From Planctomycetota bacterium (GTDB lineage: Bacteria > Planctomycetota > UBA1135 > GCA-002686595), in contig NYUD01000011.1 in NCBI GenBank assembly GCA_002683825.1, forward strand, positions 1 to 64,000: a DNA stretch of 64,000 nucleotides, written 5' to 3'. The notes beneath the pieces are model-generated. The model saw nothing but the letters and a program-made list of their open reading frames with translations, was not told the origin of the DNA and did no database searches. Positions 1 to 64,000 of this stretch are shown here, piece by piece (the stretch's first letter is position 1; every line of letters begins with the position of its first letter). The position numbers and the translations under genes were made by a program.

Positions 1-987
1 GTGCGCGCTCGCCAGTGGTTGAAGTACGGGACGACCGGAGCCAGTTTCTATCACATGATCGAGGACCCCGGCTCCGGGCTCATCATCCCCGAACCGGGCC
101 ATTCGATCGGCTCGATCGTGATCGACTCGCGAGGCTTCCGCAGCCCCGAGCTCGAGCTGCCCAAGCCCGAAGGCCGCCTGCGCATCGGCTTTCTCGGCGG
201 ATCGACCAGCTTCTGCGCCGAGTCGACGACACAGGAGGGCATCTGGCCCTATCTCCTGGTCGAGGCGCTGAAAAAGCGCGACCCCGCGCACGGGTTCGAC
301 TTCGTCAACGGCGCGGCGGCGGGCTATTCGACCGAGCAGTCCTCGATCAACCTCGAAAAGCGCATGGCGCCCCTCGAACCCGACGTATTGATCATCTACC
401 ACGGGACGAACGACCTGACCCAGGACACGCGCCGACTCGCCGCGGCCGAGGGCCTCTTCGATCCCGAGGCCATGGAAACGGACGTCGTCGGGCGCTACTG
501 GCTGTGCTGGTACCTCTTGAAGAAGAACTTCCGCTTCCGGACGCGACAGAACCGCGCGGGAAAGACCCTGCGACTGGAGTACGACCCCGAGACCTCTTCG
601 CACGACTTCCATCAGCGCCTGACGAATTTGATTCGCGAGGCCAAGCGAGTCGCCCCGGTCGTCTGCCTCGTCACCTTCAGCCAGCGAGCCCGGGCCGAGC
701 AAGCGCCCGAAGAGAGGCGCGAGGCTTCCAGCTCCTCGCTCTATTACATGCCCTACCTGGGCGTCGACGCCATCCTCTCCGGCTTCGAGGAATACAACCG
801 CGTCATCCGTCAGGTCGCCGCCGAAACCGGTGTCCTTCTGGTCGAAGGCGAAAACGACATCCCGGGCGATGCCGCCCACTTCAGAGACTCGGTGCACCTG
901 ACCGACCAGGGACTCGCGCTCCAGGCCGAACGGGTCTTCGAGGTATTGTCGGAAGCGCCGGTGTACCGCGCCCTCGTGGACGGCTAG
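1..987 (+). CDS. SGNH/GDSL-type hydrolase, probably truncated at the window edge
   Basis: The product is an SGNH-fold esterase or acyl-hydrolase. Block I is GFLGGSTSF with the candidate nucleophile Ser at about residue 68. Block III is GTND inside YHGTNDL, and block V is DSVHLTDQG, which holds the Asp-x-x-His pair near the C terminus. The reading frame is open from base 1 with a GTG there, and no signal peptide or membrane anchor is visible. The true start therefore probably lies upstream and the N terminus is missing. The stop at 985-987 lies 7 bases from the stop of the convergent next gene. The substrate is unknown; planctomycetes carry many such SGNH proteins, and a relative is encoded at 52158-53336. 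The family call is secure; the start and role are not. Confidence 0.75.
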   Translation: MRARQWLKYGTTGASFYHMIEDPGSGLIIPEPGHSIGSIVIDSRGFRSPELELPKPEGRLRIGFLGGSTSFCAESTTQEGIWPYLLVEALKKRDPAHGFDFVNGAAAGYSTEQSSINLEKRMAPLEPDVLIIYHGTNDLTQDTRRLAAAEGLFDPEAMETDVVGRYWLCWYLLKKNFRFRTRQNRAGKTLRLEYDPETSSHDFHQRLTNLIREAKRVAPVVCLVTFSQRARAEQAPEERREASSSSLYYMPYLGVDAILSGFEEYNRVIRQVAAETGVLLVEGENDIPGDAAHFRDSVHLTDQGLALQAERVFEVLSEAPVYRALVDG

Positions 988-994
988 CCCCGGC

Positions 995-1756
995 CTAGCC
1001 TCGAAACAGAAAGTTCTCCTCCTCGGTCCAGACCGTGAAGCGGTAGACCCCCAGCAAGCGCAGGAGCTCGCGGGCGAGCTCGGGCGCAGCGGCTTCTTCG
1101 AGAGCCGCACCGCGGTTCTCCTCGGGCGCCGGATAGCGCTTTTCGATCGCGAGCTGGTGCTCGCCGGGGACGTAGTAGTCCAGGAACTCCTCGAGGCGCT
1201 CCGGGGTGAGAGATCCGCAATTCCACTCACCCTTCCAGTCCGCCAGGCGTAGCCGGAAGCCACCCAGGGCATCGAGTTCCTTGAACCAGGCTTGCAGCCC
1301 CTCGGCCTCGATACGCTTCTTGAGGTTCTGGCCGTCGTACCAGGCATCGGCGTGGATACGCAGACTGACCTCCAGGGCGTCGGACTCGATCGCGAGGCAG
1401 AGGTAGGCGTTTCTGTAGGCCGAGTCGAGGTCCTTGCCCAGATCGCTCCCGAGCAGGCGCTTCAGCTTGGTGCGTTCCTTCTTCGGGCGCGTGAGGTAGG
1501 CCCAGAGACGATTCACCCGATTCCCGTTGAACGTATGGGGATGATGCAGGCTCGTTCGACAATCCAGCTGAGTGCCGAGGGTGGCCGCTTCCCTGGCGAC
1601 CCCCTTACCCAGGGTCAAGAGACGCCGCCGCGCCGCCAGGCGGTGGGCGTTGTACTCGGCGTTTCCCGCATAGGCGGCGGAAAGTGCCCGGAAGTCCGAT
1701 TCCTCGAAGAGGACGGTCCCGGCGAGGGGGCGGGGTTCGGGGTCGGTCGCAGGCAT
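995..1756 (-). CDS. Hypothetical protein, 253 aa
   Basis: I do not recognise this protein. It is a soluble, charged 253-residue protein without signal peptide or membrane segments. Its middle has a His-rich stretch (LHHPHTFNGNRVNRLW, about residues 90-105) followed by a basic segment and alternating Glu/Leu-rich helices. The C terminus contains several aromatic and acidic positions (VWTEEENFLF). Charge distribution and frame length fit a real gene, and the opposite frames look like compositional shadows. It converges on the SGNH gene with only 7 bases between stops. Start ATG at 1756 is the first in frame. A nuclease-like or DUF-type fold is possible but nothing diagnostic is visible. Confidence 0.6.
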   Translation of the reverse strand: MPATDPEPRPLAGTVLFEESDFRALSAAYAGNAEYNAHRLAARRRLLTLGKGVAREAATLGTQLDCRTSLHHPHTFNGNRVNRLWAYLTRPKKERTKLKRLLGSDLGKDLDSAYRNAYLCLAIESDALEVSLRIHADAWYDGQNLKKRIEAEGLQAWFKELDALGGFRLRLADWKGEWNCGSLTPERLEEFLDYYVPGEHQLAIEKRYPAPEENRGAALEEAAAPELARELLRLLGVYRFTVWTEEENFLFRG

Positions 1757-1976
1757 GGGACGGCGATCTTACGGTCCCCGTGCCCCCTGCACAGGGCGGG
1801 AAGGCCTATCCCGGGCGGCCGTCCGAGGGACCCGGGGAAGCCTGTGAAGGGGTTTCGGGTCTTCTCTCACCGCCTGGCACATCTCTTGCCGACCCTCCGA
1901 GCCCGTGACGAGCTACGATAGACGGGGACTGTATGCAACGCCCACCGTTCGAGATAAGAAGAACGTCCGAAGCACG

Positions 1977-4091
1977 ATGAAGTTCGCCCATTTCGAGTTC
2001 GATCCGAAGACCGCAAAGCTGGGGGAAGGCCCCTCCAGCGAGGTCTACCGGGCGATCGACACGCGGCTGGGGCGGACGGTCGCGCTGAAGATCCTGCGGC
2101 CACACGTCGAGTTCGACCCCAACGCGAAGTCCCGTTTCGAGCGCGAGGCGAAGCACACCTCGAACCTGACCCACCAGAACATCGCCACCGTCTTCGAATA
2201 CGGACAGGACCGGGGGACCTCCTACATCGCGATGGAGTTCCTCGAGGGACGAACGCTCGACAAGCTCCTGAAGGATCACCGCCTCGACTACGAAGAGGGG
2301 TTGCACATCGCCCTACAGGTCGCCTCCGCGCTCAAGCTCGTTCACGAGCGCGGCCTCATCCACCGCGACCTCAAGCCCGCGAACATCATGGTGATGGACG
2401 GGGGCCACGTGAAGCTGCTCGACTTCGGAATCTGTCGAAGCACCGGAGAGTCCAGCATCACCCAGGAGGGCATGCTGGTCGGCACGGTCCTCTACATGTC
2501 TCCGGAACAGGTGCTCGGGGAAGAGCTGGACCTGCGCTCCGATGTTTTCTCGCTGGGCTCGGTCTTCTTCCACGCCTTCACGGGCGAATTGCCGTTCCCC
2601 GGGAAGTCCTTCCCGGACGTGTGCATGTCCATTCTGGAGGCCGTTCCGGCACCGCCCTCGCACCTGCGCCCGGACTTTCCTGCTCCACTGGGTGAATTCC
2701 TTCATCGCTGCCATCAACGGGAGCCGGAAGAGCGCTATGGGGACGGAGCAGAGATCCACGGGGCACTGCTGGCGATCTCCGACAACCTGCGCCTGTCCTC
2801 CAGCGCCGAGCGTCCGAGCAACCTGCGCGGCAAGCTCATCATCCCGCCCTTCGAGCTGGAAAAGGACGCGCCGGGAGAAAAACCCGCCAGGGCCAGTGAA
2901 TTCTCGGCCGGGCTGCGGGCCGACCTGCGCAAGGCCCTCGGGCGATTGACCCGGCTGGACATCGCCATTCCCAACGAACTGCCAGAAGATCTGCGCGACG
3001 TCTACGTCATGCGCGGAAAGCTCATTTACGACGGCGAAGCGGCCGAGCTGGACTACGGCCTGGAACGGGCTCGCACGAACGGGCCCAGCGAGACCACGCG
3101 AATCTATCGCGGTCGGGTCCAGCACTCGGATGAGAACGAGTGGGGCCTGCAGGCGAAGCTGGTCGGTTCCCTGGCGCGCTCGATCAAACGCAAGCTCGCG
3201 GAATACACCCTGGTCCCCCACCCGGAAGAGGGGCGCGATCCGGACCAGGCCGTGAAACTGGCCCACAGAGCCCACAGGCTCTTGCACCGCGCCACCGCCA
3301 AGCACCTGGTGGCCGCGGTGTCGATCTATCGAGGCGCCCTCAAGCTGGATCCCAGCTGCGTCCTCGCCCACGCCGGCATGGCCGAGGCGCTGGTGCGCAA
3401 GTTCCTGTACTGGGACGGCGACACCTCGTTCCTGCAGGAGGCGCGCGAATCGGCCCACAGGGCCCTGGCAATCGACCCCTTCGCCGCGATGGCCCACACG
3501 GCCCTGGGCTTTGCCCACATGATGAACGGCGACATCGAAGAGGCCCAGCGGGAGTACCGCCTGGCGATCCAGATCGATCATGACGAGTGGCTGGCCCACC
3601 GTCTGCTCGGCGCCCTGCTCGCGCGGATCGGAGCGCTGGAAAACGCGGTGCCCCTCCTGGAACGCGCGATCGCGCTGCGACCCGCCCACATCGGCTCTTA
3701 CGACCATCTCTACGGCGCCCTCTGCCGCCTGGAACGCTACGAAGCAGCGATCGAGATCGCCGATCGAGGCGTGCTGGCCGCCGACGAACACCTTCAGAAG
3801 GTGCGGGAGGACCAGGAGGCGCGCATGCACAAGGAGCTCCTCTTGGCGCGCATGGGCCTGAGCGACAAGGCCCGCGAAACCGTCGAGGAAGCGCGCAAGC
3901 TCTTCCCCAAGGACGCCTATACGGCCTACAAGGGAGGCTGCGTCCTGACACTGGTCGGCGACCTGGACGACGCACTGGGGCTTCTGCGCGAGGCGCAGGA
4001 GCGCGGATTCCACCTGCAGCCCGAGATCCAGCGCAACTCCGACCTGGAGATCCTACGGGGACGCAAGGAATTCCAGGCGCTGCTCACCTAG
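1977..4091 (+). CDS. Serine/threonine protein kinase with TolB-like region and TPR repeats
   Basis: A cytoplasmic 704-residue Hanks-type kinase. The glycine loop is LGEGPSSEV (residues 15-23) and the ATP-anchoring Lys is K38 in VALK. The catalytic loop HRDLKPAN starts at 129 (Asp131), DFG is at 149-151, and the YMSPEQ activation-segment end follows. After the kinase fold (to about 285) comes a segment of about 110 residues resembling the TolB-N-like domain found in adenylate cyclases and planctomycete or acidobacterial kinases. At least five TPR-like helical pairs then run to the C terminus. No transmembrane helix is evident, so it is probably a soluble signalling scaffold. I chose ATG 1977 because kinase homology begins directly after it; an upstream in-frame start at 1905 would add 24 unconvincing residues. 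The third Gly of the loop is Ser. The phosphorylation targets are unknown. Confidence 0.85.
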   Translation: MKFAHFEFDPKTAKLGEGPSSEVYRAIDTRLGRTVALKILRPHVEFDPNAKSRFEREAKHTSNLTHQNIATVFEYGQDRGTSYIAMEFLEGRTLDKLLKDHRLDYEEGLHIALQVASALKLVHERGLIHRDLKPANIMVMDGGHVKLLDFGICRSTGESSITQEGMLVGTVLYMSPEQVLGEELDLRSDVFSLGSVFFHAFTGELPFPGKSFPDVCMSILEAVPAPPSHLRPDFPAPLGEFLHRCHQREPEERYGDGAEIHGALLAISDNLRLSSSAERPSNLRGKLIIPPFELEKDAPGEKPARASEFSAGLRADLRKALGRLTRLDIAIPNELPEDLRDVYVMRGKLIYDGEAAELDYGLERARTNGPSETTRIYRGRVQHSDENEWGLQAKLVGSLARSIKRKLAEYTLVPHPEEGRDPDQAVKLAHRAHRLLHRATAKHLVAAVSIYRGALKLDPSCVLAHAGMAEALVRKFLYWDGDTSFLQEARESAHRALAIDPFAAMAHTALGFAHMMNGDIEEAQREYRLAIQIDHDEWLAHRLLGALLARIGALENAVPLLERAIALRPAHIGSYDHLYGALCRLERYEAAIEIADRGVLAADEHLQKVREDQEARMHKELLLARMGLSDKARETVEEARKLFPKDAYTAYKGGCVLTLVGDLDDALGLLREAQERGFHLQPEIQRNSDLEILRGRKEFQALLT

Positions 4092-4136
4092 CCCGGGCTA
4101 GGCAAGGGCGGAATCGACGCTAGGATCCCGCCCATC

Positions 4137-5963
4137 ATGAGCGAGATTCGCAACATCGCGATCGTGGCCCACGTCGATCATGGCAAGACCACTCTGGTCG
4201 ATTCCATGTTCTCCCTCGCGGGAACGTTCCGGGACAACCAGACGGTTCCCGAACGGGTCATGGACTCGGACGCCCAGGAACGGGAGCGCGGAATCACCAT
4301 CCTGGCCAAGAACACCGCGATCCAGTACTCCGGCACGCGGATCAACATCGTCGATACCCCCGGCCACGCGGACTTCGGCGGACAGGTCGAACGCACCCTG
4401 GCGATGGCGGACGGCGTGCTGCTCCTGGTCGATGCCTTCGAGGGCCCGATGCCGCAGACGCGCTTCGTGCTCGGCAAGGCCTTCGAGCGCGGTCTCAAGG
4501 TCTGCGTGATGATCAACAAGATCGACCGGCCCGACCAGCGCGCCGGCGAGGTCTTGAACGAGGTTTTCGATCTCTTCTGCGAACTCGGAGCGGACGATCA
4601 CCAGCTGGAATTCCCGGTCGCCTACGGTTCGGGACGCGACGGCTGGGCGGCGCTGGATGCCGGGTCCTTGCCGAAGGGAGGCCGGGGGGACCTGAAACCG
4701 CTCTTCGATCTGTTGCTCGAGCACATCCCGGCGCCCAAGCGCGAGCTGGAGGGACCGCTGCGCTTTCAGGCCTCGACCCTGGATCACGACGACTTCGTGG
4801 GACGCATCGGCATCGGTCGCGTCGCCCGCGGCCGTCTCGAGCGGGGCGCCCGGGTCCTCCTGTGCCACCCCGACCGCAAGAAGGCCGTCCCGGTCGTGAT
4901 CAAGTCGCTCTTCCGTTACGTCGGACTGGAGCGTACACCGGTCGAGACCGTCGAAGCCGGGGACATCGCCATCGTCGCCGGCATCGACGAGCTCTCGATC
5001 GGCGACACCCTGTGCGACCTGGAGTACCCCGAGCCCCTGCCGGGAATCGAGGTGGACGACCCGACGCTCTCGATGGTGTTTCAGGTCAACAACTCCCCCT
5101 TCGCCGGGAAGGAGGGAACCTATGTGACCTCGCGGCACCTGCGCGCCAGGCTGGAGCGCGCCCAGCTGCGGGACGTCGCGATCGAGCTGGCCGACACCGG
5201 CTCCGCCGACGCGATCGAGGTCAAGGGCCGGGGCGTGATGCATCTGGGCGTTTTGATCGAGCAGATGCGCCGCGAGGGCTTCGAGTTCGCCGTCGGCAAG
5301 CCCCACGTGATCATGCACTGGGTGGACGGCGTGCGCTGCGAACCCTACGAGCGGGCATCGGTGGAGGTGCCGCCGGAAGCGGCCGGCAGGATCATCGAAT
5401 ACCTGGGGCGACGCCGCGGCGAGATGCTCTCGATGGAGCCCCTGGGCCCGAACCTGACCAAGCTCGAGTTCTCGATTCCGGCGCGCGGATTGATCGGAGC
5501 ACGGACGGCCCTGTTGACCCTGAGCCAGGGCGAGGCGGTGCTCACGCACGTCTTCGAGGAGTGGAAGAAGGACGGCGGCAAGATCCCCCGCAGGGCCTCC
5601 GGAGTCCTGGTCTCGGATCGCAGCGGCCCGACGATCGCCTACGCCCTGTCGGGCCTGTCCGATCGCGGCACCTTCTTCGTCGAGGTCGGCACCGAGGTCT
5701 ACGGGGGCATGATCGTCGGCGCGAACAACAAGGACTCGGACCTGCCCGTCAACGTGTGCCGTCAAAAGAAGCTGACGAACATGCGCGCCGCGGGAAAGGA
5801 CGACAGCTCCGTCGTGAGTCCGCCGCGGCTGTTCTCGCTGGAGGAGTCACTCGAGTACATCGAGGACGATGAACTCCTGGAAGTGACGCCGGCGAGCCTG
5901 CGCCTGCGCAAGCGGGTCCTCGACGATAACATCCGGCGCAAGCTCGCCCGCTCTCCGGGATAG
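4137..5963 (+). CDS. typA: TypA/BipA ribosome-associated translational GTPase
   Basis: This is a full-length TypA/BipA (608 aa; the family is about 600-615), a translation-factor GTPase that binds 70S ribosomes and helps ribosome assembly and stress adaptation. G1 is AHVDHGKTT (residues 11-19), the switch region carries RGITILAKN, G3 is DTPGHADFGG and G4 is NKID. The EF-G-like domains II, III and V follow, and the BipA-specific C-terminal region carries the GANNKDSDLPVNVC and TNMRA motifs. ATG 4137 places MSEIRNIAIVAHVDHG at the N terminus exactly as in characterised homologues. It lies 45 bases after the kinase gene and ends before a strong hairpin terminator. Assignment is near certain. Confidence 0.97.
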   Translation: MSEIRNIAIVAHVDHGKTTLVDSMFSLAGTFRDNQTVPERVMDSDAQERERGITILAKNTAIQYSGTRINIVDTPGHADFGGQVERTLAMADGVLLLVDAFEGPMPQTRFVLGKAFERGLKVCVMINKIDRPDQRAGEVLNEVFDLFCELGADDHQLEFPVAYGSGRDGWAALDAGSLPKGGRGDLKPLFDLLLEHIPAPKRELEGPLRFQASTLDHDDFVGRIGIGRVARGRLERGARVLLCHPDRKKAVPVVIKSLFRYVGLERTPVETVEAGDIAIVAGIDELSIGDTLCDLEYPEPLPGIEVDDPTLSMVFQVNNSPFAGKEGTYVTSRHLRARLERAQLRDVAIELADTGSADAIEVKGRGVMHLGVLIEQMRREGFEFAVGKPHVIMHWVDGVRCEPYERASVEVPPEAAGRIIEYLGRRRGEMLSMEPLGPNLTKLEFSIPARGLIGARTALLTLSQGEAVLTHVFEEWKKDGGKIPRRASGVLVSDRSGPTIAYALSGLSDRGTFFVEVGTEVYGGMIVGANNKDSDLPVNVCRQKKLTNMRAAGKDDSSVVSPPRLFSLEESLEYIEDDELLEVTPASLRLRKRVLDDNIRRKLARSPG

Positions 5964-5970
5964 CAACGAA

Positions 5971-6010
5971 AACACGCCGCGTCCCGGCCGGGACGCGGCG
6001 TGTTTTTTTC
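5971..6010. terminator. Rho-independent terminator between typA and the convergent LVIVD gene
   Basis: Positions 5971-5987 and 5988-6004 form a perfect 17-base inverted repeat (aacacgccgcgtcccgg and its complement). A run of seven T ends at 6009. On the other strand the stem starts after an A-run that reads as T, so it can stop transcripts from both directions. It sits 7 bases after the typA stop and 15 bases before the stop codon of the minus-strand gene. Confidence 0.93.
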
Positions 6011-6024
6011 CCGGGGGTCTCTCT

Positions 6025-8373
6025 CTAGAAGCCGACCGTGGCCTGGACGCCGTTGCACAGGGCGATGACACCGCTGGTGACGGTTCCACCCTGGAAATAG
6101 CCCACGCGGCCGAGGTACGAGACGTCGTTCGGAATGGGCAACAGGTGCGAGGTCACGAAGGGTGTGGCGGTCTGGATGTCCGTCACGATGTTGGTGCTGG
6201 TCGGATCGACGAGCAGCTCACCCGCGGCCAGGACGAGGGAGAAGTCCGTGGTGTAGCCCAGGACGAAGGTGAGGTTGGGGAAGCCGCCGACCTGGGTTTC
6301 CCAGGTGGTGCCGAGGACCGGGAGGTTCACGGCGCCGTAGCAGAAGGGGTTGACGCCCGTGCCGTTGTAGTCGTTGGCCTGCGCCACCGGCCCCGGATTG
6401 CAGTCGAAGGTGCTGGCGCTGAAGGTGTCGACGCCGGCCTCGGTGATCGAGTCGTTGGGGTCGTCGGAAACGGTGAAGCGCACCTTGATCGAGGCGTTCG
6501 GATTGACGTGGTCGGAAACACGGAAGGTGTTCTCGATCCAGCCGCCGGCCTTCAGCTCGATGGTCTCGACGGTCGTATAGCTGGCTCCGTCGTTGTTGGA
6601 GACGGCCACGACCAACTCGTCGCGCTCCGCGCTGTCGGCGTCGTTGCAGAAGAACCAGCGCTTGTAGCTGATCAGCCCGTCGCCGCCGGAGAAGTCGAGG
6701 GTCGGGGAGCTCAGCCGCGTCGTGCCCCCGTCGAGGTCGAGGTTGCCGGCCACTCCGCCGCCGTTGAGACCGGTCATGTAGCAGTTGGCACCGGGGGTGT
6801 CCGGATCACCGCTCTCGGGCTGGGCCCCGTCTTCGACCGGGTTGCCGCGGGCGAAGGGAGCCGTGGGGTTGTTCGTGTTCGAGACGGTCCAGCCGAGGTT
6901 CGACTGGAAGTTGTCGCTGAAGACCGATGTCAGGCCGTCGGCGGCGTAGGCGGAGTGGAAGCTCGAGGGAGCGTCCGCAGGAGAGTGGTAGCCCTCGAGG
7001 TTCGTCGCCAGGGCCGAGACGTAGTAGTCGAGGCGGCTGTCGCAGGCGACCGCCGGGAGGTCGCCGGTGTAGGTGTTGCCGCCGGTGTTGGTCATCGCGG
7101 TCTGGACGAACGGCGCGCCGTCGATCGAGGTGAGCAGGAACACGCTCGAGGTGACGCGGTTGCCCAGCTCGTTGATCTGGACGGAGATCGAGGTCGGTAC
7201 GCTCGGCGAAACGATGAGGGGCCGGGCGGAGGGCCAGACGATCTCGAGGGCGCTCATGTCGATCACGTAAATGCCCTCACCGATGTCGGATGCGAGCACG
7301 CGGTCCTCGCCGAGCCCGGGGTAGACGCCCCAGCAGCCGGCGAAACCCGTTCCGGGCTGGGTCGAGGTGTCGAAGGAGGCGACCATCTCCCAGGTGTGGG
7401 TCGTGCGATCGATCTGGAGCACGGCCACCCCGGCCGAGTAGTTGGACACGTAGACGCGGTTGCCCTTGAGGACCGGGTTGTGCGCGCTGAACGTCTGGCC
7501 AGTGCCGCTGGTCGGACTGACCCAGGAGTCCCGGGGGCGCAGATTGACGTTGCCGCCGTTGTCGACGAGCTCGTAGAGCCGCATCGCGCCGGCGCTGCGC
7601 TCCTCGGTGGTGACCACATAGACGCCGTCGTCGCTCGGCCACACGGCGTGGGAACTGATCCCGCGCACCTCGCCGAGGAACGTGGGCGCCGAGTTGCCCA
7701 GGTTGCTGACGTCGTAGACGATCATGTCGTCCCAGCCCGAGATGAAGAGGTAGTCGTCGGTGATCGTGACGTCGTGGACGAAGTTGGACAGCCCCGTCAG
7801 CTCGTACAAGAAGTCTTCGATCTGCCCCCCAGATGGGGGGCTGTTCGGATCGTAGTTGCGAAGATCGATGATGCCGATGCTGGGGTTGCTCGAATCACAG
7901 ACGACCAACCAACCGTCGTCGCGGTAGGTGGTGTTGTGAACGAAAGTCGTAGGTCCTGCGAGGTTTTCGGCGTTGATGCGCGTCAAACGCTGGGGGTTCG
8001 AGGGGTTGGAGATGTCGACGATCTCGACGCCGTCGCTCCCGCCCGATTCGAGCGAGACGAACATGAGCGGGACGCCCGGCGCCAGGGGAACGGTGCCCGC
8101 CTTGATGTCCTGGTCGCTGGCCGTGCTGTTGGGATTGGAGGAGGTGTAGGTGGAGGAGATGGAGATGTTGTTCGGGTTCGAAACGTTGACGATGTCGATC
8201 TGGTTCTGCCCGAAGCGTGCGAGCAGGGCCAGGTTTCCGTGGCCCCAGATGTCTCCGTAGGAGGAGCTGCCGATGTCGATGTTGTCGCGCTGTGTCGCGT
8301 GAAACGACGGATCCTGGGCCAACGCTGTCGAACTGAGAAGACTCGCGGCGAGTGTGATGAGGGCGTAGTTCAT
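6025..8373 (-). CDS. Secreted LVIVD-repeat (choice-of-anchor B type) protein
   Basis: A 782-residue exported protein. It starts with a clean signal peptide (MNYALITLAASLLSSTALA, cleavage before QD). About 400 residues of LVIVD-type propeller repeats follow, seen as IDIVNVSNPNN, VEIVDISNPSNP, IGIIDLRNYDPN and MIVYDVSNLGN, matching the choice-of-anchor B family. Residues about 480-680 form a jelly-roll-like domain beginning FSDNFQSNLGW that also occurs in the carboxypeptidase at 62240. The last 90 residues resemble the C terminus of the FG-GAP protein at 16833 (LLPIPNDVSYLGRVGYFQG against LPVNPALAGMTRYLQG). I chose ATG 8373 because it gives the signal peptide; the open frame continues upstream without coding character. 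The function is unknown, probably an extracellular or surface protein. Confidence 0.85.
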   Translation of the reverse strand: MNYALITLAASLLSSTALAQDPSFHATQRDNIDIGSSSYGDIWGHGNLALLARFGQNQIDIVNVSNPNNISISSTYTSSNPNSTASDQDIKAGTVPLAPGVPLMFVSLESGGSDGVEIVDISNPSNPQRLTRINAENLAGPTTFVHNTTYRDDGWLVVCDSSNPSIGIIDLRNYDPNSPPSGGQIEDFLYELTGLSNFVHDVTITDDYLFISGWDDMIVYDVSNLGNSAPTFLGEVRGISSHAVWPSDDGVYVVTTEERSAGAMRLYELVDNGGNVNLRPRDSWVSPTSGTGQTFSAHNPVLKGNRVYVSNYSAGVAVLQIDRTTHTWEMVASFDTSTQPGTGFAGCWGVYPGLGEDRVLASDIGEGIYVIDMSALEIVWPSARPLIVSPSVPTSISVQINELGNRVTSSVFLLTSIDGAPFVQTAMTNTGGNTYTGDLPAVACDSRLDYYVSALATNLEGYHSPADAPSSFHSAYAADGLTSVFSDNFQSNLGWTVSNTNNPTAPFARGNPVEDGAQPESGDPDTPGANCYMTGLNGGGVAGNLDLDGGTTRLSSPTLDFSGGDGLISYKRWFFCNDADSAERDELVVAVSNNDGASYTTVETIELKAGGWIENTFRVSDHVNPNASIKVRFTVSDDPNDSITEAGVDTFSASTFDCNPGPVAQANDYNGTGVNPFCYGAVNLPVLGTTWETQVGGFPNLTFVLGYTTDFSLVLAAGELLVDPTSTNIVTDIQTATPFVTSHLLPIPNDVSYLGRVGYFQGGTVTSGVIALCNGVQATVGF

Positions 8374-8966
8374 GTTCACAAGGGAGGGTTCGCTCGATGG
8401 ACGGGGGGGAGGGCTCCGTTGTGCGCCGGAGTGATCAGAGAGCCGATCCTTTAGGACGGCGTGGGCGGGGCCGGGGTTCCGGCCCCATGGAAAAGATACC
8501 CCGTTTCCCCCTCCGAACGGCCTCCCCGGGTGGCCGAGCACACCTCGCGTGAGGGGAATTCGTACCGCAATCACGCCCAAAGACGGTCCCCGGGAGCTGC
8601 GATACATAACCTGAACAAAGGCGATCCCGGCGTCACGGGGATCCCGGCCCATCCCACGGACGGCTCCGGCCGGCGTCGGCCCGGAGTCTCCCGCCGTGTC
8701 TCCTCTCCCGCCACGGAATCCCCCTCCCACCCCGCCGCAGACTCTGCACCCGGCGATTCGCCGGCGAATCGGGGTGCAGAGTCTTTTCCTGGGGGGGCCG
8801 GTGAGGGAAGTCCTAGGATGGCCCATCGGCATGCAAACGGCGGTTTCAAGGCCGTAATGAGTTCCACGAAAGCCGCGTTTGTTGCAAACACCTGCGAAGG
8901 CTTCTCCCGCCGGGCCGTAGACCTCCGCAAGGATTCATCGCTCCCTCTACCCCCAACCAACCCCCC
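8374..8966. other. 593-bp divergent intergenic region
   Basis: This region separates the minus-strand LVIVD gene from the plus-strand protease gene and must hold both promoters. I see no convincing coding sequence; the frames in it lack domain signal and are compositional. Its notable content is a large terminator-like hairpin at 8741-8790 that is not downstream of any recognised gene. Confidence 0.6.
8741..8790 (+). terminator. Orphan intrinsic-terminator hairpin upstream of the HtrA gene
   Basis: Arms agactctgcaccc (8741-8753) and gggtgcagagtct (8774-8786) form a perfect 13-bp stem. Above a two-base bulge, cgattcgcc (8756-8764) pairs with ggcgaatcg (8765-8773) for 9 more pairs, and TTTT follows at 8786-8789. 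It is plus-oriented but lies 180 bases before the next start codon with no plus-strand gene before it. It may end a small RNA, or attenuate the protease transcript. Confidence 0.7.
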
Positions 8967-10010
8967 ATGCGCCCGCCCAAGAACGCTCTTTCCTTCGCCC
9001 TGGGACTGGCAGCTGCCGCGTCGCTCCCCCTTCTCGCAAGCCCGAAGACCGACGACGCCGATCTCGTCCGCAGCTTCTCGCGCACGGTGCAGCGAACGGC
9101 GAAAGCAGCTTCACCGGCGGTGGTCAGCGTGGAGGTCACCTTCAGGAATCAGCGGGAAACCTCCAGAAATCCGGACAGAACCGGCGAGGGCTCCGGGGTG
9201 ATCCTGAGCGCCGATGGGCTGGTGGTGACGAACTACCACGTGGCCGGCCGGGCCGACTCGATTCAGGTGCGCCTCTCTGATGGACGTCGACTCGATGCGC
9301 GCCTCAAGGGCTCGGATCGCGAAACGGATCTGGCCGTGCTCCAGATCGACAGCAAGGAAAAATTCGAGCACCTCGAACTGCGGGACGACTTGCCCAGGAT
9401 CGGCGAATACGTGCTCGCCATAGGCAACCCCCTGGGTTACGACCAGACCGTCACCAGCGGCATCATCAGCGCCAGCGGCAGGCGCATCGGCGTGGCGACC
9501 TACGAGAATTTCCTGCAGACCGACGCCGCCATCAATCCCGGCAATTCGGGTGGACCGCTGGTCGACCTGGATGGAGAGGTGGTGGGAATCATCACCGCCC
9601 TCGAGAACCTGCAACGGGGCAGTCAGGGACTCGGTTTTGCGATTCCGGCCGACATGGTGCGCGACGTCGTAGGTGAGATCCTGGACAAGGGTAGCGTCGT
9701 GCGCGGCTTCATGGGCGTCACGGTCGGCGACATCACCCCGGCCCAATCCTCCCGGATCGGTCTCGACGAGAGTCCGCACGTCGTGATCAGAGAGATCGTC
9801 GATCGGGGCCCCGCCGAACTCGCGGGGCTCAGGCCGGGTGACGTCATCCTGTTGATCGACGGTCAGCGGGTCGACGAATCCTACGACGTGCTCGAAACCG
9901 TGGCCGAGGTCGACCCCGGCGAGACGGTGAGCGTCCGGCTCTGGCGCGACGGGCACCGGCTGGATGTCGACGTGCACGTCGGGAAACGCCCCGAGCTGCG
10001 CTTTCGCTAG
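8967..10010 (+). CDS. HtrA/DegP-like trypsin-fold serine protease with one PDZ domain
   Basis: A periplasmic or surface protease of 347 aa, probably part of envelope protein quality control. The N terminus is signal-like (residues 1-25). The S1C protease domain has the triad His91 (TNYHVA), Asp121 (TDLAVL) and Ser194 (NPGNSGGPL). A single PDZ domain follows from about residue 250 (GFMGVTVGDI, then AGLRPGDVILLIDGQRV). With one PDZ and 347 residues it resembles DegS more than the two-PDZ DegP, but there is no clear uncleaved anchor, so I give no symbol. ATG 8967 immediately precedes the hydrophobic leader. The convergent lipoprotein gene ends 29 bases downstream, with an inverted repeat covering both stops. 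Confidence 0.93.
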   Translation: MRPPKNALSFALGLAAAASLPLLASPKTDDADLVRSFSRTVQRTAKAASPAVVSVEVTFRNQRETSRNPDRTGEGSGVILSADGLVVTNYHVAGRADSIQVRLSDGRRLDARLKGSDRETDLAVLQIDSKEKFEHLELRDDLPRIGEYVLAIGNPLGYDQTVTSGIISASGRRIGVATYENFLQTDAAINPGNSGGPLVDLDGEVVGIITALENLQRGSQGLGFAIPADMVRDVVGEILDKGSVVRGFMGVTVGDITPAQSSRIGLDESPHVVIREIVDRGPAELAGLRPGDVILLIDGQRVDESYDVLETVAEVDPGETVSVRLWRDGHRLDVDVHVGKRPELRFR

Positions 10011-10044
10011 CGCACCCGGGCGGGTTTCGCCGCCGGCGCTAGCG
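10005..10044. terminator. Inverted repeat spanning both convergent stop codons
   Basis: The sequences cgctagcgc (10005-10013) and gcgctagcg (10036-10044) form a 9-bp stem around a GC-rich 22-base loop that can pair further (accc with gggt). It covers the protease stop (10008-10010) and the lipoprotein stop (10039-10041). There is no T-run, so it is a likely but imperfect bidirectional terminator. Confidence 0.4.
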
Positions 10045-11937
10045 TTCCCACCGGGAGGCGTCGGAGAAGCGAACCTCCGACACGTCGATCCTGACGGTCA
10101 CCGTCTCCCCGGGCAGAAAGAACGCCGTCGCGGTTTCCTCGACCGTCATGCCGCGTGTGACGATCGCACCGGGGGCGTACGCGCCGAACTCCTGCCCCCC
10201 GCTCAGGCTGTGGGGGAAGCTCCCGACCTCGACACCGTGTCTGTCGAGGTAGTGGAAGTCGGTCTGGAGAGCCAGCACGTCCTTGTTGGAGGTGTTGTGA
10301 AGCCGCATTGCGATCTGCGGGAGGCCGTCCCCACGCCTCTTGAATCGGACGAATTCCGCCTGCACCGGGCCGAGGCCCTCGAACTGCAGGGCTTCCAGGG
10401 CGACGGGCATGTCCTCGTGGCGAAGCAGGCGAATTCCCTCGATCGCAAAGGGGTAGGTGAGCTCCTTCACCGTGCACACCTTCACGTCGATCCGTGCGGG
10501 AATCTCGGTGGTCCGAAAACCGGCCGCCAGGTTCTCCCCCAATCCGAAGGAATCGCTGAACAGCGTTTCCAGAGGAGAGTCGTCCTTCTCCGTCGCTGAA
10601 AAGCGAAGCTCGGTCAGGGCGACCCGCTCGGGTGGAGCGTTGAACCGAAAGCGGGAGGTCGCTCCCCACTGAACGAGCTCGAGCGCGCGGTCCCCGAACA
10701 GTTCACGCTTGTCGAGCTGTCCTTTGCGCCAGGACAGGCGATCGACCCTGGTGGGCAGGCGCAGGGTGAGCCTACCGGCGAGGCGGCGAATGCGCTCGAC
10801 CGATCGCAGGAGCCCGGAAAGCTCGAGCGTCAGCAGATCGCTCCAGTAGGCGCCCTGGATGTTCGGTTTGCCCAGGAAGCTCACCCCCTCCTCGGTGTGG
10901 AGGTTGTTGCCGCTCTTGTCGGTGATCTTCTTGATCGTGATGTGTTCGAACATCTGGCTCTGGAACCCGAGCACGGCCGGGGACATGCCGAGCGAACGGA
11001 CGGCCAGGGAAAGTCGGGCGGTGGCCAGGGGCACGCGCTCTTCAAGATCCACGATTTCGATCAGGAAAGGTCCCTCCAGGGCGGTCGGCCACGTGCGCCG
11101 GCCAGGCGCGAAGGTAAGGATCGGGGAAGTCGCGGTGTTCCACGGTTCGGGATAGATGGGGACCAGGCCGACGGCCGCGGCAACGCGTTCGAGGGCGTCG
11201 ATCCGCGAGACCCCCCGGGCGTCCAGGTGCACCGCTCGCTGAAGCGCCGCCAGCGAGCCCGCGGTGTCGACCACCAGCCCGGCGGGCTCGACGATTTCGC
11301 GCACGATCTCGAGCGCCGGACGACCCCCGGCGGCCAGGTTGTAGCTCCAGTGGTTGTCGTGCTTGCGCCGGGTGGTGGAGGCGATGGCTTCAAAGGCCCC
11401 CTGCTGATGGGCCGCATCTTCGAAGTACGCGCCGCTCTCGTATTCGTCAAGGATCCCGGGCATCTCGCCCGGGTCGCGTTCCTCCGGAAGAGGGACGGGC
11501 GCCAACAAGCTCCCGAGCTCTTCGAAATCGACGACGAATTCCCCGATCTCCGCCACGGAGATTCGCAGGCCGAAGACGCACCAGCGAGCTTCCGTCCTTC
11601 TCATGAGGACGTCGAGGATCTGGGCTTGCCCATCGATGGTGGCGGCGACGGGCACCTCGGCCTGCTCACCATCGTCCCCATGAAACCGAGGCGCGAGCAC
11701 CTCCCAGGACTCGAGCGTTGCGCCGTCGAGTTGAAACCCCTCACCGCTCTGCATCCCCTGGAGCGCCCGGGTCGTCAAGAGCTCTGAGAAGGCCGACCCG
11801 TCGCCCTGTTCGACCGCCTCGAAGAAGCTCGTGGCGAGGGACCGCGGATCCCGCCCCGCCTCCTGCTCTGCGCCGAGCTCCTCGGTGCGGGCGCAGGCGG
11901 ATAGAGCGACGACGAAAAGAAGCGCGAAACGGGCCAT
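10039..11937 (-). CDS. Large envelope lipoprotein with STN-like segment
   Basis: A 632-residue lipoprotein of unknown function. The N terminus MARFALLFVVALSAC has a lipobox with Cys15. Residues about 30-130 (SLATSFFEAVEQGDGSAFSELL) resemble the NTF2-like DUF4878-type lipoprotein fold. A central part (about 205-250, with SRIDALERVAAAVGLVPI) follows the secretin/TonB N-terminal (STN) short-domain pattern. The C-terminal 150 residues are beta-rich with FxRFKRRG and LHNTSNKDVLALQTDFHYLD, like an Ig-fold. Start ATG 11937 gives the lipobox directly. The next minus-strand gene upstream starts 137 bases away. No metabolic context identifies its role; it probably acts at the periplasmic face. Confidence 0.7.
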   Translation of the reverse strand: MARFALLFVVALSACARTEELGAEQEAGRDPRSLATSFFEAVEQGDGSAFSELLTTRALQGMQSGEGFQLDGATLESWEVLAPRFHGDDGEQAEVPVAATIDGQAQILDVLMRRTEARWCVFGLRISVAEIGEFVVDFEELGSLLAPVPLPEERDPGEMPGILDEYESGAYFEDAAHQQGAFEAIASTTRRKHDNHWSYNLAAGGRPALEIVREIVEPAGLVVDTAGSLAALQRAVHLDARGVSRIDALERVAAAVGLVPIYPEPWNTATSPILTFAPGRRTWPTALEGPFLIEIVDLEERVPLATARLSLAVRSLGMSPAVLGFQSQMFEHITIKKITDKSGNNLHTEEGVSFLGKPNIQGAYWSDLLTLELSGLLRSVERIRRLAGRLTLRLPTRVDRLSWRKGQLDKRELFGDRALELVQWGATSRFRFNAPPERVALTELRFSATEKDDSPLETLFSDSFGLGENLAAGFRTTEIPARIDVKVCTVKELTYPFAIEGIRLLRHEDMPVALEALQFEGLGPVQAEFVRFKRRGDGLPQIAMRLHNTSNKDVLALQTDFHYLDRHGVEVGSFPHSLSGGQEFGAYAPGAIVTRGMTVEETATAFFLPGETVTVRIDVSEVRFSDASRWER

Positions 11938-12074
11938 GGGGGACTCTTCGGATCCTCGTGGACGGGGGCGGAAACGCCACTTGCCCTATCGGAGACCCGC
12001 CGACGAACCTTGAAGACGGCCCCCTGGAAAGGGGCGCTGGAGGCTCGTGGAGTACGGCTCGGCCTTCGACGCTG

Positions 12075-13382
12075 CTAGCCCCATCCGTCGCGCCAGACGC
12101 GCGCCAGGAGCCCGCAGGCCTGCTCCTCGCTGGCGCGGAGCTCTGCCCCGTTCCAGTCGAAGGCCGACCCGCAACGATAGGCGACGCTGCCGAGGAGAAC
12201 GGTTTCGGTCAAAGGACCTGCCTTCTCGAAGGGACACGTCGTCGGGCCGCGCGTCTTGCAGGCCTCGATCCACTCGCGATAGTGCCCGATGGATCCTGGA
12301 ATCCACGGAGCGGGTGGCGTGAAGCCGGCGAAGCGTTCCTCCGGAAGGAGCAGGTGGCGATCGTAGTCGGCGAGCAGCATCCCGTCCGATCCCACGAACA
12401 GAACGCCCATGCCCCACTTCGGCAAGGCGCCGGATTCAAGCTGGGGCGGTAGCAGACCGCCGTCGTGCCAGTGGAGGGTGACGGGAGCGAGCGACGCGCC
12501 GAGGTTCGAGGTGCGGCGCGGAAATTCCCAGTGCGCGCGCATCCACGGCGGCGCCGTTTCCGGATGGACGGGCGGGCCTTCGGCGGAGACGTGGGTGGGG
12601 CGCTCCAGCTCGAGCGCCCAGAACGCGAGGTCGATGAGGTGGCAGCCCATGTCACCCAGGGTGCCGCTGCCGAAGTCCCACCAGGAGCGCCAGTTCGCCG
12701 GGAGGTAGGTGGGGTGGTAGGGGCGGTACGGAGCCGGCCCGAGCCACAGGTCGTAGTGCAGGTGCGCGGGGACGGGCGGCCCGTCCAGCGGTCGCTCGCC
12801 CCCGCTCCAGGCCTTGCCGACCCAGGCGTGGCATTCGCCGATGGAGCCGATGGCCCCGCTACCCACCAGTTCGACCACGCGACGATAGTTCGACGTGGCG
12901 TGAATCTGGGTGCCCATCTGGGTCACGGCCCGGTTTCTTTGCGCCGCCTCCGCGACGCGACGCGCCTCGGTCACGCTGTGGGTCAGCGGTTTCTCGCAGT
13001 AGACGTCGAGACCGAGCTCCAGGGCGAGCAGGGTGGCCGGCGCATGCGTATGGTCCGCCGTACTGATCACCACCGCGTCCAGCTCTTCGCACTCGAGCAT
13101 GACGCGGAAGTCGTTGTAGCGACGCGCGCCTGCGTGCTTCTCACCGGCTGACGTCAGGTACAGCTCGTCGACGTCGCACAGGGCGACCACGTTCTGCCCT
13201 GCGACGCCCGCCAGATTCGCGGCCCCGCGGTTGGCCACACCGACGAAACCGACGTCGAGTCTGTCTTCGAGGGGTCGGGACGCCCTCCGACGCGGGGCCC
13301 TACAGCCGCTGAGCAGCGCGGAGGCGGCCAGGGCGATCCCTGAACCGAGTCCGGAACGGAGCAGGGTGCGACGATCTTGCAC
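12075..13382 (-). CDS. Gfo/Idh/MocA family oxidoreductase, Tat-exported or lipid-anchored
   Basis: A 435-residue NAD(P)-dependent sugar or inositol dehydrogenase-like protein. The leader has a twin-arginine pattern (DRRTLLRSGLG), a hydrophobic stretch and a lipobox-like LLSGC. The Rossmann fold starts at VGFVGVANRG, and the family motif CEKPLTHS follows. The C-terminal substrate-binding domain contains SWWDFGSGTLGDMGCHLIDL, typical of the planctomycete secreted subfamily. I chose GTG 13382 since it begins directly at the Tat motif; the frame is open to 13532 but those residues look random. The 146-bp gap upstream separates it from the channel gene on the same strand. The substrate is unknown. 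Confidence 0.9.
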   Translation of the reverse strand: MQDRRTLLRSGLGSGIALAASALLSGCRAPRRRASRPLEDRLDVGFVGVANRGAANLAGVAGQNVVALCDVDELYLTSAGEKHAGARRYNDFRVMLECEELDAVVISTADHTHAPATLLALELGLDVYCEKPLTHSVTEARRVAEAAQRNRAVTQMGTQIHATSNYRRVVELVGSGAIGSIGECHAWVGKAWSGGERPLDGPPVPAHLHYDLWLGPAPYRPYHPTYLPANWRSWWDFGSGTLGDMGCHLIDLAFWALELERPTHVSAEGPPVHPETAPPWMRAHWEFPRRTSNLGASLAPVTLHWHDGGLLPPQLESGALPKWGMGVLFVGSDGMLLADYDRHLLLPEERFAGFTPPAPWIPGSIGHYREWIEACKTRGPTTCPFEKAGPLTETVLLGSVAYRCGSAFDWNGAELRASEEQACGLLARVWRDGWG

Positions 13383-13528
13383 GTGGTGGGTGCCACCCGC
13401 GTACTCGGATCGTGCCGGGTGGCCCGGTTGCGGGCCGACGTCACGACCGGGCCCTGAGCTACGGCCCGGCGCTGCACGATCACCCCGGGCCCCGTCGGGC
13501 GCCGGGTCCGGATCGGGGCTCGAGCGCG

Positions 13529-14347
13529 TCAAAGCCTCTCTCCACAGAACTTGCAGTGCGCTGCGTCCAGCTCGTGGCCGGACGAGCCGCAGGACGGGCA
13601 GGCCTGACCGGAGACGGAGCGCACCTGAACCAGCTCCGCCGACATGATCCCGGTCGGCACGGCGATGATCCCGTAGCCCAGGATCATGATGCAGGCGGCC
13701 ACCGCCTGGCCGAACGGCGTCTCCGGAGAGATGTCTCCATAGCCGACCGTCGTCAGCGTGACGACCGCCCAGTAGATCCCCCGTGGAATGCTGGTGAAAC
13801 CGTGCTCGGGGCCCTCCACCAGGTACATGAGCGATCCGCAGATCACCACGATCGAGGCCACGGCGAAGAGAAAGACGGCGATCTTGCGTCGACTCGCGGC
13901 CAGGGCCCGCAGGAGCAATTCGGACTCGCTCACGTAGTTAGCGAGCTTGAGCACCCGAAACACGCGCAGGATCCGCAGCGTGCGGATCACGCTCATGGCT
14001 TGCACGCCGGGCAACACGACGGAGACGTAGGTGGGCAGGATCGACAACAGATCGACGACGCCGAAGAAGCTGCGCACATACCGCAAAGGCCGACCGACAC
14101 ACAGAATACGCAGGATGTATTCGATCGTGAACAGGAGCGTAAAGGACCATTCGGCGACCCGTAAGAGGGTGCCGTACTGATCCCTGATCCAGACCACACT
14201 CTCGAGCAGCACGACCACCATGCTCAGCACGATCGAGACGATCAGTGCAACGTCGAAGGCCTTCCCCGCAGGAGTGTCCGATTCGAAGATGACCTCGTGC
14301 AGGTTGGCACGCCAATCGCGCGGGTCTCCGGCCTCTCCGTGTCTCAT
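13529..14347 (-). CDS. Voltage-gated-type potassium channel with C-terminal zinc ribbon
   Basis: A 272-residue six-helix ion channel. S1-S3 run from about residues 30 to 105, and S4 carries regularly spaced arginines (RTLRILRVFRVLK). The pore loop has the K+ selectivity filter TTVGYGD, followed by S6 (FGQAVAACIMILGYGIIAVPTGI). The C-terminal 25 residues form a CxxC...CxxC zinc ribbon (CPSCGSSGHE, then CKFCG). It belongs to the KvAP-like prokaryotic family and probably conducts K+ across the inner membrane. Start ATG 14347 precedes a short acidic N terminus. The gene is followed on the same strand by the oxidoreductase but the gap suggests separate expression. Confidence 0.93.
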   Translation of the reverse strand: MRHGEAGDPRDWRANLHEVIFESDTPAGKAFDVALIVSIVLSMVVVLLESVVWIRDQYGTLLRVAEWSFTLLFTIEYILRILCVGRPLRYVRSFFGVVDLLSILPTYVSVVLPGVQAMSVIRTLRILRVFRVLKLANYVSESELLLRALAASRRKIAVFLFAVASIVVICGSLMYLVEGPEHGFTSIPRGIYWAVVTLTTVGYGDISPETPFGQAVAACIMILGYGIIAVPTGIMSAELVQVRSVSGQACPSCGSSGHELDAAHCKFCGERL

Positions 14348-14408
14348 GGACGGAAAGACTACCCACTGAGTCGCAGACCGCGCAGGCCCGCTTCCCTACA
14401 ATCGGGCC

Positions 14409-14870
14409 ATGGGCGACACGAATCCCACCCTGATCGGCCGAACCCTGTCCAGCGTGGTGCGGATGCTCGAAACCGACCCGGCGAGCGCTGAAGCGTGGAC
14501 CGAGGCGCGCCGTGCGCTGGGGCTACTGCGCGACGAGAACCCGGACCTGGCGGCCGCCGTCGAATCCGAGGACATGGACGCCCTGCGCGGGATCGTCGAT
14601 GCCTGGTACGCCGAGGACCACAAGCTCCCGGAGCAAGACCGCAACCTCCTCAAGCGCGCCATGAAAGCCTACCGCAAGCGCCTGAAGCTGACGCTCCTCG
14701 ACGCGGAGTCCGCAGTCGGCGGCGGACCGATGAGCGGCGGCCGCACCTCCGACATCGTCGGCATCACGCCGCCCGATCACTACCCTCGCGAGGTCTGGGA
14801 CGAGCTCGTTGTCCTGGGCCGGCTCGTCGATGCGCGATACGGGATGTACGAGCTACCGCCGGGAGGATGA
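14409..14870 (+). CDS. Hypothetical small helical protein, 153 aa
   Basis: Not recognised. The product is a mostly helical, charged 153-residue protein without signal peptide or membrane segment. It has an N-terminal helix-rich domain (WTEARRALGLL, then RNLLKRAMKAYRKRLKL) and a Gly-rich linker. A short C-terminal segment (DHYPREVWDELVVLGRLVDARYGMYELP) looks like a separate helix pair. ATG 14409 lies 61 bases from the divergent channel start, so the two genes may share a promoter region. Codon and amino-acid use look like a real gene; the overlapping frames are Arg/Pro-rich shadows. Confidence 0.6.
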   Translation: MGDTNPTLIGRTLSSVVRMLETDPASAEAWTEARRALGLLRDENPDLAAAVESEDMDALRGIVDAWYAEDHKLPEQDRNLLKRAMKAYRKRLKLTLLDAESAVGGGPMSGGRTSDIVGITPPDHYPREVWDELVVLGRLVDARYGMYELPPGG

Positions 14871-15075
14871 GAGACCAGGTAACGCGACGGTGCCGCCCTC
14901 TTTCACGGACACGTCGGGGGGCATGAGCGAGGGGGTCGACCTCTCGACGCGAAAGAAGAGCCCACGCCGGTTCCGACTGTGGTCGGTAAGCCGGCGCAGC
15001 AGACGCCCGTACCGGCGTTGACGACACCTCCCGGCGAAGAGGAACCGGACGGGAACAAACGAATGCGAGCCTCGT

Positions 15076-15528
15076 CTAGCTCGCCGTACGGAGTCGCGCC
15101 AGGAACACGAGGAGACCGACGCCGATCGCCGCGAGCATCACACGCAGCTCCAGGCGCTCGACCACCAGGATCGAGACGGAAAAAGTCGCCACGCAGACGA
15201 GATAGGCGCGACGTTTCGCGCCCGGCGACACACTGCGGTTCTCTCGCCATTGGCGCAGGAACGGCCCCAGCCGCTCGTGTTCCATCAGGCGCCGATGGAG
15301 GCGCGGCGAAGAACGCGCGAAGCAGGCCGCTGCCAGAAGCAAGAACGGCGTCGTGGGGAGGAGCGGCAAGAAGACCCCCAGAACGGCGAGCCCCATCGTG
15401 ATCCAACCCAGAAGTTGCAGCAGTCGACGGACGTACCAGGGACGCACGCTCGCCTCGGGTTCGCCAGGCCGGGGCGCGCCCACCAGGGGCTCTGCCTGCG
15501 CCCTTTCGCGTTGTGTTCCGATCGTCAT
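15076..15528 (-). CDS. DUF454 (YbaN-family) inner-membrane protein
   Basis: A 150-residue membrane protein of the DUF454/YbaN family, whose function is unestablished. The family hallmark GVFLPLLPTTPFLLLAAACFARSSPRLHRRLM is present in full across residues about 53-83, followed by the usual FLRQWRE and SPGAKRRAYL segments. Two further hydrophobic helices end the protein. I prefer ATG 15528; the frame is open to 15618 but the extra 30 residues are outside the family. It converges with the 153-aa gene across a 205-bp gap that contains only a hairpin without T-run near 14966-14995. Confidence 0.9.
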   Translation of the reverse strand: MTIGTQRERAQAEPLVGAPRPGEPEASVRPWYVRRLLQLLGWITMGLAVLGVFLPLLPTTPFLLLAAACFARSSPRLHRRLMEHERLGPFLRQWRENRSVSPGAKRRAYLVCVATFSVSILVVERLELRVMLAAIGVGLLVFLARLRTAS

Positions 15529-15645
15529 GGGTCGTTCCAGGGTGAGGTCGGTCCCTTCTCCGACAGTGAATCGTCCGGCCTTCCGATCCGCCGCCCGTCC
15601 GGGTGGGACGAACAACATACCTCAGTCCCCCCGGATTCGGGGAGC

Positions 15646-16578
15646 CTAGAGGGAGTCGTATGCGGTTGCACGATCACGGCGGCGGGCGAGTTCGTTGGCG
15701 TAGCGGACGCCGAGCTCCGCCGCGTGGGCCGGCAGCCACTCGCTCAATGCAATCGACCCCGTGGGCGCCGAATCGGTGACCAGCAGATCGTCCATGAGGG
15801 CGTCGATCTCCGGCCCGGTCAGCACCACATCGCGCAGCCACCAACCGAGAACGCTCGCCATGGCGAGTCCGGCCCAGCGCGGGATGCCCACGAGCGGGCG
15901 TTCGCAACCGATGGCGCGACCGATGGTCCGGACCAGCTCGGAATAGGTGTAGGTCTCGGGACCGACGGCATCGACGATGCGCTCGCCCGTGCCGGCCGCC
16001 TCCTGGACCACCAGCTCGGCGAGATCGCCCACGTGGATCGGCGTCAGCCGGTAACGGCCGTCCCCGAAGACACCGAAGAGGGGGAAGCGACGCTGCATCC
16101 ACGCGATGTTGTTCAGCAGTATGTCGGGCCCACCGAAAAGGACGGCCGGCCTCAAAATCGTGTGTGGCAGGCCGGTCGCCTGCAACGCCGATTCCAGCTG
16201 CGCCTTGCCGCGGAAGTACTCGTAGGGACTGTCGAGCGATGGGTTGGCGACGCTCACGTGAACCACCCGTCCCACCCCGGCGCGCGTGGCGGCAGCGAAG
16301 AGAACCCGCGTGTTTTGAACCGCCGCCGCTTGCGAAAAACCCGCCCTGGCGAAGCGCACCCAGTACGTGTTCACCAGGACGTCAGCGCCTGCGCAGGCGC
16401 GTTCCAGGGCATCGGGACGCGCAAAGTCGAGCGGACATACCTGCACGGCCTGCCCGAAGGGATGGGCCCGGCCGGGAGAGGCGGTGAGGGTGCGCACGGT
16501 GTGTCCGAGGGCAAGGAGCCGTTCGGTGATGAAGCGCCCCGAATACCCGAATGCGCCGGTCACCACGTAAGTCGCCAT
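15646..16578 (-). CDS. NAD(P)-binding SDR/epimerase-like protein (NDUFA9/NmrA type)
   Basis: A 310-residue atypical or extended short-chain dehydrogenase. The nucleotide-binding motif is VVTGAFGYSGRFI (residues 5-17). It is followed by a conserved ADVLVNTYW strand, a YEYFRGKAQLE segment in the YxxxK position, and TILRPAVLFG. This pattern is that of NDUFA9-like SDR_a5 proteins linked to respiratory complex I or quinone-related chemistry, but the substrate is not determinable here. Start ATG 16578 is decided by a strong Shine-Dalgarno, aaaggagg on the minus strand, 6 bases upstream, which is unusual in this window. The open frame extends upstream to 16662 without coding character. Confidence 0.87.
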   Translation of the reverse strand: MATYVVTGAFGYSGRFITERLLALGHTVRTLTASPGRAHPFGQAVQVCPLDFARPDALERACAGADVLVNTYWVRFARAGFSQAAAVQNTRVLFAAATRAGVGRVVHVSVANPSLDSPYEYFRGKAQLESALQATGLPHTILRPAVLFGGPDILLNNIAWMQRRFPLFGVFGDGRYRLTPIHVGDLAELVVQEAAGTGERIVDAVGPETYTYSELVRTIGRAIGCERPLVGIPRWAGLAMASVLGWWLRDVVLTGPEIDALMDDLLVTDSAPTGSIALSEWLPAHAAELGVRYANELARRRDRATAYDSL

Positions 16579-16584
16579 CGCTCG

Positions 16585-16592
16585 CCTCCTTT
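16585..16592 (-). promoter_or_regulatory. Strong Shine-Dalgarno for the SDR gene
   Basis: On the minus strand the sequence aaaggagg lies 6 bases before the ATG at 16578. It is the best anti-SD match I noticed in the window, where most genes have weak or no SD, and it fixes the start. Confidence 0.75.
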
Positions 16593-16832
16593 CGATTCCC
16601 CTCCCCCTGGAAAGGTGGTGCACACCAGGGCTCGAGAGTATGCAGCACCGATCGGCCGTCACCTAATCGGTGTTCAAGACCCGGACGCGACCGTCAGGAG
16701 CCCGTGGAATTCTCCCCGCGAGGCTCCGCGGCCTCCATCCGCTGGGAGCAACCGGGTCGAGTGGAGCCTCGAACCGAGAGGTTGGCCCCGGGGCAGTCGT
16801 TGCGCCCGGCACGAGCCTGCTTCCTGACCTCC

Positions 16833-18560
16833 TTACTGGAGAGTGACCGCTTCCACGTTTGCCGTGAACTCGCCCGCGATCGGGGGGAAGGTGAAGACGG
16901 CTCCCTGCAGGTAGCGCGTCATGCCCGCCAGCGCCGGATTCACGGGCAACGTTCCCGTCAGTTCAAAGGCTCCGACGGGCGGAATCGTACCGCTTGGCAG
17001 GAAGGTGAGCGGCAGTGCAAGCCCGAGCGTCCCTGCGATCCCCGGCACCATCGTTGTGGCGGTGGCCGAACTGAAGAAAGGGAACGCCGCCGCCCCGGCC
17101 GGCCCTGTGACCTCCAGCGCATAGGGTCCGCCCAGAACCCCGTCCCCGCGGAAGGCGACTCCGGGGAAAGGGATGTTCGCGTCGCCCTCGAGCACGTGCA
17201 CCACCACGTTCGAGTTCGTGTCCTGCGTGCCGGCGACGACTTCGGGTCGGCCGTCGCCATTCAGATCCCCGACCGCTGCTACGCTGAAGACACGGTTGCC
17301 GGTATTGAAGGCCCAGAACACCTCACCGGTATCGCCGTCCAGCGCGTAGACGTGATAGTCGAAGGAGCCGGCGATGACGTCCTGTCGCCCGTCACCGTTC
17401 AAATCGTCGATCGGGCCCGCTGTCCATACATCCCCGCCGTTGATCGTACCTACGCTCGTCTTCCACACGAGCGAACCGTCGCTTCCGTCGAGCACGATGA
17501 CGGCGTTTTCCCAGGAGCTCACGATGACCTCGTTCAAACCGTCGCCGGTGACGTCCTCGAGCTCGTGAGCTTGCATTGCGAAGCTGCTGACGGCGCTGCT
17601 CGTCCAGGCGACCGTTCCATCGCTTCCATCGAGGCACCGTATGGCGCTCCCACCACTCGTCCACAGGACCGCGAGCGCTTCGTCGACACCGTCCGCCGTC
17701 ACGTCGGACAAAACCCCGCAGGCGAACACGCTCGTGCCGGGCGCGTAGGACCAGAGCACGGTGCCGCCCGCAAAAGCGCCGTCACCCTCGAGGCAAACGA
17801 TGCGGTCTATGTTGTCACCGATAGCCGCCAGCACGTCGTCCGTGCCGTCGTTGTTCACATCGCCCAGGTTGCGCACGGAGTAAACAGCGTCCCCTGCGGA
17901 GTATTTCCATAGCACGCTCGCCTGTGGCCCCGCACTGGCACCGTCCAGCAGATACACCGAGTCGTTGTCGGAGCCCGCACCGAAAGCGTATTCGGGCACT
18001 CCGTCGCCCGTGACGTCCGCGATTTCGCACAACGAGTACACCCAACCCGAGGCTACGTCCAGGTAGGTGTCGAACTTCAAGACCGCCGCCCCCAGGGAGC
18101 TATCGAAGTTGTACGCCGTGCGCCCGCCCCAGGCGGTGCCCAGAAGAAAGTTCGGGGTCCCGCTGTTCTCCGTGTCGGACACGGCCACGATCGATTGGTC
18201 GCCGTAGCACGAACCGCCGGAGACACCGTCTGCGGTCTGCAGGGACCACACGACCGAAGCCGTTCCAGCGCTCGCCCCATCGAGACAGAAGACGTTGTCC
18301 GTCCCGGTCTGGCCGATCCCCACCACGATTTCATCCAATCCATCGCCATTGATGTCGGGAATCGCCCGCACACACTCGGCGTTGTCGCCTCCGATCATGC
18401 GAAAGAGCCGGTTCCCGGCTCCGGCGCCGACCGAATACGAATCTACCGATCCGAGTTCTACCGATCTCTCCGCTCGTTCGCGTAAACGCGCGAACGAGTC
18501 ATCGAGTTGTTGGGGGGGCGCAGGCAATAAGGAGAGGAACGAGAGAGCGGTCGTAAGCAT
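16833..18560 (-). CDS. Secreted FG-GAP/VCBS beta-propeller protein
   Basis: A 575-residue exported protein built of about seven FG-GAP repeats. Each carries a calcium-type DxNxDGxxD signature (IPDINGDGLDEIVVG, LGDVNNDGTDDVLAA, IDDLNGDGRQDVIAG, VGDLNGDGRPEVVAG and others) alternating with PQQ-like VYLLDGASAG or ALDGDTGEVFW strands. A short signal peptide (MLTTALSFLSLLPAPPQQ) precedes the propeller. The last 105 residues after the propeller form a different domain ending LPVNPALAGMTRYLQG, similar to the tail of the LVIVD protein at 6025. It probably has a structural or binding role at the cell surface. The 254-bp gap downstream to the SDR gene suggests independent expression. Confidence 0.85.
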   Translation of the reverse strand: MLTTALSFLSLLPAPPQQLDDSFARLRERAERSVELGSVDSYSVGAGAGNRLFRMIGGDNAECVRAIPDINGDGLDEIVVGIGQTGTDNVFCLDGASAGTASVVWSLQTADGVSGGSCYGDQSIVAVSDTENSGTPNFLLGTAWGGRTAYNFDSSLGAAVLKFDTYLDVASGWVYSLCEIADVTGDGVPEYAFGAGSDNDSVYLLDGASAGPQASVLWKYSAGDAVYSVRNLGDVNNDGTDDVLAAIGDNIDRIVCLEGDGAFAGGTVLWSYAPGTSVFACGVLSDVTADGVDEALAVLWTSGGSAIRCLDGSDGTVAWTSSAVSSFAMQAHELEDVTGDGLNEVIVSSWENAVIVLDGSDGSLVWKTSVGTINGGDVWTAGPIDDLNGDGRQDVIAGSFDYHVYALDGDTGEVFWAFNTGNRVFSVAAVGDLNGDGRPEVVAGTQDTNSNVVVHVLEGDANIPFPGVAFRGDGVLGGPYALEVTGPAGAAAFPFFSSATATTMVPGIAGTLGLALPLTFLPSGTIPPVGAFELTGTLPVNPALAGMTRYLQGAVFTFPPIAGEFTANVEAVTLQ

Positions 18561-18887
18561 GGAACCTCGAGCGTGGACGCAGACGCTGATCGGACGATCC
18601 TACGCCCGACCCGTTCATCCGTCGAGATGATGCCCTTGGACAGCGATCCCTTCCGCAGGCCTCTGCCACGGGAGTCGTACTCCGGTCTCCCTTTCAGATG
18701 CGTTGGCTTCGTGCAGGGGCGAACGTCCGTCGAGGGGGGCGGGCTCGGCGGGCGTTTCGGGCGCGCCGGTGCCCGAGCCTCTCCGACGCTCTGCGGGTCG
18801 TGGTTGACCCCCGACGGCGGAACTTTCTCCGCAATGGGTCGGCTCACGGGATTCTGAATCGACGGTCGGGTATCATCTAAATTTCCC
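18561..18887. other. 327-bp intergenic region between the FG-GAP gene and tRNA-Gly
   Basis: No gene-like frame is visible. The region must hold the minus-strand promoter of the FG-GAP gene and the plus-strand promoter of the tRNA/RRM unit. A good -10 hexamer (tatcat) lies at 18871-18876. A ttgacc at 18804-18809 is too far away to pair with it. Confidence 0.5.
18871..18876 (+). promoter_or_regulatory. Candidate -10 element for tRNA-Gly and the RRM gene
   Basis: tatcat matches TATAAT at five of six positions and is centred about 15 bases before the mature tRNA 5' end, a normal spacing. No good -35 box is present at 16-18 bases. Confidence 0.4.
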
Positions 18888-18963
18888 GCGGACGTAACTC
18901 AGTTGGTAGAGTGCAAGCTTCCCAAGCTTGATGTCGCGAGTTCGAGTCTCGTCGTCCGCTCCA
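18888..18963 (+). tRNA. tRNA-Gly(CCC), CCA encoded
   Basis: A complete cloverleaf. The acceptor gcggacg (18888-18894) pairs with cgtccgc (18953-18959). The D arm is actc/gagt, the anticodon stem caagc/gcttg, and the anticodon ccc is at 18921-18923. The variable loop is atgtc, and the T arm has stem gcgag/ctcgt around ttcgagt. The discriminator T (18960) and an encoded CCA (18961-18963) complete it. It reads the glycine codon GGG. The RRM gene starts 26 bases downstream, suggesting a joint transcript. Confidence 0.96.
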
Positions 18964-18989
18964 GCTTCTTTCCGAGAAACCGATCGATC

Positions 18990-19292
18990 ATGGGTAAGCG
19001 ACTTTACGTCGGCAATCTGTCCTGGGACACGAACGAGGACTCTGTCCGCGCCGCCTTCGAGGAAGACGGCCGAACCGTCACCGACGTCCATCTCGTCTCC
19101 GACCGCGACACGGGCCGCCCGCGCGGCTTCGGGTTCGTGGAAATGTCCACGGACCAGGAGGCTCAGGCCGCCATCGACGCCCTCGATGGCGTTGAGCTCG
19201 ATGGCCGCAGCATCAAGGTGAACGAAGCGCAGGAGCGCCAGCCACGTGGTGGCGGCGGTCACCGCGGCGGCGGTGGCGGCGGAAGCTGGTAG
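18990..19292 (+). CDS. Single-RRM glycine-rich RNA-binding protein
   Basis: A 100-residue cytoplasmic RNA-binding protein with one RNA recognition motif. RNP2 is LYVGNL (residues 5-10) and RNP1 is RGFGFVEM (about 45-52), followed by a C-terminal Gly-rich tail (RGGGGHRGGGGGGSW). This resembles cyanobacterial Rbp-type proteins, which bind mRNA and are often cold-induced; the role here is inferred from family. ATG 18990 aligns the RRM at the N terminus. The gene follows tRNA-Gly(CCC) by 26 bases with no terminator between, so tRNA processing may generate its 5' end. The 232-bp region after it shows no obvious terminator. Confidence 0.95.
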   Translation: MGKRLYVGNLSWDTNEDSVRAAFEEDGRTVTDVHLVSDRDTGRPRGFGFVEMSTDQEAQAAIDALDGVELDGRSIKVNEAQERQPRGGGGHRGGGGGGSW

Positions 19293-19524
19293 AGCAAGAG
19301 CGTAGTACCAAGCCGCGCTGGACCGGCTCGAAGCCCAGGTCGATCCTCCGGGCGACACTCGTCCGGGTGACCTGCTGAATTTCGAACGGCGGGCTTTCCC
19401 CCGTCGCCCAGGTGGCACGATCTCGTAGTCGCTTCCCTCGATAAGGGCGGTGAATGCGGCGGCGGGCCGGGACACACAGGGGTGGAACGACGGCGACCCC
19501 CGGGAAGCCGGGTGGTGGTGGCTG

Positions 19525-20715
19525 ATGGTTGCTCCGTCCAGTTCTTCCTACAATCCCCGCTGGAGAAAGGGCATCACGGAAGGCACGCATACACAGCCGC
19601 GGCCGGGAGAAATCTACGTCGAGCAAAATGGCGGCGACGTCGTCGTCCGTATGAGCGGAGCCTGGACGCTGGGGCTCACGCTGCCGTCAGCGAAGTCCCT
19701 ACAAAAGGACTTGCATGTCGGACGCAGCGTCACGTTCCGGGACGAAGGTATCTCCGACTGGGACAGCGGGCTCTTGCTCTTCCTTGTACCGCTCGTCCTC
19801 GAAGCTCGCTCGCGCAAGATCGCGACGGATACGACGGCGCTGCCGTCGGGCGTCAAGAGACTCCTCAACCTGGCCCTGGCGGTTCCTCCGAAGGCGGGCA
19901 CTAGCACAACGTCGGCGAAACGGGGGATCCTCGGGCGGATCGGGGTGGGTGTCCTGGGCGCACTGCGCGAGGGGCGTACGATCCTCGACTTCATGGGCGA
20001 AGTGACGCTCGGTTTCCTGCGCCTTCTCCGCGGCCGCCCGCGGTTTCGTCGCAGGGATCTCCTGCACGCGATTCAGGAATCCGGCGTGCGCGCCCTCGGG
20101 ATCGTCGGGCTGATCAGTTTCCTGGTCGGTTTGATCCTGGCCTACATGGGCTCCGTCCAGCTCGAACAATTCGGGGCGCAGATCTATGTCGCTGACCTGG
20201 TCGCACTGGGCATGCTGCGCGAGATGTCCGCCATGATGACCGGCATCGTCATGGCGGGACGCACCGGCGCGGCCTATGCCGCGCAGCTGGGCACGATGAT
20301 GGTCAACGAAGAGATCGACTCGCTCAGAACGGTGGGCCTCTCCCCCATCGACTTCCTCGTCTTGCCGAGAATCCTGGCGCTCGTCCTGATGATGCCGCTG
20401 CTCGCCGTCTACGCCGATTTTTTCGGTCTGCTAGGCGGCTACCTGATCGGCGTCACGACGCTCGATCTGAGCCCCGCGCTGTACTGGGATCAGACCTTCA
20501 ATGCGATACACCTCTCCGATTTCCTGGTGGGCATGGTCAAGTCCGTCGTCATCGGGGCCATCGTCGCCGTGTCAGGCTGCTTGCGCGGGATGGAGTGCGG
20601 CCGCAGCGCCTCCGATGTGGGGATCGCGACGACGTCAGCGGTCGTCACGTCCATCGTTTTGATCATCATCTCCGAGGCGATCTTCGCCGTTCTACTGCAG
20701 ACCCTGGGGATCTGA
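19525..20715 (+). CDS. mlaE: MlaE-family lipid ABC permease with N-terminal STAS domain
   Basis: An inner-membrane permease of an MCE lipid-transport system, 396 residues from ATG 19525. Residues about 25-125 form a STAS-like domain (IYVEQNGGDVVVRMSGAW, DSGLLLFL, SGVKRLLNLAL), i.e. a MlaB-like module fused to the permease. The MlaE core has a GLISFLVGLILAYMGSVQLEQFG helix and the conserved REMSAMMTGIVMAGRTGAAYAAQLGTM segment. IDSLRTVGLSPIDFLVLPRILAL and four further helices complete it. The frame is open from 19450, but upstream residues are not family-like, so the exact start is uncertain. It heads an operon with mlaF 2 bases downstream, an MCE protein and a PqiC-like lipoprotein. Confidence 0.93.
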   Translation: MVAPSSSSYNPRWRKGITEGTHTQPRPGEIYVEQNGGDVVVRMSGAWTLGLTLPSAKSLQKDLHVGRSVTFRDEGISDWDSGLLLFLVPLVLEARSRKIATDTTALPSGVKRLLNLALAVPPKAGTSTTSAKRGILGRIGVGVLGALREGRTILDFMGEVTLGFLRLLRGRPRFRRRDLLHAIQESGVRALGIVGLISFLVGLILAYMGSVQLEQFGAQIYVADLVALGMLREMSAMMTGIVMAGRTGAAYAAQLGTMMVNEEIDSLRTVGLSPIDFLVLPRILALVLMMPLLAVYADFFGLLGGYLIGVTTLDLSPALYWDQTFNAIHLSDFLVGMVKSVVIGAIVAVSGCLRGMECGRSASDVGIATTSAVVTSIVLIIISEAIFAVLLQTLGI

Positions 20716-20717
20716 AC

Positions 20718-21491
20718 ATGACAGACCCCATCCAGGCCAACGACGTCCACATCGACGTGCGCGAACTGACCATGGCCTACGGAGACTACGTGATCCAGCG
20801 CGACCTGACGTTCCAGGTGAAACGAGGAGAAACGCTTGTCATCATGGGCGGATCGGGTTGCGGCAAGACCACGCTGCTGCGTCACCTCGTCGGTTTGAAG
20901 GAGCCCGTCCACGGCCGGGTCATCATCGACGGCATCAGCTACTGGGAGAGCGAGCCTGAGGAGCAGGTGCGTCTTCGGCGCCGCTCAGGCGTCCTGTTTC
21001 AAAGCGGCGCGCTGTGGAGTTCGATGACGTTGGCCGAAAACATCGAGCTGCTTCTCGCGGAATACACTTCTCTTTCGGCCGCGGATCTGAGGGAGGTCGC
21101 CCGCTTGAAGCTCGCCCTGGTGGGCCTCTCCGGGTTCGAAGATTTCTACCCGTCCGAGATCAGCGGCGGCATGCAAAAGCGCGCCGGGCTGGCCCGCGCC
21201 ATCGCGCTCGATCCGGACATCCTCTACTTCGACGAGCCGTCCGCGGGGCTCGATCCGATCAGCTCACGCAGGTTGGACGAACTCATCCTCGAGTTGCGTA
21301 CCAGCCTCGGCTCGACCATCGTCGTCGTCTCGCATGAGCTGGCCAGCATCTTCACTATCGCCACTGATTCCATCTTTCTGGATGCGGACTCCCGCACCAT
21401 GATCGCCCAGGGACCACCCCGGGAGCTACTCCATAGCGCGCCGCCCAAGGTGCAGGAGTTCCTCCGACGCGGTGAAGCCGCAGGCGACTGA
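20718..21491 (+). CDS. mlaF: MlaF-type ABC transporter ATPase, first Mla-like operon
   Basis: A 257-residue ATP-binding subunit that powers phospholipid or other lipid transport through the adjacent MlaE. Walker A is GGSGCGKTT, the Q-loop is FQSGALWSSMTL, the ABC signature SGGMQKR, Walker B DILYFDEPSAGLDP and the H-loop VVVSHE. The SGALWSSMT region and the extended C-terminal tail (PPKVQEFLRRGE) are typical of MlaF rather than nutrient importers. ATG 20718 begins 2 bases after the permease stop; the frame open to 20595 overlaps the permease and is not coding. The MCE gene follows after 27 bases. Confidence 0.95.
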   Translation: MTDPIQANDVHIDVRELTMAYGDYVIQRDLTFQVKRGETLVIMGGSGCGKTTLLRHLVGLKEPVHGRVIIDGISYWESEPEEQVRLRRRSGVLFQSGALWSSMTLAENIELLLAEYTSLSAADLREVARLKLALVGLSGFEDFYPSEISGGMQKRAGLARAIALDPDILYFDEPSAGLDPISSRRLDELILELRTSLGSTIVVVSHELASIFTIATDSIFLDADSRTMIAQGPPRELLHSAPPKVQEFLRRGEAAGD

Positions 21492-21518
21492 ACACGAGTC
21501 TTTTCTGGAGAAGAGCCA

Positions 21519-22496
21519 ATGTCAACACGCACGAATCCCACGATCATAGGCGCCTTCGTCCTCGGCGCGATTCTCCTGTCCGCGGGTGGCACGATCGCCA
21601 TGGGCAGCTGGAGTTTCGAGGACAAAATCATCGCCAGCGCATGCTTCGAAAACTCGGTTACGGGCCTCTCTGTCGGCTCGGCCGTTCGCTTTCGTGGCTT
21701 TGACGTCGGCACCGTTCGTGACATCTACGCGGAGTATGACCCGAAGTTCGAGGAGCAACGATCCCGAGCCCCTGCGCCCCCTACCGAAAGCGACCATCTC
21801 CAGAAGAACCCCATCGTCATCTACGTCACGTTGACACTCCTTCCCGGAAAGATCCGCAAGCCCGCCCAACTCCACACGGTCGACTTGACACCGGACAAAG
21901 CCCTGAGAGTCTTCATCAACGACGGTCTCTTTGCCAAGCTCGAGCAGGAGAGCCTCGTCACGGGCAGGGCCTTCGTCGCGCTCGACTTCGACCTCGAACG
22001 CCCGGCGCCCCCCCAGGATGAAGTACGCCTGGTGATACCCACCCAACCGGGGGGGTTCCTCGAAAGCCTCGAGGAAATGGACCTGAAGGTCGTCAAGGAG
22101 GCGATCCTCAAGATGATCGCAACCACGGATGGAATCCTTTCCAACAAGGATATTCCGAAGATCCTGAACAATCTCAACATGACCCTCACGACCTTCAACG
22201 AGTCGACGCTGCCCTCCTTCGAGGCTCTAATGAATACGGCGACACCCAACATCGAAAGTCTCGGCTCCGACTTGAAGACACAGATCAAAAAGACCTCTGA
22301 GCGACTCGACGGTGTGCTGGCGCAGGCGCAGATCGCCCTGGCCAATGCGGGCGCACTGGTGGACGATGACTCGGGCACGGTCTACCGACTCAAACGGCTC
22401 CTCGATGAGTGGACCACAACCTCGCGCTCGATCAGCTCGTTCGTCGAATTCCTCGAGCGACATCCCGAGGCACTTCTGTTCGGAAAGGGCAAGTGA
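21519..22496 (+). CDS. MCE-domain (MlaD-like) lipid-binding protein
   Basis: A 325-residue substrate-binding subunit of the MCE transporter, anchored by one N-terminal helix (IIGAFVLGAILLSAGGTIAMG). The single MCE domain follows (about 38-150: SVTGLSVGSAVRFRGFDVGTV, then ALRVFINDGLFAKLEQESL). A long helical or coiled C-terminal region (about 165-315) is longer than that of E. coli MlaD (183 aa) and closer to PqiB- or YebT-like bridging proteins. This could form a periplasmic needle. A good SD (ctggagaag) precedes ATG 21519. It lies between mlaF and the PqiC-like lipoprotein gene, which begins 4 bases after its stop. Confidence 0.9.
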   Translation: MSTRTNPTIIGAFVLGAILLSAGGTIAMGSWSFEDKIIASACFENSVTGLSVGSAVRFRGFDVGTVRDIYAEYDPKFEEQRSRAPAPPTESDHLQKNPIVIYVTLTLLPGKIRKPAQLHTVDLTPDKALRVFINDGLFAKLEQESLVTGRAFVALDFDLERPAPPQDEVRLVIPTQPGGFLESLEEMDLKVVKEAILKMIATTDGILSNKDIPKILNNLNMTLTTFNESTLPSFEALMNTATPNIESLGSDLKTQIKKTSERLDGVLAQAQIALANAGALVDDDSGTVYRLKRLLDEWTTTSRSISSFVEFLERHPEALLFGKGK

Positions 22497-22500
22497 TCCC

Positions 22501-23118
22501 ATGCACTCCCGTTTCTTCCTCCGCGCTCTTGTGGTGGTCGCGATGTTTTCGTCGCTCGGGGCCTGCCGGAGCACCAGCGCTCCGTCAAACCTCTATCTGC
22601 TGACCCCGACAACCGACGGTAAACCCCTGACGACGCCACATCCGTTCCATCTGCGCATCACCGAACTCGTGCTTCCCGAATACCTCGCGACCCAGGCCAT
22701 GCTCCTGCGCACGACGCCCCAGCGCCTCGAAATTCAAGAGAGCGAACGCTGGGCTGCACCCCTGCACGACACCTTCACGCGCGTCTTGATGCAGGACCTG
22801 TCCGCACTCCTTCCCGACTCCCGGGTCACGAGGTTTTCCTGGGAGGATTCCAGCGAAGAGCGTGTATCGCTGTTTTTGAACGTCCTGCGCTTCGACGTCG
22901 GCAATGGGACCGCCATTCTCGACGCCCAGTGGAGGCTCCTGGACGGTTCAGGTGCGCAAGTGCTCCAGAGCTCGCACCACGAGCGAAGGGTCGAGTCCGA
23001 GACCTTCGAAGCCAGGGCCATGGCCCTGAGTCGAACGGTGGCGGACCTGGGGCGCGGGATCGCGACCGCCCTCGCCACAGGGGCCGCGCAAAAAAACGAG
23101 GCGGATAGCCGGGACTAG
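22501..23118 (+). CDS. PqiC-like/ABC-type transport auxiliary lipoprotein
   Basis: A 205-residue outer-membrane lipoprotein of the ABC_trans_aux (DUF330/PqiC) family. It has a signal with lipobox SLGAC (Cys at about residue 21). The family opening NLYLLTP is followed by RITELVLPEYLATQAMLLRT. The C-terminal half has the expected RFDVGNGTAILDAQWRLLD strands and the helix MALSRTVADLGRGIATAL. PqiC partners MCE proteins such as PqiB at the outer membrane, which agrees with its place as last gene after the MCE subunit. Start ATG 22501 is 4 bases from the preceding stop. A hairpin overlaps its end. Confidence 0.9.
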   Translation: MHSRFFLRALVVVAMFSSLGACRSTSAPSNLYLLTPTTDGKPLTTPHPFHLRITELVLPEYLATQAMLLRTTPQRLEIQESERWAAPLHDTFTRVLMQDLSALLPDSRVTRFSWEDSSEERVSLFLNVLRFDVGNGTAILDAQWRLLDGSGAQVLQSSHHERRVESETFEARAMALSRTVADLGRGIATALATGAAQKNEADSRD

Positions 23119-23136
23119 ACTCGACTATCCGCCTCG
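23097..23136 (+). terminator. Hairpin at the end of the MCE operon
   Basis: cgaggcggatag (23097-23108) and ctatccgcctcg (23125-23136) form a perfect 12-bp stem around a 16-base loop that contains the stop codon. Only two T follow, so it may be a weak terminator or a 3' mRNA-stabilising structure. Confidence 0.55.
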
Positions 23137-23243
23137 TTGCCGCCGGAGCGTGTGGCCCAACCCGCGCCCACCACGGTACGCGCCGGACAGAAGGTCCGGC
23201 GCACGACCGCAGCATTCGCGGCGGGGCGAGATCGAACTTTAGA

Positions 23244-24725
23244 TCACAGACCCCGATTCGGCCGATCGGGAACGCGCAGGGTGTTCAGGAAGAACAGAAG
23301 CGTCCCCTGTTGCTCGGGTGAGAGCGCCTCGAAGCGCTCGGCGGCCGTCCGTGCCTCGCCGTCGTGCAAGCTGACGGCCTCACGCAGGGAAAGCGCACGG
23401 CCGTCGTGCATGTAGGGGGCGCTGTCCGCCACACCCCACAATCGCGGGGTGATGAACAGGCGATCGAGAGCATCGCCCGTCGCTTCCGCCAGTGCATCCC
23501 CCATGTCGTGACGCTTCAAGTCCGAGAACATCTCTACCGCGATGCCGCCACCTTGCACGCGCTTGAACCCGGCCGAACCGCCGGACAGGCGCACGTTCAT
23601 GTAGATGTTGGCGTCGGGATTCGTCTCGACCTCGGGGAAGGCCAGATTCAGCCTGTTGGAGTCCGTACGCAAACTCGGGACGTGGCACGTGGCACAACCG
23701 ATTTCCTCGAAGAGTTCGAAGCCGCGGTCGCGCCGCTGGGGATCGCCGGAGCGCACCATGCGCGGGCGCTCGAGAAGCGAGGCAAAGACGTGGATCGCAC
23801 TCAGTTCCCCGGCCATTAGCTCGTTCGCGACGCCATCACCATCCGCGTCCACGCCTTCACCGAAGATCTCGACCGGTTGTATGCCGTGGTGGAACTGCAT
23901 GGCGCCGATGGCGAAGGCACGCACGCTCGAGTTGTTGCCCTTGCGACCGAAGGGACGAACGACCAGGTCGCCATCCACACCCTCGACGGCGGAGGTGTCG
24001 AAGGTCTCGGTTCCACCGTCAAATCTGATCGAGCCGAAGTGGACGTCCTTGCTCGACAGCTCGACCGACACGCCGGGGTTCTGCTGAGCAAAGACCCCAA
24101 GACGCTGAAGATCGGCGGTCATTTCCTTCGCGACGAGTTCGACACCACCAGCGCCAAAGACGAAGGGCGGGTTGATCATGCGACCGTTGAAGAAGGCAAA
24201 ACCGTTGCCCCTCTCGTCATCGATATCCACCTCCGTCGACCCGGGCAGTGCCACGGCGGCAATCCCTCCCGCACCTCCCACGGCAAAGCGTGCGGGCACC
24301 GAGCGGGTACTCAACACCCCGTGACACTCGAGACAGGCCTGCGAGTCGAGACCGTTGACTCGCAAGAATGTCCCATTTCCGCCCATGGTCGGCCGCCCGC
24401 CGGGGCTGGTGGGATCGAGCACGTCCATGGGGCCGTCACCGAACCCGTCGTGCTTGTTGAAGGGCGTCGAAAAGATCCGCATACCCTCGCGCCTTAGCCT
24501 GCGCTCGGAGAAGCGCCCGGATTCCACGTCCTCCTGAGTGATGCGAGTTCCCAGAGCCGGCCCTTCGCCGGGGATCAAGTCCTCACCTTCCTCACCCGGA
24601 TCGTCGTCGTCGTCGTCGTCGTCGTCCAGGATCGGGACGACGACGACCCGCAAACTGGACCGTGCGGGCAAACCGAGTGAAAAAAGCACCCCGAGGGCTA
24701 GGACAGCGACAAAAAGTCTCCGCAT
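23244..24725 (-). CDS. Di-haem cytochrome c / di-haem oxidoreductase-type protein
   Basis: A 493-residue periplasmic c-type cytochrome of the cytochrome c peroxidase/DHOR group. It has an N-terminal signal, then an acidic linker with nine consecutive Asp (34-42). Haem-binding motifs are CLECH at 131-135 and CATCH at 344-348. The C-terminal segment SAPYMHDGRALSLREAVSLHDGEA is the signature around the distal region in this family. Conserved LWGVADSAPYMHDGRA suggests a redox enzyme rather than a simple carrier. ATG 24725 (MRRLFVAVLAL) starts the signal; the open frame upstream to 24797 is not coding-like. The electron donor and substrate are unknown. Upstream are two 9-bp direct repeats that could be an operator. 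Confidence 0.88.
   Translation of the reverse strand: MRRLFVAVLALGVLFSLGLPARSSLRVVVVPILDDDDDDDDDPGEEGEDLIPGEGPALGTRITQEDVESGRFSERRLRREGMRIFSTPFNKHDGFGDGPMDVLDPTSPGGRPTMGGNGTFLRVNGLDSQACLECHGVLSTRSVPARFAVGGAGGIAAVALPGSTEVDIDDERGNGFAFFNGRMINPPFVFGAGGVELVAKEMTADLQRLGVFAQQNPGVSVELSSKDVHFGSIRFDGGTETFDTSAVEGVDGDLVVRPFGRKGNNSSVRAFAIGAMQFHHGIQPVEIFGEGVDADGDGVANELMAGELSAIHVFASLLERPRMVRSGDPQRRDRGFELFEEIGCATCHVPSLRTDSNRLNLAFPEVETNPDANIYMNVRLSGGSAGFKRVQGGGIAVEMFSDLKRHDMGDALAEATGDALDRLFITPRLWGVADSAPYMHDGRALSLREAVSLHDGEARTAAERFEALSPEQQGTLLFFLNTLRVPDRPNRGL
24601..24647. repeat. Trinucleotide tract encoding poly-Asp, with an inverted partner
   Basis: The plus strand has eight tcg units plus tc (24601-24626), read on the minus strand as nine Asp codons (eight GAC and one GAT). 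Nine bases further, gacgacgacgac (24636-24647) encodes four Val and is complementary to the tract. The pair can form a 12-bp hairpin inside the 5' part of the cytochrome mRNA. Confidence 0.85.
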
Positions 24726-24812
24726 TGCGTTTCTCTCTATCTGAAGTGAAGAAGAGAGCGGCGCAACTCTCAGGGGAAAAACAACCCCCGTTAGCACAGT
24801 AGCTGATGCTCC

Positions 24813-24851
24813 TACGCACTTATACGGGGATTAGTACGCACTTTAGCGTAC
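24813..24851. promoter_or_regulatory. Direct and inverted repeats upstream of the di-haem gene
   Basis: tacgcactt occurs at 24813-24821 and 24835-24843, 22 bases apart start to start (two helical turns). gtacgc (24834-24839) and gcgtac (24846-24851) form an inverted repeat overlapping the second copy. The position, 90-125 bases before the di-haem start codon, suits a regulator-binding site, but no regulator gene is adjacent. Confidence 0.35.
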
Positions 24852-24954
24852 CTCCCTGAGGATGGCTACCCCTCAAGATCCGTCCATCTCCAATTTCCGG
24901 ATGAAATGGGTTGATTTGGTGGAAAAGGCGCCTAGGCCGTCCACCCCGAATCGA

Positions 24955-26907
24955 TCAGTCGACCCTGCGCACCGCCATCCCGCGCAACAGCGCGAGCAAG
25001 ACCGCGATGGCGGCGAGGGCGACGCCCATCTCGAGCGGTTGCGAGAGTCCGAGCCGAAGGCCCTCGATCTTCTCACCGCCTCGAAGCGCCACCCACAGGG
25101 CGAGGAGAACGCCCGCGAGTCCTCCCCCCCCGACCAGGCCCGAACCGAAGAGCACTCCTTGCTCGCGCCGGCGGTTGGATTCGTCGGTCGTTTCGCGGCG
25201 TGTGACGAGGTGGCGGGTCAGCCCTCCCAGGAACACCGCCCCCATCGTGCTGAGCGGCAGATAGATTCCGACGGCGAAGGCCAGCGTCGGCAGTTTGAAC
25301 AGAGCCGCCACCGCCACTATGCCCGCACCGATGAAGATCAAGAGCCAGGGCAGGTTCTGCTCGAGCACGCCGTCGATCACGAGCTTCATCAGAACCGACT
25401 GGGGCGCCGGCAACTCTTCGCCGCCCAGGCCCCCTGCCACGTTGTCGTTCAGCAACATCACGACCAGACATACGAATCCCGCCGAGGTGATCACCCCGAC
25501 CAGTTCGCCCACCTGTTGCAGGCGCGGGGTCGCTCCCAGAAGAAAACCTGTCTTGAGATCCTGGGAGGTATCGCCGGCGATGGAGGCGGCGATGCAAACG
25601 ACCGTGCCGACCATCAGCGCCGTGGCCTTGCCCAGCGTGTCCGTCCAACCCATCATCAAGAAGATGGTGCTCGTCCCCAGAAGCGTCGCGATCGTCATGC
25701 CCGAGGTTGGATTCGACGTCACCCCGACCAGACCGACGATGCGGGAGCTGACGGTGACGAAGAAAAAGGCAAACACCACCGCCAGGACCGCGGCGAAGCC
25801 CCGCACCGCGGGCGAGTCGATGTAACCCAGGATGCCCGGCACGAAGGTCAACACGAGGACGATCGCGACGATGAACGCTATGACCGTGCGAAAGGACAGA
25901 TCGAGGTCGGCGCGATCCACGGCCGCGGCGGCGGTGGACTTGATGTGGCTGAGGCCGAGCCGGAACGACTCCACCATGGTGGGAATGGAACGGATCAGCG
26001 TGAGAATGCCCGCCATCGCCACCGCTCCCGCTCCGATGTAGCGCACGTAGCGGTTCCAGATCTGATGGGTGGACATCTCCCCGATCAGGAGTTCTTGCTC
26101 GGGAAAGACCGGCAGCGTGCGCTCGGCGCCCCAGAGGTGGATGCCCGGGATCAGGATCAGGGCCGAGATGAGACCGCCGGCGACCATGACGCTCGCCACG
26201 CGAATGCCCAGGATGTAGCCGACTCCGACCAACGCGGGTGAAACGCTGGCGGCGAGCTCGGCCTTGAACGGCAGGGCCAGCTTGAACTTCCCTGCCACGA
26301 CCTTCAGGCCGTCGGTGAGGATCATGAAGAAGATCCCGATGCCGAGCCCCCAGAACACGGCGGAGGCCTGCCTGGAACCGGCCCGCGCGGCAACCAGCAC
26401 TTCGGCGCAAGCAAGACCCTCGGGGTAGGGAAGCTTGCCGTGTTCGCGCCGGATGAGGTAGCGGCGCAGCGGAATCATGGCCAGCACGCCGATGAGACCA
26501 CCGGACATGGCGAGCAGCGTCAGCTGGCGCCAGGCGGGCGTCAGGCCCCACATGAAGAGTGCGGGAATCGTGAAGAGCACACCCGATGCCACCGACGAAC
26601 TGGCCGAGCCGATCGTCTGCGACATGTTCGCTTCCAGGATCGTGTGCGTGCGACCGAAGAGGCCCAGTGCGCGGAACACGACGACCGTCAGAACCGCCAC
26701 CGGAATCGAGGTGCTGATGGTCAGGCCGGCCTTGAGCCCGAGGTAGGTGTTGGCCGCCCCGAAGAGAATCCCGAGCAGAATGCCGGAAAGCACGGCCTTT
26801 ATCGTGATCTCGGGAATGGGCGGACCGCTTCCCTGAGAGATCAGGGGAACGTACTCCTGCCCTTCTTTGAGTTCGTAGGCCGTCGGGGAAAGTCGTTCCG
26901 CTGTCAT
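24955..26907 (-). CDS. OPT-family oligopeptide/metal-chelate transporter
   Basis: A 650-residue inner-membrane transporter of the OPT superfamily (bacterial oligopeptide transporter branch). About 14-16 hydrophobic segments are visible. Family hallmarks include EITIKAVLSGILLGILFGAANTY at about 33-55, the GLKAGLTIS segment and ANMSQTIGSASSSVASGVLFTIPALF. The YPEGLACAEVL motif and a central GVTSNPTSGMT loop follow. Substrates in this branch may be small peptides or metal chelates and cannot be read from sequence. Start ATG 26907 gives the normal short hydrophilic N terminus (MTAERLSPTAYELKEGQEYVP). It is monocistronic, with 229 bp to the next gene downstream on the same strand. Confidence 0.93.
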   Translation of the reverse strand: MTAERLSPTAYELKEGQEYVPLISQGSGPPIPEITIKAVLSGILLGILFGAANTYLGLKAGLTISTSIPVAVLTVVVFRALGLFGRTHTILEANMSQTIGSASSSVASGVLFTIPALFMWGLTPAWRQLTLLAMSGGLIGVLAMIPLRRYLIRREHGKLPYPEGLACAEVLVAARAGSRQASAVFWGLGIGIFFMILTDGLKVVAGKFKLALPFKAELAASVSPALVGVGYILGIRVASVMVAGGLISALILIPGIHLWGAERTLPVFPEQELLIGEMSTHQIWNRYVRYIGAGAVAMAGILTLIRSIPTMVESFRLGLSHIKSTAAAAVDRADLDLSFRTVIAFIVAIVLVLTFVPGILGYIDSPAVRGFAAVLAVVFAFFFVTVSSRIVGLVGVTSNPTSGMTIATLLGTSTIFLMMGWTDTLGKATALMVGTVVCIAASIAGDTSQDLKTGFLLGATPRLQQVGELVGVITSAGFVCLVVMLLNDNVAGGLGGEELPAPQSVLMKLVIDGVLEQNLPWLLIFIGAGIVAVAALFKLPTLAFAVGIYLPLSTMGAVFLGGLTRHLVTRRETTDESNRRREQGVLFGSGLVGGGGLAGVLLALWVALRGGEKIEGLRLGLSQPLEMGVALAAIAVLLALLRGMAVRRVD

Positions 26908-27453
26908 CGGGCCTCCCGGACCGAGTGGCTGACCCGTCGGGTCGATCGCAGGCGGGCGAATTGTAAGGATCCGAGACTACGATGCCCACACGCCTCTCGA
27001 AGAGTCAGGGGGTCTCGTCCGGCTTCTTCATCGGGTGGCGAACCTTTCCCACCCCCGAGCGCCGCAGCTTCGTCTCTGCACTGCGTCGCAACTCTCCCGG
27101 AACTGCGCCCCATCTCGAGGAGATGCTCGCGGGGGACGCACATGAATCGTCGCTTCTCGGACGGATGTGGGGGCGCCGACCAGCCGCGTCTTCGAGGGGG
27201 AGTGTGCGCGCAAAGGAATGAAAAGTAACCTCGAAGGGTTTTCGATTCTCGAGGGAGTCGCTCCGGGCCTCAATCGGCCTGTTTCGGCCTGATGTCTCTC
27301 GGGCGTTGATAATTCTTTCCCGATCGCCTATCAGCAATCGCGTACCCTTTTCCGGGATCACCCTCGGAGCCAGATAGCCTGCAGGCGTGCTCGACGCCCA
27401 CCGGGCCTGTTCTCGGCCCAGGTGGTACGGTTCCTCTTGTAGAGAACTACCCG
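26908..27453. other. 546-bp divergent intergenic region
   Basis: The region lies between the minus-strand OPT gene and the plus-strand membrane protein. Short frames on both strands are Arg/Pro-rich with no domain signal, and I do not support any as a gene. A plausible plus-strand promoter lies at 27306-27334. Confidence 0.5.
27306..27334 (+). promoter_or_regulatory. Candidate sigma70-type promoter for the 271-aa membrane protein
   Basis: ttgata (27306-27311, five of six matches to TTGACA) is followed after exactly 17 bases by tatcag (27329-27334, four of six to TATAAT). It lies about 120 bases before the start codon at 27454. Confidence 0.4.
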
Positions 27454-28269
27454 ATGAAAGAAGAGACCAAGAACCCTCCGAGCCCAGCCTCCGGATCGCA
27501 CGAGAACCCCGAGGGTAACGGGGGGCTGACGTTCTTCCCGGAACGTCACGCCGAGGGAGCCTCGGGCAAGGCCACCAAGGACTCCTTCCCACGGCGCATC
27601 CGCCTCTCCATCGAGGGCGCCTGGAAGGAATCCACGAAGCTGGCGGAAACGATCCTGGACACGCTGGTTGTCCCATCGGGAGGTTTCTCGGCCGTCGCTT
27701 TCGGCTGGCTGACCTCGTTGTTCTTCTTCGCGATCAGCGTTGCGGTCGGCGCCGTCATCGGAATCGGCGGGCTGGTCCTGTTCGTCGGACTCGAGTGTTT
27801 GGCTCTCCTGGCCTACGCCTATCCGGGCGCGTTGTTTCTCCTGTCCGTCGCCGGCGGGATCGCTCCACCCCTGATCGCTTACTGGCTTCTGCACACGTTG
27901 CTGGGCATCGAAGGCAGATGGACCACGTGGGGCGCTTATCCGTTGCTCCTGGTGGGACTCTTTGGATCCTATCACTACTGGCGCTTCGGGCGCGTCATCC
28001 AGACCACGGGCGAGGGGGCCCTGGCCTTCTACCGTGGAGCCGGACCCAAGGCGAACGAGATCTTCGGTGCGCCCTTCGCGATCTTCTCCGGCATCTGGGA
28101 CGTCCTCAAGCTCGTCATGGGCCTTTTCCGCGCGGTCGCGCGCGAGTTTTTCTCCCTGTTCTCTCGTCCCGACAAGGCGACTCACGATGGGAGCGCCGCG
28201 AAGGTTCACACACCGCCCACGCCGAAAGCGAAGGTGAAGACAGAAGACGAGGGTGGTGCGGGCGAGTAG
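27454..28269 (+). CDS. Hypothetical integral membrane protein, 271 aa
   Basis: Function not recognised. The N-terminal 80 residues are hydrophilic and disordered-looking (ETKNPPSPASGSHENPEGNG). They are followed by about four hydrophobic helices: WLTSLFFFAISVAVGAVIG, a second with GLVLFVGLECLALL, a third with ALFLLSVAGGIAPPLIAYWLL, and a fourth with YPLLLVGLFGSYHYW. An amphipathic stretch and a basic/Pro-rich cytoplasmic-like tail (HTPPTPKAKVKTEDEGG) end the protein. The ends suggest interaction with nucleic acid or another protein, but this is a guess. ATG 27454 follows a candidate promoter. The downstream hydrolase begins 311 bases later, so an operon is doubtful. Confidence 0.75.
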   Translation: MKEETKNPPSPASGSHENPEGNGGLTFFPERHAEGASGKATKDSFPRRIRLSIEGAWKESTKLAETILDTLVVPSGGFSAVAFGWLTSLFFFAISVAVGAVIGIGGLVLFVGLECLALLAYAYPGALFLLSVAGGIAPPLIAYWLLHTLLGIEGRWTTWGAYPLLLVGLFGSYHYWRFGRVIQTTGEGALAFYRGAGPKANEIFGAPFAIFSGIWDVLKLVMGLFRAVAREFFSLFSRPDKATHDGSAAKVHTPPTPKAKVKTEDEGGAGE

Positions 28270-28580
28270 CCCGTTTGTTCACACCTTCCCTGGAACCCGG
28301 CACACCTGGGTCTAGGGCTCCGAGAAACGTAGACCTCCGCCGCCTTCTTCTTCGCACTCGAGCCGAGGGCCCCGCTGGGCAGAAAACGAGGCTTTCCCCG
28401 CTCTTCATGTGGGGCCAGCGAACCCGACGCCTCCGGCCCGCCGAATTTCGGGTTCTTGCCCGAAGTGTTGGAAGCATCGCAGGACCGCCCCCATCATGGG
28501 GCACTCGCCCGTCCGGCGTTCGAGTCGCCATGTTCAGCTCCCTCGCATCTCACGCCCGATCCCAAGGGGACACGCCCGCC
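28270..28580. other. 311-bp intergenic region
   Basis: This stretch precedes the hydrolase / outer-membrane / selenoprotein trio and probably holds its promoter. A plus-strand frame is open through it but reads as Arg-rich non-coding sequence. I see no RNA gene or clear promoter hexamers here. Confidence 0.45.
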
Positions 28581-29531
28581 ATGAATCGTCCCAGCCTGCC
28601 CCGCGCGCTCCTCGCGGCCTTGCTCCTTTTCGAGTGCGCTCTCTCGGTTGGCGCAGACGAAGGCCGGGCACGACACCAGCAGACAGCTTCCCGACGCCCG
28701 ATCCGACACAGCGTTCAGGTCGGGGAACACCCCCTCTGTCTCTGGGAGAAGCGTGCCGCATCAGCGACCCGCTCCATTCTGTTGTTGCACGGAAGGACGT
28801 GGAGCGGACTGCCCGACTTCGATCTTCAGGTTCCCGGTGAACGCCGCTCCCTGATGGACGCGTTGGTCGAGCGAGGCTATGCCACCTATGCCCTGGACCT
28901 GCGCGGCTACGGAGGGACTCCGCGGGATGAATCCGGTTGGCTTTCACCCGGGCGAGCGGCGGAGGATCTGGCCGCCGCACTCGAGTGGATCGCGGAACAC
29001 GATGGCATCGAATCGCGCCCGGCCCTTCTCGGCTGGTCCCTGGGCTCGACCGTGGCCCAGCTGTGCGTACAAAGCTACCCCGGAAAGGTTTCGGATCTCA
29101 TCCTGTTCGGCTACTGGTACGACCCGGAACAGCCTATCGAGGCCGGGGGTGACCCCGCCGAGCCTGAAAGGCGGGCGAACACGGCTGCCTCCGCGGCGGC
29201 CGATTTCATCACAGAGGGGATCATCACGCAGACAGCCGTCGAAGCCTACGTCGAGGCATGCCTTGCGGCAGACCCGATTCGGGTCGACTGGAGGCACATG
29301 CACGAGTTCAACGCCCTCGATGCCGGGAAAGTCAACGTACCGACACTCTTGCTTCAAGGAGAGTTCGACCCCTACGTCGATACCCGGGCACATGCGCAGG
29401 TGTTCTCCGACCTGGGACACGCCGATCGACAATGGGTGGTCGTCCCCGGAGGAGATCACGCCGCCCTGCTCGAGGATACGCAACCTGCATTCGTTTGGGC
29501 CCTGACCTCGTTCCTCGAACGGCCGCGCTAG
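28581..29531 (+). CDS. Exported alpha/beta hydrolase
   Basis: A 316-residue alpha/beta-hydrolase with a signal peptide (RALLAALLLFECALSVGA, cleavage near residue 25). The oxyanion-side motif is LLLHGRTWSG. The nucleophile elbow GWSLGS holds the catalytic Ser, and the Asp is in LLQGEFDPYVD. The His is in VVPGGDHAALL. YATYALDLRGYGGTPRDESG is the typical strand-4/helix-B region. It is probably a periplasmic esterase or lipase; the substrate is unknown. ATG 28581 begins the signal. The next gene starts 3 bases after its stop, so it is co-transcribed with the outer-membrane protein and the double-UGA gene. Confidence 0.9.
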   Translation: MNRPSLPRALLAALLLFECALSVGADEGRARHQQTASRRPIRHSVQVGEHPLCLWEKRAASATRSILLLHGRTWSGLPDFDLQVPGERRSLMDALVERGYATYALDLRGYGGTPRDESGWLSPGRAAEDLAAALEWIAEHDGIESRPALLGWSLGSTVAQLCVQSYPGKVSDLILFGYWYDPEQPIEAGGDPAEPERRANTAASAAADFITEGIITQTAVEAYVEACLAADPIRVDWRHMHEFNALDAGKVNVPTLLLQGEFDPYVDTRAHAQVFSDLGHADRQWVVVPGGDHAALLEDTQPAFVWALTSFLERPR

Positions 29532-29534
29532 CCG

Positions 29535-30476
29535 ATGAAGACCATGGGATGCCTCAAACAATTCCGACTTCGACGGACTCGAACCGTCCTGGCGTGCGCT
29601 CTCGGGCTGTCCCTCACAGACCTCGCCACGGCTCAGGAGGGGGGCATCGAGGTCTTTGCGGCCGAAACGCTGTTCGCCACCGGAACGAGGGTTTCGATCA
29701 GCCACATCTTCAAGAGGAAGGGGACGCTCCTGCAGGGCAGCGACTCGGTTCCCAACACGTTAGATCTGGGTCGAGACGAACACCGCATCGTCGCCGCGGT
29801 CGACCACGGGATCCGTCCCGACCTGACGCTCTCTGCGCTTTTTCCCTTCGTTACGAAGGAACTCGAATCGAACGCCGGCGATCTCTCCGGCTCCGGGTTC
29901 GGGGACCTGGCCCTGCTGGCCAAGTACCGGACCTACAAGCGGGACTGGCCCCGGGGCGCCTTCCATCTCTCGACCATCGGCGGGGTGGAGATCCCGACCG
30001 GGGAGACGGACGAGCAGGACGGTGGAACCCGGCTTGCCCCGCAACTGCAACCCGGGCTCGGATCCTGGAATCCGTTTATCGGGCTCTCGGCAAACCTCAA
30101 CCTCAACCGTTACCGCTTCGACGCCCTGGCGCTGTACAAGCTCAACACGGAGGGAGCGCAGGACTTCGAGAAGGGCGATTTCGTTTCCCTGCAGGCCGAT
30201 GCGGCTTACCGTTTCTACCAGACCAAGTATCCTGGCCCGAGCGCCAGCGCCAGGCTGGGGCTGCAGTGGCGCCACGAGGGAAAGTCGAAACAGGCCGGGC
30301 TCACCCTGGCCGATAGCGGGTCCGAAGAGCTCCTCCTGAAAGGGGGCCTGGGTTGGCATCCGGCACCGAACATCGACATTTCGCTGGCGATCGACCTGCC
30401 CCTCTACGAGGATCTCGAAGGCACACAACTGGGCCTCGATTACCGCACTTTCCTGGCCCTTGGCATCCGTTTCTAG
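29535..30476 (+). CDS. Outer-membrane beta-barrel protein (phenol-degradation MetA-like transporter family)
   Basis: A 313-residue outer-membrane barrel. The signal peptide (CALGLSLTDLATA, cleavage before QEGG) is followed by alternating amphipathic strands (TRVSISHIFKRKG, RIVAAVDHGIRPDLTLSALFPFV, GDLALLAKYRTYKRD, LSANLNLNRYRFDALALYKLN). The C terminus ends in a Phe (LALGIRF), the usual outer-membrane insertion signal. This matches the Phenol_MetA_deg/transporter family, which contains small-molecule or hydrophobic-compound channels. It sits 3 bases after the hydrolase and 10 bases before the Sec-type lipoprotein gene. Such neighbours suggest an envelope module handling a metal or hydrophobic ligand; this is inference. 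Confidence 0.85.
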   Translation: MKTMGCLKQFRLRRTRTVLACALGLSLTDLATAQEGGIEVFAAETLFATGTRVSISHIFKRKGTLLQGSDSVPNTLDLGRDEHRIVAAVDHGIRPDLTLSALFPFVTKELESNAGDLSGSGFGDLALLAKYRTYKRDWPRGAFHLSTIGGVEIPTGETDEQDGGTRLAPQLQPGLGSWNPFIGLSANLNLNRYRFDALALYKLNTEGAQDFEKGDFVSLQADAAYRFYQTKYPGPSASARLGLQWRHEGKSKQAGLTLADSGSEELLLKGGLGWHPAPNIDISLAIDLPLYEDLEGTQLGLDYRTFLALGIRF

Positions 30477-30486
30477 GCCCAAAGCA

Positions 30487-31011
30487 ATGAATGCACGCCC
30501 GGTCCTTTCCGCCCTCATGCTGAGCACACTCGCACTGAGCTTCGCATGTCGTTCCGCCCCTCGCTCCGCTCCAAAAGGCGAACTCTTCGCCACGGTCAGT
30601 CTCCAGTTCGATACATGAATATGAAACGACAAGGCCTTCGGCTTGGAGAAGGTCCTACGGCGCCAGGTCGGCGCTGACATCGTAGATATCGACACGGAAG
30701 AGGGCACGGCGGGCTACAGGCTCCTGCATCCCATGCGCATCGACTTCCGGGCGATAGAAAAGGCGGCGTATGATGCCGGCTACACGTTGACGGAGGTCGT
30801 TCTGGAGATCGTCGGGCAATCCTTCACGACCTATTGCGATGAATGTTCAGCCGACGTCCACGTGCTCAAGATTCCGCAGACAGATCAGAACTTTGAGCTC
30901 GAGGGAGACGTTCCCGACAAGACTACCCTGCGCCTGACGGGATCCGCGAAGGGCTGGGGAGGAGCGCACGCGCGCCTTGTCGTGGTGGCTTCTGTGCCGA
31001 TCACCGAGTAG
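30487..31011 (+). CDS. Probable selenoprotein: HMA-like lipoprotein with Sec-x-Sec (two in-frame UGA codons)
   Basis: Conceptually 174 residues if both in-frame UGA codons, at codons 44 (30616-30618) and 46 (30622-30624), insert selenocysteine. Upstream of them is a signal peptide ending LALSFAC, a lipobox-like site with Cys21. Downstream the same frame stays open for 128 codons. Residues about 33-110 follow the heavy-metal-associated fold: strand ATVSLQFDT, then U-I-U, helix NDKAFGLEKVLRRQ, strand VDIDTEE, helix FRAIEKAAYDAGY, strand TEVVLEI. The two Sec residues occupy the place of the HMA metal-binding cysteines. A second segment carries CDEC (117-120). A bacterial SECIS-like hairpin follows the UGAs and selA is at 53333. 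UGA is a normal stop in other genes here (for example at 21489). Alternative: two nonsense mutations in a Cys-type gene. It ends a tight three-gene operon. Confidence 0.8.
30632..30656 (+). promoter_or_regulatory. Candidate bacterial SECIS element
   Basis: Bases 30632-30639 pair with 30648-30656 (eight pairs with U30653 bulged: A-U, G-C, G-C, then C-G, C-G, U-A, U-A, C-G). They close an 8-base apical loop ggcuugga at 30640-30647. The loop starts with GG and lies 21 bases after the first UGA and 15 after the second. This fits the bSECIS rule of a G in the first two loop positions at about 16-37 nt. Confidence 0.65.
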
Positions 31012-31027
31012 CGCGTGCTCTCTTCCC

Positions 31028-31051
31028 CCCCCGAAAGAGCCGTTTCGGGGG
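31028..31051 (+). terminator. Hairpin after the Sec-type gene
   Basis: cccccgaaa (31028-31036) and tttcggggg (31043-31051) form a 9-bp stem with a 6-base loop, 17 bases after the stop and before the sulfatase start. There is no T-run, so termination strength is uncertain. Confidence 0.45.
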
Positions 31052-31069
31052 TGTGCTACAATCCAGTAT

Positions 31070-32455
31070 ATGAAGTCTTGGTCCCGTCGCGATGCGATGA
31101 AGATCGGCACCGCGGCCGGCATGGGCACCCTCGTCGGTGCTTCGAGCTCAGCTCAGCGTGCACAGCGTAAGGTCCCTGCCGGTGAAAGGCCCCGGAACGT
31201 TCTGCTCGTCATCGCAGACGATCTGAATCGCTTCGACATCGCCCCCTTCGTCCCCACGCCGAATCTCGAGCGCATGGCCAGGTACGGGGCCGACTTTTCC
31301 CGCGCCTACGTTCCGGGTCCTCTGTGCTCCCTGGCGCGGTACGGATTGATGCTCGGCGAGTACCCCCGCCGGGGTGGTCTGGGGAGGATCATCGCTTCGG
31401 TCCATCCGCCGCCGCAGGTGAACCCCGGGCCGATCGTCGACCACCGCAAGTGGACCTTCCCGCGGGCCTTTGCGAGCGGCGGGTACCGCACCGCGCTCTT
31501 TGGCAAGTGGCACCTCGGGTTCCCCGACGGCGTGGCGTTTCCGGCGGACGATCTGGTCTTCTACCAGCCGCATTTCTTCGGCTTCCACGATTGGCTTGTC
31601 GGGAGTCCATCGAATCTGAACAGCCAGGGCGGCGGCTATGGCGATTGGCTTCGCATCGACAACGGGACACAGACCCAGGAAACCGGCTGGCCCGAGCTGC
31701 TCCGCCTCGATGCGATTATCGATTGGTGGAGCCAGAACGAGGACACGAACAAGCTCTGTGTCTGGTCGATGAATCTGCCCCACCCGCCGTTCACCATCCC
31801 TCCGGCCGCGGCCATGCCTGCGGATTACGTGCCCGACAACTCCAGCGCACGCGGACGCTACGAGGCCATGATCGTCAGCATGGACTTCATGCTCGGCCAG
31901 ATCCTGCGCTTCGTCGATCTCAACGACACGCTGGTAGTCTGGTTCGGAGACAATGGCACGCCGCCCAACGCAGTGGGACCGGAGCAGGATCCCGCGAAGG
32001 TGAAGCGGAGCACCTTCGAAGGCGGGATTCGAGTCCCCATGCGAATCATGGGTACACCGATTCCCCAGGGGGTCACCTACGACGGTCTGTCCGCGATCAC
32101 GGATCTGGGACCGTCCCTCGCCAAGCTCATGGGGGTGCCGACCGGCGGGTCGGATGCAACCCCGCTCATGTTCGAAGGGCTGAGGAACGGACTTCCCTAC
32201 CGCGACTGGATCCTGGCAGAGCGTTTCGTCAACCGCGGAGATACGCCTCCGCCCCTGTCGGAAGAACCGGATTCGGAACTGGTCATCGTCGAGGAGCGCT
32301 ACAAGTACCGGCTCGTCGACGGTGCCGACCTGGTGTACGACCTTCTCCAGGACCCCGAAGAAAACGCACCGATCCCCCCCAGCCACCCCGGTGTGGCGGC
32401 CTTCGCCAAGCGCGCCCGGGACATCATCGACTCACTCCCGCCGCGCTACGTCTAG
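31070..32455 (+). CDS. Tat-exported sulfatase with atypical active-site motif
   Basis: A 461-residue family S1 sulfatase/alkaline-phosphatase-fold enzyme. The Tat signal SRRDAMKIG is at residues 5-13. Metal-binding Asp-Asp is at 50-51 (LLVIADDLNR) and the later metal site is WFGDNGTPP. The position of the formylglycine motif reads PLCSLARYGLMLGEYPRR: Cys86-Ser-Leu-Ala-Arg90. Cys and Arg are kept but the usual Pro (CxPxR) is Leu. KWHLGFP after FGKW supplies the conserved Lys and His. It presumably removes sulfate from an algal polysaccharide or related ester in the periplasm; the substrate is unknown. ATG 31070 gives the Tat signal directly. A related enzyme is at 44034. Confidence 0.9.
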   Translation: MKSWSRRDAMKIGTAAGMGTLVGASSSAQRAQRKVPAGERPRNVLLVIADDLNRFDIAPFVPTPNLERMARYGADFSRAYVPGPLCSLARYGLMLGEYPRRGGLGRIIASVHPPPQVNPGPIVDHRKWTFPRAFASGGYRTALFGKWHLGFPDGVAFPADDLVFYQPHFFGFHDWLVGSPSNLNSQGGGYGDWLRIDNGTQTQETGWPELLRLDAIIDWWSQNEDTNKLCVWSMNLPHPPFTIPPAAAMPADYVPDNSSARGRYEAMIVSMDFMLGQILRFVDLNDTLVVWFGDNGTPPNAVGPEQDPAKVKRSTFEGGIRVPMRIMGTPIPQGVTYDGLSAITDLGPSLAKLMGVPTGGSDATPLMFEGLRNGLPYRDWILAERFVNRGDTPPPLSEEPDSELVIVEERYKYRLVDGADLVYDLLQDPEENAPIPPSHPGVAAFAKRARDIIDSLPPRYV

Positions 32456-32495
32456 CGGCGCTGCAGGAACGCTGGATGCGCAACCGACGTATTCC

Positions 32496-34586
32496 TCAGC
32501 CGTCGGACTTGCAGGCGCGCCCCAGCCAATCGAAGAAGACACGGTGCCACAGAACTCCGTTTTGCGGCTGCTGAACCCAGTGTCCCTCGTTCGGGTAGTA
32601 CAGGAAACGGGACGGCACACCCTTCACCTGAGCGGCTGTAAATGCCTCCATGCCCTGGGTGACGGGAACGCGGAAGTCCTTTTCACCGTGGATCACCAGG
32701 AGCGGCGTGTCCCATTCGCCGACGAAGCGGTGTGGTGAGAAGCGGTCGTAGTCCTTCTTCACGTCGTCACCCTTCCAATAGGGCCCGCCGAGATCCCAGT
32801 TGACGAAGAAGAGCTCCTCCGTCGACCCGTACATCGATTCCAGGTTGAACACACCGCAGTGTGCGATCATGGTCTTGAAGCGCTTCTCGTGGTTGCCCAT
32901 CAGCCAGTACACCGAGTATCCACCGAAGCTGGCGCCGATCGCGGCCGTGCGCTCGTTATCGGTGTAGGCCTCGCCCAGCATCGAGTCGGTCGCGGACAAG
33001 AGATCCTGCATCGCTTGCCCCCCCCAATCGCCGCTGATCTGGTCGTTCCACTCCCGCCCGAAGCCCGGAAGACCGCGGCGGTTGGGAGCGACGACGACAT
33101 AGCCGTTGGCCGCCATCAGGTGAAAGTTCCAGCGGTATGAAAACCACTGACCGATCTGCCCCTGAGGCCCGCCCTGGCAGTAGGTCAGAAGCGGCCACTT
33201 CTCTCCGGCATCGAAATCCGGTGGATAGATCACCCAGCAGTGAATGCGCTTGCCGTCGGTCGCCTCGACCCACCGCTCCTCGACCCTGGGCAACTCCAGC
33301 CGGCTGAAGATCTCGCCGTTGACGTCGGTGATGGTTGAGGTGGAGCCATCGGAGAGCGAGAGGACGGCCAACTCAGACGGCCGGATCATGCTCTTGAAGC
33401 TCACGAGGGCGTGTTCGCCGTCGGGGAAGATGTCCACCAGACTCCAGTTGAAACGACCGCGGGTGACCTGGGTCGCTTCCCCTCCCGCGGCCGGAATGTG
33501 GAAGATCTGGTTGGTGCCGCGATACTCGGAGGTGAAGAGCAAGCCCTCGGAGTCCGGCATCCAGGTAGCGCCGTGGGCCATCTGATCCAGGCCGCGGGTC
33601 GCATCGTGGGTCTTCTGCGATCGGCGATCCAACACCATGATGCGATTGCGGTCGGACTCGAAGCTGGCGCGCTCCATCGAGTGATAGGCAAGGCTCTTAC
33701 CATCCGGTGAGAACACCGGATCGTTGTCGTAGCCAGGCTGTCCCAGGGTGAAATTCAAGCGTTCCTTGGGCGTTTCGATGTCGATGAGGTAGACCGAACT
33801 GTCGGTCGACTCCGCCCAACGCTCGACGTCCTTGGCCGTGAAAGCGATCTGCCGTCCGTCGGGGGCCCAGTTGTACTGTTCGGCACCACCGAAGGGCGGT
33901 ACGGGACAGTTCACTTTCCACCCCTCCATCAAGTCGATCGCCTCGCCCGCTTTGCCCGTGCTGTCGATCGGCGCGGCATGAATGTGGCTGTACTTGTAGT
34001 CGTGCCAGGCATTCCAGTGGCGATACATCAACGAGTCGATGATGCGCGCATCGGCCAGGGGCAGATCCTCGTACAGCTCGTTCACCGTCGCGTCCAGCTT
34101 GACGCCGGCCGTGAAGGCCAGGTGTTTCCCGGTGGGGGAAACCTTGAGGTTGCCCACGCTGCCGTCGAAATCGGTCACCTGCACCAGGCCACCGTCGGTC
34201 GGGTTCAGGGACCAGGCCTGTGAACGTTTTTCGCTGGTGGACGCGGAAAAGCCGGTGAAGAAGATACGTTCGCCAAAGAGGGAAGGCGCGAACTGCACAT
34301 TGGCGATGCTCGGCCAGTCCTCCAGCAAAGCCCGTGTCTCACCGGAGCCAATATCCTTGACGAAGAGCGTCGAGGCGCCCTTGTTTTCCGCCAGCTCGTA
34401 GCGCCGCACCGTGTAGGCCACCCGGTTTCCGTCTCCGGAAAGGGCGGCGCCGCCCAGCCGACCCAGTTCCCACAGGAGTTCGGGCGTCATGCGCTGGTCG
34501 CCGCTCCACCTGAGAGCGGTACCGATCATCAGGAGGGTGAGGCAAGCGAGAACGCGGTGGACGGACAGCTTGGATGTGACCTGCAT
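32496..34586 (-). CDS. S9-family prolyl-oligopeptidase-like serine peptidase
   Basis: A 696-residue S9 peptidase. The signal or anchor is VLACLTLLMIGTALRW. A WD40-like (PD40) beta-propeller spans about residues 45-430 (FSPDGKSLAY, NWAPDGRQIAF, TWMPDSEGLLFTS). The C-terminal alpha/beta-hydrolase domain has Ser in GASFGGYS, Asp in HGEKDFRVP and His in NEGHWVQ. This matches the dipeptidyl/acylaminoacyl-peptidase-like S9C group that digests imported oligopeptides in the periplasm. ATG 34586 begins MQVTSKLSVHRVL, consistent with a signal; the open frame to 34712 overlaps the neighbouring lipoprotein gene's end. It converges with the sulfatase gene across 40 bases. Confidence 0.93.
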   Translation of the reverse strand: MQVTSKLSVHRVLACLTLLMIGTALRWSGDQRMTPELLWELGRLGGAALSGDGNRVAYTVRRYELAENKGASTLFVKDIGSGETRALLEDWPSIANVQFAPSLFGERIFFTGFSASTSEKRSQAWSLNPTDGGLVQVTDFDGSVGNLKVSPTGKHLAFTAGVKLDATVNELYEDLPLADARIIDSLMYRHWNAWHDYKYSHIHAAPIDSTGKAGEAIDLMEGWKVNCPVPPFGGAEQYNWAPDGRQIAFTAKDVERWAESTDSSVYLIDIETPKERLNFTLGQPGYDNDPVFSPDGKSLAYHSMERASFESDRNRIMVLDRRSQKTHDATRGLDQMAHGATWMPDSEGLLFTSEYRGTNQIFHIPAAGGEATQVTRGRFNWSLVDIFPDGEHALVSFKSMIRPSELAVLSLSDGSTSTITDVNGEIFSRLELPRVEERWVEATDGKRIHCWVIYPPDFDAGEKWPLLTYCQGGPQGQIGQWFSYRWNFHLMAANGYVVVAPNRRGLPGFGREWNDQISGDWGGQAMQDLLSATDSMLGEAYTDNERTAAIGASFGGYSVYWLMGNHEKRFKTMIAHCGVFNLESMYGSTEELFFVNWDLGGPYWKGDDVKKDYDRFSPHRFVGEWDTPLLVIHGEKDFRVPVTQGMEAFTAAQVKGVPSRFLYYPNEGHWVQQPQNGVLWHRVFFDWLGRACKSDG

Positions 34587-34674
34587 GGCGGACGGCTCTC
34601 TGAACCCTGTGGGCTTCGTTTGCGGGTGGCTTGGAGCGCGGCATTCTATCCTGCAACGAAGCTTTCCGTCGCCC

Positions 34675-35121
34675 CTATCGCCCCCCGACCTGAACCTCCA
34701 CCGTCTCCCCACCCCAACCGCTGACCTGGTCCCTTCCCTCGATCGTCACGCGCGTCACGGTCGGTGCAATCACAACCCGATCCAGCGAACGCGTAAAGGG
34801 TTGCTCACTCGCATGGTCGTGGGTGAGTATGCGTATGCCCAGTTCAGTCCCATCCGGTGCCAGAATGTGCCAGGCATCGGCATGGCGAGCGGGCGAGTCG
34901 TAGGGCGAACTGAGCGTCACCTCGAAACGCCAGGTGCCGTCGGCGTTGCGCCTTGCCTTCGCGGCAAGAACATCCGGATAGAGCTCCCCTGTTGTCGTCC
35001 CGACGTCCCCCACGACCGGTTCGCCATCAGGCATCGAGGCCGGTGACGTCGGTGTGCCCCCACACCCGGCGACACATGCGATGGCGAGAAGAAGAAAGGC
35101 TGCGTCAGAAGAAGATCCCAT
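34675..35121 (-). CDS. Small lipoprotein of unknown function, 148 aa
   Basis: A 148-residue lipoprotein with signal FLLLAIACVAGC and lipobox VAGC (Cys20), followed by a Gly/Thr/Ser-rich linker. The remainder is a beta-rich globular domain (WRFEVTLSSPYDSPARHADAW, LGIRILTHDHASEQPFTRSL, VTIEGRDQVSGWGG). No catalytic pattern is seen. It precedes the S9 peptidase gene on the same strand by 88 bases and might be co-transcribed with it. ATG 35121 is the only sensible start. The C-terminal 15 residues (GETVEVQVGGR) complete the last strand. The frame is clearly coding because of the intact lipobox. Confidence 0.75.
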   Translation of the reverse strand: MGSSSDAAFLLLAIACVAGCGGTPTSPASMPDGEPVVGDVGTTTGELYPDVLAAKARRNADGTWRFEVTLSSPYDSPARHADAWHILAPDGTELGIRILTHDHASEQPFTRSLDRVVIAPTVTRVTIEGRDQVSGWGGETVEVQVGGR

Positions 35122-35306
35122 CCGGGGATGTCACACATCAAAGGCCATCCACGCAACTCTCAACGGGGACCGAACTCGGCAACGACCTTAGCGACCTCCC
35201 TCGAACGCGTTTCGGCTTCCCCCGGAATGCGGTAAGGCCACGCCGGTCAGCAGCAGGCGGCCGCTGAGGGAAGTCGTGGAAAAGTGTCTGACGCCGTACG
35301 ACCTTG

Positions 35307-38300
35307 CTAACGCACCGCGAAGGAGAAGAAATCCACTCCCCCGAAATCGACTCCCGAGAATCGCAACGTGTTATCCATCGGATCGATCGAATCCGCAGGC
35401 AGGATGAGCGGCGTGGGATTCTCGAGGTCGATGAGAATGATGCCCCAACGCGTAACGTCGTTCAGGGTGTTGAGATCCCCCAGCCGCAGCTCCACGTTCA
35501 CAAGGCCGACGCCGTCACCGTTGCCGCCATCGGTCAAAGTGACCGACCAGCTCTCCCTGAGACGGAAGGTGTAGCCCCCTATGCCAAAGAAATCGGCTTC
35601 CAGCTTTCCCGAGCCATTGTGGCCCCACAGGAAGAAGTCTCCGTCCGAGAGAGCCGTGGGGCTAAAGATGCCGACGGCTCCCGTTCCGGACGCGCCACTC
35701 ACCCTGTCCGAATCGCTGATCCTGCCGATGCCCGTCACGTCCTTGCCGTGTGTCGACAATCGCGCGTAGAGGACCTCGCTCTGAAGATCGATCCCGTAGC
35801 GGCCGGCGAAGTGGTGTTCAAGAAGCTTGCGACGCGCCTCTCCGGAGACTTCGGCCACGGCGAACACCTCGTAGATGTCACCGTCGTATTGTCCGCCCGT
35901 GTCGAAGGCGGAGCCCAGGAGCCAATCCGAATCGTTGATCGAGGAGGCATTGTGCGTTTGGTCGTTCTCAAACTCGCCGTCGAGGTAGAGAGTGTGCCTG
36001 GGCTCGTCGCGCGTGAGCATCAACAGGTGAGGCTCGCCGTCGGCCACCGGAGCGTCGCCTGCGGCCCGCCGGTTGTTGACGGCGCCCTGTGAAATTCCGA
36101 ACTCCACACCCAGCCGCAGATTGGCCGGGGTTGAGCTCGCCCTCGATGTCCCGACGATGGCCGGAGAGGCCTTCCAGTTGGAGTTCCCCTGGACAAAGTT
36201 GGTGGTTCGGGTCACCGCGGCCAACGTGAACTTGCCCGAGAGCGGCGAGGGGAACCGAAGCGCCTGTCCACCGAAAAACCGGACGGCCGGAAGCGCGGGG
36301 GGACCGGCTCGCTCGACGAGACGAGGCTCGAGTCCGTCCGCAAGGGGTCGGGCATTGTTCGGAATCAGGGCGTTGTCCTTCCACTGCAGAACCAGGTCGG
36401 AGGAGGGATCGACGACCACCCCTCGGTCCGCGCGAACCCAGAATTCCACGAGATTGCCGCCGGAGTGGATGCTGTAGCCACCGGGCCCGTCTTCACCGGT
36501 GAGACCATCGAAATCGCCGGGCGCAATCGTTACCGAAATGGTGTCGCCCACCGCCGTGTCTGAGGGGAATGCGAACAGCGATATCGGTGTCACCTCGTAG
36601 GTCAAGACCGAATTCAGGTCCGCAGGAATGACGAAGTGCTCGTTGACCTCTCCCGGAACCTCGATGCCGTTGCGAAGCCAACGCTCGACGGTCTCGCCCT
36701 GAATATCGTTTTCCGGGTCGAAATAGCGGTAGGAACCCATCAACGTGCCCCCGATGAAGGGCGGCCCCGTGATGCGAACCTCGAGAGCCTGGGGTGGAAC
36801 GCCATCCTCGACCGTGCTCTCCGGATCGAGGGGGTCGGTGCCGCGGAAGATCTCGAGCATGTCGGGAACTCCGTCGTTGTCGCTGTCGGTCATCATGGTG
36901 ATCGGACCGACCGCACCGAGGTTCAGGAGATAATTTTCAAGCGCATCGGTGATCCCATCACCAGCGGGGCCTGTCTCGTCGTTCGTATCCTGATCCCCGT
37001 TCGGGAGGGGCGAATCGCTGTCGTATGGATCAAAGCCTGCACGAACCTCCAGGTAATCGGGCAATCCGTCGCCATCGGTCTCGCTCGAGGCGAAAACCGG
37101 ACCGGAGGTGCCCAGTTCAATCAGCACGAACTCCAGTCCGTCGGAAATGCCATCGTTCGGCGGACCGGTGTCGTCGTTCTCGTCGAGCCCTCCCGCGACC
37201 ACGGGAAGATCCCCGTCCACCGGTTGGCCGAGCCCGGCGATTTCAAAATAGTCGGGAATGCCGTCGGCATCGGTATCCGACGCGGTGCCCAGGGGCTCTT
37301 CAGCACCCAGGCGAAGCAGGACGGCCTCGAGCCCGTCGGAGAGAAGATCCCCATCGCTGTCGAGACCACCGTTCTCGACCGGATGAGATGCGTCGAGCAA
37401 GTCGCTGACGGCGAAGACCTCGAGATAGTCGGGCGCGCCGTCACCATCGGTGTCGGTGCCATGGTCGATCGGAGCGCGAGCGCCCAAGGACACGAGTAGC
37501 CGCTCGAAAGCATCGGAGATCGCATCCACAGGTCCGCCGCCCTGATCCCCATCGTCGAGGTCCATGCCGCCGTTGGGAACGGGAAGATCCCCGAATCTCG
37601 GATCCGGTGCGACGAAGGGCACGAAACTCGGATGGAAGGGGGCGGTGACTTCGAATACGTCCGGCGCACCGTCCGAATCGCTGTCGACCCGACCGTCGAT
37701 GATGGCGAAGACGCCCAGCCTCAAGAGAAGCACCGGAATGGACTCCGGGATGTCGTCGCCGTCCGTGTCGAGAGCCCCATCCGGGGAGGGATTGGTCGGA
37801 TCGAGCGGATTTCCTCCGATTCGGATCTCGAGGTAGTCAGGAGCTCGGTCGAAGTCGAGGTCCGTCCCGGGCCCGGGGGATACGGCCCCCAGGCGCTCGA
37901 GAACGAACTCGACGCCATCGAGGATCCCGTCGGCATCGCCGTCGAGATTCCCGGATCCGCCCGCGAGCGGATCCTCGCGGTCGAAGAAACCCGTCGCAAA
38001 ACGAGCCTCGTAAATATCGGGGATCCCATCCACGTCGGAATCGGTGCGACCAGTGACAGGAGCGGCTACGCCGCTGGCGACCAGGTAGTGCTCGAGCGCA
38101 TCCGAGACCCCGTCGCCCGACGGGCCGGTCTCGTCATTTGTGTCTCCGCCGCCGAGAACCGGGTCGTCGCGATCGAGAACTCGGCTGGGCAGTACGACTT
38201 CGAGCGCGTCGAACAAACCGTCGCCATCGGAATCGGTATCGGGCTGGACGTCGGGAATACCGAGGCGCGCCAGAGCCTCCTCGAAGGCGTCAGAGAGGCC

Positions 38301-39941
38301 GTCTCCGTCGGAATCATCCGCACCGCTCGGCGACGGGTCGTTCGGATCGAGGGGATCGGCATCGACCAGGAGCTCGAGGTAATCGAACGCTCCGTCCCCA
38401 TCGGCATCGCGCGAACCGCCGGGAGCAGGATCGCTGGGATCGAACGGATCGGTCAACGTCCGCACCTCGATCACGTCCGGAATCGAATCGCCGTCGCTGT
38501 CGCTTCCGGGTGTGACCGGCCCCTCGGCCCCCAGCGCCAACAGAACCGACTCCAGCGCATCGCTGACTCCGTCGCCCTGCGGACCAGCGGGCGAGTTGAT
38601 GTCATCTCCGCCGTTCACCTCGGGCGAATCAGAGTCGGTCAAGTCCGACAGGAAGAGTGCTTCGATGACGTCGGTAACACCGTCTTCGTCGGTGTCGGAA
38701 AGCATCGTCACCGACCCGGTCGCTCCGAGCATCAAGAGCACTTCTTCCATGGCGTCCGAGACGCTGTCGTTCGGCGGCCCGCTCATATCGTTCGTGTCCT
38801 GCTCACCGTTCACGACGGGCGAATCAGAATCCTCCGCATCGAGTCCAAGCCGAAGCTCGAGGGCGTCGGGGATGCCGTCCAGGTCCACATCGGCTTGAAG
38901 CAGGATCGATGGATCGCGGGGGTCGAACGGATCGCTTCCCGTCGCCGCCTCCAGCACATCGGGGATGCGATCGCCATCCTGATCGCTCTCCCCATCGACG
39001 CCGACTGCGCCGCTGCGAGTCAGGAGTGCCTCCAGGCCGTCCAAGACCCCGTCGCCGTCCGAATCCAAGTTCCCTGCCGGCACAGGCTCGTCCGAATTGG
39101 TGGGGCTGCTGCCGCTACGCGCTTCCAGGTAGTCGAACACACCGTCCCCGTCGGTGTCGACGCGCGCCGTGACAGGCAGCGTAGCACCGAGGAAATCCAG
39201 GATCGTTTCCATCGCATCGGTGATCCCATCGGTCGGCGGACCGGTCGCATCTCTTTCGTCTCTTCCGCCGTTGGTGACGGGTTCGTCGGAATCGAGCGGA
39301 TCGATCCCAAATTCCACCTCGAAGGCATCGCTCAACCCGTCTGCATCGAGGTCGAAACGCGCCACGTAGAACGGATCCTGCACGTCGAACGGATTCGTAC
39401 CGGTCCGCATCTCCAGCACGTCCCCGAACCCGTCCCTGTCGGTATCGTTCTCCTTCGTGATCGGCGCCGTGGCACCGCGGCGCACGAGATAGATCTCCAG
39501 CCCGTCGTTGATCCCATCCAATGGCGGCCCGGAGGGCTGGAGGTCCTGGTTGCCCTTGAGGTGGGGATCGTCGAAGTCGAGGTGATCCAGGCCGCTTCGC
39601 ACCTCCGCGTAGTCAGGAATCCCGTCGAAGTCCGTGTCGGTCTGCGCCGTGATCGGCGCCGAGGAGCCCGTGTCGAACAGGTACTGTTCCAGCCCGTCGG
39701 GAATGTTGTCCACCCCGGGTCCGATCACGGTGTTCAGATCCAACGCTCCCCCCACGAAAGGGTCGTCGGCGTCGGTAGGATCGCTCGAAAGATGCGATTC
39801 GAGACTGTCGGGCAACCCGTCTCCGTCGCTATCGGTCAGGAGCGGAAGGTCGCCGCCACCCCCCCCGCCACCATCACAGGCGGCGAGCATCGAAACCAGC
39901 AGGAGGCCTGAGGTAAGGGAGAATCCGATCCTGTTTCGCAT
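35307..39941 (-). CDS. 1544-residue calcium-repeat surface lipoprotein
   Basis: A very large exported lipoprotein. The signal peptide ends with lipobox SMLAAC, followed by a poly-Gly linker. Then come about 14 full and one partial tandem units of roughly 60-70 residues. Each pairs a thrombospondin-type-3/EF-like calcium loop (DSDGDGLPDSLE, TDTDGDGAPDYLE, SDTDADGIPDYFE) with a second helix motif (GPPxDGIxDALExxLxxLGAxxP). After a bridging Ig-like segment (IGGTLMGSYRYFDPEND) there is a LamG/concanavalin-like domain (about 1190-1370, with RFFGGQALRFPSPLSGKFTLAAV and HTLYLDGEFEND). A C-terminal beta domain ends DFFSFAVR. ATG 39941 supplies the signal; the open frame to 40496 is not coding. It probably forms a calcium-stiffened adhesive rod outside the cell. 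Confidence 0.88.
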   Translation of the reverse strand: MRNRIGFSLTSGLLLVSMLAACDGGGGGGGDLPLLTDSDGDGLPDSLESHLSSDPTDADDPFVGGALDLNTVIGPGVDNIPDGLEQYLFDTGSSAPITAQTDTDFDGIPDYAEVRSGLDHLDFDDPHLKGNQDLQPSGPPLDGINDGLEIYLVRRGATAPITKENDTDRDGFGDVLEMRTGTNPFDVQDPFYVARFDLDADGLSDAFEVEFGIDPLDSDEPVTNGGRDERDATGPPTDGITDAMETILDFLGATLPVTARVDTDGDGVFDYLEARSGSSPTNSDEPVPAGNLDSDGDGVLDGLEALLTRSGAVGVDGESDQDGDRIPDVLEAATGSDPFDPRDPSILLQADVDLDGIPDALELRLGLDAEDSDSPVVNGEQDTNDMSGPPNDSVSDAMEEVLLMLGATGSVTMLSDTDEDGVTDVIEALFLSDLTDSDSPEVNGGDDINSPAGPQGDGVSDALESVLLALGAEGPVTPGSDSDGDSIPDVIEVRTLTDPFDPSDPAPGGSRDADGDGAFDYLELLVDADPLDPNDPSPSGADDSDGDGLSDAFEEALARLGIPDVQPDTDSDGDGLFDALEVVLPSRVLDRDDPVLGGGDTNDETGPSGDGVSDALEHYLVASGVAAPVTGRTDSDVDGIPDIYEARFATGFFDREDPLAGGSGNLDGDADGILDGVEFVLERLGAVSPGPGTDLDFDRAPDYLEIRIGGNPLDPTNPSPDGALDTDGDDIPESIPVLLLRLGVFAIIDGRVDSDSDGAPDVFEVTAPFHPSFVPFVAPDPRFGDLPVPNGGMDLDDGDQGGGPVDAISDAFERLLVSLGARAPIDHGTDTDGDGAPDYLEVFAVSDLLDASHPVENGGLDSDGDLLSDGLEAVLLRLGAEEPLGTASDTDADGIPDYFEIAGLGQPVDGDLPVVAGGLDENDDTGPPNDGISDGLEFVLIELGTSGPVFASSETDGDGLPDYLEVRAGFDPYDSDSPLPNGDQDTNDETGPAGDGITDALENYLLNLGAVGPITMMTDSDNDGVPDMLEIFRGTDPLDPESTVEDGVPPQALEVRITGPPFIGGTLMGSYRYFDPENDIQGETVERWLRNGIEVPGEVNEHFVIPADLNSVLTYEVTPISLFAFPSDTAVGDTISVTIAPGDFDGLTGEDGPGGYSIHSGGNLVEFWVRADRGVVVDPSSDLVLQWKDNALIPNNARPLADGLEPRLVERAGPPALPAVRFFGGQALRFPSPLSGKFTLAAVTRTTNFVQGNSNWKASPAIVGTSRASSTPANLRLGVEFGISQGAVNNRRAAGDAPVADGEPHLLMLTRDEPRHTLYLDGEFENDQTHNASSINDSDWLLGSAFDTGGQYDGDIYEVFAVAEVSGEARRKLLEHHFAGRYGIDLQSEVLYARLSTHGKDVTGIGRISDSDRVSGASGTGAVGIFSPTALSDGDFFLWGHNGSGKLEADFFGIGGYTFRLRESWSVTLTDGGNGDGVGLVNVELRLGDLNTLNDVTRWGIILIDLENPTPLILPADSIDPMDNTLRFSGVDFGGVDFFSFAVR
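36812..39840 (-). repeat. Tandem calcium-binding repeat array within the giant lipoprotein
   Basis: About 15 units at roughly 180-210 bp spacing encode alternating DxDxDGxxDxxE loops and GDGISDALExxLxxLGA helices. DNA identity between units is modest, so the copies are diverged rather than freshly duplicated. Some units carry an extra calcium loop (near nt 38300-38420 and 39310-39360), showing irregular expansion. Confidence 0.85.
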
Positions 39942-40436
39942 CCCGTGTGAAGCGTGGGTGAGGGGTGGACGAGTACTTTTTCCATTCTCCCATAGGCCCC
40001 GATGGGGCGTGAGGAAATCTTCAAATCCACTTCTTACCTTTCCCGAGAGGTACTTTCGGGAAGGCTTCCGGACCTTCGGTGGAGTTTTTTGCCTACGAGC
40101 GGACGCCCCAAACAGCCTCGCCCCACGATCAAAATCAACCGGGTGGTCCTGAAGCCCATCGCCAACGCCGCCCAGGCCCGTCACGACGTCGCGAGCGAGA
40201 ACGCAGGTGGCCTCGGGGGGGGGAGCGGGAACCATCACGCACAGGAGCCCCGAGAGGGCGAATGTTCGGTTCCATGTGCCTTGAGACGCGCCAAAAACGC
40301 CCATTCGGTCGGGATCCCCCCGGATCGGGACGCTCGCCCTTGCCGCCGGCCCTTTCGAGCGGGGACAGGGAGGCCCGTGCGCTCCCGCAACAATTCCCCT
40401 ACCTTGGGCCGGCCTCGTGTCCCTTCCCACCCCTGG
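39942..40436. other. 495-bp divergent intergenic region
   Basis: It separates the minus-strand giant lipoprotein from the plus-strand Mla operon. An imperfect hairpin at 40037-40064 (ccttTcccga with tcgggaagg) and a T6 run at 40085-40090 lie in it, but the two are not adjacent. No gene-like frame is convincing despite open frames on both strands. Confidence 0.45.
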
Positions 40437-41276
40437 ATGTCCGCTCCTACAACCGCCACACCCCGAGACGATCCGTCCGCTGCCTGTGCAGAACACATTT
40501 CGCTCCGCGGCGTGAGTCTGTCGTTCGGGTCGCGCGTCGTCATGCAGGAGCTCAACTGCGGCTTCCCGCGAGGGAAGATTTCGGTGGTTCTGGGCGGCAG
40601 CGGCGTGGGCAAGAGCACGCTCCTGCGTCTGATCGGGGGTCTGGTGCGTCCCCAGACGGGATCGATCGAGGTCGACGGAGAGGAAACCACGCGCTTGCGC
40701 GAACGAGAGCTCTACACCGTACGCAAGAAGATCGGGATGCTCTTCCAGAACGGAGCCCTACTCGATTCGATCACGGTATTCGACAACATCGCCTTCCCCC
40801 TGTACGAACACACACAGCTGAGCTCTGATGAGATTACTGAGCGCGTCCACGAGTTCCTCGAGGCCGTGGGGCTGTACGAGGTGGACGAGCTGTTTCCGGC
40901 CCAGCTATCGGGCGGCATGACCCGACGGGTCGGCCTGGCGCGCGCCATGGTCCGCCAACCCGAAATCCTCCTGTGCGACGAGCCTTTCTCGGGACTCGAT
41001 CCGATCTCGGCCAAACGCATCGAATTGTTGCTGTGCGAGCTGAATCGCAAGCACGGCCTCACGATCGTCGCGGTCTCGCACGACATCCCCTCCACCCTGC
41101 GCATGGCGCATCACCTGACGATGCTCTTCCCCCAGGATTCCTTCGAAGGCACGCTCGAAGAACTCCTGGCGATCGACGATGATCGCATACGCAATTTCCT
41201 CAGCCTGGAACTCGACGAATCGCTGTCTTCCCAGGCCGAGGTGGAACGCCTCGAGGAGGAGGGAAGTTCACTGTGA
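40437..41276 (+). CDS. mlaF: MlaF-type ABC ATPase, second Mla locus
   Basis: A 279-residue ATPase for phospholipid transport. Walker A is GGSGVGKST, the Q-loop FQNGALLDSITVFDN, the signature SGGMTRR, Walker B EILLCDEPFSGLDP and the H-loop VAVSHD. The GALLDS(I/M)T motif is characteristic of MlaF. The C-terminal extension FEGTLEELLAIDDDRIRNFLSLE resembles the MlaF tail that contacts MlaB and the neighbouring subunit. ATG 40437 lies just before the family N terminus (CAEHISLRGVSLSFG). It overlaps the permease gene by 4 bases and heads the five-gene locus mlaF-mlaE-mlaD-mlaA-mlaC. A separate MlaB is not present. Confidence 0.95.
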   Translation: MSAPTTATPRDDPSAACAEHISLRGVSLSFGSRVVMQELNCGFPRGKISVVLGGSGVGKSTLLRLIGGLVRPQTGSIEVDGEETTRLRERELYTVRKKIGMLFQNGALLDSITVFDNIAFPLYEHTQLSSDEITERVHEFLEAVGLYEVDELFPAQLSGGMTRRVGLARAMVRQPEILLCDEPFSGLDPISAKRIELLLCELNRKHGLTIVAVSHDIPSTLRMAHHLTMLFPQDSFEGTLEELLAIDDDRIRNFLSLELDESLSSQAEVERLEEEGSSL

Positions 41277-42052
41277 TTCTCGTCGGCCTACGGAACATCG
41301 GGCATGGGACCCTGCGCTTCGTCGAGATTCTGGGGGACATGGCGAACTTCGGTGGGGCGATCCTCAGGTCTCTCGTCAAACCGCCGTTCCGTTTCCGAGC
41401 GCTGGTCGAGGAGATGTACAAACAAGGCGTGCTCTCACTGAGCATCGTATGCATCTCGGGCTTCACGGTCGGTATGGTCCTGGCACTACAGGGCTACAAC
41501 ACGCTGGTACGCTTCGGGGCCACCGGATCCCTCGGCGCGGTCGTCGGGCTCAGCCTGGTCCGAGAGCTGGGTCCCGTCCTGTCGGGTCTGTTGTCCACGG
41601 GACGGGCAGGATCGGCAACGACTGCGGAAATCGCAACGATGAAGGTGACCGAACAGCTGGACGGCCTACGCATGATGTCCGCCGATCCCGTACACGTCAT
41701 CGTGGTCCCTCGCGCGCTCGCGCTGGCTCTTTCCATGCCCATCCTGTCGGCCATGTTCACGTTGTGCGGTATGGCTGGCGGACTTCTGGTCGCTGTCGTC
41801 TTTCTGGGGGGGGACAGCGGCACATACATATCGAGTCTTGAAACTTCGATCAATTTCCACTCCGACGTGCTGAGCAGCCTCGTGAAAGCATCCGCGTTCG
41901 GGGTGCTCCTGGCTTTGATCTCGACTTATCTCGGCTTCGTAAGCAAGCGCAGCGCGGCCGGTGTCAGTGCCGCGACCACTGCAACCGTCGTGGCAACCTC
42001 GGTCAGCATCCTCATTTTCGACTACATCATCACCGCGCTCATGGGAGTCTGA
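41273..42052 (+). CDS. mlaE: MlaE permease, second Mla locus
   Basis: A 259-residue MlaE permease without a STAS domain, hence about the size of E. coli MlaE (260 aa). An amphipathic N-terminal helix is followed by SIVCISGFTVGMVLALQGYNTLVRFG. The conserved VRELGPVLSGLLSTGRAGSATTAEIATMKVTEQLDGL, VVPRALALALSMPILS and the C-terminal helices follow. GTG 41273 overlaps the ATPase stop as GTGA. It forms the inner-membrane channel with MlaF and the MCE subunit, whose gene starts 3 bases after its stop. Confidence 0.95.
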   Translation: MILVGLRNIGHGTLRFVEILGDMANFGGAILRSLVKPPFRFRALVEEMYKQGVLSLSIVCISGFTVGMVLALQGYNTLVRFGATGSLGAVVGLSLVRELGPVLSGLLSTGRAGSATTAEIATMKVTEQLDGLRMMSADPVHVIVVPRALALALSMPILSAMFTLCGMAGGLLVAVVFLGGDSGTYISSLETSINFHSDVLSSLVKASAFGVLLALISTYLGFVSKRSAAGVSAATTATVVATSVSILIFDYIITALMGV

Positions 42053-42055
42053 ACG

Positions 42056-42517
42056 ATGCAACAATCCGCAACCCGAGACCTTGTCGTCGGCAGCTTCGTT
42101 CTGACCGGACTCTTGGCCCTGTGCTTCCTTTCGATCCGCGTCGGGGGCATTTCCTCGAGCGGGCTCAAGGGATTGACGTTGTACGCACACTTCGATGACA
42201 TCGGTGGCTTGACCACGCACTCCAAGGTGACGATTTCCGGAGTCAAGGTCGGCCAGGTAACCACGATCGATCTCGACGAAGACTACCGAGCGCGCGTCGA
42301 GATCGAAGTAGGCCGCCATCTCGACATAACGACGGACACCACGGCCTCCATCATCACTGCGGGCTTGCTCGGCAGTCAGTACTTGGCCCTGCAGCTAGGT
42401 GCGGAGGAGGAAAACCTCCTTCCGGGCGAGACCATTTCCTTCACCGAATCGGCCCTCGGACTCGAGCGCCTGATCGGCCAGATCATCCACAACACCGACA
42501 TCGGAGAAGGCGACTAG
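42056..42517 (+). CDS. mlaD: MlaD MCE-domain protein, second Mla locus
   Basis: A 153-residue MCE protein of near-canonical MlaD size. One membrane anchor (LVVGSFVLTGLLALCFLSIRV) is followed by the MCE domain (LYAHFDDIGGLTTHSKVTISGVKVGQV, ending ASIITAGLLGSQYLALQLG). A short C-terminal helix includes SALGLERLIGQII. In Mla systems it forms a hexameric ring taking lipid from or giving it to MlaC. ATG 42056 sits 3 bases after mlaE. It is much shorter than the MCE protein at 21519, so the two systems differ in how they bridge the periplasm. Confidence 0.95.
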   Translation: MQQSATRDLVVGSFVLTGLLALCFLSIRVGGISSSGLKGLTLYAHFDDIGGLTTHSKVTISGVKVGQVTTIDLDEDYRARVEIEVGRHLDITTDTTASIITAGLLGSQYLALQLGAEEENLLPGETISFTESALGLERLIGQIIHNTDIGEGD

Positions 42518-42519
42518 GA

Positions 42520-43332
42520 TTGGGGCGGCCCAACCTCCATTCGGGACTCTGCATCGCCGCCCTCACGTTGGTAGCGTGCTCATCGACCGGTCAAGGCCAG
42601 GACTATGACCCGCTCGAGGGCATGAACCGCAAGGTCTTCTGGTTCAACGACAAGTTCGACCGCTACTTCCTGGAGCCGGTCGCGATCGGCTACGACTGGA
42701 TCTTGCCGGATCCGATCCAACGTGCCGTCACGAACTTCGTGACGAACCTGCGCTTCCCGCTGAATTTCATCAACAACCTCCTGCAGAGCAAGCCGAAGGC
42801 TGCGGGAGAAGAGACCCTGCGTTTCCTCACCAACTCGACGATCGGCATCGGCGGCCTGCTGGATCCCGCCACCGGCCTCTTGGGGCTACATGAACACAAC
42901 GAGGACTTCGGCCAGACCCTCGCGACCTGGGGGATCCCGGCCGGTCCCTACCTCGTCCTGCCGTTCTTCGGTCCCTCGAATATTCGCGACGGGATCGGCC
43001 TGATTCCCACCTCCCTGGGGGAAGCAACCATCTATGTGCTAAACACCGAAGCCTTCGTCGCCTACTCCGCACTGCGAATCGTCGATCAGCGAGCGCGGCT
43101 GATCGAGACCATCGATAGCGCGCGCCAGGCTTCGCTGGACTATTACGTCTTTGCCCGCAATGCCTACAACCAGCTCCGGCAGGCCGAGATCGCCGCCGGG
43201 GCCAAATCCTCCCCCGGGGAAGGGGACCCCGTGGATGAAGTGGAAGATCTCTACGACGATGACCTATACGATGATAGCCTCTACGACGATGAAGCGTTCG
43301 ACGATGATGAGCGTTCAGGTGAAGAGCGCTGA
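42520..43332 (+). CDS. mlaA: MlaA/VacJ outer-membrane lipoprotein with acidic tail
   Basis: A 270-residue MlaA, the outer-membrane component that removes mislocalised phospholipid from the outer leaflet. The signal lipobox is LTLVAC. Family motifs are YDPLEGMNRKVFWFNDKFDRY, VTNFVTNLRFPLNFINNLLQ, GIGGLLDPATGLGLHEHNEDFGQTLATWG and GPYLVLPFFGPSNIRDG. The start is an unusual TTG at 42520, 2 bases after the mlaD stop. The last 30 residues are a repetitive Tyr-Asp-Asp tail (LYDD repeated) absent from E. coli MlaA; it might bind calcium or the partner porin. Its end overlaps the likely start of mlaC. Confidence 0.95.
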   Translation: MGRPNLHSGLCIAALTLVACSSTGQGQDYDPLEGMNRKVFWFNDKFDRYFLEPVAIGYDWILPDPIQRAVTNFVTNLRFPLNFINNLLQSKPKAAGEETLRFLTNSTIGIGGLLDPATGLLGLHEHNEDFGQTLATWGIPAGPYLVLPFFGPSNIRDGIGLIPTSLGEATIYVLNTEAFVAYSALRIVDQRARLIETIDSARQASLDYYVFARNAYNQLRQAEIAAGAKSSPGEGDPVDEVEDLYDDDLYDDSLYDDEAFDDDERSGEER

Positions 43333-43993
43333 GACCGGAGGGGGCCTCCGAACACTCCTGTTCGGCATGCTTCTGGTCCTGTGTTCCGCCCAGAACACTT
43401 CAACCCACACCCCTCTCGCCCCAAAGGAGAGCGCGCGCCAGGTTATCGAGAACACCACACTTCTCGTCACCCGGACGCTCAAGAACCAGGCTCTGAAGGA
43501 TCTCGAGAAGCAGGACGAGGTCATCGCCGTGGTCAACAAGCGCGTCGATTTCGAGACCGTCAGCAAACTTGTCCTCGCGCGTGGTTATCGCAAGTTCTCG
43601 AAGGACCAACGCGAGCAATTCATTTCCGAGTTCCGCCACCACCTGCTGCTGACCTACTGGAACAACGCAACGCTGTTCGAGTTCGAAAGCGTCGAGATCG
43701 TCGGTGAGCGCAAGGAAAAGCGCAACGACTGGACGGTCAAGACACTCATCCACACAACCCATGAGGACGCAAAAATCGACTACCGCCTACGCTTGCGCGG
43801 AGCCAGCGAAAAGACGGTGGGCGAGTGGAAGATCATCGACGTCATCATCGAGGGTGTCAGCCTCGTCTCGAACTTCCGCTCGCAGTTTCAGAGCCTCGTT
43901 GCGAACAGAGGGCCCGAAGGTCTCCTTGAGCTGCTCCGCAAGAAGAACGCCGAAGAGGGAAAAGCGGCGAAGGCCGAGACTTCGGATGATTGA
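43307..43993 (+). CDS. mlaC: MlaC periplasmic phospholipid-binding protein
   Basis: A 228-residue MlaC/Ttg2D family protein, the soluble carrier between MlaA and MlaD. A hydrophobic leader (GLRTLLFGMLLVLCSA) is followed by the family core: ALKDLEKQDEVIAVVNKRVDFETVSKLVLARGYRKFSKDQREQFISEFR. YWNNATLFEF, DYRLRL and WKIIDVIIEGVSLVSNFRSQFQSLV follow. ATG 43307 (or 43304) overlaps the acidic tail of mlaA; a GTG at 43319 is also possible. It ends 40 bases before the stop of the convergent sulfatase gene, with no strong terminator between. Good fit in length and order. Confidence 0.93.
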   Translation: MSVQVKSAETGGGLRTLLFGMLLVLCSAQNTSTHTPLAPKESARQVIENTTLLVTRTLKNQALKDLEKQDEVIAVVNKRVDFETVSKLVLARGYRKFSKDQREQFISEFRHHLLLTYWNNATLFEFESVEIVGERKEKRNDWTVKTLIHTTHEDAKIDYRLRLRGASEKTVGEWKIIDVIIEGVSLVSNFRSQFQSLVANRGPEGLLELLRKKNAEEGKAAKAETSDD

Positions 43994-44033
43994 GGTCTGA
44001 ACTCGACGTGGCCGTCGCCCCGCGGGCGCGGGT

Positions 44034-45320
44034 TCAATTCCCGGTTGTCGGTGGCATCCGGCTCGGTATTTCCGCAAGGAAAGCGCTCAGGCGAACGTAG
44101 GCCTGACGCGCCTCCCCCTCCAGTCCCGCGGGCGAAAGGGGATTGCGTTCCAGGGGTTTGGTCGTGAGGTCATACAACCACTCCTCCCCCCCCACCCGGC
44201 GCAACTTCCAGCGCTCGTCACGCACCATGACATCGTCCCCGCGGCCCTTGTTCTTGTTGTTGGTCTCGAACTTCTCGGAGAAGACGAACTCCCGGCCCTC
44301 GTACTCCTCGCCTTCGACAAACGCCGCTGCGAACGACACCGAATCCTCGCCACCACGCTTCCAGCTGGGCTGGGCACCGGCGATTTCCGCCAGGGTTGCA
44401 TAGACGTCGGTGCAGGAGATGAGAGCCTTCGTGGACTTTCCCCGGGCCTGCGGAGCGATCTTCGGACCGAACACGATCATCGGCACGCGAACACCACGGT
44501 CGTAGGTGGACGACTTTCCGCGCTGGGTCGCTCCGTTGATGGCCGGCGGTGTCCCGTTGTCGGAAATCAGAAAGAACCACGTGTTTGCGTCCATGAGCTT
44601 CAAGAGCTCTTCCACGACGAGATCCCCGGCCTCGACCATCTCCAGGAACCGACCTGAACGCACCGGCGGGCGATCCGTGCGACGCCATTCCTCGGGCGGT
44701 TTGTGATAGGGAGCGTGGGGGGTGTTCAGCGAAACCACCATCAACCTGGGGGAAGGCGTCTTTTTCCACCACTGCTTCGCCACCTCAACCTGCACGGCCG
44801 TCGGGTATGTCTCCTCCATCCGGCCGACCCCCTGGTCGATGCGGTACCAGCTGCCGTAACCGCGCCCGCGGTTGGACCGGAGATTCGCGGGAGTTCCCGC
44901 CAACCAATGATCGAAGCCGCCGACCTCCAGGGCCGAGCGCTCGGCGAGAGCCACCCCATCGTCTGCAAAGGCCCCCGCATGCCACTTGCCGATCAAACAG
45001 GTCTCGTAACCCACCGCGGAAAGCACGCGCGGCAGCGTCTCGATGTCCGCGGAGGGCGAAGGGTTCTCCGGCCCGGGCGGCACGTAGTGGTTGATCCCCT
45101 CACCCACACCCATCCGTCGTGGAAGCCGGCCGGTCCACAGGGCCACGCGTGTCGACGAACAGACCGGCATCGTGTGAAACCCCTCGAACGAGATGCCCTG
45201 CTCACGAAGAGAGTCGATCGCCGGCGTTTCGGCAGAGGCCAGGTCCGGCCAGGAAACGTCGTCCAGCACGCAGACGATTATGGAAGGCGGCGGAGGAGGA
45301 GGAGGGGCCTGGGCGAACAA
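44034..45320 (-). CDS. Sulfatase with atypical active-site motif and no intact signal peptide
   Basis: A 428-residue S1-family sulfatase. Metal-site Asp20-Asp21 (VLDDVSW), the KWHAG motif (Lys and His), LNTPHAPYHKPP and the second metal site FLISDNGTPP are present. The formylglycine motif position reads Cys54-Ser-Ser-Thr-Arg58 (MPVCSSTRVALWTGR), so the usual CxPxR Pro is Ser. The only start upstream of the core is a TTG at 45320, directly preceded by a stop codon. The first residues FAQAPPPPPPP look like the end of a signal peptide whose hydrophobic part is absent. It lies 20 bases after the TPR gene stop and may be co-transcribed. Localisation is therefore uncertain. Confidence 0.85.
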   Translation of the reverse strand: MFAQAPPPPPPPSIIVCVLDDVSWPDLASAETPAIDSLREQGISFEGFHTMPVCSSTRVALWTGRLPRRMGVGEGINHYVPPGPENPSPSADIETLPRVLSAVGYETCLIGKWHAGAFADDGVALAERSALEVGGFDHWLAGTPANLRSNRGRGYGSWYRIDQGVGRMEETYPTAVQVEVAKQWWKKTPSPRLMVVSLNTPHAPYHKPPEEWRRTDRPPVRSGRFLEMVEAGDLVVEELLKLMDANTWFFLISDNGTPPAINGATQRGKSSTYDRGVRVPMIVFGPKIAPQARGKSTKALISCTDVYATLAEIAGAQPSWKRGGEDSVSFAAAFVEGEEYEGREFVFSEKFETNNKNKGRGDDVMVRDERWKLRRVGGEEWLYDLTTKPLERNPLSPAGLEGEARQAYVRLSAFLAEIPSRMPPTTGN

Positions 45321-45340
45321 GTTGGTCTAAAGCATACCCG

Positions 45341-46606
45341 CTAACGCATCGCCCGGGCGCGGGTCAGCCCCTGCTTCGCACGCGGGTGTTGGGGATCGAG
45401 CTTCAACGCACGCTCGTAGTGGTGGATCGCACCGTCGACATCGCCGGCCTCCAGGCACACGGCCCCCCAGTCCGCGAGGGTGCCGGCCCCCAGGGCGATA
45501 CGACGATCCGCCTCGCGGTACAGATCCAAGGCCTCCTGCGTTCGTTTCCCCTGGAACAACGTCGCTGCAAGGCGCGCCCAGCCTTCTTCACCCTGGGGTT
45601 GAAGCGCGACCACCTTGCGGTAGCTCCGCTCCGCCTCCCCCAGGCGCTGCGCGGTCTCGTCGAGCTTGCCCAGTTCGAGGTGAGCGAAGGCGAAGTCCGG
45701 CGCCAGGTCGATGGCCCTCGACACCGCCCTGCGGGCTTCCTCCGCACGGCCTGCTCGACGTAGAACCAGCGCCAGATTGCGCCAGACCCACGGGTCATCG
45801 GGCCGGGTTTCGGCGACGGCCTCGAGATGCTCCGCACTCGCCTGGTAATTTCCCAGCGACAACGCGACCTCCGCACGACCGAGCAACGAGGCCGAGCTGA
45901 TCGAGAAGAGCGCCACCTCGTCACGGTAGGAATCCGGCATGGATTCCAGCGCTTGACCCGCGTCCGCCCGCGCCGCGGCGCGGCGAGCCTGGGCCCCATC
46001 GCCCAGCTTGCCGTAGGCACGGGCCAGCCCAGCCCAGGCAGCCGCATCCTGAGGTGTTCGAGCGACCGCCTGTTGAAAGTGCCGCACGGCTTCGCCCGCG
46101 CGTCCGGACGCCGAAAGGACATGGCCGAGACCTCTCTGGGCCGCGGCGAGATCGGCATCGCACTCGAGCGCTTCTCGATAGGCCAGCTCGGCCTCCTCGA
46201 ACCGGCCGCCGTTCATGCGCGCATCGCCCCAGCGGCAATAGAGCGGAGCGTGACCGCCCTTCGACTTTGCAGCCGTGGCGAAAAGCTCTTCTAGCTCTTC
46301 CAGAGGTCGTCTCAGCTCGTGGCCGACAAAGGCCAGGCCGTAGGCCCATCGAAACTCACCGACATCGAGTGCGTGTGCGCGTGCGTAAATCAAGAAGGCG
46401 GATTCGAACTCGCCGTGGGCATCCAGGAGCTGGGCCAACAGGCCCCAGGCCCCCGCGTCGTCGGGGTGATTTTCGACCGCCGCATGCGCCTCTCGAATGT
46501 GGGCGGCCACACGCGGTTCCATCCCGCAGGTATCGACCTCGGGAACTTCCCATGCAGGGGAACAGGCGACGAAAAGGAGCGCCGCCAGCGCCGTCCGCTG
46601 CGTCAC
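45341..46606 (-). CDS. TPR-repeat lipoprotein
   Basis: A 421-residue exported TPR protein. The signal VTQRTALAALLFVAC has a lipobox with Cys at residue 15. At least ten TPR units follow (for example AEHLEAVAETRPDDPWVWRN, ALVLRRAGRAEEARRAVSRA, ALDLYREADRRIALGAGT, AIHHYERALKLDPQHP). Such proteins scaffold protein complexes at the membrane. The start is GTG 46606, which overlaps the stop of the CRTAC1 gene as GTGA, so translation is probably coupled. CRTAC1-TPR pairs recur in planctomycetes and acidobacteria; the biochemical role is unknown. Confidence 0.88.
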   Translation of the reverse strand: MTQRTALAALLFVACSPAWEVPEVDTCGMEPRVAAHIREAHAAVENHPDDAGAWGLLAQLLDAHGEFESAFLIYARAHALDVGEFRWAYGLAFVGHELRRPLEELEELFATAAKSKGGHAPLYCRWGDARMNGGRFEEAELAYREALECDADLAAAQRGLGHVLSASGRAGEAVRHFQQAVARTPQDAAAWAGLARAYGKLGDGAQARRAAARADAGQALESMPDSYRDEVALFSISSASLLGRAEVALSLGNYQASAEHLEAVAETRPDDPWVWRNLALVLRRAGRAEEARRAVSRAIDLAPDFAFAHLELGKLDETAQRLGEAERSYRKVVALQPQGEEGWARLAATLFQGKRTQEALDLYREADRRIALGAGTLADWGAVCLEAGDVDGAIHHYERALKLDPQHPRAKQGLTRARAMR

Positions 46607-48240
46607 AGCGCTCGCCCCTCTCCGCGGTTGACGATCTGAACCCTCTCCAGGGCACCGATGGCGAACGCCTCTTCTGTTCCATCGGGCCAGCGAATTCGCA
46701 GCTCTTCCGGGATCGCACCGTCCGGTATGCCAAAGTGCGCGTCCGGGGATCCGCACGAAAGATAGCTCGAAGTGTGCGTCACGAGTCGGACCTGCCTCCC
46801 CGCATCGGTTTCGAGTTCGACCTCCGTCCCCAGGGCGATGCGCTCCCCCTCCATGGGGCGTACGCAGAGCCACGTCCCCTTGCGCTCCGACTCGTCCAGC
46901 CACAGGCGCACGGGACCCTCGATCTGCGCGATCAACAGGTCGAGGTCGCCGTCCCCATCGACATCTCCGCTGGCCAGGCCGCGTGAGATTTCTATCGTCT
47001 CAGGCGACCATGCCTGCGGCTCCAACACGAAGACTCCGTCGCGATTCTCTATCATCGCGTTGGGCTCGGCGTATTCGTTCCAGGGAGCGTCATTGTCCGC
47101 GCGAGCATGGGGGCCGGCTCGCAGAACACGGCCATTGGCGATCGCGAGATCGAGATCGCCATCCAGCTGGGCATCGAAGGCAGCCACACCGAAGCCGGTG
47201 AAGGGAACGCTGATCTGACCTAGCCCGCTGCGGGCACTCACATCATCGAACCCCACATCAACGCCGGCATAGAGGGTGTTGGTCTCCCCCGTGAGATGGG
47301 TCAAGAAGAGATCCAGCCGTCCGTCCCGGGTCAAATCGGCGGCCACCACGCCCATGCCCGCTTGCGCCGTTCCGTTCAGGTCAAAGGCCGCCCCGAGCTC
47401 CGCTGCCGCCTCACGAAAACGACCGTTTCCCAGGTTGAGCCACACGTGATTGGGATAGCCGTCGTTGGCGACAAAGACGTCCTGCCTTCCGTCGCGATCG
47501 ACATCGAAGGACACGACGCCGAGCCCGGCGGCCGGAGCCACCGCGAGAATCCCGGCTGCTTCGCTGCCATCCTCGAAGTGCCAGTCGACACCGTCGAAGC
47601 GGTTCAGGAGAAGCACGTCGCGCTCGGCCGGCAGCGCCTTGGGGTTGCAATAGTCCGGGCGCCCACTGAGGCCCGCGCACTGTTTGAATCGGTCGTCGTG
47701 CACGTAGCGAACGACCCAGAGATCCAGACGCCCATCCCGGTCCGTGTCCAGAAAAGTGGCCGAGGTCGACCAGCCGCCGACCTCTACATGGGCCTCTTCC
47801 GTCGCATCCTCGAAGATCCCGCCACCGGTGTTGCGATAGATCCGATCCGCACCGGCATTGGACAGGTAGACGTCAAGGTCGCCATCCCCTTCCACATCCC
47901 CCACCGCCAGGCCCATCCCGAACCCGCGATCGCCCAGCCCGGCCGCCTCGGTGGCCTCCTCGAAACGCCCCGTCCCATCGTTGACGAAGAATCGATTCGG
48001 CCCGTCCCCCTGCACGAGATAGGTGTCCGGATCACCGTCGCCATCCGCGTCGAACAGCGCACAGCCGCCGCCCATGATCTCGCGCAGCCTGCGCCTGCCC
48101 GAAGCGCCGCTTCGATGCTGAAAAGTAAGGTTCGCAGCAGCGGCCGCTTCCCGGAACCCGAGCCCGGGCACGGCCCCGGGAGAATCCGCGGAACAGCCGA
48201 CGCCAAGGGCAGCGAAAAAGACCAGCACGCCGGCTCGCAT
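46603..48240 (-). CDS. CRTAC1-family FG-GAP/ASPIC-UnbV lipoprotein
   Basis: A 545-residue exported protein. The lipobox is LGVGC (Cys16). The propeller of FG-GAP/VCBS repeats has calcium loops FDADGDGDPDTYLV, GDVEGDGDLDVYLS, DTDRDGRLDLWVV, FDVDRDGRQDVFVA, DLTRDGRLDLFLT and FDAQLDGDLDLAIA. The C-terminal ASPIC/UnbV domain includes TSSYLSCGSPDAHFGIPDGA and RIRWPDGTEEAF. This is the CRTAC1 architecture, of unknown function, often surface-attached. ATG 48240 gives the lipobox; the open frame to 48420 is not coding. The overlapping TPR gene follows as a translationally coupled partner. Confidence 0.92.
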   Translation of the reverse strand: MRAGVLVFFAALGVGCSADSPGAVPGLGFREAAAAANLTFQHRSGASGRRRLREIMGGGCALFDADGDGDPDTYLVQGDGPNRFFVNDGTGRFEEATEAAGLGDRGFGMGLAVGDVEGDGDLDVYLSNAGADRIYRNTGGGIFEDATEEAHVEVGGWSTSATFLDTDRDGRLDLWVVRYVHDDRFKQCAGLSGRPDYCNPKALPAERDVLLLNRFDGVDWHFEDGSEAAGILAVAPAAGLGVVSFDVDRDGRQDVFVANDGYPNHVWLNLGNGRFREAAAELGAAFDLNGTAQAGMGVVAADLTRDGRLDLFLTHLTGETNTLYAGVDVGFDDVSARSGLGQISVPFTGFGVAAFDAQLDGDLDLAIANGRVLRAGPHARADNDAPWNEYAEPNAMIENRDGVFVLEPQAWSPETIEISRGLASGDVDGDGDLDLLIAQIEGPVRLWLDESERKGTWLCVRPMEGERIALGTEVELETDAGRQVRLVTHTSSYLSCGSPDAHFGIPDGAIPEELRIRWPDGTEEAFAIGALERVQIVNRGEGRAL

Positions 48241-48349
48241 GGGCCCATCATAGGAGGTCCCGACCGCTCCGTTGCGTTCGGTGTGAAGCGATCCGGCAGG
48301 GGGAACGACCAGGGACGATCCAGCGGCGGAAGTCACCCCCGCCGGTCGT

Positions 48350-48883
48350 CTAGCCGGCAGGGGGACCCGGCGGGAGCAACATGCCCTCGCAACAACATTT
48401 CTCCCCTCGCGCCACCACATCTTCGTAGTTGCGGCAAGTCTTACAACCCTCCCAAAAGGCCGGATCCTGCGTGAGTTGATCGAGCGGGACGATCTCGAAG
48501 CCCAGAGCCAGGTTGAGTTTGCGCACCTGCGGAGAGGTCGTGAGGCTGATCAGCCGGGCGTCTGGAAGCTGTCGGCGCGATGAATCGAAGAGCACGCGCT
48601 TCAGGTCACCTCCGAGCCCCGCACCGCGATAATCCGCGCGAACCACGAGACCGGAGTGGGACACGAAGGTGTCCTCTTGCCATGAGGACCAGTAGCCGAA
48701 ACCAACCAGTTCGTCCCCGTCGAGGGCGACCGCTGCGCGACGCGCCCGGACCTTCTTCGCCAGCCACTCGGTTGTGCGCGTGGCGATGTCGTGGTGGGAC
48801 GAGGCCTCGGCGATCAGGTGTGCGGCTTGCTCCGCCCGCGGCGTGTCCTCAGGGGTCGACTCGCGAACTTCGATGCCGCCCAT
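48350..48883 (-). CDS. GNAT acetyltransferase associated with arginine biosynthesis genes
   Basis: A 177-residue GNAT-fold protein. The acetyl-CoA motif A is VRADYRGAGLGGDLKRVLFD (R/QxxGxG/A present). Strand motifs YWSSWQEDTFVSHSGLVV and SLTTSPQVRKLNLALGFEIV follow. The C-terminal Cys cluster WEGCKTCRNYEDV...CCCEGMLLPP resembles a subgroup I associate, from memory, with arginine operons of Bacteroidetes. With the carbamoyltransferase 12 bases upstream it is a candidate N-acetylglutamate synthase or a related acylase, but this is inference. ATG 48883 begins close to the fold (MGGIEVRESTPED). Confidence 0.8.
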   Translation of the reverse strand: MGGIEVRESTPEDTPRAEQAAHLIAEASSHHDIATRTTEWLAKKVRARRAAVALDGDELVGFGYWSSWQEDTFVSHSGLVVRADYRGAGLGGDLKRVLFDSSRRQLPDARLISLTTSPQVRKLNLALGFEIVPLDQLTQDPAFWEGCKTCRNYEDVVARGEKCCCEGMLLPPGPPAG

Positions 48884-48895
48884 CGATCCCCTGGG

Positions 48896-49942
48896 TCAGC
48901 CCCGGCTCAAGGCGCCGAACACCGCGGCGGCGGTCCAGAGCCTGTTCTCCGCTTCGTCCTTGACGGCGGACATCGACGAATCGAGCACGCCGTCGGTGAC
49001 CACGATGTTGCGGCGCACGGGTAGGCAGTGCATGAATATGGCGTCGGCGCTCTTCGACATCTTGTCCGTATCCACGACCCACTTCTCGCGCAAGTGGGCC
49101 TTGTCCCTGGCTTCCTGATCGAAGCGACCGTAATAGTCCAGCGATCCCCAGGCCTTGGCGCAGACAACATGGGCCCCGGAGTAGGCAGCGTCGATATCGT
49201 CGGTCTCCTGGAGCGACCCGCCGAGGGATTCGGTGCGCATGCGCGCCTGGTCGACCACCTCGGACTCGAGCCCATAGCCTTCGGGGCGCAGGATCGTGAC
49301 GTCCATGCCCAGGTTCGCAGCCGACAGGAGCTGCGAATGGGGCGTGGCCACGGGAAGTGACTTGGGATGCCAGGCCCACGTCAGAACGTACTTCTTCCCG
49401 CGCGTCTCGCCCATGCGTTCAACCATCGTGGCCGAGTCCGCCAGGCCCTGCATGGGATGCCATCGGTTCGATTCGAGGTTGACGACGGGGACCTCTGCGA
49501 ATTCGATGAAGCGGTGAATGAACTCGTCGACCTTCAATTCGTCGTACGACCCAGTCGCTTGCCCCTGTGTCGAGCCGACAGTAATCAGTTCGGATTTGCG
49601 GATGCCGACGAAATGGCACATGCGCGAGAGCACGGGCGCGAGCTCGCGGATGTGCTCCTGCGTATTGCCGTCCATGACGACGCCTTCGCCACACTCGAAG
49701 TTCCAGGTGTCTTTACCCGGGTTGATGGCGATGGCGGTGCCGCCATAGCGCGCCATCGCGGACTCGCAGGAGATGCGCGTGCGCACGGAGGGGTTGAAGA
49801 AGAGCAGCGCTGCGACCTTGCTTTGCAGAGCGGCCTTTTCCTTACCCGCTTTTAGCGCCAGCGCGTAGTCCACAAGACCACGGATCTCGTCGACCGAATA
49901 GTCGAGGGTGGTGATCCAGTTGCGCTCGCGCAGCGAAATCAT
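48896..49942 (-). CDS. argF': N-acylornithine carbamoyltransferase (AOTCase-like)
   Basis: A 348-residue transcarbamylase that makes N-acetyl- (or N-succinyl-) citrulline from carbamoyl phosphate and acylornithine, an alternative arginine route. Carbamoyl-phosphate motif FFNPSVRTR is at 48-56. PGKDTWNFECGEGVVMDG is at 75-92 and RGKKYVLTWAWHPKSLP follows. The CLPVRRN motif replaces the CLPAxRG of ordinary OTC. These are features of the knotted AOTCase/SOTCase branch. At the substrate-selective position (Glu in AOTCase, Pro in SOTCase as I recall) it has Gln95 (DGNTQEH). ATG 49942 overlaps the GTPase gene end by 4 bases and the GNAT gene follows after 12 bases. Confidence 0.9.
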   Translation of the reverse strand: MISLRERNWITTLDYSVDEIRGLVDYALALKAGKEKAALQSKVAALLFFNPSVRTRISCESAMARYGGTAIAINPGKDTWNFECGEGVVMDGNTQEHIRELAPVLSRMCHFVGIRKSELITVGSTQGQATGSYDELKVDEFIHRFIEFAEVPVVNLESNRWHPMQGLADSATMVERMGETRGKKYVLTWAWHPKSLPVATPHSQLLSAANLGMDVTILRPEGYGLESEVVDQARMRTESLGGSLQETDDIDAAYSGAHVVCAKAWGSLDYYGRFDQEARDKAHLREKWVVDTDKMSKSADAIFMHCLPVRRNIVVTDGVLDSSMSAVKDEAENRLWTAAAVFGALSRG

Positions 49943-51264
49943 GAAGCCGCCTTGACGCCCACGGCCCGCTCGAGTGCCGCCGCGAAGTCCGGTCCATCCT
50001 CGACCAGATCGTAGGTCACTCGCATGTTCGGCTTCCGGATGGCGATCACACGAGCGAGATCGATCGGCGTGGCAACCAGAACCAGATCGCAGTCCACCCT
50101 GTCGATCGTGTCGGCCAGATCTTTCATCTGCCTGTCACCGTAGCCCATTGCGGGCAAAACCCTGCCGATGTCGGGGTACTTTTCGTACGTGTCGGCAATC
50201 TCACCCACGGCAAAAGGACGCGGGTCGATGATCTCGCCAGCGTGCCACTTTTCGGCCGCGACGGTGCCGGCTCCGTACTTCATATCACCGTGGGTCAGGG
50301 TCGGACCGTCCTCGATGACGAGGATGCGCTGGCCCTTGATCCTGTTGGGGTCGCTGACCTTGACAGGAGAATCGCCGCGAATGATCAAGGACCTGGGGTT
50401 CACGTCCTTCGCGTTTTGCTCGACGGTCGCGATGCCCGCGGGTTCAGCCGTGTCGATCTTGTTGATCAGGATGACATCGGCGCGCTCGAAGTTCACCGTG
50501 CCGGGGAAGTAGTCGAGTTCGTGGCCGGGACGATGCGGATCCCCCACGGTGATCCACAGGTCGGGCCGGTAGAAGGGCGTATCGTTGTTGCCGCCGTCCC
50601 ACAGGATGACGTCGGCCTCTTTCTCGGCTTCGGCCAGGATCGCTCCGTAGTCGACGCCGGCGTAAACCACCGCACCGCTGGCGATGTGCGGTTCGTACTC
50701 CTCCATTTCCTCGATGGTGCAGTCGTGTTTTCGCATGTCTTCGAGGGAAGCAAAACGCTGCACAGCCTGTTTGGCGAGGTCCCCGTAGGGCATGGGGTGG
50801 CGGATCACGATGGTCTTCAAGCCGCGCTCCCGCAGAAGCGAAACCACGCGGCGCGACGTCTGGCTCTTGCCGCACCCGGTGCGCACCGCACAAACCGCAA
50901 TGAGGGGCTTGGACGAGTGCAGCATCGTCGCATCGACGTCAAACGTCTCGAACTTCGCACCCGCGTTCTCGACGATCTGCTTGCGCTTTTCGAGGTAGCT
51001 GTGATGGACGTCCGAATAAGCGAAGACCACCACGTCGACACCGTGCTTCTCGATCAAGTCTACGAGCTGTTCCTCGGGATGAATCGGAATGCCGTCAGGG
51101 TGATGGGGACCCGAGAGTGAAGGTGGATAGCGACGGTCGTCGATGTGGGGAATTTGCGTGGCCGTGAAGGCGACGACGCGGGTGTGGGGGTTCTCGCGGT
51201 AGCAGGTGTTGAAGACGTGGAAGTCTTTACCTGCCGCGCCCATGATCAGGACCTTCTGGGTCAT
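49939..51264 (-). CDS. COG2403-type GTPase (cyclic 2,3-diphosphoglycerate synthetase-like)
   Basis: A 441-residue nucleotide-binding protein. The N-terminal domain starts KVLIMGAAGKDFHVFN. The P-loop is AVCAVRTGCGKSQTSRRV (residues about 130), followed by LWDGGNNDTPFYRPDLWITVGD, NKIDTAE and SLIIRGDSPVKV. DGPTLTHGDMKYGAGTVAA follows as in cyclic 2,3-DPG synthetases of thermophiles. Bacteria outside those lineages use the family for undetermined purposes, often next to carbamoyltransferases. The overlap with the AOTCase gene (ATGA, 49939-49942) supports a link to arginine or carbamoyl metabolism. ATG 51264 begins with MTQKVLIMG; upstream 151 bp separate it from the B3/4 gene. Confidence 0.85.
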   Translation of the reverse strand: MTQKVLIMGAAGKDFHVFNTCYRENPHTRVVAFTATQIPHIDDRRYPPSLSGPHHPDGIPIHPEEQLVDLIEKHGVDVVVFAYSDVHHSYLEKRKQIVENAGAKFETFDVDATMLHSSKPLIAVCAVRTGCGKSQTSRRVVSLLRERGLKTIVIRHPMPYGDLAKQAVQRFASLEDMRKHDCTIEEMEEYEPHIASGAVVYAGVDYGAILAEAEKEADVILWDGGNNDTPFYRPDLWITVGDPHRPGHELDYFPGTVNFERADVILINKIDTAEPAGIATVEQNAKDVNPRSLIIRGDSPVKVSDPNRIKGQRILVIEDGPTLTHGDMKYGAGTVAAEKWHAGEIIDPRPFAVGEIADTYEKYPDIGRVLPAMGYGDRQMKDLADTIDRVDCDLVLVATPIDLARVIAIRKPNMRVTYDLVEDGPDFAAALERAVGVKAAS

Positions 51265-51415
51265 CGGGGCTCTCGGTTCTTGCGGAGGGAGAGGTCGGGA
51301 AGGGAAAGTGAGGGATTCTCCTAGAGATAGACAAGTCGAATCCTACGGCGCGAATCTTGAGGGGCCAAGCTACACTCAATTGCATGATCCTGGTTATCGG
51401 CGTTCCCGCAAGGAT

Positions 51416-52063
51416 CTAGAACAGCTGAGTGGTCACCCCGGCGTGGGCGAGCCGGGCGCCGTACCAGGCCCTGGCTTGCTGGACACGCTCGGAATGGGGC
51501 TCGCAACCCCAGATCACCGACAGTGTACGACGGGTGGCCGGGGTCGTCTTCGTCCGCTGGGCGTCCTTGACGGCATTGGCGCAGGGCCCGTCGGCATCGA
51601 AAAGGCACAGGAGTCCCGACACGTCGATCTCCTGACCTGCAGCGTTGAAGAGGTAGGACGAGCCCCCCTCGGCGATGGCGATGCGGAAGGGTCCCCGCGC
51701 GAGGTCAAGGTCGACGACGCTGATCGGAAATCCACTGGCGAGGGAGGTCGCGTTGCACGCATCGACCGCCAGATTGATCGACCCCAACTTGCCTTCCCCG
51801 GCCGCCCGTACGAGGTATTCGGAGGCGGGCTTGCCGCGGCCGGTCGGTCTGTAGCCGCCGTGGCGTAGGAGGTCGCGAACGTCTTTGCGGACCTCCTCCT
51901 CCCGAGGGAGGGGAAAGCGCTCGTCGCTTTCCGGCTCGAGCTCGAGCAAGGCGCGAAGCCCTTCCGGAGAGGGAGTGTCGCCCAGTGGCCGGCGAAATTC
52001 CGTCACAAAAAGAGCCGGGCAGAGTCGCGGATGGGAGTCGAGGGTGAGCTCGGGGATGTCCAT
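51416..52063 (-). CDS. Stand-alone B3/4 domain protein
   Basis: A 215-residue protein with the B3/B4 fold of phenylalanyl-tRNA synthetase beta, the tRNA editing domain. Signature segments are DVRDLLRHGGYRPTGRGKPASEYLVRAA, SINLAVDACNATSLASGFPISVVDLDL and YLFNAAGQEIDVSGLLCLFD, then GPCANAVKDAQRTKT. Stand-alone forms may deacylate mischarged tRNA or act on amino-acid adducts; the substrate is not known. I chose ATG 52063 (MDIPELTLDSHP); ATG 52084 would add 7 residues. It lies 94 bases downstream of the SGNH gene on the same strand as selA, so it may belong to the selA transcript. Confidence 0.88.
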   Translation of the reverse strand: MDIPELTLDSHPRLCPALFVTEFRRPLGDTPSPEGLRALLELEPESDERFPLPREEEVRKDVRDLLRHGGYRPTGRGKPASEYLVRAAGEGKLGSINLAVDACNATSLASGFPISVVDLDLARGPFRIAIAEGGSSYLFNAAGQEIDVSGLLCLFDADGPCANAVKDAQRTKTTPATRRTLSVIWGCEPHSERVQQARAWYGARLAHAGVTTQLF

Positions 52064-52157
52064 ACCCCCATGTGAGCGTCCCATCCGGATGAGTCAAGCC
52101 ATCGACTGTTGAAACCGTCCCCCGCTTTGCGGCGGGGTGAGACTCGTCATCCCCGAC

Positions 52158-53336
52158 TCACTCAAGCCACCGCTCGATCGCCATCGCAACACGCAAGTTG
52201 GAGTCGGGCGAAAGATGCGTGCCGGTAAACACCGGCGGGCGATCGGCTACGCGCTGAGCCCACGGATCGCGCAGCAATTCGACCACGTCGATGTGATCCA
52301 TACCCCGATCTTCGAGCGCGTCGATCAGCGTCGACCAGTAGCGCGTCCCGTTTTCGACCAGGCCGACGAGATCCGATTCGATGGGGAAGATCAGGACGAG
52401 GAAACGTTGCACGCCGCGCTCCTCCCCAACCTTCCGAAAGAGCTCCAAGATGCGCAGCGTGACCTGAAAGGGCTCGCCCTCGGGATCGGCCCACAGACGG
52501 GGTAGCTCGCGATCGCGATAAACGCGCGACGCAGCAAGGAGCCGCGCGATCGAAGACCCACCGAGCCAGGACGGCAAGTGCTCGTCCAGCCAGTACTCAT
52601 CCGTCCGCAGCTCCTCGAGCACGGTCCCCGTCTCCACCGCCGTCAGGAGAGCATCGCGGGTCGCGTACGGTTGACGGATCAAGCGCAGCCCCAACCCCTC
52701 GAGCACAAAGCGGGGCTTGGCCACCGGCGTGTCGGAGCGGGGGTACCAGCGCGGGCGGTAACGATTGACGTTGCGTCCGATGTTCTCCAGGAGCAGCCCC
52801 ACGATCAAGACATCGATCGTCCCCGTATCCAGTAGCTGAAACCTCAGGAACGCCTGGTCGGTGCCATGGCCGCCAACGCCGGCGTTCCAGACCTCGGCAG
52901 CCCCCATGCGCGACTCGAGGATCGCAGGCCATGCCTCCGTATCGGACACCTCCTGGCCGAGGGTGAAAGAATCGCCGCAAGCGACGATGCGCACCACGCC
53001 CTTCGGTGTCTCATCGTCGTATTCGCGCAGGCTGCGCAGCCCACGCTCATTGATCGTTACGTCACCCGCGGGGCTCTTGCTGTTCGGGCGGTGGTTCCAT
53101 CCAAGGAGCGGATCGAAGCGCCCCACGCCGTGCTGCTTGCGCACACCGGCAAGCTCCTCGCGTTGCACCTTCACCCATTCGCGCTGGGGCTCGAACGTCG
53201 TCGCCCCAAAGGGCGGAATCGGGCGCCAGATGATGCTCTTGTTCGGAAGTACGAACAGGGTCAAGGCCAGGTCACCGGCAAGAAGCAACGCGATAACCGA
53301 TGCCGAAAGACCGATGGCGAGACGGCGCGCCTTCAT
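52158..53336 (-). CDS. Membrane-anchored SGNH/GDSL-type hydrolase
   Basis: A 392-residue SGNH protein with an N-terminal anchor (LAIGLSASVIALLLAGDLALTLFVL). Block I is VACGDSFTLGQ, with the nucleophile Ser in GDSF. A VWNAGVGGHGTDQAFLR segment is in block II (NAGVGGHG). The C-terminal block V is FTGTHLSPDSN in the DxxH region, where a Gly or Thr precedes the His, so the catalytic Asp is not obvious. This resembles planctomycete acetyl-esterase-like proteins of unknown substrate. ATG 53336 overlaps the selA stop by 4 bases (53333-53336), implying translational coupling even though a functional link with selenocysteine synthesis is unclear. Confidence 0.82.
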   Translation of the reverse strand: MKARRLAIGLSASVIALLLAGDLALTLFVLPNKSIIWRPIPPFGATTFEPQREWVKVQREELAGVRKQHGVGRFDPLLGWNHRPNSKSPAGDVTINERGLRSLREYDDETPKGVVRIVACGDSFTLGQEVSDTEAWPAILESRMGAAEVWNAGVGGHGTDQAFLRFQLLDTGTIDVLIVGLLLENIGRNVNRYRPRWYPRSDTPVAKPRFVLEGLGLRLIRQPYATRDALLTAVETGTVLEELRTDEYWLDEHLPSWLGGSSIARLLAASRVYRDRELPRLWADPEGEPFQVTLRILELFRKVGEERGVQRFLVLIFPIESDLVGLVENGTRYWSTLIDALEDRGMDHIDVVELLRDPWAQRVADRPPVFTGTHLSPDSNLRVAMAIERWLE

Positions 53337-54742
53337 GCGAGCGCGCGAAACGCCTCGATTATTCCGTCGCGGTCGTCAGCGAGCAGCGTACGTGGATCGA
53401 GCAAGAGAGCGTCGTCCTGAATCCGGGCGAACACGCACGGATCGCCGGCCCGCAGGCGCGCGGCAAGCTGATCGACGCTCCAGGAGTCGTGTCCGGCGCG
53501 CACCACGAAACTCGGCAAAAACACGTTCGGCGCGCTTCCGCTGCCCGGTTGGGAGGCGTCCTCGACCAACCGGGCCGAGAAGCCCTGCATGCTGTCGATC
53601 GCCCGGACGAGCTCTTCGGCGTCGGCTCTGGTGTCCTCGGCGCTTTTCAACAGCATCACGCGCGTGGGAATCTCGTCCGCACGGCCATCCAGGTACAACT
53701 CGAGGGTGCGTTCCAGACCCGCGATGGTGACCTTGTCGAGGCGCAGGGCGCGATACAGCGGGTTCTTGCGCAGGAGCGCGATCGCCTCGGCCCGGCCGAC
53801 GATCAAACCGGCCTGCGGCGCGCCCAGGAGCTTGTCGCCTGAAAAAGTCACGACATCGACGCCGCTTTCAACGGCCTCTCTCACGAGCGGCTCGCCACCC
53901 AGCATCTCGAGCGGCATCGAATTCTCGCATTCGAAGCGGCCGGAGCCCAGGTCGAAGGCGCTGGTCACCTTCAACTCGACGCCGAGGGCAGCCAGGTCCT
54001 TTGCCTCGATCTCTTCGGTGAAGCCCACGACCTTGAAGTTTGAGGTGTGGACCTTCAGCAGAAGCCCGGTCGCGTCACACTTCGCTTTGCGGAAGTCTTC
54101 GGGTCGCGTACGGTTGGTCGTTCCCACCTCTACCAGGCGTGTGCCCGCCTTTTCCATCACGTCGGGCATGCGGAACGAACCGCCGATCTCTACCAGTTCC
54201 CCGCGGCTGACGAGGGTCTCACGGCCCGCAGCGAAGGTGGAGAGCAAAAGCACGACCGCGGCGGCGTTGTTGTTCACGCAGATCCCCGCTTCCGCGCCGG
54301 AGAGTCGACACAACAAGGTCGACAGGCGATCGTCGCGCTGGTTGCGCCGGCCGCTGAAACGATCGACCTCCAGCACGCCGAAGCTGCGTGCCGCTTCCTC
54401 CATCACCGAGGCCACCTCCGGATGGACCGGCGCGCGGCCGAGGCCGGTATGCAACACGACGCCGGCGGCGTTGATGACCCGTGTGTAGCCGCCCTTCTCT
54501 TCGCACTCGATCCTTCCCAGCAGCGAGCGCTCGAGATCACCGCCCTCGAGGCGCTCCTTTACGCCGGCCGAGTCCAACTCGCCCGCGCCAATCGCCGCGC
54601 GCCAGCCGTCGAGGATCTCGACCAGAAAGGAAGTCAGGAGCTCCCTCGCACAACGCCCCTCGAGAGCGCGCACATCCGGCCGGGAAAGCACGTCGTCCAC
54701 CTTGGGGAGCAGCCGATAGGGATTGGTCGCTTCTTTTTTCAT
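53333..54742 (-). CDS. selA: L-seryl-tRNA(Sec) selenium transferase
   Basis: A 469-residue SelA (E. coli 463), the PLP enzyme that turns Ser-tRNA(Sec) into Sec-tRNA(Sec) using selenophosphate. Full-length features include the N-terminal tRNA-binding helix (NPYRLLPKVDDVLSRPDV) and the motif RVINAAGVVLHTGLGRAP. LEVDRFSGRRNQRDDRL and VNNNAAAVVLLLSTFAAGRE follow. The PLP-anchoring Lys304 lies in FSGDKLLGAPQAG. I chose ATG 54742 since it begins the family; the frame open to 55027 overlaps recJ. No selB, selD or selC is within the window. Its presence shows the organism makes selenocysteine and supports the double-UGA gene at 30487. recJ is divergent 67 bases away. Confidence 0.97.
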   Translation of the reverse strand: MKKEATNPYRLLPKVDDVLSRPDVRALEGRCARELLTSFLVEILDGWRAAIGAGELDSAGVKERLEGGDLERSLLGRIECEEKGGYTRVINAAGVVLHTGLGRAPVHPEVASVMEEAARSFGVLEVDRFSGRRNQRDDRLSTLLCRLSGAEAGICVNNNAAAVVLLLSTFAAGRETLVSRGELVEIGGSFRMPDVMEKAGTRLVEVGTTNRTRPEDFRKAKCDATGLLLKVHTSNFKVVGFTEEIEAKDLAALGVELKVTSAFDLGSGRFECENSMPLEMLGGEPLVREAVESGVDVVTFSGDKLLGAPQAGLIVGRAEAIALLRKNPLYRALRLDKVTIAGLERTLELYLDGRADEIPTRVMLLKSAEDTRADAEELVRAIDSMQGFSARLVEDASQPGSGSAPNVFLPSFVVRAGHDSWSVDQLAARLRAGDPCVFARIQDDALLLDPRTLLADDRDGIIEAFRALA

Positions 54743-54809
54743 CTCACAGCCAAGATTTTCGCCCGCAACAGGGGTGGGGTCACGCTCACTCTGCTTATTC
54801 TCCTCCAGC

Positions 54810-56561
54810 GTGACGGTTTCTACCTGGAAAGACCAGACCTGGGAACTACGCCACCTGGATGCCGAAGGGGTGCGTTCGCTGGCCCGGGAGGTGGGGGTTC
54901 CGCCCCTTATCGCACGCCTGCTGGTCGCACGCGGCCACACCGATGCGCGGGCGACCGAACGCCACCTGCAGGCGAGCCCGATGGGTTTGCACGATCCGAA
55001 CCTTCTGCCGGGGATGGAGGCGGCCACCGAGAGACTCGCACGCGCACGGCGGGATGGCGAGACGGTCCTCGTGCACGGCGACTACGACGTGGACGGAGTG
55101 ACCGGAACGGCGCTCTTGATGCGCATCCTCAAGCTGCTGGAGATCGATGCGGTCTGGCACATCCCGAACCGCCTCGTGCACGGCTATTCCTTCGGTGACC
55201 ATTCGATCGAACGTGCGAAGGAAACGAATTCGAAAGTGGTTGTCAGCGTCGACAACGGAACTTCGGCCCACGGCGTGATCGGAGAGCTCCTTGAATGTGG
55301 GATCGACACGATCGTGACGGACCACCATGAGGCGCCCAGTGGACCGCTGCCCGAAGCCACGGCGATCGTGAATCCCAAGCTCCCTGATTCCACGTACCCG
55401 TGGCGCGAACTCTGCGGCGGAGCGGTGGCCTTCAAACTCGCCTGGGGGCTGGCCCGGAAGATCCGCGGCAAGCGGCAAGTCTCGCCCGAGATGAAAGCCT
55501 TCCTGGAGGAGGCCATGGCCTACGTGTCGATCGCGACCGTGTGTGACGTGGTTCCGCTCCTGGACGAAAACCGCGTCTTCGCCCGCTTTGGATTGAAGGC
55601 CCTGGAGCACAGCGCCAACCCCGGTTTAAGGGCGCTCTTGCGTATCGCGAATTTGAACGGACGGCGGCTGACCGCGGAGGACGTCGGCTTTCAGATCGGT
55701 CCGCGCATCAACGCCAGCGGCCGCCTGGGATCGGCCGAGAAGGCACTCCAACTTCTACTTGCGGACGACGACGCCACGGCGCGCCGCCTGGCCGTGGATC
55801 TCGACGTGTTGAACAAGAAGCGCCGCGAAATTGAACGCGAGGTACTGGTGGCGGCACGCGAAGAGGCCGGTGAATTCGCCGATGCGAGCGAGCATCCGGT
55901 GCTGGTGCTGGCGCACGAAGGCTGGCACCAGGGCGTTGTCGGAATCGTCGCGGCGAGGCTGACCGAGGAGTTCGGCCGCCCCGCGATCGTGATCGGCCTG
56001 GACGGCGATCGGGGGCGGGGGAGCGCGCGCACGGTCGGCGATTTTCACATCCTCGAGGCGATGTCGGCCGCGGCGCCCCACCTCGAGCGTTACGGCGGTC
56101 ACGCCCAGGCTGCGGGGCTTGAAATCCGGACGGACAAGGTGGACCAGGCCCGCCAGGCGGTCGTTTCGAAGGCCAAGGAGATGCTGCAAGCCGGGGGACA
56201 CCCGGAGTCGACCCTGGTGATCGATGCGGATCTTGCGTTCGAGGAGATGACCGTCGAAACGATGCGCCACCTCGACCTCCTGGCGCCCTTCGGAGCGGGC
56301 AACGAGAAACCGCTCTTCCGCTCCCACGAGGTGTATCTCGCGCAGCCGCCGCGGGCGGTCGGGGCGGACCGGAACCACTTGATGCTGCACCTGCGGCGCG
56401 GTGACCACGTCCTGAAGGCCATGGCCTTCGGCATGGGTTCGCGCGAGCGCGAGCTCTCGCTGGGGACGCCCTTGAACGTGGTCTACACGCCCCGCTGGAA
56501 TACGTTCCGGGGCGAAACGAACCTCGAAATCGAGGTCGTGGACTTCGAGAGCTTGAAGTAG
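54810..56561 (+). CDS. recJ: Single-stranded-DNA exonuclease RecJ
   Basis: A 583-residue RecJ, the 5'-3' single-strand exonuclease of recombinational and mismatch repair. The DHH-family motif I is HGDYDVDG (Asp91, Asp93, Asp95), Asp148 lies in SVDNGT, motif III TDHHE has Asp171-His172-His173, and later VGFQIGPRINASGRLGSAEKAL. The DHHA1 domain with HEGWHQGVVGIVAARL and GRGSARTVGDFHILEAMSAA and the C-terminal OB-like fold (from about 465) complete it. I prefer GTG 54810; an ATG at 54723 is in frame but overlaps the selA start and gives a non-family leader. Divergent from selA with about 67 bases between starts. Confidence 0.95.
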   Translation: MTVSTWKDQTWELRHLDAEGVRSLAREVGVPPLIARLLVARGHTDARATERHLQASPMGLHDPNLLPGMEAATERLARARRDGETVLVHGDYDVDGVTGTALLMRILKLLEIDAVWHIPNRLVHGYSFGDHSIERAKETNSKVVVSVDNGTSAHGVIGELLECGIDTIVTDHHEAPSGPLPEATAIVNPKLPDSTYPWRELCGGAVAFKLAWGLARKIRGKRQVSPEMKAFLEEAMAYVSIATVCDVVPLLDENRVFARFGLKALEHSANPGLRALLRIANLNGRRLTAEDVGFQIGPRINASGRLGSAEKALQLLLADDDATARRLAVDLDVLNKKRREIEREVLVAAREEAGEFADASEHPVLVLAHEGWHQGVVGIVAARLTEEFGRPAIVIGLDGDRGRGSARTVGDFHILEAMSAAAPHLERYGGHAQAAGLEIRTDKVDQARQAVVSKAKEMLQAGGHPESTLVIDADLAFEEMTVETMRHLDLLAPFGAGNEKPLFRSHEVYLAQPPRAVGADRNHLMLHLRRGDHVLKAMAFGMGSRERELSLGTPLNVVYTPRWNTFRGETNLEIEVVDFESLK

Positions 56562-56746
56562 GCGCCCGAAGGGGCCATTTCGCTCCGATTTCCCGATTCT
56601 CCTCCGCAGCCGCCGGAATCGTCGCAACCCCGCAGGCCGGCCGGCCACGACTCGCCGACGCAAGGCCGTGCGGCGATGACCTCGCCGCATGGCCTTGTTG
56701 CGGCGATTCCGAACGCACAACCTTGCGCGAGAGCTACAGTACCGCC

Positions 56747-58774
56747 ATGAGAACTCGAAGCATCATCGCCGCTCTTTGCCTGTCGCTCCTGTCCATCGCC
56801 CTGGCGCCGTTCCAGAAAAGCGATGAGGATGCCATCGTGATCACCGATCGCATGCACCACCTGGGCAACGATCCGACACCCGACTGGCCCGAGGCGCCCG
56901 AAGAGCCGGAAGGGGTCGAGCTCTCCTTCACCTTCGAGGCGCGAGCCGGCGATAGCGAAGGCACGCTGCGGGTCCGCCAGCGGCACGTGAACGATCCCTG
57001 GAACCTCTTTGTCAATGGACAGCTCATCGGCCCGCTCGTGCGCAGTGACGCCCTGGCCGATCATTACTACACCGTGCCCAAGGGTGTGTTGCACGCCGGG
57101 AACAACACGCTCGAGTTGAGAGGAGAGGTTCCCGAGGACGACATCACCGTGGGCGAGATCTTCCTGTGGGAGAAACCCCTGCGAGAGGTTCTCGACCTAC
57201 GCCGCGTCACCGTTCGTGTACGCGACCGAGAGACGCAAGAGCCTCTGCCGGCCCGCGTGACCTTCCTGAAGGACGAAGAGCTTGCGAAAGTCTATGCGGA
57301 TGCGAACGACTCGATCGCGGTACGCAAGGGCGTGGTCTACACGAGCGAGGGGCAACTGTCGGTGGAACTTCCCGCAGGCGACTACCGCGTCTACGCGACA
57401 CGGGGCATGGAATGGAGCATGGATTCGGCCGACCTGGTCCTGGGACGGCGCGCGGAGGTACAGCTCGAGCTGGTGCACGAGGTCGACACGACCGGATTCA
57501 TCGCCTGCGACACTCACATCCACACGCTCACCTTCAGCGGTCACGGCGATTCATCGGTTGAGGAACGCATGGTCACCTTGGCCGGCGAGGGGGTCGAACT
57601 GGCGGTGGCGACCGACCACAACCACAACACCGACTACCGTCCAACACAGATGAGCATGGGGTTGACGCAGTACTTCACGCCGACCGTGGGCAACGAGATC
57701 AGCACGCCGATCGGCCACTTCAACGCCTTTCCTCTCGATCCCGGGGAGGATGTCCCCCTGCACGACTCGCGCGACTTCGAAGCCATCGTAAGCGACGCGC
57801 GCGCCAAGGGTGCCAAAGCCGTCATTCTGAACCACCCGCGCTGGCCCGATCACGCGACCGGCCCCTTCGGCGTCTGCGGACTCGACCACCACACGGGGGA
57901 ACCGCGCTCCAAGCCGATGACCCACCCCTATGACGCGATGGAGCTGATCAACTCGCAGACCGAGGAGAAGGAACCGATGTTGCTCTTCAGCGACTGGTTC
58001 GCCTTGATGAACGCGGGCGAAGGGGTCAGGGCCGTGGGCTCCTCCGACTCCCACACCGTCGGCGGCGTGGTAGGACAGGGACGCACTTACATCCGCTCGT
58101 CCACCGATGACCCTGCCGCAATCGATGTGGCCGAAGCGGCGGACAACATCGTGCAGGGGCGCAGCTCGATCAGCATGGGGATCTTTGTCGATGTGCTTCA
58201 GGATGGGCGGTCCGTCATGGGTGAGCTGATTTCGGCGAACTCGCTCGACCAGACGGGCCCCTTGAGTGCCCGCATCGCCGCACCGTCGTGGGTGCAGCCG
58301 CGTCGGATGACGGTCTTCGTCAACGGTCGTGTCGTTCAGGAAGCCGAACTGGATCCGGCGGAAGGCGCACCCTTCGACCATGCCGTGCAGCTCGATTACG
58401 GTGGGTCCGGCCAGGACGAATGGGTCGTGATCGTCGTCACCGGCGACGCGGTCGGCGGCGCCTGGTGGCCCCAGATCAACCCCTACACGCTGGCCGCCTC
58501 GAACCCCGTCCGGGTCGACGCGGACGGAGACCTGGCCTGCGACTCGCCCCGCGCCACGGCGGAGCGCTGGCTCGCCGAGCTGGGTACCTCACCGGAGGCG
58601 GTTTCGAGGATCCTCGAAGAGGTCGACCCGCCGACCGCCGTGCACGTCCTGCACGGAACCCGCAAGGCCTACCTGCGGGAAGCCCACCTGCGAGCCCTCG
58701 AGGTAGGGACCGCCGCGGCGTCGCACGTTCCGGAGCTCGAGGAGTATCTCAAAGGCCTCGACGAGCCGCGCTAG
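56747..58774 (+). CDS. Exported PHP-domain metallohydrolase (CehA/McbA-like)
   Basis: A 675-residue secreted protein. The signal is SIIAALCLSLLSIALAPF. A beta-sandwich region of about 120 residues (galactose-binding-like, LYLWEKPLRE region) and a carboxypeptidase-regulatory-like fold (VRVRDRETQEPLPARVTF) follow. A PHP-type phosphoesterase domain begins DTHIHTLTFSGHGD and contains ATDHNHNTDY, LNHPRWPDH and GSSDSHTVGG, all metal-binding. Homologues include carbaryl hydrolase-type CehA proteins; the natural substrate is unknown. ATG 56747 gives the signal, in preference to the upstream ATG at 56723. Its stop overlaps that of the convergent DUF368 gene (58771-58774, ctag). Confidence 0.9.
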   Translation: MRTRSIIAALCLSLLSIALAPFQKSDEDAIVITDRMHHLGNDPTPDWPEAPEEPEGVELSFTFEARAGDSEGTLRVRQRHVNDPWNLFVNGQLIGPLVRSDALADHYYTVPKGVLHAGNNTLELRGEVPEDDITVGEIFLWEKPLREVLDLRRVTVRVRDRETQEPLPARVTFLKDEELAKVYADANDSIAVRKGVVYTSEGQLSVELPAGDYRVYATRGMEWSMDSADLVLGRRAEVQLELVHEVDTTGFIACDTHIHTLTFSGHGDSSVEERMVTLAGEGVELAVATDHNHNTDYRPTQMSMGLTQYFTPTVGNEISTPIGHFNAFPLDPGEDVPLHDSRDFEAIVSDARAKGAKAVILNHPRWPDHATGPFGVCGLDHHTGEPRSKPMTHPYDAMELINSQTEEKEPMLLFSDWFALMNAGEGVRAVGSSDSHTVGGVVGQGRTYIRSSTDDPAAIDVAEAADNIVQGRSSISMGIFVDVLQDGRSVMGELISANSLDQTGPLSARIAAPSWVQPRRMTVFVNGRVVQEAELDPAEGAPFDHAVQLDYGGSGQDEWVVIVVTGDAVGGAWWPQINPYTLAASNPVRVDADGDLACDSPRATAERWLAELGTSPEAVSRILEEVDPPTAVHVLHGTRKAYLREAHLRALEVGTAAASHVPELEEYLKGLDEPR

Positions 58775-59832
58775 TCCACGGGTTTCCGGGTACGCCTCGT
58801 ACCGAGCACCCCGGTCGCGAAGAAACCGGCCGCCAAGAGAGCCAGCGACAGGGCGACACGGAATCCGGAGGGCGCATAGCGCTCGAGCTTCATCGCCGCC
58901 AGTCTGAGGTCGCCGCGCCCCATCCCCGCATAGCGTTCTGAGAGCTCCGCCGCCTCGACCTCGGTGAAGCTCACCCCCGTTTCCTCCGCGATGTCTACCA
59001 GGGGAGTCTCTTCCAGCACCAGCTGTACGGCCTGCCGGCGAGCCCTGGAGGACAGCTCGGGACACCCGCTCTCCTGGAACGGCCACAACCCGAGCGCCGA
59101 TCCCAGGAGGAGTCCGAGAAGCGCGGCGTGGGTCGGACGCTCGAAGCGCACCAGGAGCACTTTCAGCACGTTGGAAAGCCCACCGATCCCGATCGCGATA
59201 CCGATGCCGATCGGAATCAGGATCCCCAGGGATCCTGCGAAGTCCGCCATCAGGGCCGAGGGGCGGATGCTACCCACCACGAGGTCGTACAGGCCGAAGA
59301 TCAAAAGGATGTAGGAACCCGAGATTCCCGGCAGGATCATGGAGGAAGCTGCGATCGCACCGACGAGGGTCAGCGCGAGGAAATTCACCGGCACGGCGGT
59401 TGCGGACATCCCAAAGGCAAAGCCGACCATCAGTGCCAGACCGATCAGCCCGGCCGCGATCTCCTGGATGCCGAGCGGTCGCACGGACCTCCACAATGCG
59501 GGCGCGCCCCCGAGGGTCAGGCCGACGAACAGGCTGTAGGCGATCCAGCGCTGCTCGGTCACCAGCCATACGGCGGGTCCCGAAAGCACGAGGAACGCCA
59601 GCGCCGCACCGGCCACGACCATGGCGAGAAATCGAATCGTGGCGCCACTCCACCGCAGACCCGTCGCCTCGGCGACCGCGTCGATGAAGCGATCGTAGAG
59701 CCCCAGGGCGAGAATCATCGTTCCGCCGCTGACCCCGGGAACGAGATTGGCCATCCCCATCAGAATGCCGCCGAAGAAAACACGCAGCGGCGCGGGCTCG
59801 GGGCCGACCGGGGTCATGGGCGTATCGCTCAT
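58771..59832 (-). CDS. DUF368 (PopT-type) polytopic membrane protein
   Basis: A 353-residue membrane protein with about eight helices. The DUF368 duplicated motif is seen as GILMGMANLVPGVSGGTMILALGLYD and GAIAASSMILPGISGSYILLIFGLYD. DUF368/PopT proteins have been proposed to recycle undecaprenyl phosphate across the inner membrane for cell-envelope synthesis. Between the second and last helix block is an unusual hydrophilic insert (RARRQAVQLVLEETPLVDIA...GVSFTEVEAAELSERY) that looks helix-rich and not part of the core. ATG 59832 overlaps the MATE gene by 4 bases (59829-59832). Confidence 0.93.
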   Translation of the reverse strand: MSDTPMTPVGPEPAPLRVFFGGILMGMANLVPGVSGGTMILALGLYDRFIDAVAEATGLRWSGATIRFLAMVVAGAALAFLVLSGPAVWLVTEQRWIAYSLFVGLTLGGAPALWRSVRPLGIQEIAAGLIGLALMVGFAFGMSATAVPVNFLALTLVGAIAASSMILPGISGSYILLIFGLYDLVVGSIRPSALMADFAGSLGILIPIGIGIAIGIGGLSNVLKVLLVRFERPTHAALLGLLLGSALGLWPFQESGCPELSSRARRQAVQLVLEETPLVDIAEETGVSFTEVEAAELSERYAGMGRGDLRLAAMKLERYAPSGFRVALSLALLAAGFFATGVLGTRRTRKPVD

Positions 59833-61208
59833 CCACTCGCTCCTTCGTGAGGCTCGTCAATCACCAGTCGGCGGAAACCACGCCGCAGCATGATGCGCAG
59901 TCTCCACAGTTGTACCAGCGCCGTCGCGAAAAGTCCGGCCACCAACCCCCACCAGAGCCCCGGAGCACCGAGTCCCATCGGAAAGGCGAGAAGAGAACCG
60001 ACCGCAACCCCCACGGCCCAGAAACCGGCCATGTGGATCAGCATGGGCACGCGCGTATCGGCCATCCCCCGCAGGCACCCGACGGCGATGACCTGCAAGC
60101 CGTCAAAGACCTGGAAGAGCCCGGCCAGCGGAATGAGCAGGATCGCTACCGTCAAGATCTCCTCCTGGTCGGTGACGATCCTCGCCAGAGGCAGGGGTGC
60201 GAAATAGAAGGCGAGCCCAAAGCTCACCATCACCAGGGCTCCGCCGATCAACGAGACGGTCACAGCACGCCGCACCGCTGCGGACGACCCGCGGCCGATC
60301 TCGTTGCCCACACGGACGGACGCTGCCATCGAAATTCCGAGCGGGACCATGAACGAAACGGAGGCCAGGTTCAGCGAGACCTGGTGGCCCGCCATCTCCT
60401 GCGTCCCCATTCGCCCCATGAGGTAAAGCACCGCCTGGAACGCTCCGATCTCGACGAGGAACTGAACCCCGATCGGCAGGCCCACCGTCAACATCTGCGA
60501 AATCGCCCTCCAGCGAATCGTGCGCCTCGAAAACGGCAGAAGAAGAGACCGAAACTCCGCTCCGGAGAACCACGGCAAGAGAAAGATCATCGTCCAACGC
60601 GAGATCACCGTTGCCCACGCGCAACCTTGGGATCCCGAGCCCTCAAAGCCCACATGCCCATCGATCAGTATCCAATCGAGTAGCGCGTTCAGGCCATTGG
60701 CCAGGAGTACCACATACACCAACGGGGCCAGCCGGTGCATCGCCTGCATCGATTGTCGCAGCGCTACGAAGGCCAGGAAAGGGGGGACGCTCCACACCAG
60801 GATGCGCGCGTATCGGGCCGCCCCCGGAACCACTTCGGCGGGTTGGCCCAGGGCGTTCAACACGGGTTCCGCGGTCAGAATCAAGAGCCCGATGGGGATC
60901 GACAACACGAGCGACAGGACCACGCCGCGCTGAATGCTGCGCGCCATCGCTCCGTTGTCCTTCGCTCCAAACGCCTGGCTGACGATGGGATCGAGCGCCG
61001 TCAGAATCCCCATCGCAAGGATGAGAAATAGAAACGCAAACGAGTGTCCGAGCGAAACGACCGCGAACTCCACGGTCGATACGCGCCCCATGAAGGCGCT
61101 GTCGACAAAACCCATCGCGAGGAGACCGAGCTGGACCAACACCAGGGGCACCGCCAGGCGCATCTGGGTAACGATCTCCTCCCGCCAGGGAGAGGGGGGA
61201 GCGGACAT
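59829..61208 (-). CDS. MATE-family multidrug/toxin efflux transporter
   Basis: A 459-residue 12-helix MATE transporter of the NorM type. The first repeat starts EIVTQMRLAVPLVLVQLGLLAMGFVDSAFMGRV and has ALDPIVSQAFGAKD in the loop. The second starts IGVQFLVEIGAFQAVLYLMGRMG and has SVRVGNEIGRG. It exchanges Na+ or H+ for cationic drugs or metabolites. ATG 61208 is followed directly by family sequence. The stop overlaps the DUF368 start, so the two genes are translationally coupled. The kinase-like gene upstream is 16 bases away on the same strand. Confidence 0.94.
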   Translation of the reverse strand: MSAPPSPWREEIVTQMRLAVPLVLVQLGLLAMGFVDSAFMGRVSTVEFAVVSLGHSFAFLFLILAMGILTALDPIVSQAFGAKDNGAMARSIQRGVVLSLVLSIPIGLLILTAEPVLNALGQPAEVVPGAARYARILVWSVPPFLAFVALRQSMQAMHRLAPLVYVVLLANGLNALLDWILIDGHVGFEGSGSQGCAWATVISRWTMIFLLPWFSGAEFRSLLLPFSRRTIRWRAISQMLTVGLPIGVQFLVEIGAFQAVLYLMGRMGTQEMAGHQVSLNLASVSFMVPLGISMAASVRVGNEIGRGSSAAVRRAVTVSLIGGALVMVSFGLAFYFAPLPLARIVTDQEEILTVAILLIPLAGLFQVFDGLQVIAVGCLRGMADTRVPMLIHMAGFWAVGVAVGSLLAFPMGLGAPGLWWGLVAGLFATALVQLWRLRIMLRRGFRRLVIDEPHEGASG

Positions 61209-61224
61209 CGGAGCACGTTAACGC

Positions 61225-62091
61225 TTACCGGAGCGCTTGCCACAACCGGCGGCGATCCGATCCGCCGCGTACGGTGAGGGCCGCGATGCGGCGCGCTTCT
61301 CCTGGATCGACCAGGCCCTTCGAACGAGCATCCTCGAGGAGGTGGGAGAGCATCGCATGCACCTCCTTCGGGCCGAGCGTCTTACGCACGAGACCGCCCC
61401 TCACGCCGAGGATCGCCACACCCGGCAGGTGGCGTATCTTCAACCGCCCGGGCACCGAAGGGAGGTGAGCGTCGCAGGATCCACCCACATCGTCTCTCGA
61501 TTCGGGCTTCACGCCCAGATCCTCTACCGAGAGCCTCGGCAAGAGGACCCCTGCCCGAACGACGTTCGCCAGCAAGAGGCCCAGGGCGACTGCCGCCCTG
61601 CGGCGGTGCTCCGGATCGCGCTCGCGCCCGGCCCATTCCTTCAACGGCTCGAACCCCCCGAGCTCACGCGTGACCAGAAAGGAGTCGCGCGAAAAGAGCC
61701 CCTGACCGCGTGCGCCGACCGCCAGGGGCCGCGGAACGCCGACGCCGTGGCCCAGGAGGTGGCAGTAGAGATTCCACTCCCGTTCCGCCAGGCTGGCGCT
61801 CCTCGGAGCGGTGAAACGGGAACGGACGAGCTCAAAGAGCGAAGCCCTGCACCAACGCGAGAGCACCACCCAGCCCGTTCCCACCTCGCCGGGTCGCCCG
61901 TTCAGCCGGCCACCTGCATCGGGAGTCCCCGGCAGCGGAAAACGAACGGTCGAGCGCCCCCCCGGATCGCCCTCCAGCACCGCTCCACGCTGATCGGGGT
62001 TCCCACCGGGCCGAAAAAGCTCTTCGGCCTCCTCGACGCCCAGAGCCCTCAGGGTGGGCAGCTCCCCGGCCAATTGGATGCGCGTGGACAC
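61225..62091 (-). CDS. InaA/RfaP-type kinase-like protein without recognisable catalytic Asp
   Basis: A 288-residue protein of the lipopolysaccharide kinase (InaA/RfaP/Kdo kinase) family. The N-lobe and hinge are recognisable: EWNLYCHLLGHGVGVPRPLAVGARGQG, then FLVTRELGGFEPLKEWAG. The catalytic loop of active members (HRDxY) is replaced by LLPRLSVEDLGV, and no DxR/DLQR-like metal motif follows; the region is RLKIRHLPGVAILGVRGG. It may be a pseudokinase or use a divergent site. ATG 62091 starts MSTRIQLAG. It is the first gene of the minus-strand MATE-DUF368 group. Confidence 0.75.
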   Translation of the reverse strand: MSTRIQLAGELPTLRALGVEEAEELFRPGGNPDQRGAVLEGDPGGRSTVRFPLPGTPDAGGRLNGRPGEVGTGWVVLSRWCRASLFELVRSRFTAPRSASLAEREWNLYCHLLGHGVGVPRPLAVGARGQGLFSRDSFLVTRELGGFEPLKEWAGRERDPEHRRRAAVALGLLLANVVRAGVLLPRLSVEDLGVKPESRDDVGGSCDAHLPSVPGRLKIRHLPGVAILGVRGGLVRKTLGPKEVHAMLSHLLEDARSKGLVDPGEARRIAALTVRGGSDRRRLWQALR

Positions 62092-62239
62092 GGCGGGAGC
62101 GATTGTCTCCTTTGAAGCAAGACTTCGAAAGTGGAAAGGAACCTGGCGGTGGGTTGAGTCGCCCTAGAATGTGCGCTTCCCAGGAGACTGCCCCCCCCCC
62201 CACTGTCCCGTGCCCCGTGGCACCGTAGCTCATCCCATC

Positions 62240-64000
62240 ATGCTCTCACTGACCACGATCCTGCTCCCTGCCATCGCCATCCTGCCGCAGACCGTGTCCC
62301 CCACCGCGCAGGAGCTCCCCCCGGCTCCCCGGCTGGCTCTGATCGAGATCGACCTGGGCGCGGAAGGCCTGTCCCGGGCCCGGCTCCAGGCGGGCGGCTT
62401 CGACGTCGTCCACCAGGATTCGAACGACGTCGTCCAGGTCCTGGTCGACAGCCAGGAGCAACAGCAGCTGGTCCGCAGCCGGGTGAACTACCGCATGCTG
62501 CACGAAGACCTGGCGAGCTACTACGTGGAGCGCAACCAGGGCCAGCCGGCCTCCTCACCTCCCTCACAAGGCGCCTCGCTCGTCCCGCCCTTCGGAAGCG
62601 GTTCCCAGGCGGGGTTCTACTCGTGGTCCGAGGTCGTATCCGTTCTGGACCAGATCACCGCCACCCACCCCAGCCTGACCACCGACAAGTTCAGCATCGG
62701 CCAGACCCTCGAGGGTCGCGACATCTGGGCCGTCAAGATCTCCGACAACCCCGATACGGATGAGAACGAACCCGAGGTGCGCTTCGACGCCATGCACCAC
62801 GCGCGCGAGCCTCAGAGCATGCAATGCACGCTATGGACGATGTTGTGCCTGCTGGAAAACTACGGCACGGACCCGCTGGCGACGTATCTGGTGAACGAGC
62901 GGGAGATCTGGTTCATCCCCGTGGTCAATGCCGACGGATACGTCTACAACGAGAACACCAACCCCTCGGGCGGCGGGTTGTGGCGCAAGAACCGCCGCAA
63001 CAACGGCGGAGGCTCCTTCGGCGTCGACCTGAACCGCAACTACACGTTCCAGTGGGGCGTCGACAATGACGGCTCGAGTCCGGTCTCGAACTCGGAGACT
63101 TACCGCGGCACGGGCCCGACGAGCGAGCCCACCATCCAGGCGATGGAGGCCTTCATGGCCTCGCACAGCTTCGCGACCTCGCTCTCGGTGCACTCCTTTG
63201 GAAACCTGTGGCTGGAGCCCTGGGGCTACACCTCTTCCACACCGTCGCAGACGGCGCAGTTCGCCGAGTTGTCGGCCATGGCGACCGAGTTCAACAACTA
63301 CACCTCCGGTCCCGCTTCGGTCGTGCTCTATCTGGCCAACGGCGTGACCGTCGACCACGACCACGGCGCCCACGGAACCTATTCCTGGACGCCCGAGATC
63401 GGTTCCGACTCCGACGGCTTCTGGCCCCTGCAATCGCGCATCGTCCCGCTGGCCCAGGAGAACGAGCAGTCCTTCATGCGGACGGCCTGGGCAGCCGGCG
63501 CGTGTGTGCGCGCCATCGATACGACGGTGACGGAGATCGGTGACGGCGACGGCTTCTACGAGGCCGGCGAAAGCCTCCAGATCGTCCTCGACCTCCGCAA
63601 CAGCGGTCTGGAAGCCGCTGCCAGCGTCAGCGTCGGAGTCTCGAGTGCTTCGAGCGAGGTCAACGTCGCCGTTCCCAGCGCCAACCTCGGAAGCCTGGGC
63701 TCTTTCGCAAGCGCCGACAACTCCGCCCAACCGCTGGTGCTCGACATCCTTGCCGGCGCGAGCCCCGGAACCGCGGTCGACTACTCGGTCACACTCACCT
63801 ACCAGGGCTTCACGCAATCGGACGAGCGGACGCTTCTCATCGGGGAGCAGCGCACGATCATGACCGACAATGTCGAGGTCGATCTCGGCTGGGATATCAC
63901 GAACACGGCCTCGACGGGCCTGTGGGAATGGGGCGATCCGGTCGGCACCACCTCGAACGGTGAAGACTCCAACCCGGAAAACGACGTCTCGGTCCCCGGG
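62240..64000 (+). CDS. Secreted M14 zinc carboxypeptidase, truncated by the window edge
   Basis: An exported zinc carboxypeptidase, of which 587 codons are visible and no stop. The signal is ILLPAIAILPQTVSPTAQ. The M14 domain has the zinc site MHHAREPQSM (His and Glu of HxxE), NADGYVYN, KNRRNNGGGSFGVDLNRNYTFQWG with substrate-binding Asn-Arg, LSVHSFGN with the third zinc His, and the catalytic Glu in WTPEIGSDSDGF. A CARDB-like fold (TVTEIGDGDGFYEAGESLQIVLDL) follows. Then comes the start of the jelly-roll module TDNVEVDLGWDITNT, shared with the LVIVD protein. ATG 62240 begins the signal peptide. It may cleave extracellular peptides. Confidence 0.92.
   Translation, partial: MLSLTTILLPAIAILPQTVSPTAQELPPAPRLALIEIDLGAEGLSRARLQAGGFDVVHQDSNDVVQVLVDSQEQQQLVRSRVNYRMLHEDLASYYVERNQGQPASSPPSQGASLVPPFGSGSQAGFYSWSEVVSVLDQITATHPSLTTDKFSIGQTLEGRDIWAVKISDNPDTDENEPEVRFDAMHHAREPQSMQCTLWTMLCLLENYGTDPLATYLVNEREIWFIPVVNADGYVYNENTNPSGGGLWRKNRRNNGGGSFGVDLNRNYTFQWGVDNDGSSPVSNSETYRGTGPTSEPTIQAMEAFMASHSFATSLSVHSFGNLWLEPWGYTSSTPSQTAQFAELSAMATEFNNYTSGPASVVLYLANGVTVDHDHGAHGTYSWTPEIGSDSDGFWPLQSRIVPLAQENEQSFMRTAWAAGACVRAIDTTVTEIGDGDGFYEAGESLQIVLDLRNSGLEAAASVSVGVSSASSEVNVAVPSANLGSLGSFASADNSAQPLVLDILAGASPGTAVDYSVTLTYQGFTQSDERTLLIGEQRTIMTDNVEVDLGWDITNTASTGLWEWGDPVGTTSNGEDSNPENDVSVPG

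Follow-up and report, generated by a model that had tools for sequence, protein, structure and literature searches.

A probable double-selenocysteine lipoprotein of the HMA kind, encoded next to an outer-membrane channel gene in Planctomycetota

The forward-strand gene at 30487..31011 of the planctomycete DNA analysed here (a stretch of 64,000 nucleotides, hereafter the window) has two UGA codons in its reading frame and very probably encodes a genuine selenoprotein, judging from its sequence and from that of its relatives. It is near certain that these codons are decoded as selenocysteine (Sec, U), and the function of the product is predicted from fold and gene context. We put at roughly 0.65 the probability that it is a heavy-metal-associated (HMA) lipoprotein with two Sec residues, paired with a COG4313-like channel, and that it binds a soft, thiophilic metal. 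A sequence-only reading of the window had already proposed a double-selenocysteine protein. Conserved UGA pairs, SECIS-like hairpins, distant UxxU, CxxU and CxxC relatives and the presence of the Sec machinery speak for that proposal, and point to Sec in the protein. We regard the gene as part of a new selenoprotein family, apparently a Sec-containing version of the HMA type.

When TGA is translated as a residue, the frame runs unbroken and without frameshift from the ATG at 30487 through 174 codons to a TAG stop (31009-31011), as the sequence-only reading had described. The first UGA is codon 44 (30616..30618) and the second is codon 46 (30622..30624). The mechanical list of open reading frames (ORFs) contains only the portion after the UGAs (30643-31011), and thus stop-to-stop annotation would lose the start of the gene. 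Homologues without conservation downstream of the site had been named as the mark of a pseudogene. Instead, dN is lower than dS past the UGAs in all eight pairs with at least 55% identity, and in the closest pair (L059/L077; 124 codons) dN is 0.065 and dS 0.775, which indicates purifying selection on the codons. Where Ile stands between the two UGAs, it is encoded by ATA in 10 of 13 genes, although 28 of 796 Ile codons in the longer mechanical ORFs of the window are ATA. AAC directly follows UGA46 in all 24 genes of the U-x-U (UxU) type (in the window gene, 30619-30627 covers these codons). Elsewhere in the window, a very large ORF on the minus strand (35307-40496) consists of repeated acidic, Asp-rich units, and we assume that it may encode a secreted calcium-binding repeat protein.

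The read-through protein matches 15 of 101 genomes (its own included), and two in-frame TGA codons are present in every match that extends across the site; the sole match that starts past the site (L016, in genome G002) belongs to a U-x-x-U (UxxU) gene. Conserved UGA in many species had been suggested as a sign of Sec, and it was found both in the order and in a wider scan. Among 154 genomes of the order, 19 match at E <= 1e-8 and 17 of these have two in-frame TGA codons, the remaining two matches missing the site (the UxxU gene of G002 and a C-terminal fragment in G090). A DNA motif scan over 84,980 species across GTDB, with a pattern that admits Cys codons at both positions, returned 21 stretches. 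Sixteen are genuine members (by record title, 12 from Planctomycetota and four untyped), and all 16 read UGA-x-UGA. The other five (L057, L062, L063, L064 and L076) were dropped as short chance frames; two of them, in Treponema, read UIUNDKAYG but stop within 17 codons. Homologues with Cys at codons 44 and 46 had been named as another such sign. None turned up: a Cys/Cys form of the UxU site is absent among the 16 genuine scan members, the pattern demanding NDKA[FY]G and therefore missing NEE, NDM and NDA forms, and Cys occurs at the aligned HMA sites of more distant CxxU and CxxC relatives. In the phylum (392 genomes) 69 genomes match at E <= 0.001, many of these matches being weak and without TGA. 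A single-protein relative scan of GTDB contigs gave 65 pattern stretches (one pattern had Cys at the Sec site) and a viral contig scan gave 21, with no confirmed relative in either; PHROGs yielded one match only, with an E-value of 0.16.

We fetched 40 regions with their flanks. Genomes G017, G212, G421 and G239 were left out of this set, as were weaker matches such as those in G035, G165, G222, G257, G410 and G435. Together with the window, these 41 loci contain 46 domain matches, of which 24 are UxU (15 followed by N-D and nine by N-E). Other site forms include UPIU, USPU, UGTU, UMGU, UGEU, UMPU, UPMU, UMAU, CPIU, CNLU, CNLC and CTFC, among others. Hence the wider family in the phylum includes single-UGA and Cys members, none of them spaced as in UxU. 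A tree of 45 rows, built on 86 columns only, unites the 24 UxU sequences with two odd single-UGA rows in a group of 26 (91/88), within which the N-E rows are a clean clade (100/99). A gene at a contig start (L048 1-387; G239:C182) has three in-frame UGAs, reading U-T-U-N-D-U, and so combines the UxU with the HMA UxxU arrangement; this triple-UGA gene is present in one of seven genomes of its order. Decay-like relatives were also seen. Two of them (L095 7022-7474 and L102 4041-4547) have a single UGA and lack a clear pair of hairpins, with no barrel gene to be found, and a third (L138) is a C-terminal fragment only.

Past the UGAs, codons are chosen in a way that favours a tandem pair of hairpins. 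Hairpin 1 of the window gene (30632..30656; loop GGCTTGGA) follows UGA44 by 21 nt and UGA46 by 15 nt, and hairpin 2 (30658..30676; loop AGGTC) follows UGA46 by 40 nt; both are SECIS candidates. We compared the folding of the 54 nt past the second UGA with that of 200 synonymous recodings in 36 of the 46 domain matches, selected for two UGAs and for E <= 1e-4 (two UGAs occur in 37 of the 46). The mean z was -2.68 and 30 of the 36 genes fell below -1.64, whereas control windows (one before, two after) had mean z values of -0.18, 0.28 and -0.34, with four, three and three of 36 genes below that value. The bias is non-significant in six genes (L079, both L099 genes, L096, L113 and L117). When the hairpins are taken separately, mean z is -2.31 for hairpin 1 and -2.68 for hairpin 2. 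The window gene itself reaches -2.29 over the full 54 nt, with -1.38 for hairpin 1 alone and -2.28 for hairpin 2. Two CxxC relatives show no hairpin bias (z 0.14, 0.17 and 0.73, 1.04), the CNLU gene retains both hairpins (-1.77, -3.0), and the odd single-UGA genes are without the pair (L095 0.23, 0.06; L102 -1.15, 1.47). RNAalifold over the 24 UxU genes gives hairpin 2 alone, and its consensus fold has compensatory changes in four of six pairs; in single folds, the register of hairpin 1 differs between NEE and NDK genes.

Rules for bacterial SECIS elements given in one part of a recent review (PMC13188914) are a loop of 3-9 nt with a G in its first two positions, a spacing of 16-37 nt and a minimum free energy of -7.5 or lower. 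Hairpin 2 has a G within the first two loop positions and an energy below -7.5 in 35 of 36 genes. It lies 31-32 nt from the second UGA in the UxxU genes, all 12 of which fall within the published rules, and 40-41 nt from UGA46 in the UxU genes, beyond the published range, so that none of these 24 fits. Judged by loop, energy and spacing, hairpin 1 fits to UGA44 in 14 and to UGA46 in seven of the 24 UxU genes, and to the first UGA in seven of 12 UxxU genes (21 of 36 genes overall). Based on these spacing fits, one hairpin per UGA is a good guess. Given their conservation, the two tandem hairpins may serve as bacterial SECIS elements for SelB and tRNA-Sec.

The window also encodes a selenocysteine synthase, SelA (53384..54478, minus strand; PF03841, 416 bits). 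In the genome as a whole SelA, SelB (on C102; 312 bits, cut-off 242), SelD (324 bits) and tRNA-Sec (G000:C109:33243-33336; 73.4 bits, cut-off 47) each score above cut-off. The SelD gene has an in-frame TGA of its own and is 1.7 kb from tRNA-Sec (G000:C109:30611-33336). Sec is generally used in this group, with tRNA-Sec above cut-off in 95 and SelB in 93 of the 101 genomes, and thus the machinery by itself does not single out this gene. Among 14 control genomes the tRNA-Sec model is above cut-off in five and SelB in two, so tRNA-Sec alone is not decisive.

Two other accounts of the interrupted frame have to be weighed against Sec. Read-through of two UGAs might reflect another amino acid (Trp or Cys), inserted through an altered code or a suppressor. 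We consider this very unlikely and reject it, as UGA is a frequent stop in the window and Sec machinery is present, including the SelD gene with its own in-frame UGA. The sequence-only reading was right that UGA is an ordinary stop nearby: TGA ends 18 of the 38 mechanical ORFs of at least 250 amino acids. Moreover, UGA swaps with Cys at the aligned HMA sites of the CPIU, CNLU, CNLC and CTFC relatives. Even less probable, to the point of being almost negligible, is the reading that the frame belongs to a pseudogene or is open by chance past a 43-codon peptide. Two stops do stand close to the start, a Pfam match is absent, and decay-like copies exist elsewhere (L095 and L102 with one UGA, and the C-terminal piece in G090). 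However, the UGA pair is conserved in many species, the sequence downstream of it is under purifying selection (dN < dS), the hairpins are under selection and the gene is paired with a channel gene; we rejected this reading on the conserved UGAs, the hairpin bias and the dN/dS comparison.

The protein had been read as a lipoprotein, and the alignments agree with this. The lipobox Cys (codon 21; 30547..30549), which follows the signal peptide, is invariant in 15 of 15 rows of alignment A1 and in 16 of 16 rows of alignment A3. We anticipate that the product is lipidated and probably sorted to the inner face of the outer membrane. An AlphaFold model built from a 16-row alignment, with UGA entered as Cys, has a pLDDT of 88.5 and a pTM of 0.78. 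Its strands (35-41, 65-69, 74-79 and 101-117) and helices (47-61 and 87-96) form a beta-alpha-beta-beta-alpha-beta HMA domain, and four further strands make up a beta domain. Foldseek matches include CopP, CopZ, Atx1, MerP (1osd) and the N-domain of ZntA (probability 1.00, target TM 0.67-0.78, E 0.01-0.07). The best E-value belongs to EF-G (8.2e-3, probability 0.84) and nothing reaches 0.001. RPA and lysyl-tRNA synthetases also appear, which we take to reflect an OB-like C-terminal part.

The window protein has no Pfam match at E <= 1, PF00403 included; PF00403 matches two of the 15 rows of A1, which are mostly UxU, and all 16 UxxU/CxxU/CxxC relatives (A4). A profile comparison with these 16 relatives gives an E-value of 4e-20 and places U46-N-D-K49 on C-x-x-C. 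Together, the model, the Foldseek matches and this comparison support the HMA-type fold that was proposed from the sequence. The further claim that both UGAs fall on the HMA cysteines stands in part: in the profile alignment UGA46 pairs with the first Cys, but UGA44 is an added site and Lys49 occupies the position of the second Cys. The site is thus U44-x-U46-x-x-K49, with only U46 on a motif Cys, and does not reproduce the C-x-x-C ligand pair. In the model, the Sec-x-Sec site would fall in the loop that precedes helix 1, the place at which HMA proteins bind their metal.

Ten nucleotides upstream of the lipoprotein gene, on the same strand, is a gene for a predicted outer-membrane beta-barrel channel (29535..30476; PF13557, COG4313-like) with a C-terminal Phe, the single barrel of this kind in the genome. 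COG4313 channels carry hydrophobic compounds. In Foldseek, the model of the barrel (pLDDT 78.3) is similar to the COG4313 channel 4rl8 (E 2.6e-12), and the barrel alignment has no invariant Cys. ORF calling and clustering identified the barrel on the same strand at 36 of the 41 loci, upstream in 35 and downstream in L111. A later barrel search added L085 and L100, and the barrel was not found at the remaining three (L116, L095 and L102). The gap between the two genes is 861 nt in L089, 382 nt in L107 and otherwise at most 237 nt. Among the 101 genomes, 23 have the barrel at E <= 1e-20, and in 21 of these a two-UGA HMA lipoprotein gene is downstream on the same strand (at short distance in 20, and at 0.86 kb in G079). 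In the other two, the contig ends (G086) or a different lipoprotein follows (G033, L159), presumably a Cys-rich, YHS-like one. The barrel is also present in 17 of 17 genomes whose lipoprotein was found by the searches of the 101 genomes and of the phylum, and absent from G090 (the fragment) and G035 (a weak HMA match). The pairing with an outer-membrane barrel noted in the sequence-only reading is therefore a recurrent one, seen in 21 of 23 barrel genomes and at 38 of 41 loci, and the lipoprotein and the channel are probably made together.

No metal gene was noticed by the pair in the window, where the profile scan of neighbours takes in three proteins. Across loci, 22 neighbour proteins were scanned, the L110 HMA protein and channels among them. 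At L110 (CxxC), eight same-strand genes stand in a row: a MerR-family regulator, a thioredoxin-like gene, the barrel, the HMA gene, a DF-family gene, a MerTP-like gene, a second HMA gene and MerA. The CadR/PbrR, ZntR-type and MerR models score equally on the regulator, all below cut-off, the DF-family gene is above cut-off, the MerTP-like gene has 95 of 180 bits, and MerA scores 559 bits against a cut-off of 454. Portions of this set occur at L108 (CxxU) and L111 (CxxC), and the regulator at L112 (UxxU) is nearest to MerR (131 bits, cut-off 150.85). MerA is above cut-off in one of the 101 genomes, the UxxU genome G083, about 1.4 kb from the barrel and the UxxU gene (L154; G083:C207, about 46-50 kb), and a general heavy-metal ATPase (TIGR01525) is near. 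Of the 18 UxU genomes in the set of 101 (76-95% complete; 14 matches of the read-through protein plus G065, G076, G097 and G099), none has it above cut-off, the best being G017 with 406 bits and the window's genome reaching 365 bits (cut-off 454.45). This makes it less likely that the UxU genes serve strictly in mercury reduction.

Genes with a CopZ N-terminal part (NF047645, above cut-off) and with MerT-like and HMA parts occur at three loci. They adjoin the pair in L107 (8767-10443, minus strand) and L109 (7049-8995, minus strand), both UxxU, and in L086 the fusion gene (3919-5763, minus strand) is 1.3 kb from a UxU pair. The MerT-like parts near L086, L107, L109, L110 and L111 are all below cut-off. 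L099 (5273-10417) contains a UMPU and a UTU gene, both of the Sec-HMA type, and 0.7 kb downstream there is a copper-translocating P-type ATPase (TIGR01511, 588 bits vs 397); a CusA/CzcA pump (TIGR00914, 848 vs 701) is 4.7 kb from the UxU gene of L086. Given these two genes, copper or other metals fit as well as mercury does. At L106 a second HMA gene, with U-M-A-U (6220-6789, minus strand), comes right after a UPMU lipoprotein gene and appears to us to be fused to a thioredoxin-like domain (WCAPCK).

The same neighbours bear on what the Sec site does. The metal could be copper, silver or another metal rather than mercury, in which case the pair would be an outer-membrane unit for copper and silver handling. 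The HMA matches in the PDB are mainly copper proteins, and the ATPase at L099, the pump at L086 and the lack of an above-cut-off MerA in 18 UxU genomes all lean this way; the MerA genes that score above cut-off next to the pair at L110 and L154, and the MerT-like parts near five loci, lean the other, and on balance we hold this alternative to be unlikely, if a serious contender. A redox role is less probable still, and we rate it as doubtful. The two Sec residues of the U-x-U site would then be joined in a diselenide, or bonded to C117/C120 in a selenenylsulphide, and the protein would act at the outer membrane by reducing disulphides, peroxides or selenite. Thioredoxin-like genes adjoin L108, L110 and L111, and a thioredoxin-like part is found in the L109 fusion gene and seemingly also fused to the UMAU HMA protein of L106. 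In addition, a part of the review PMC13188914 judges most uncharacterised selenoproteins likely to be redox-active. Against this, the fold is that of HMA and not of thioredoxin in both the model and Foldseek, the CxxC at 117-120, correctly picked out in the sequence-only reading, is kept in only 13 of the 16 rows of A3, and metal genes are close to several relatives.

We thus favour a metal-binding lipoprotein with two Sec residues. UGA44 and UGA46 would be read as two selenocysteines two residues apart, in a modelled HMA domain that is followed by a small beta domain. The Sec site most likely binds a soft, thiophilic metal in the periplasm, or an organic form of it. Hg(II) is our first choice, with Cu(I) and Ag(I) possible, and the metal may be taken from the channel or passed to it. 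More tentatively, and with the odds somewhat against it, the pair may be an unrecognised outer-membrane soft-metal system of planctomycetes in which the UxU site arose from the UxxU/CxxC site of mer-type sets and each UGA has one SECIS element. The UxU branch would then have gained a Sec two residues upstream and lost the second ligand; the U-T-U-N-D-U gene shows both. The gene adds a selenoprotein family that stop-to-stop annotation splits at codon 44, and links a family of outer-membrane channels to a Sec-HMA partner. It also raises the testable matter of whether bacteria decode two UGAs six bases apart with one hairpin each, and the question of why two selenols would be employed at a metal site in the periplasm.

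No UxU HMA selenoprotein was found in the open literature, which is the only literature covered, and an earlier description is possible; nor was a report found there of COG4313 or FapF channels paired with a Sec-HMA lipoprotein. Table 1 of PMC13188914 (2026), the part of that review that bears on this, has 119 prokaryotic selenoprotein families and subfamilies, with UxxU and UxxxxU in the table and UxU absent from it. MerP-like Sec sequences in ocean data are reported in PMC2398784, and planctomycete selenoproteins are treated in PMC4807772. The partner barrel shares its fold with the COG4313 channel 4rl8 and with FapF (Foldseek E 2.6e-12 and 5.3e-12, respectively), and PF13557 as well, but is only 17% identical, and FapF, by its title, secretes amyloid.

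Among known HMA proteins, the UxxU_metal_bind family (NF041115) likewise has an HMA fold with two Sec residues in the metal motif, and matches 15 of the 16 UxxU/CxxU/CxxC relatives at E <= 0.01. Unlike the window protein, its model of 74 positions has no space for the added beta domain. It matches three of the 15 mostly UxU rows of A1 at E <= 1 (best 0.037), and NF041115 (curated cut-off 95 bits) is not among the matches of the window protein at E <= 1. MerP (TIGR02052) and the MerT/CopZ-type selenoprotein NF045683 are also HMA metal proteins, as seen in the Foldseek match to 1osd and in weak profile matches that are far below the curated cut-offs (13.5 of 92.55 bits and 16.6 of 375 bits, respectively). 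They differ from the window protein, a predicted lipoprotein that has an additional beta domain and is paired with a channel. The UxU motif itself recurs in the C-terminal part of SELENOP, where, according to a part of the review PMC11818150, such motifs are said to bind Cd; SELENOP, in contrast to the planctomycete protein, is a eukaryotic plasma protein.
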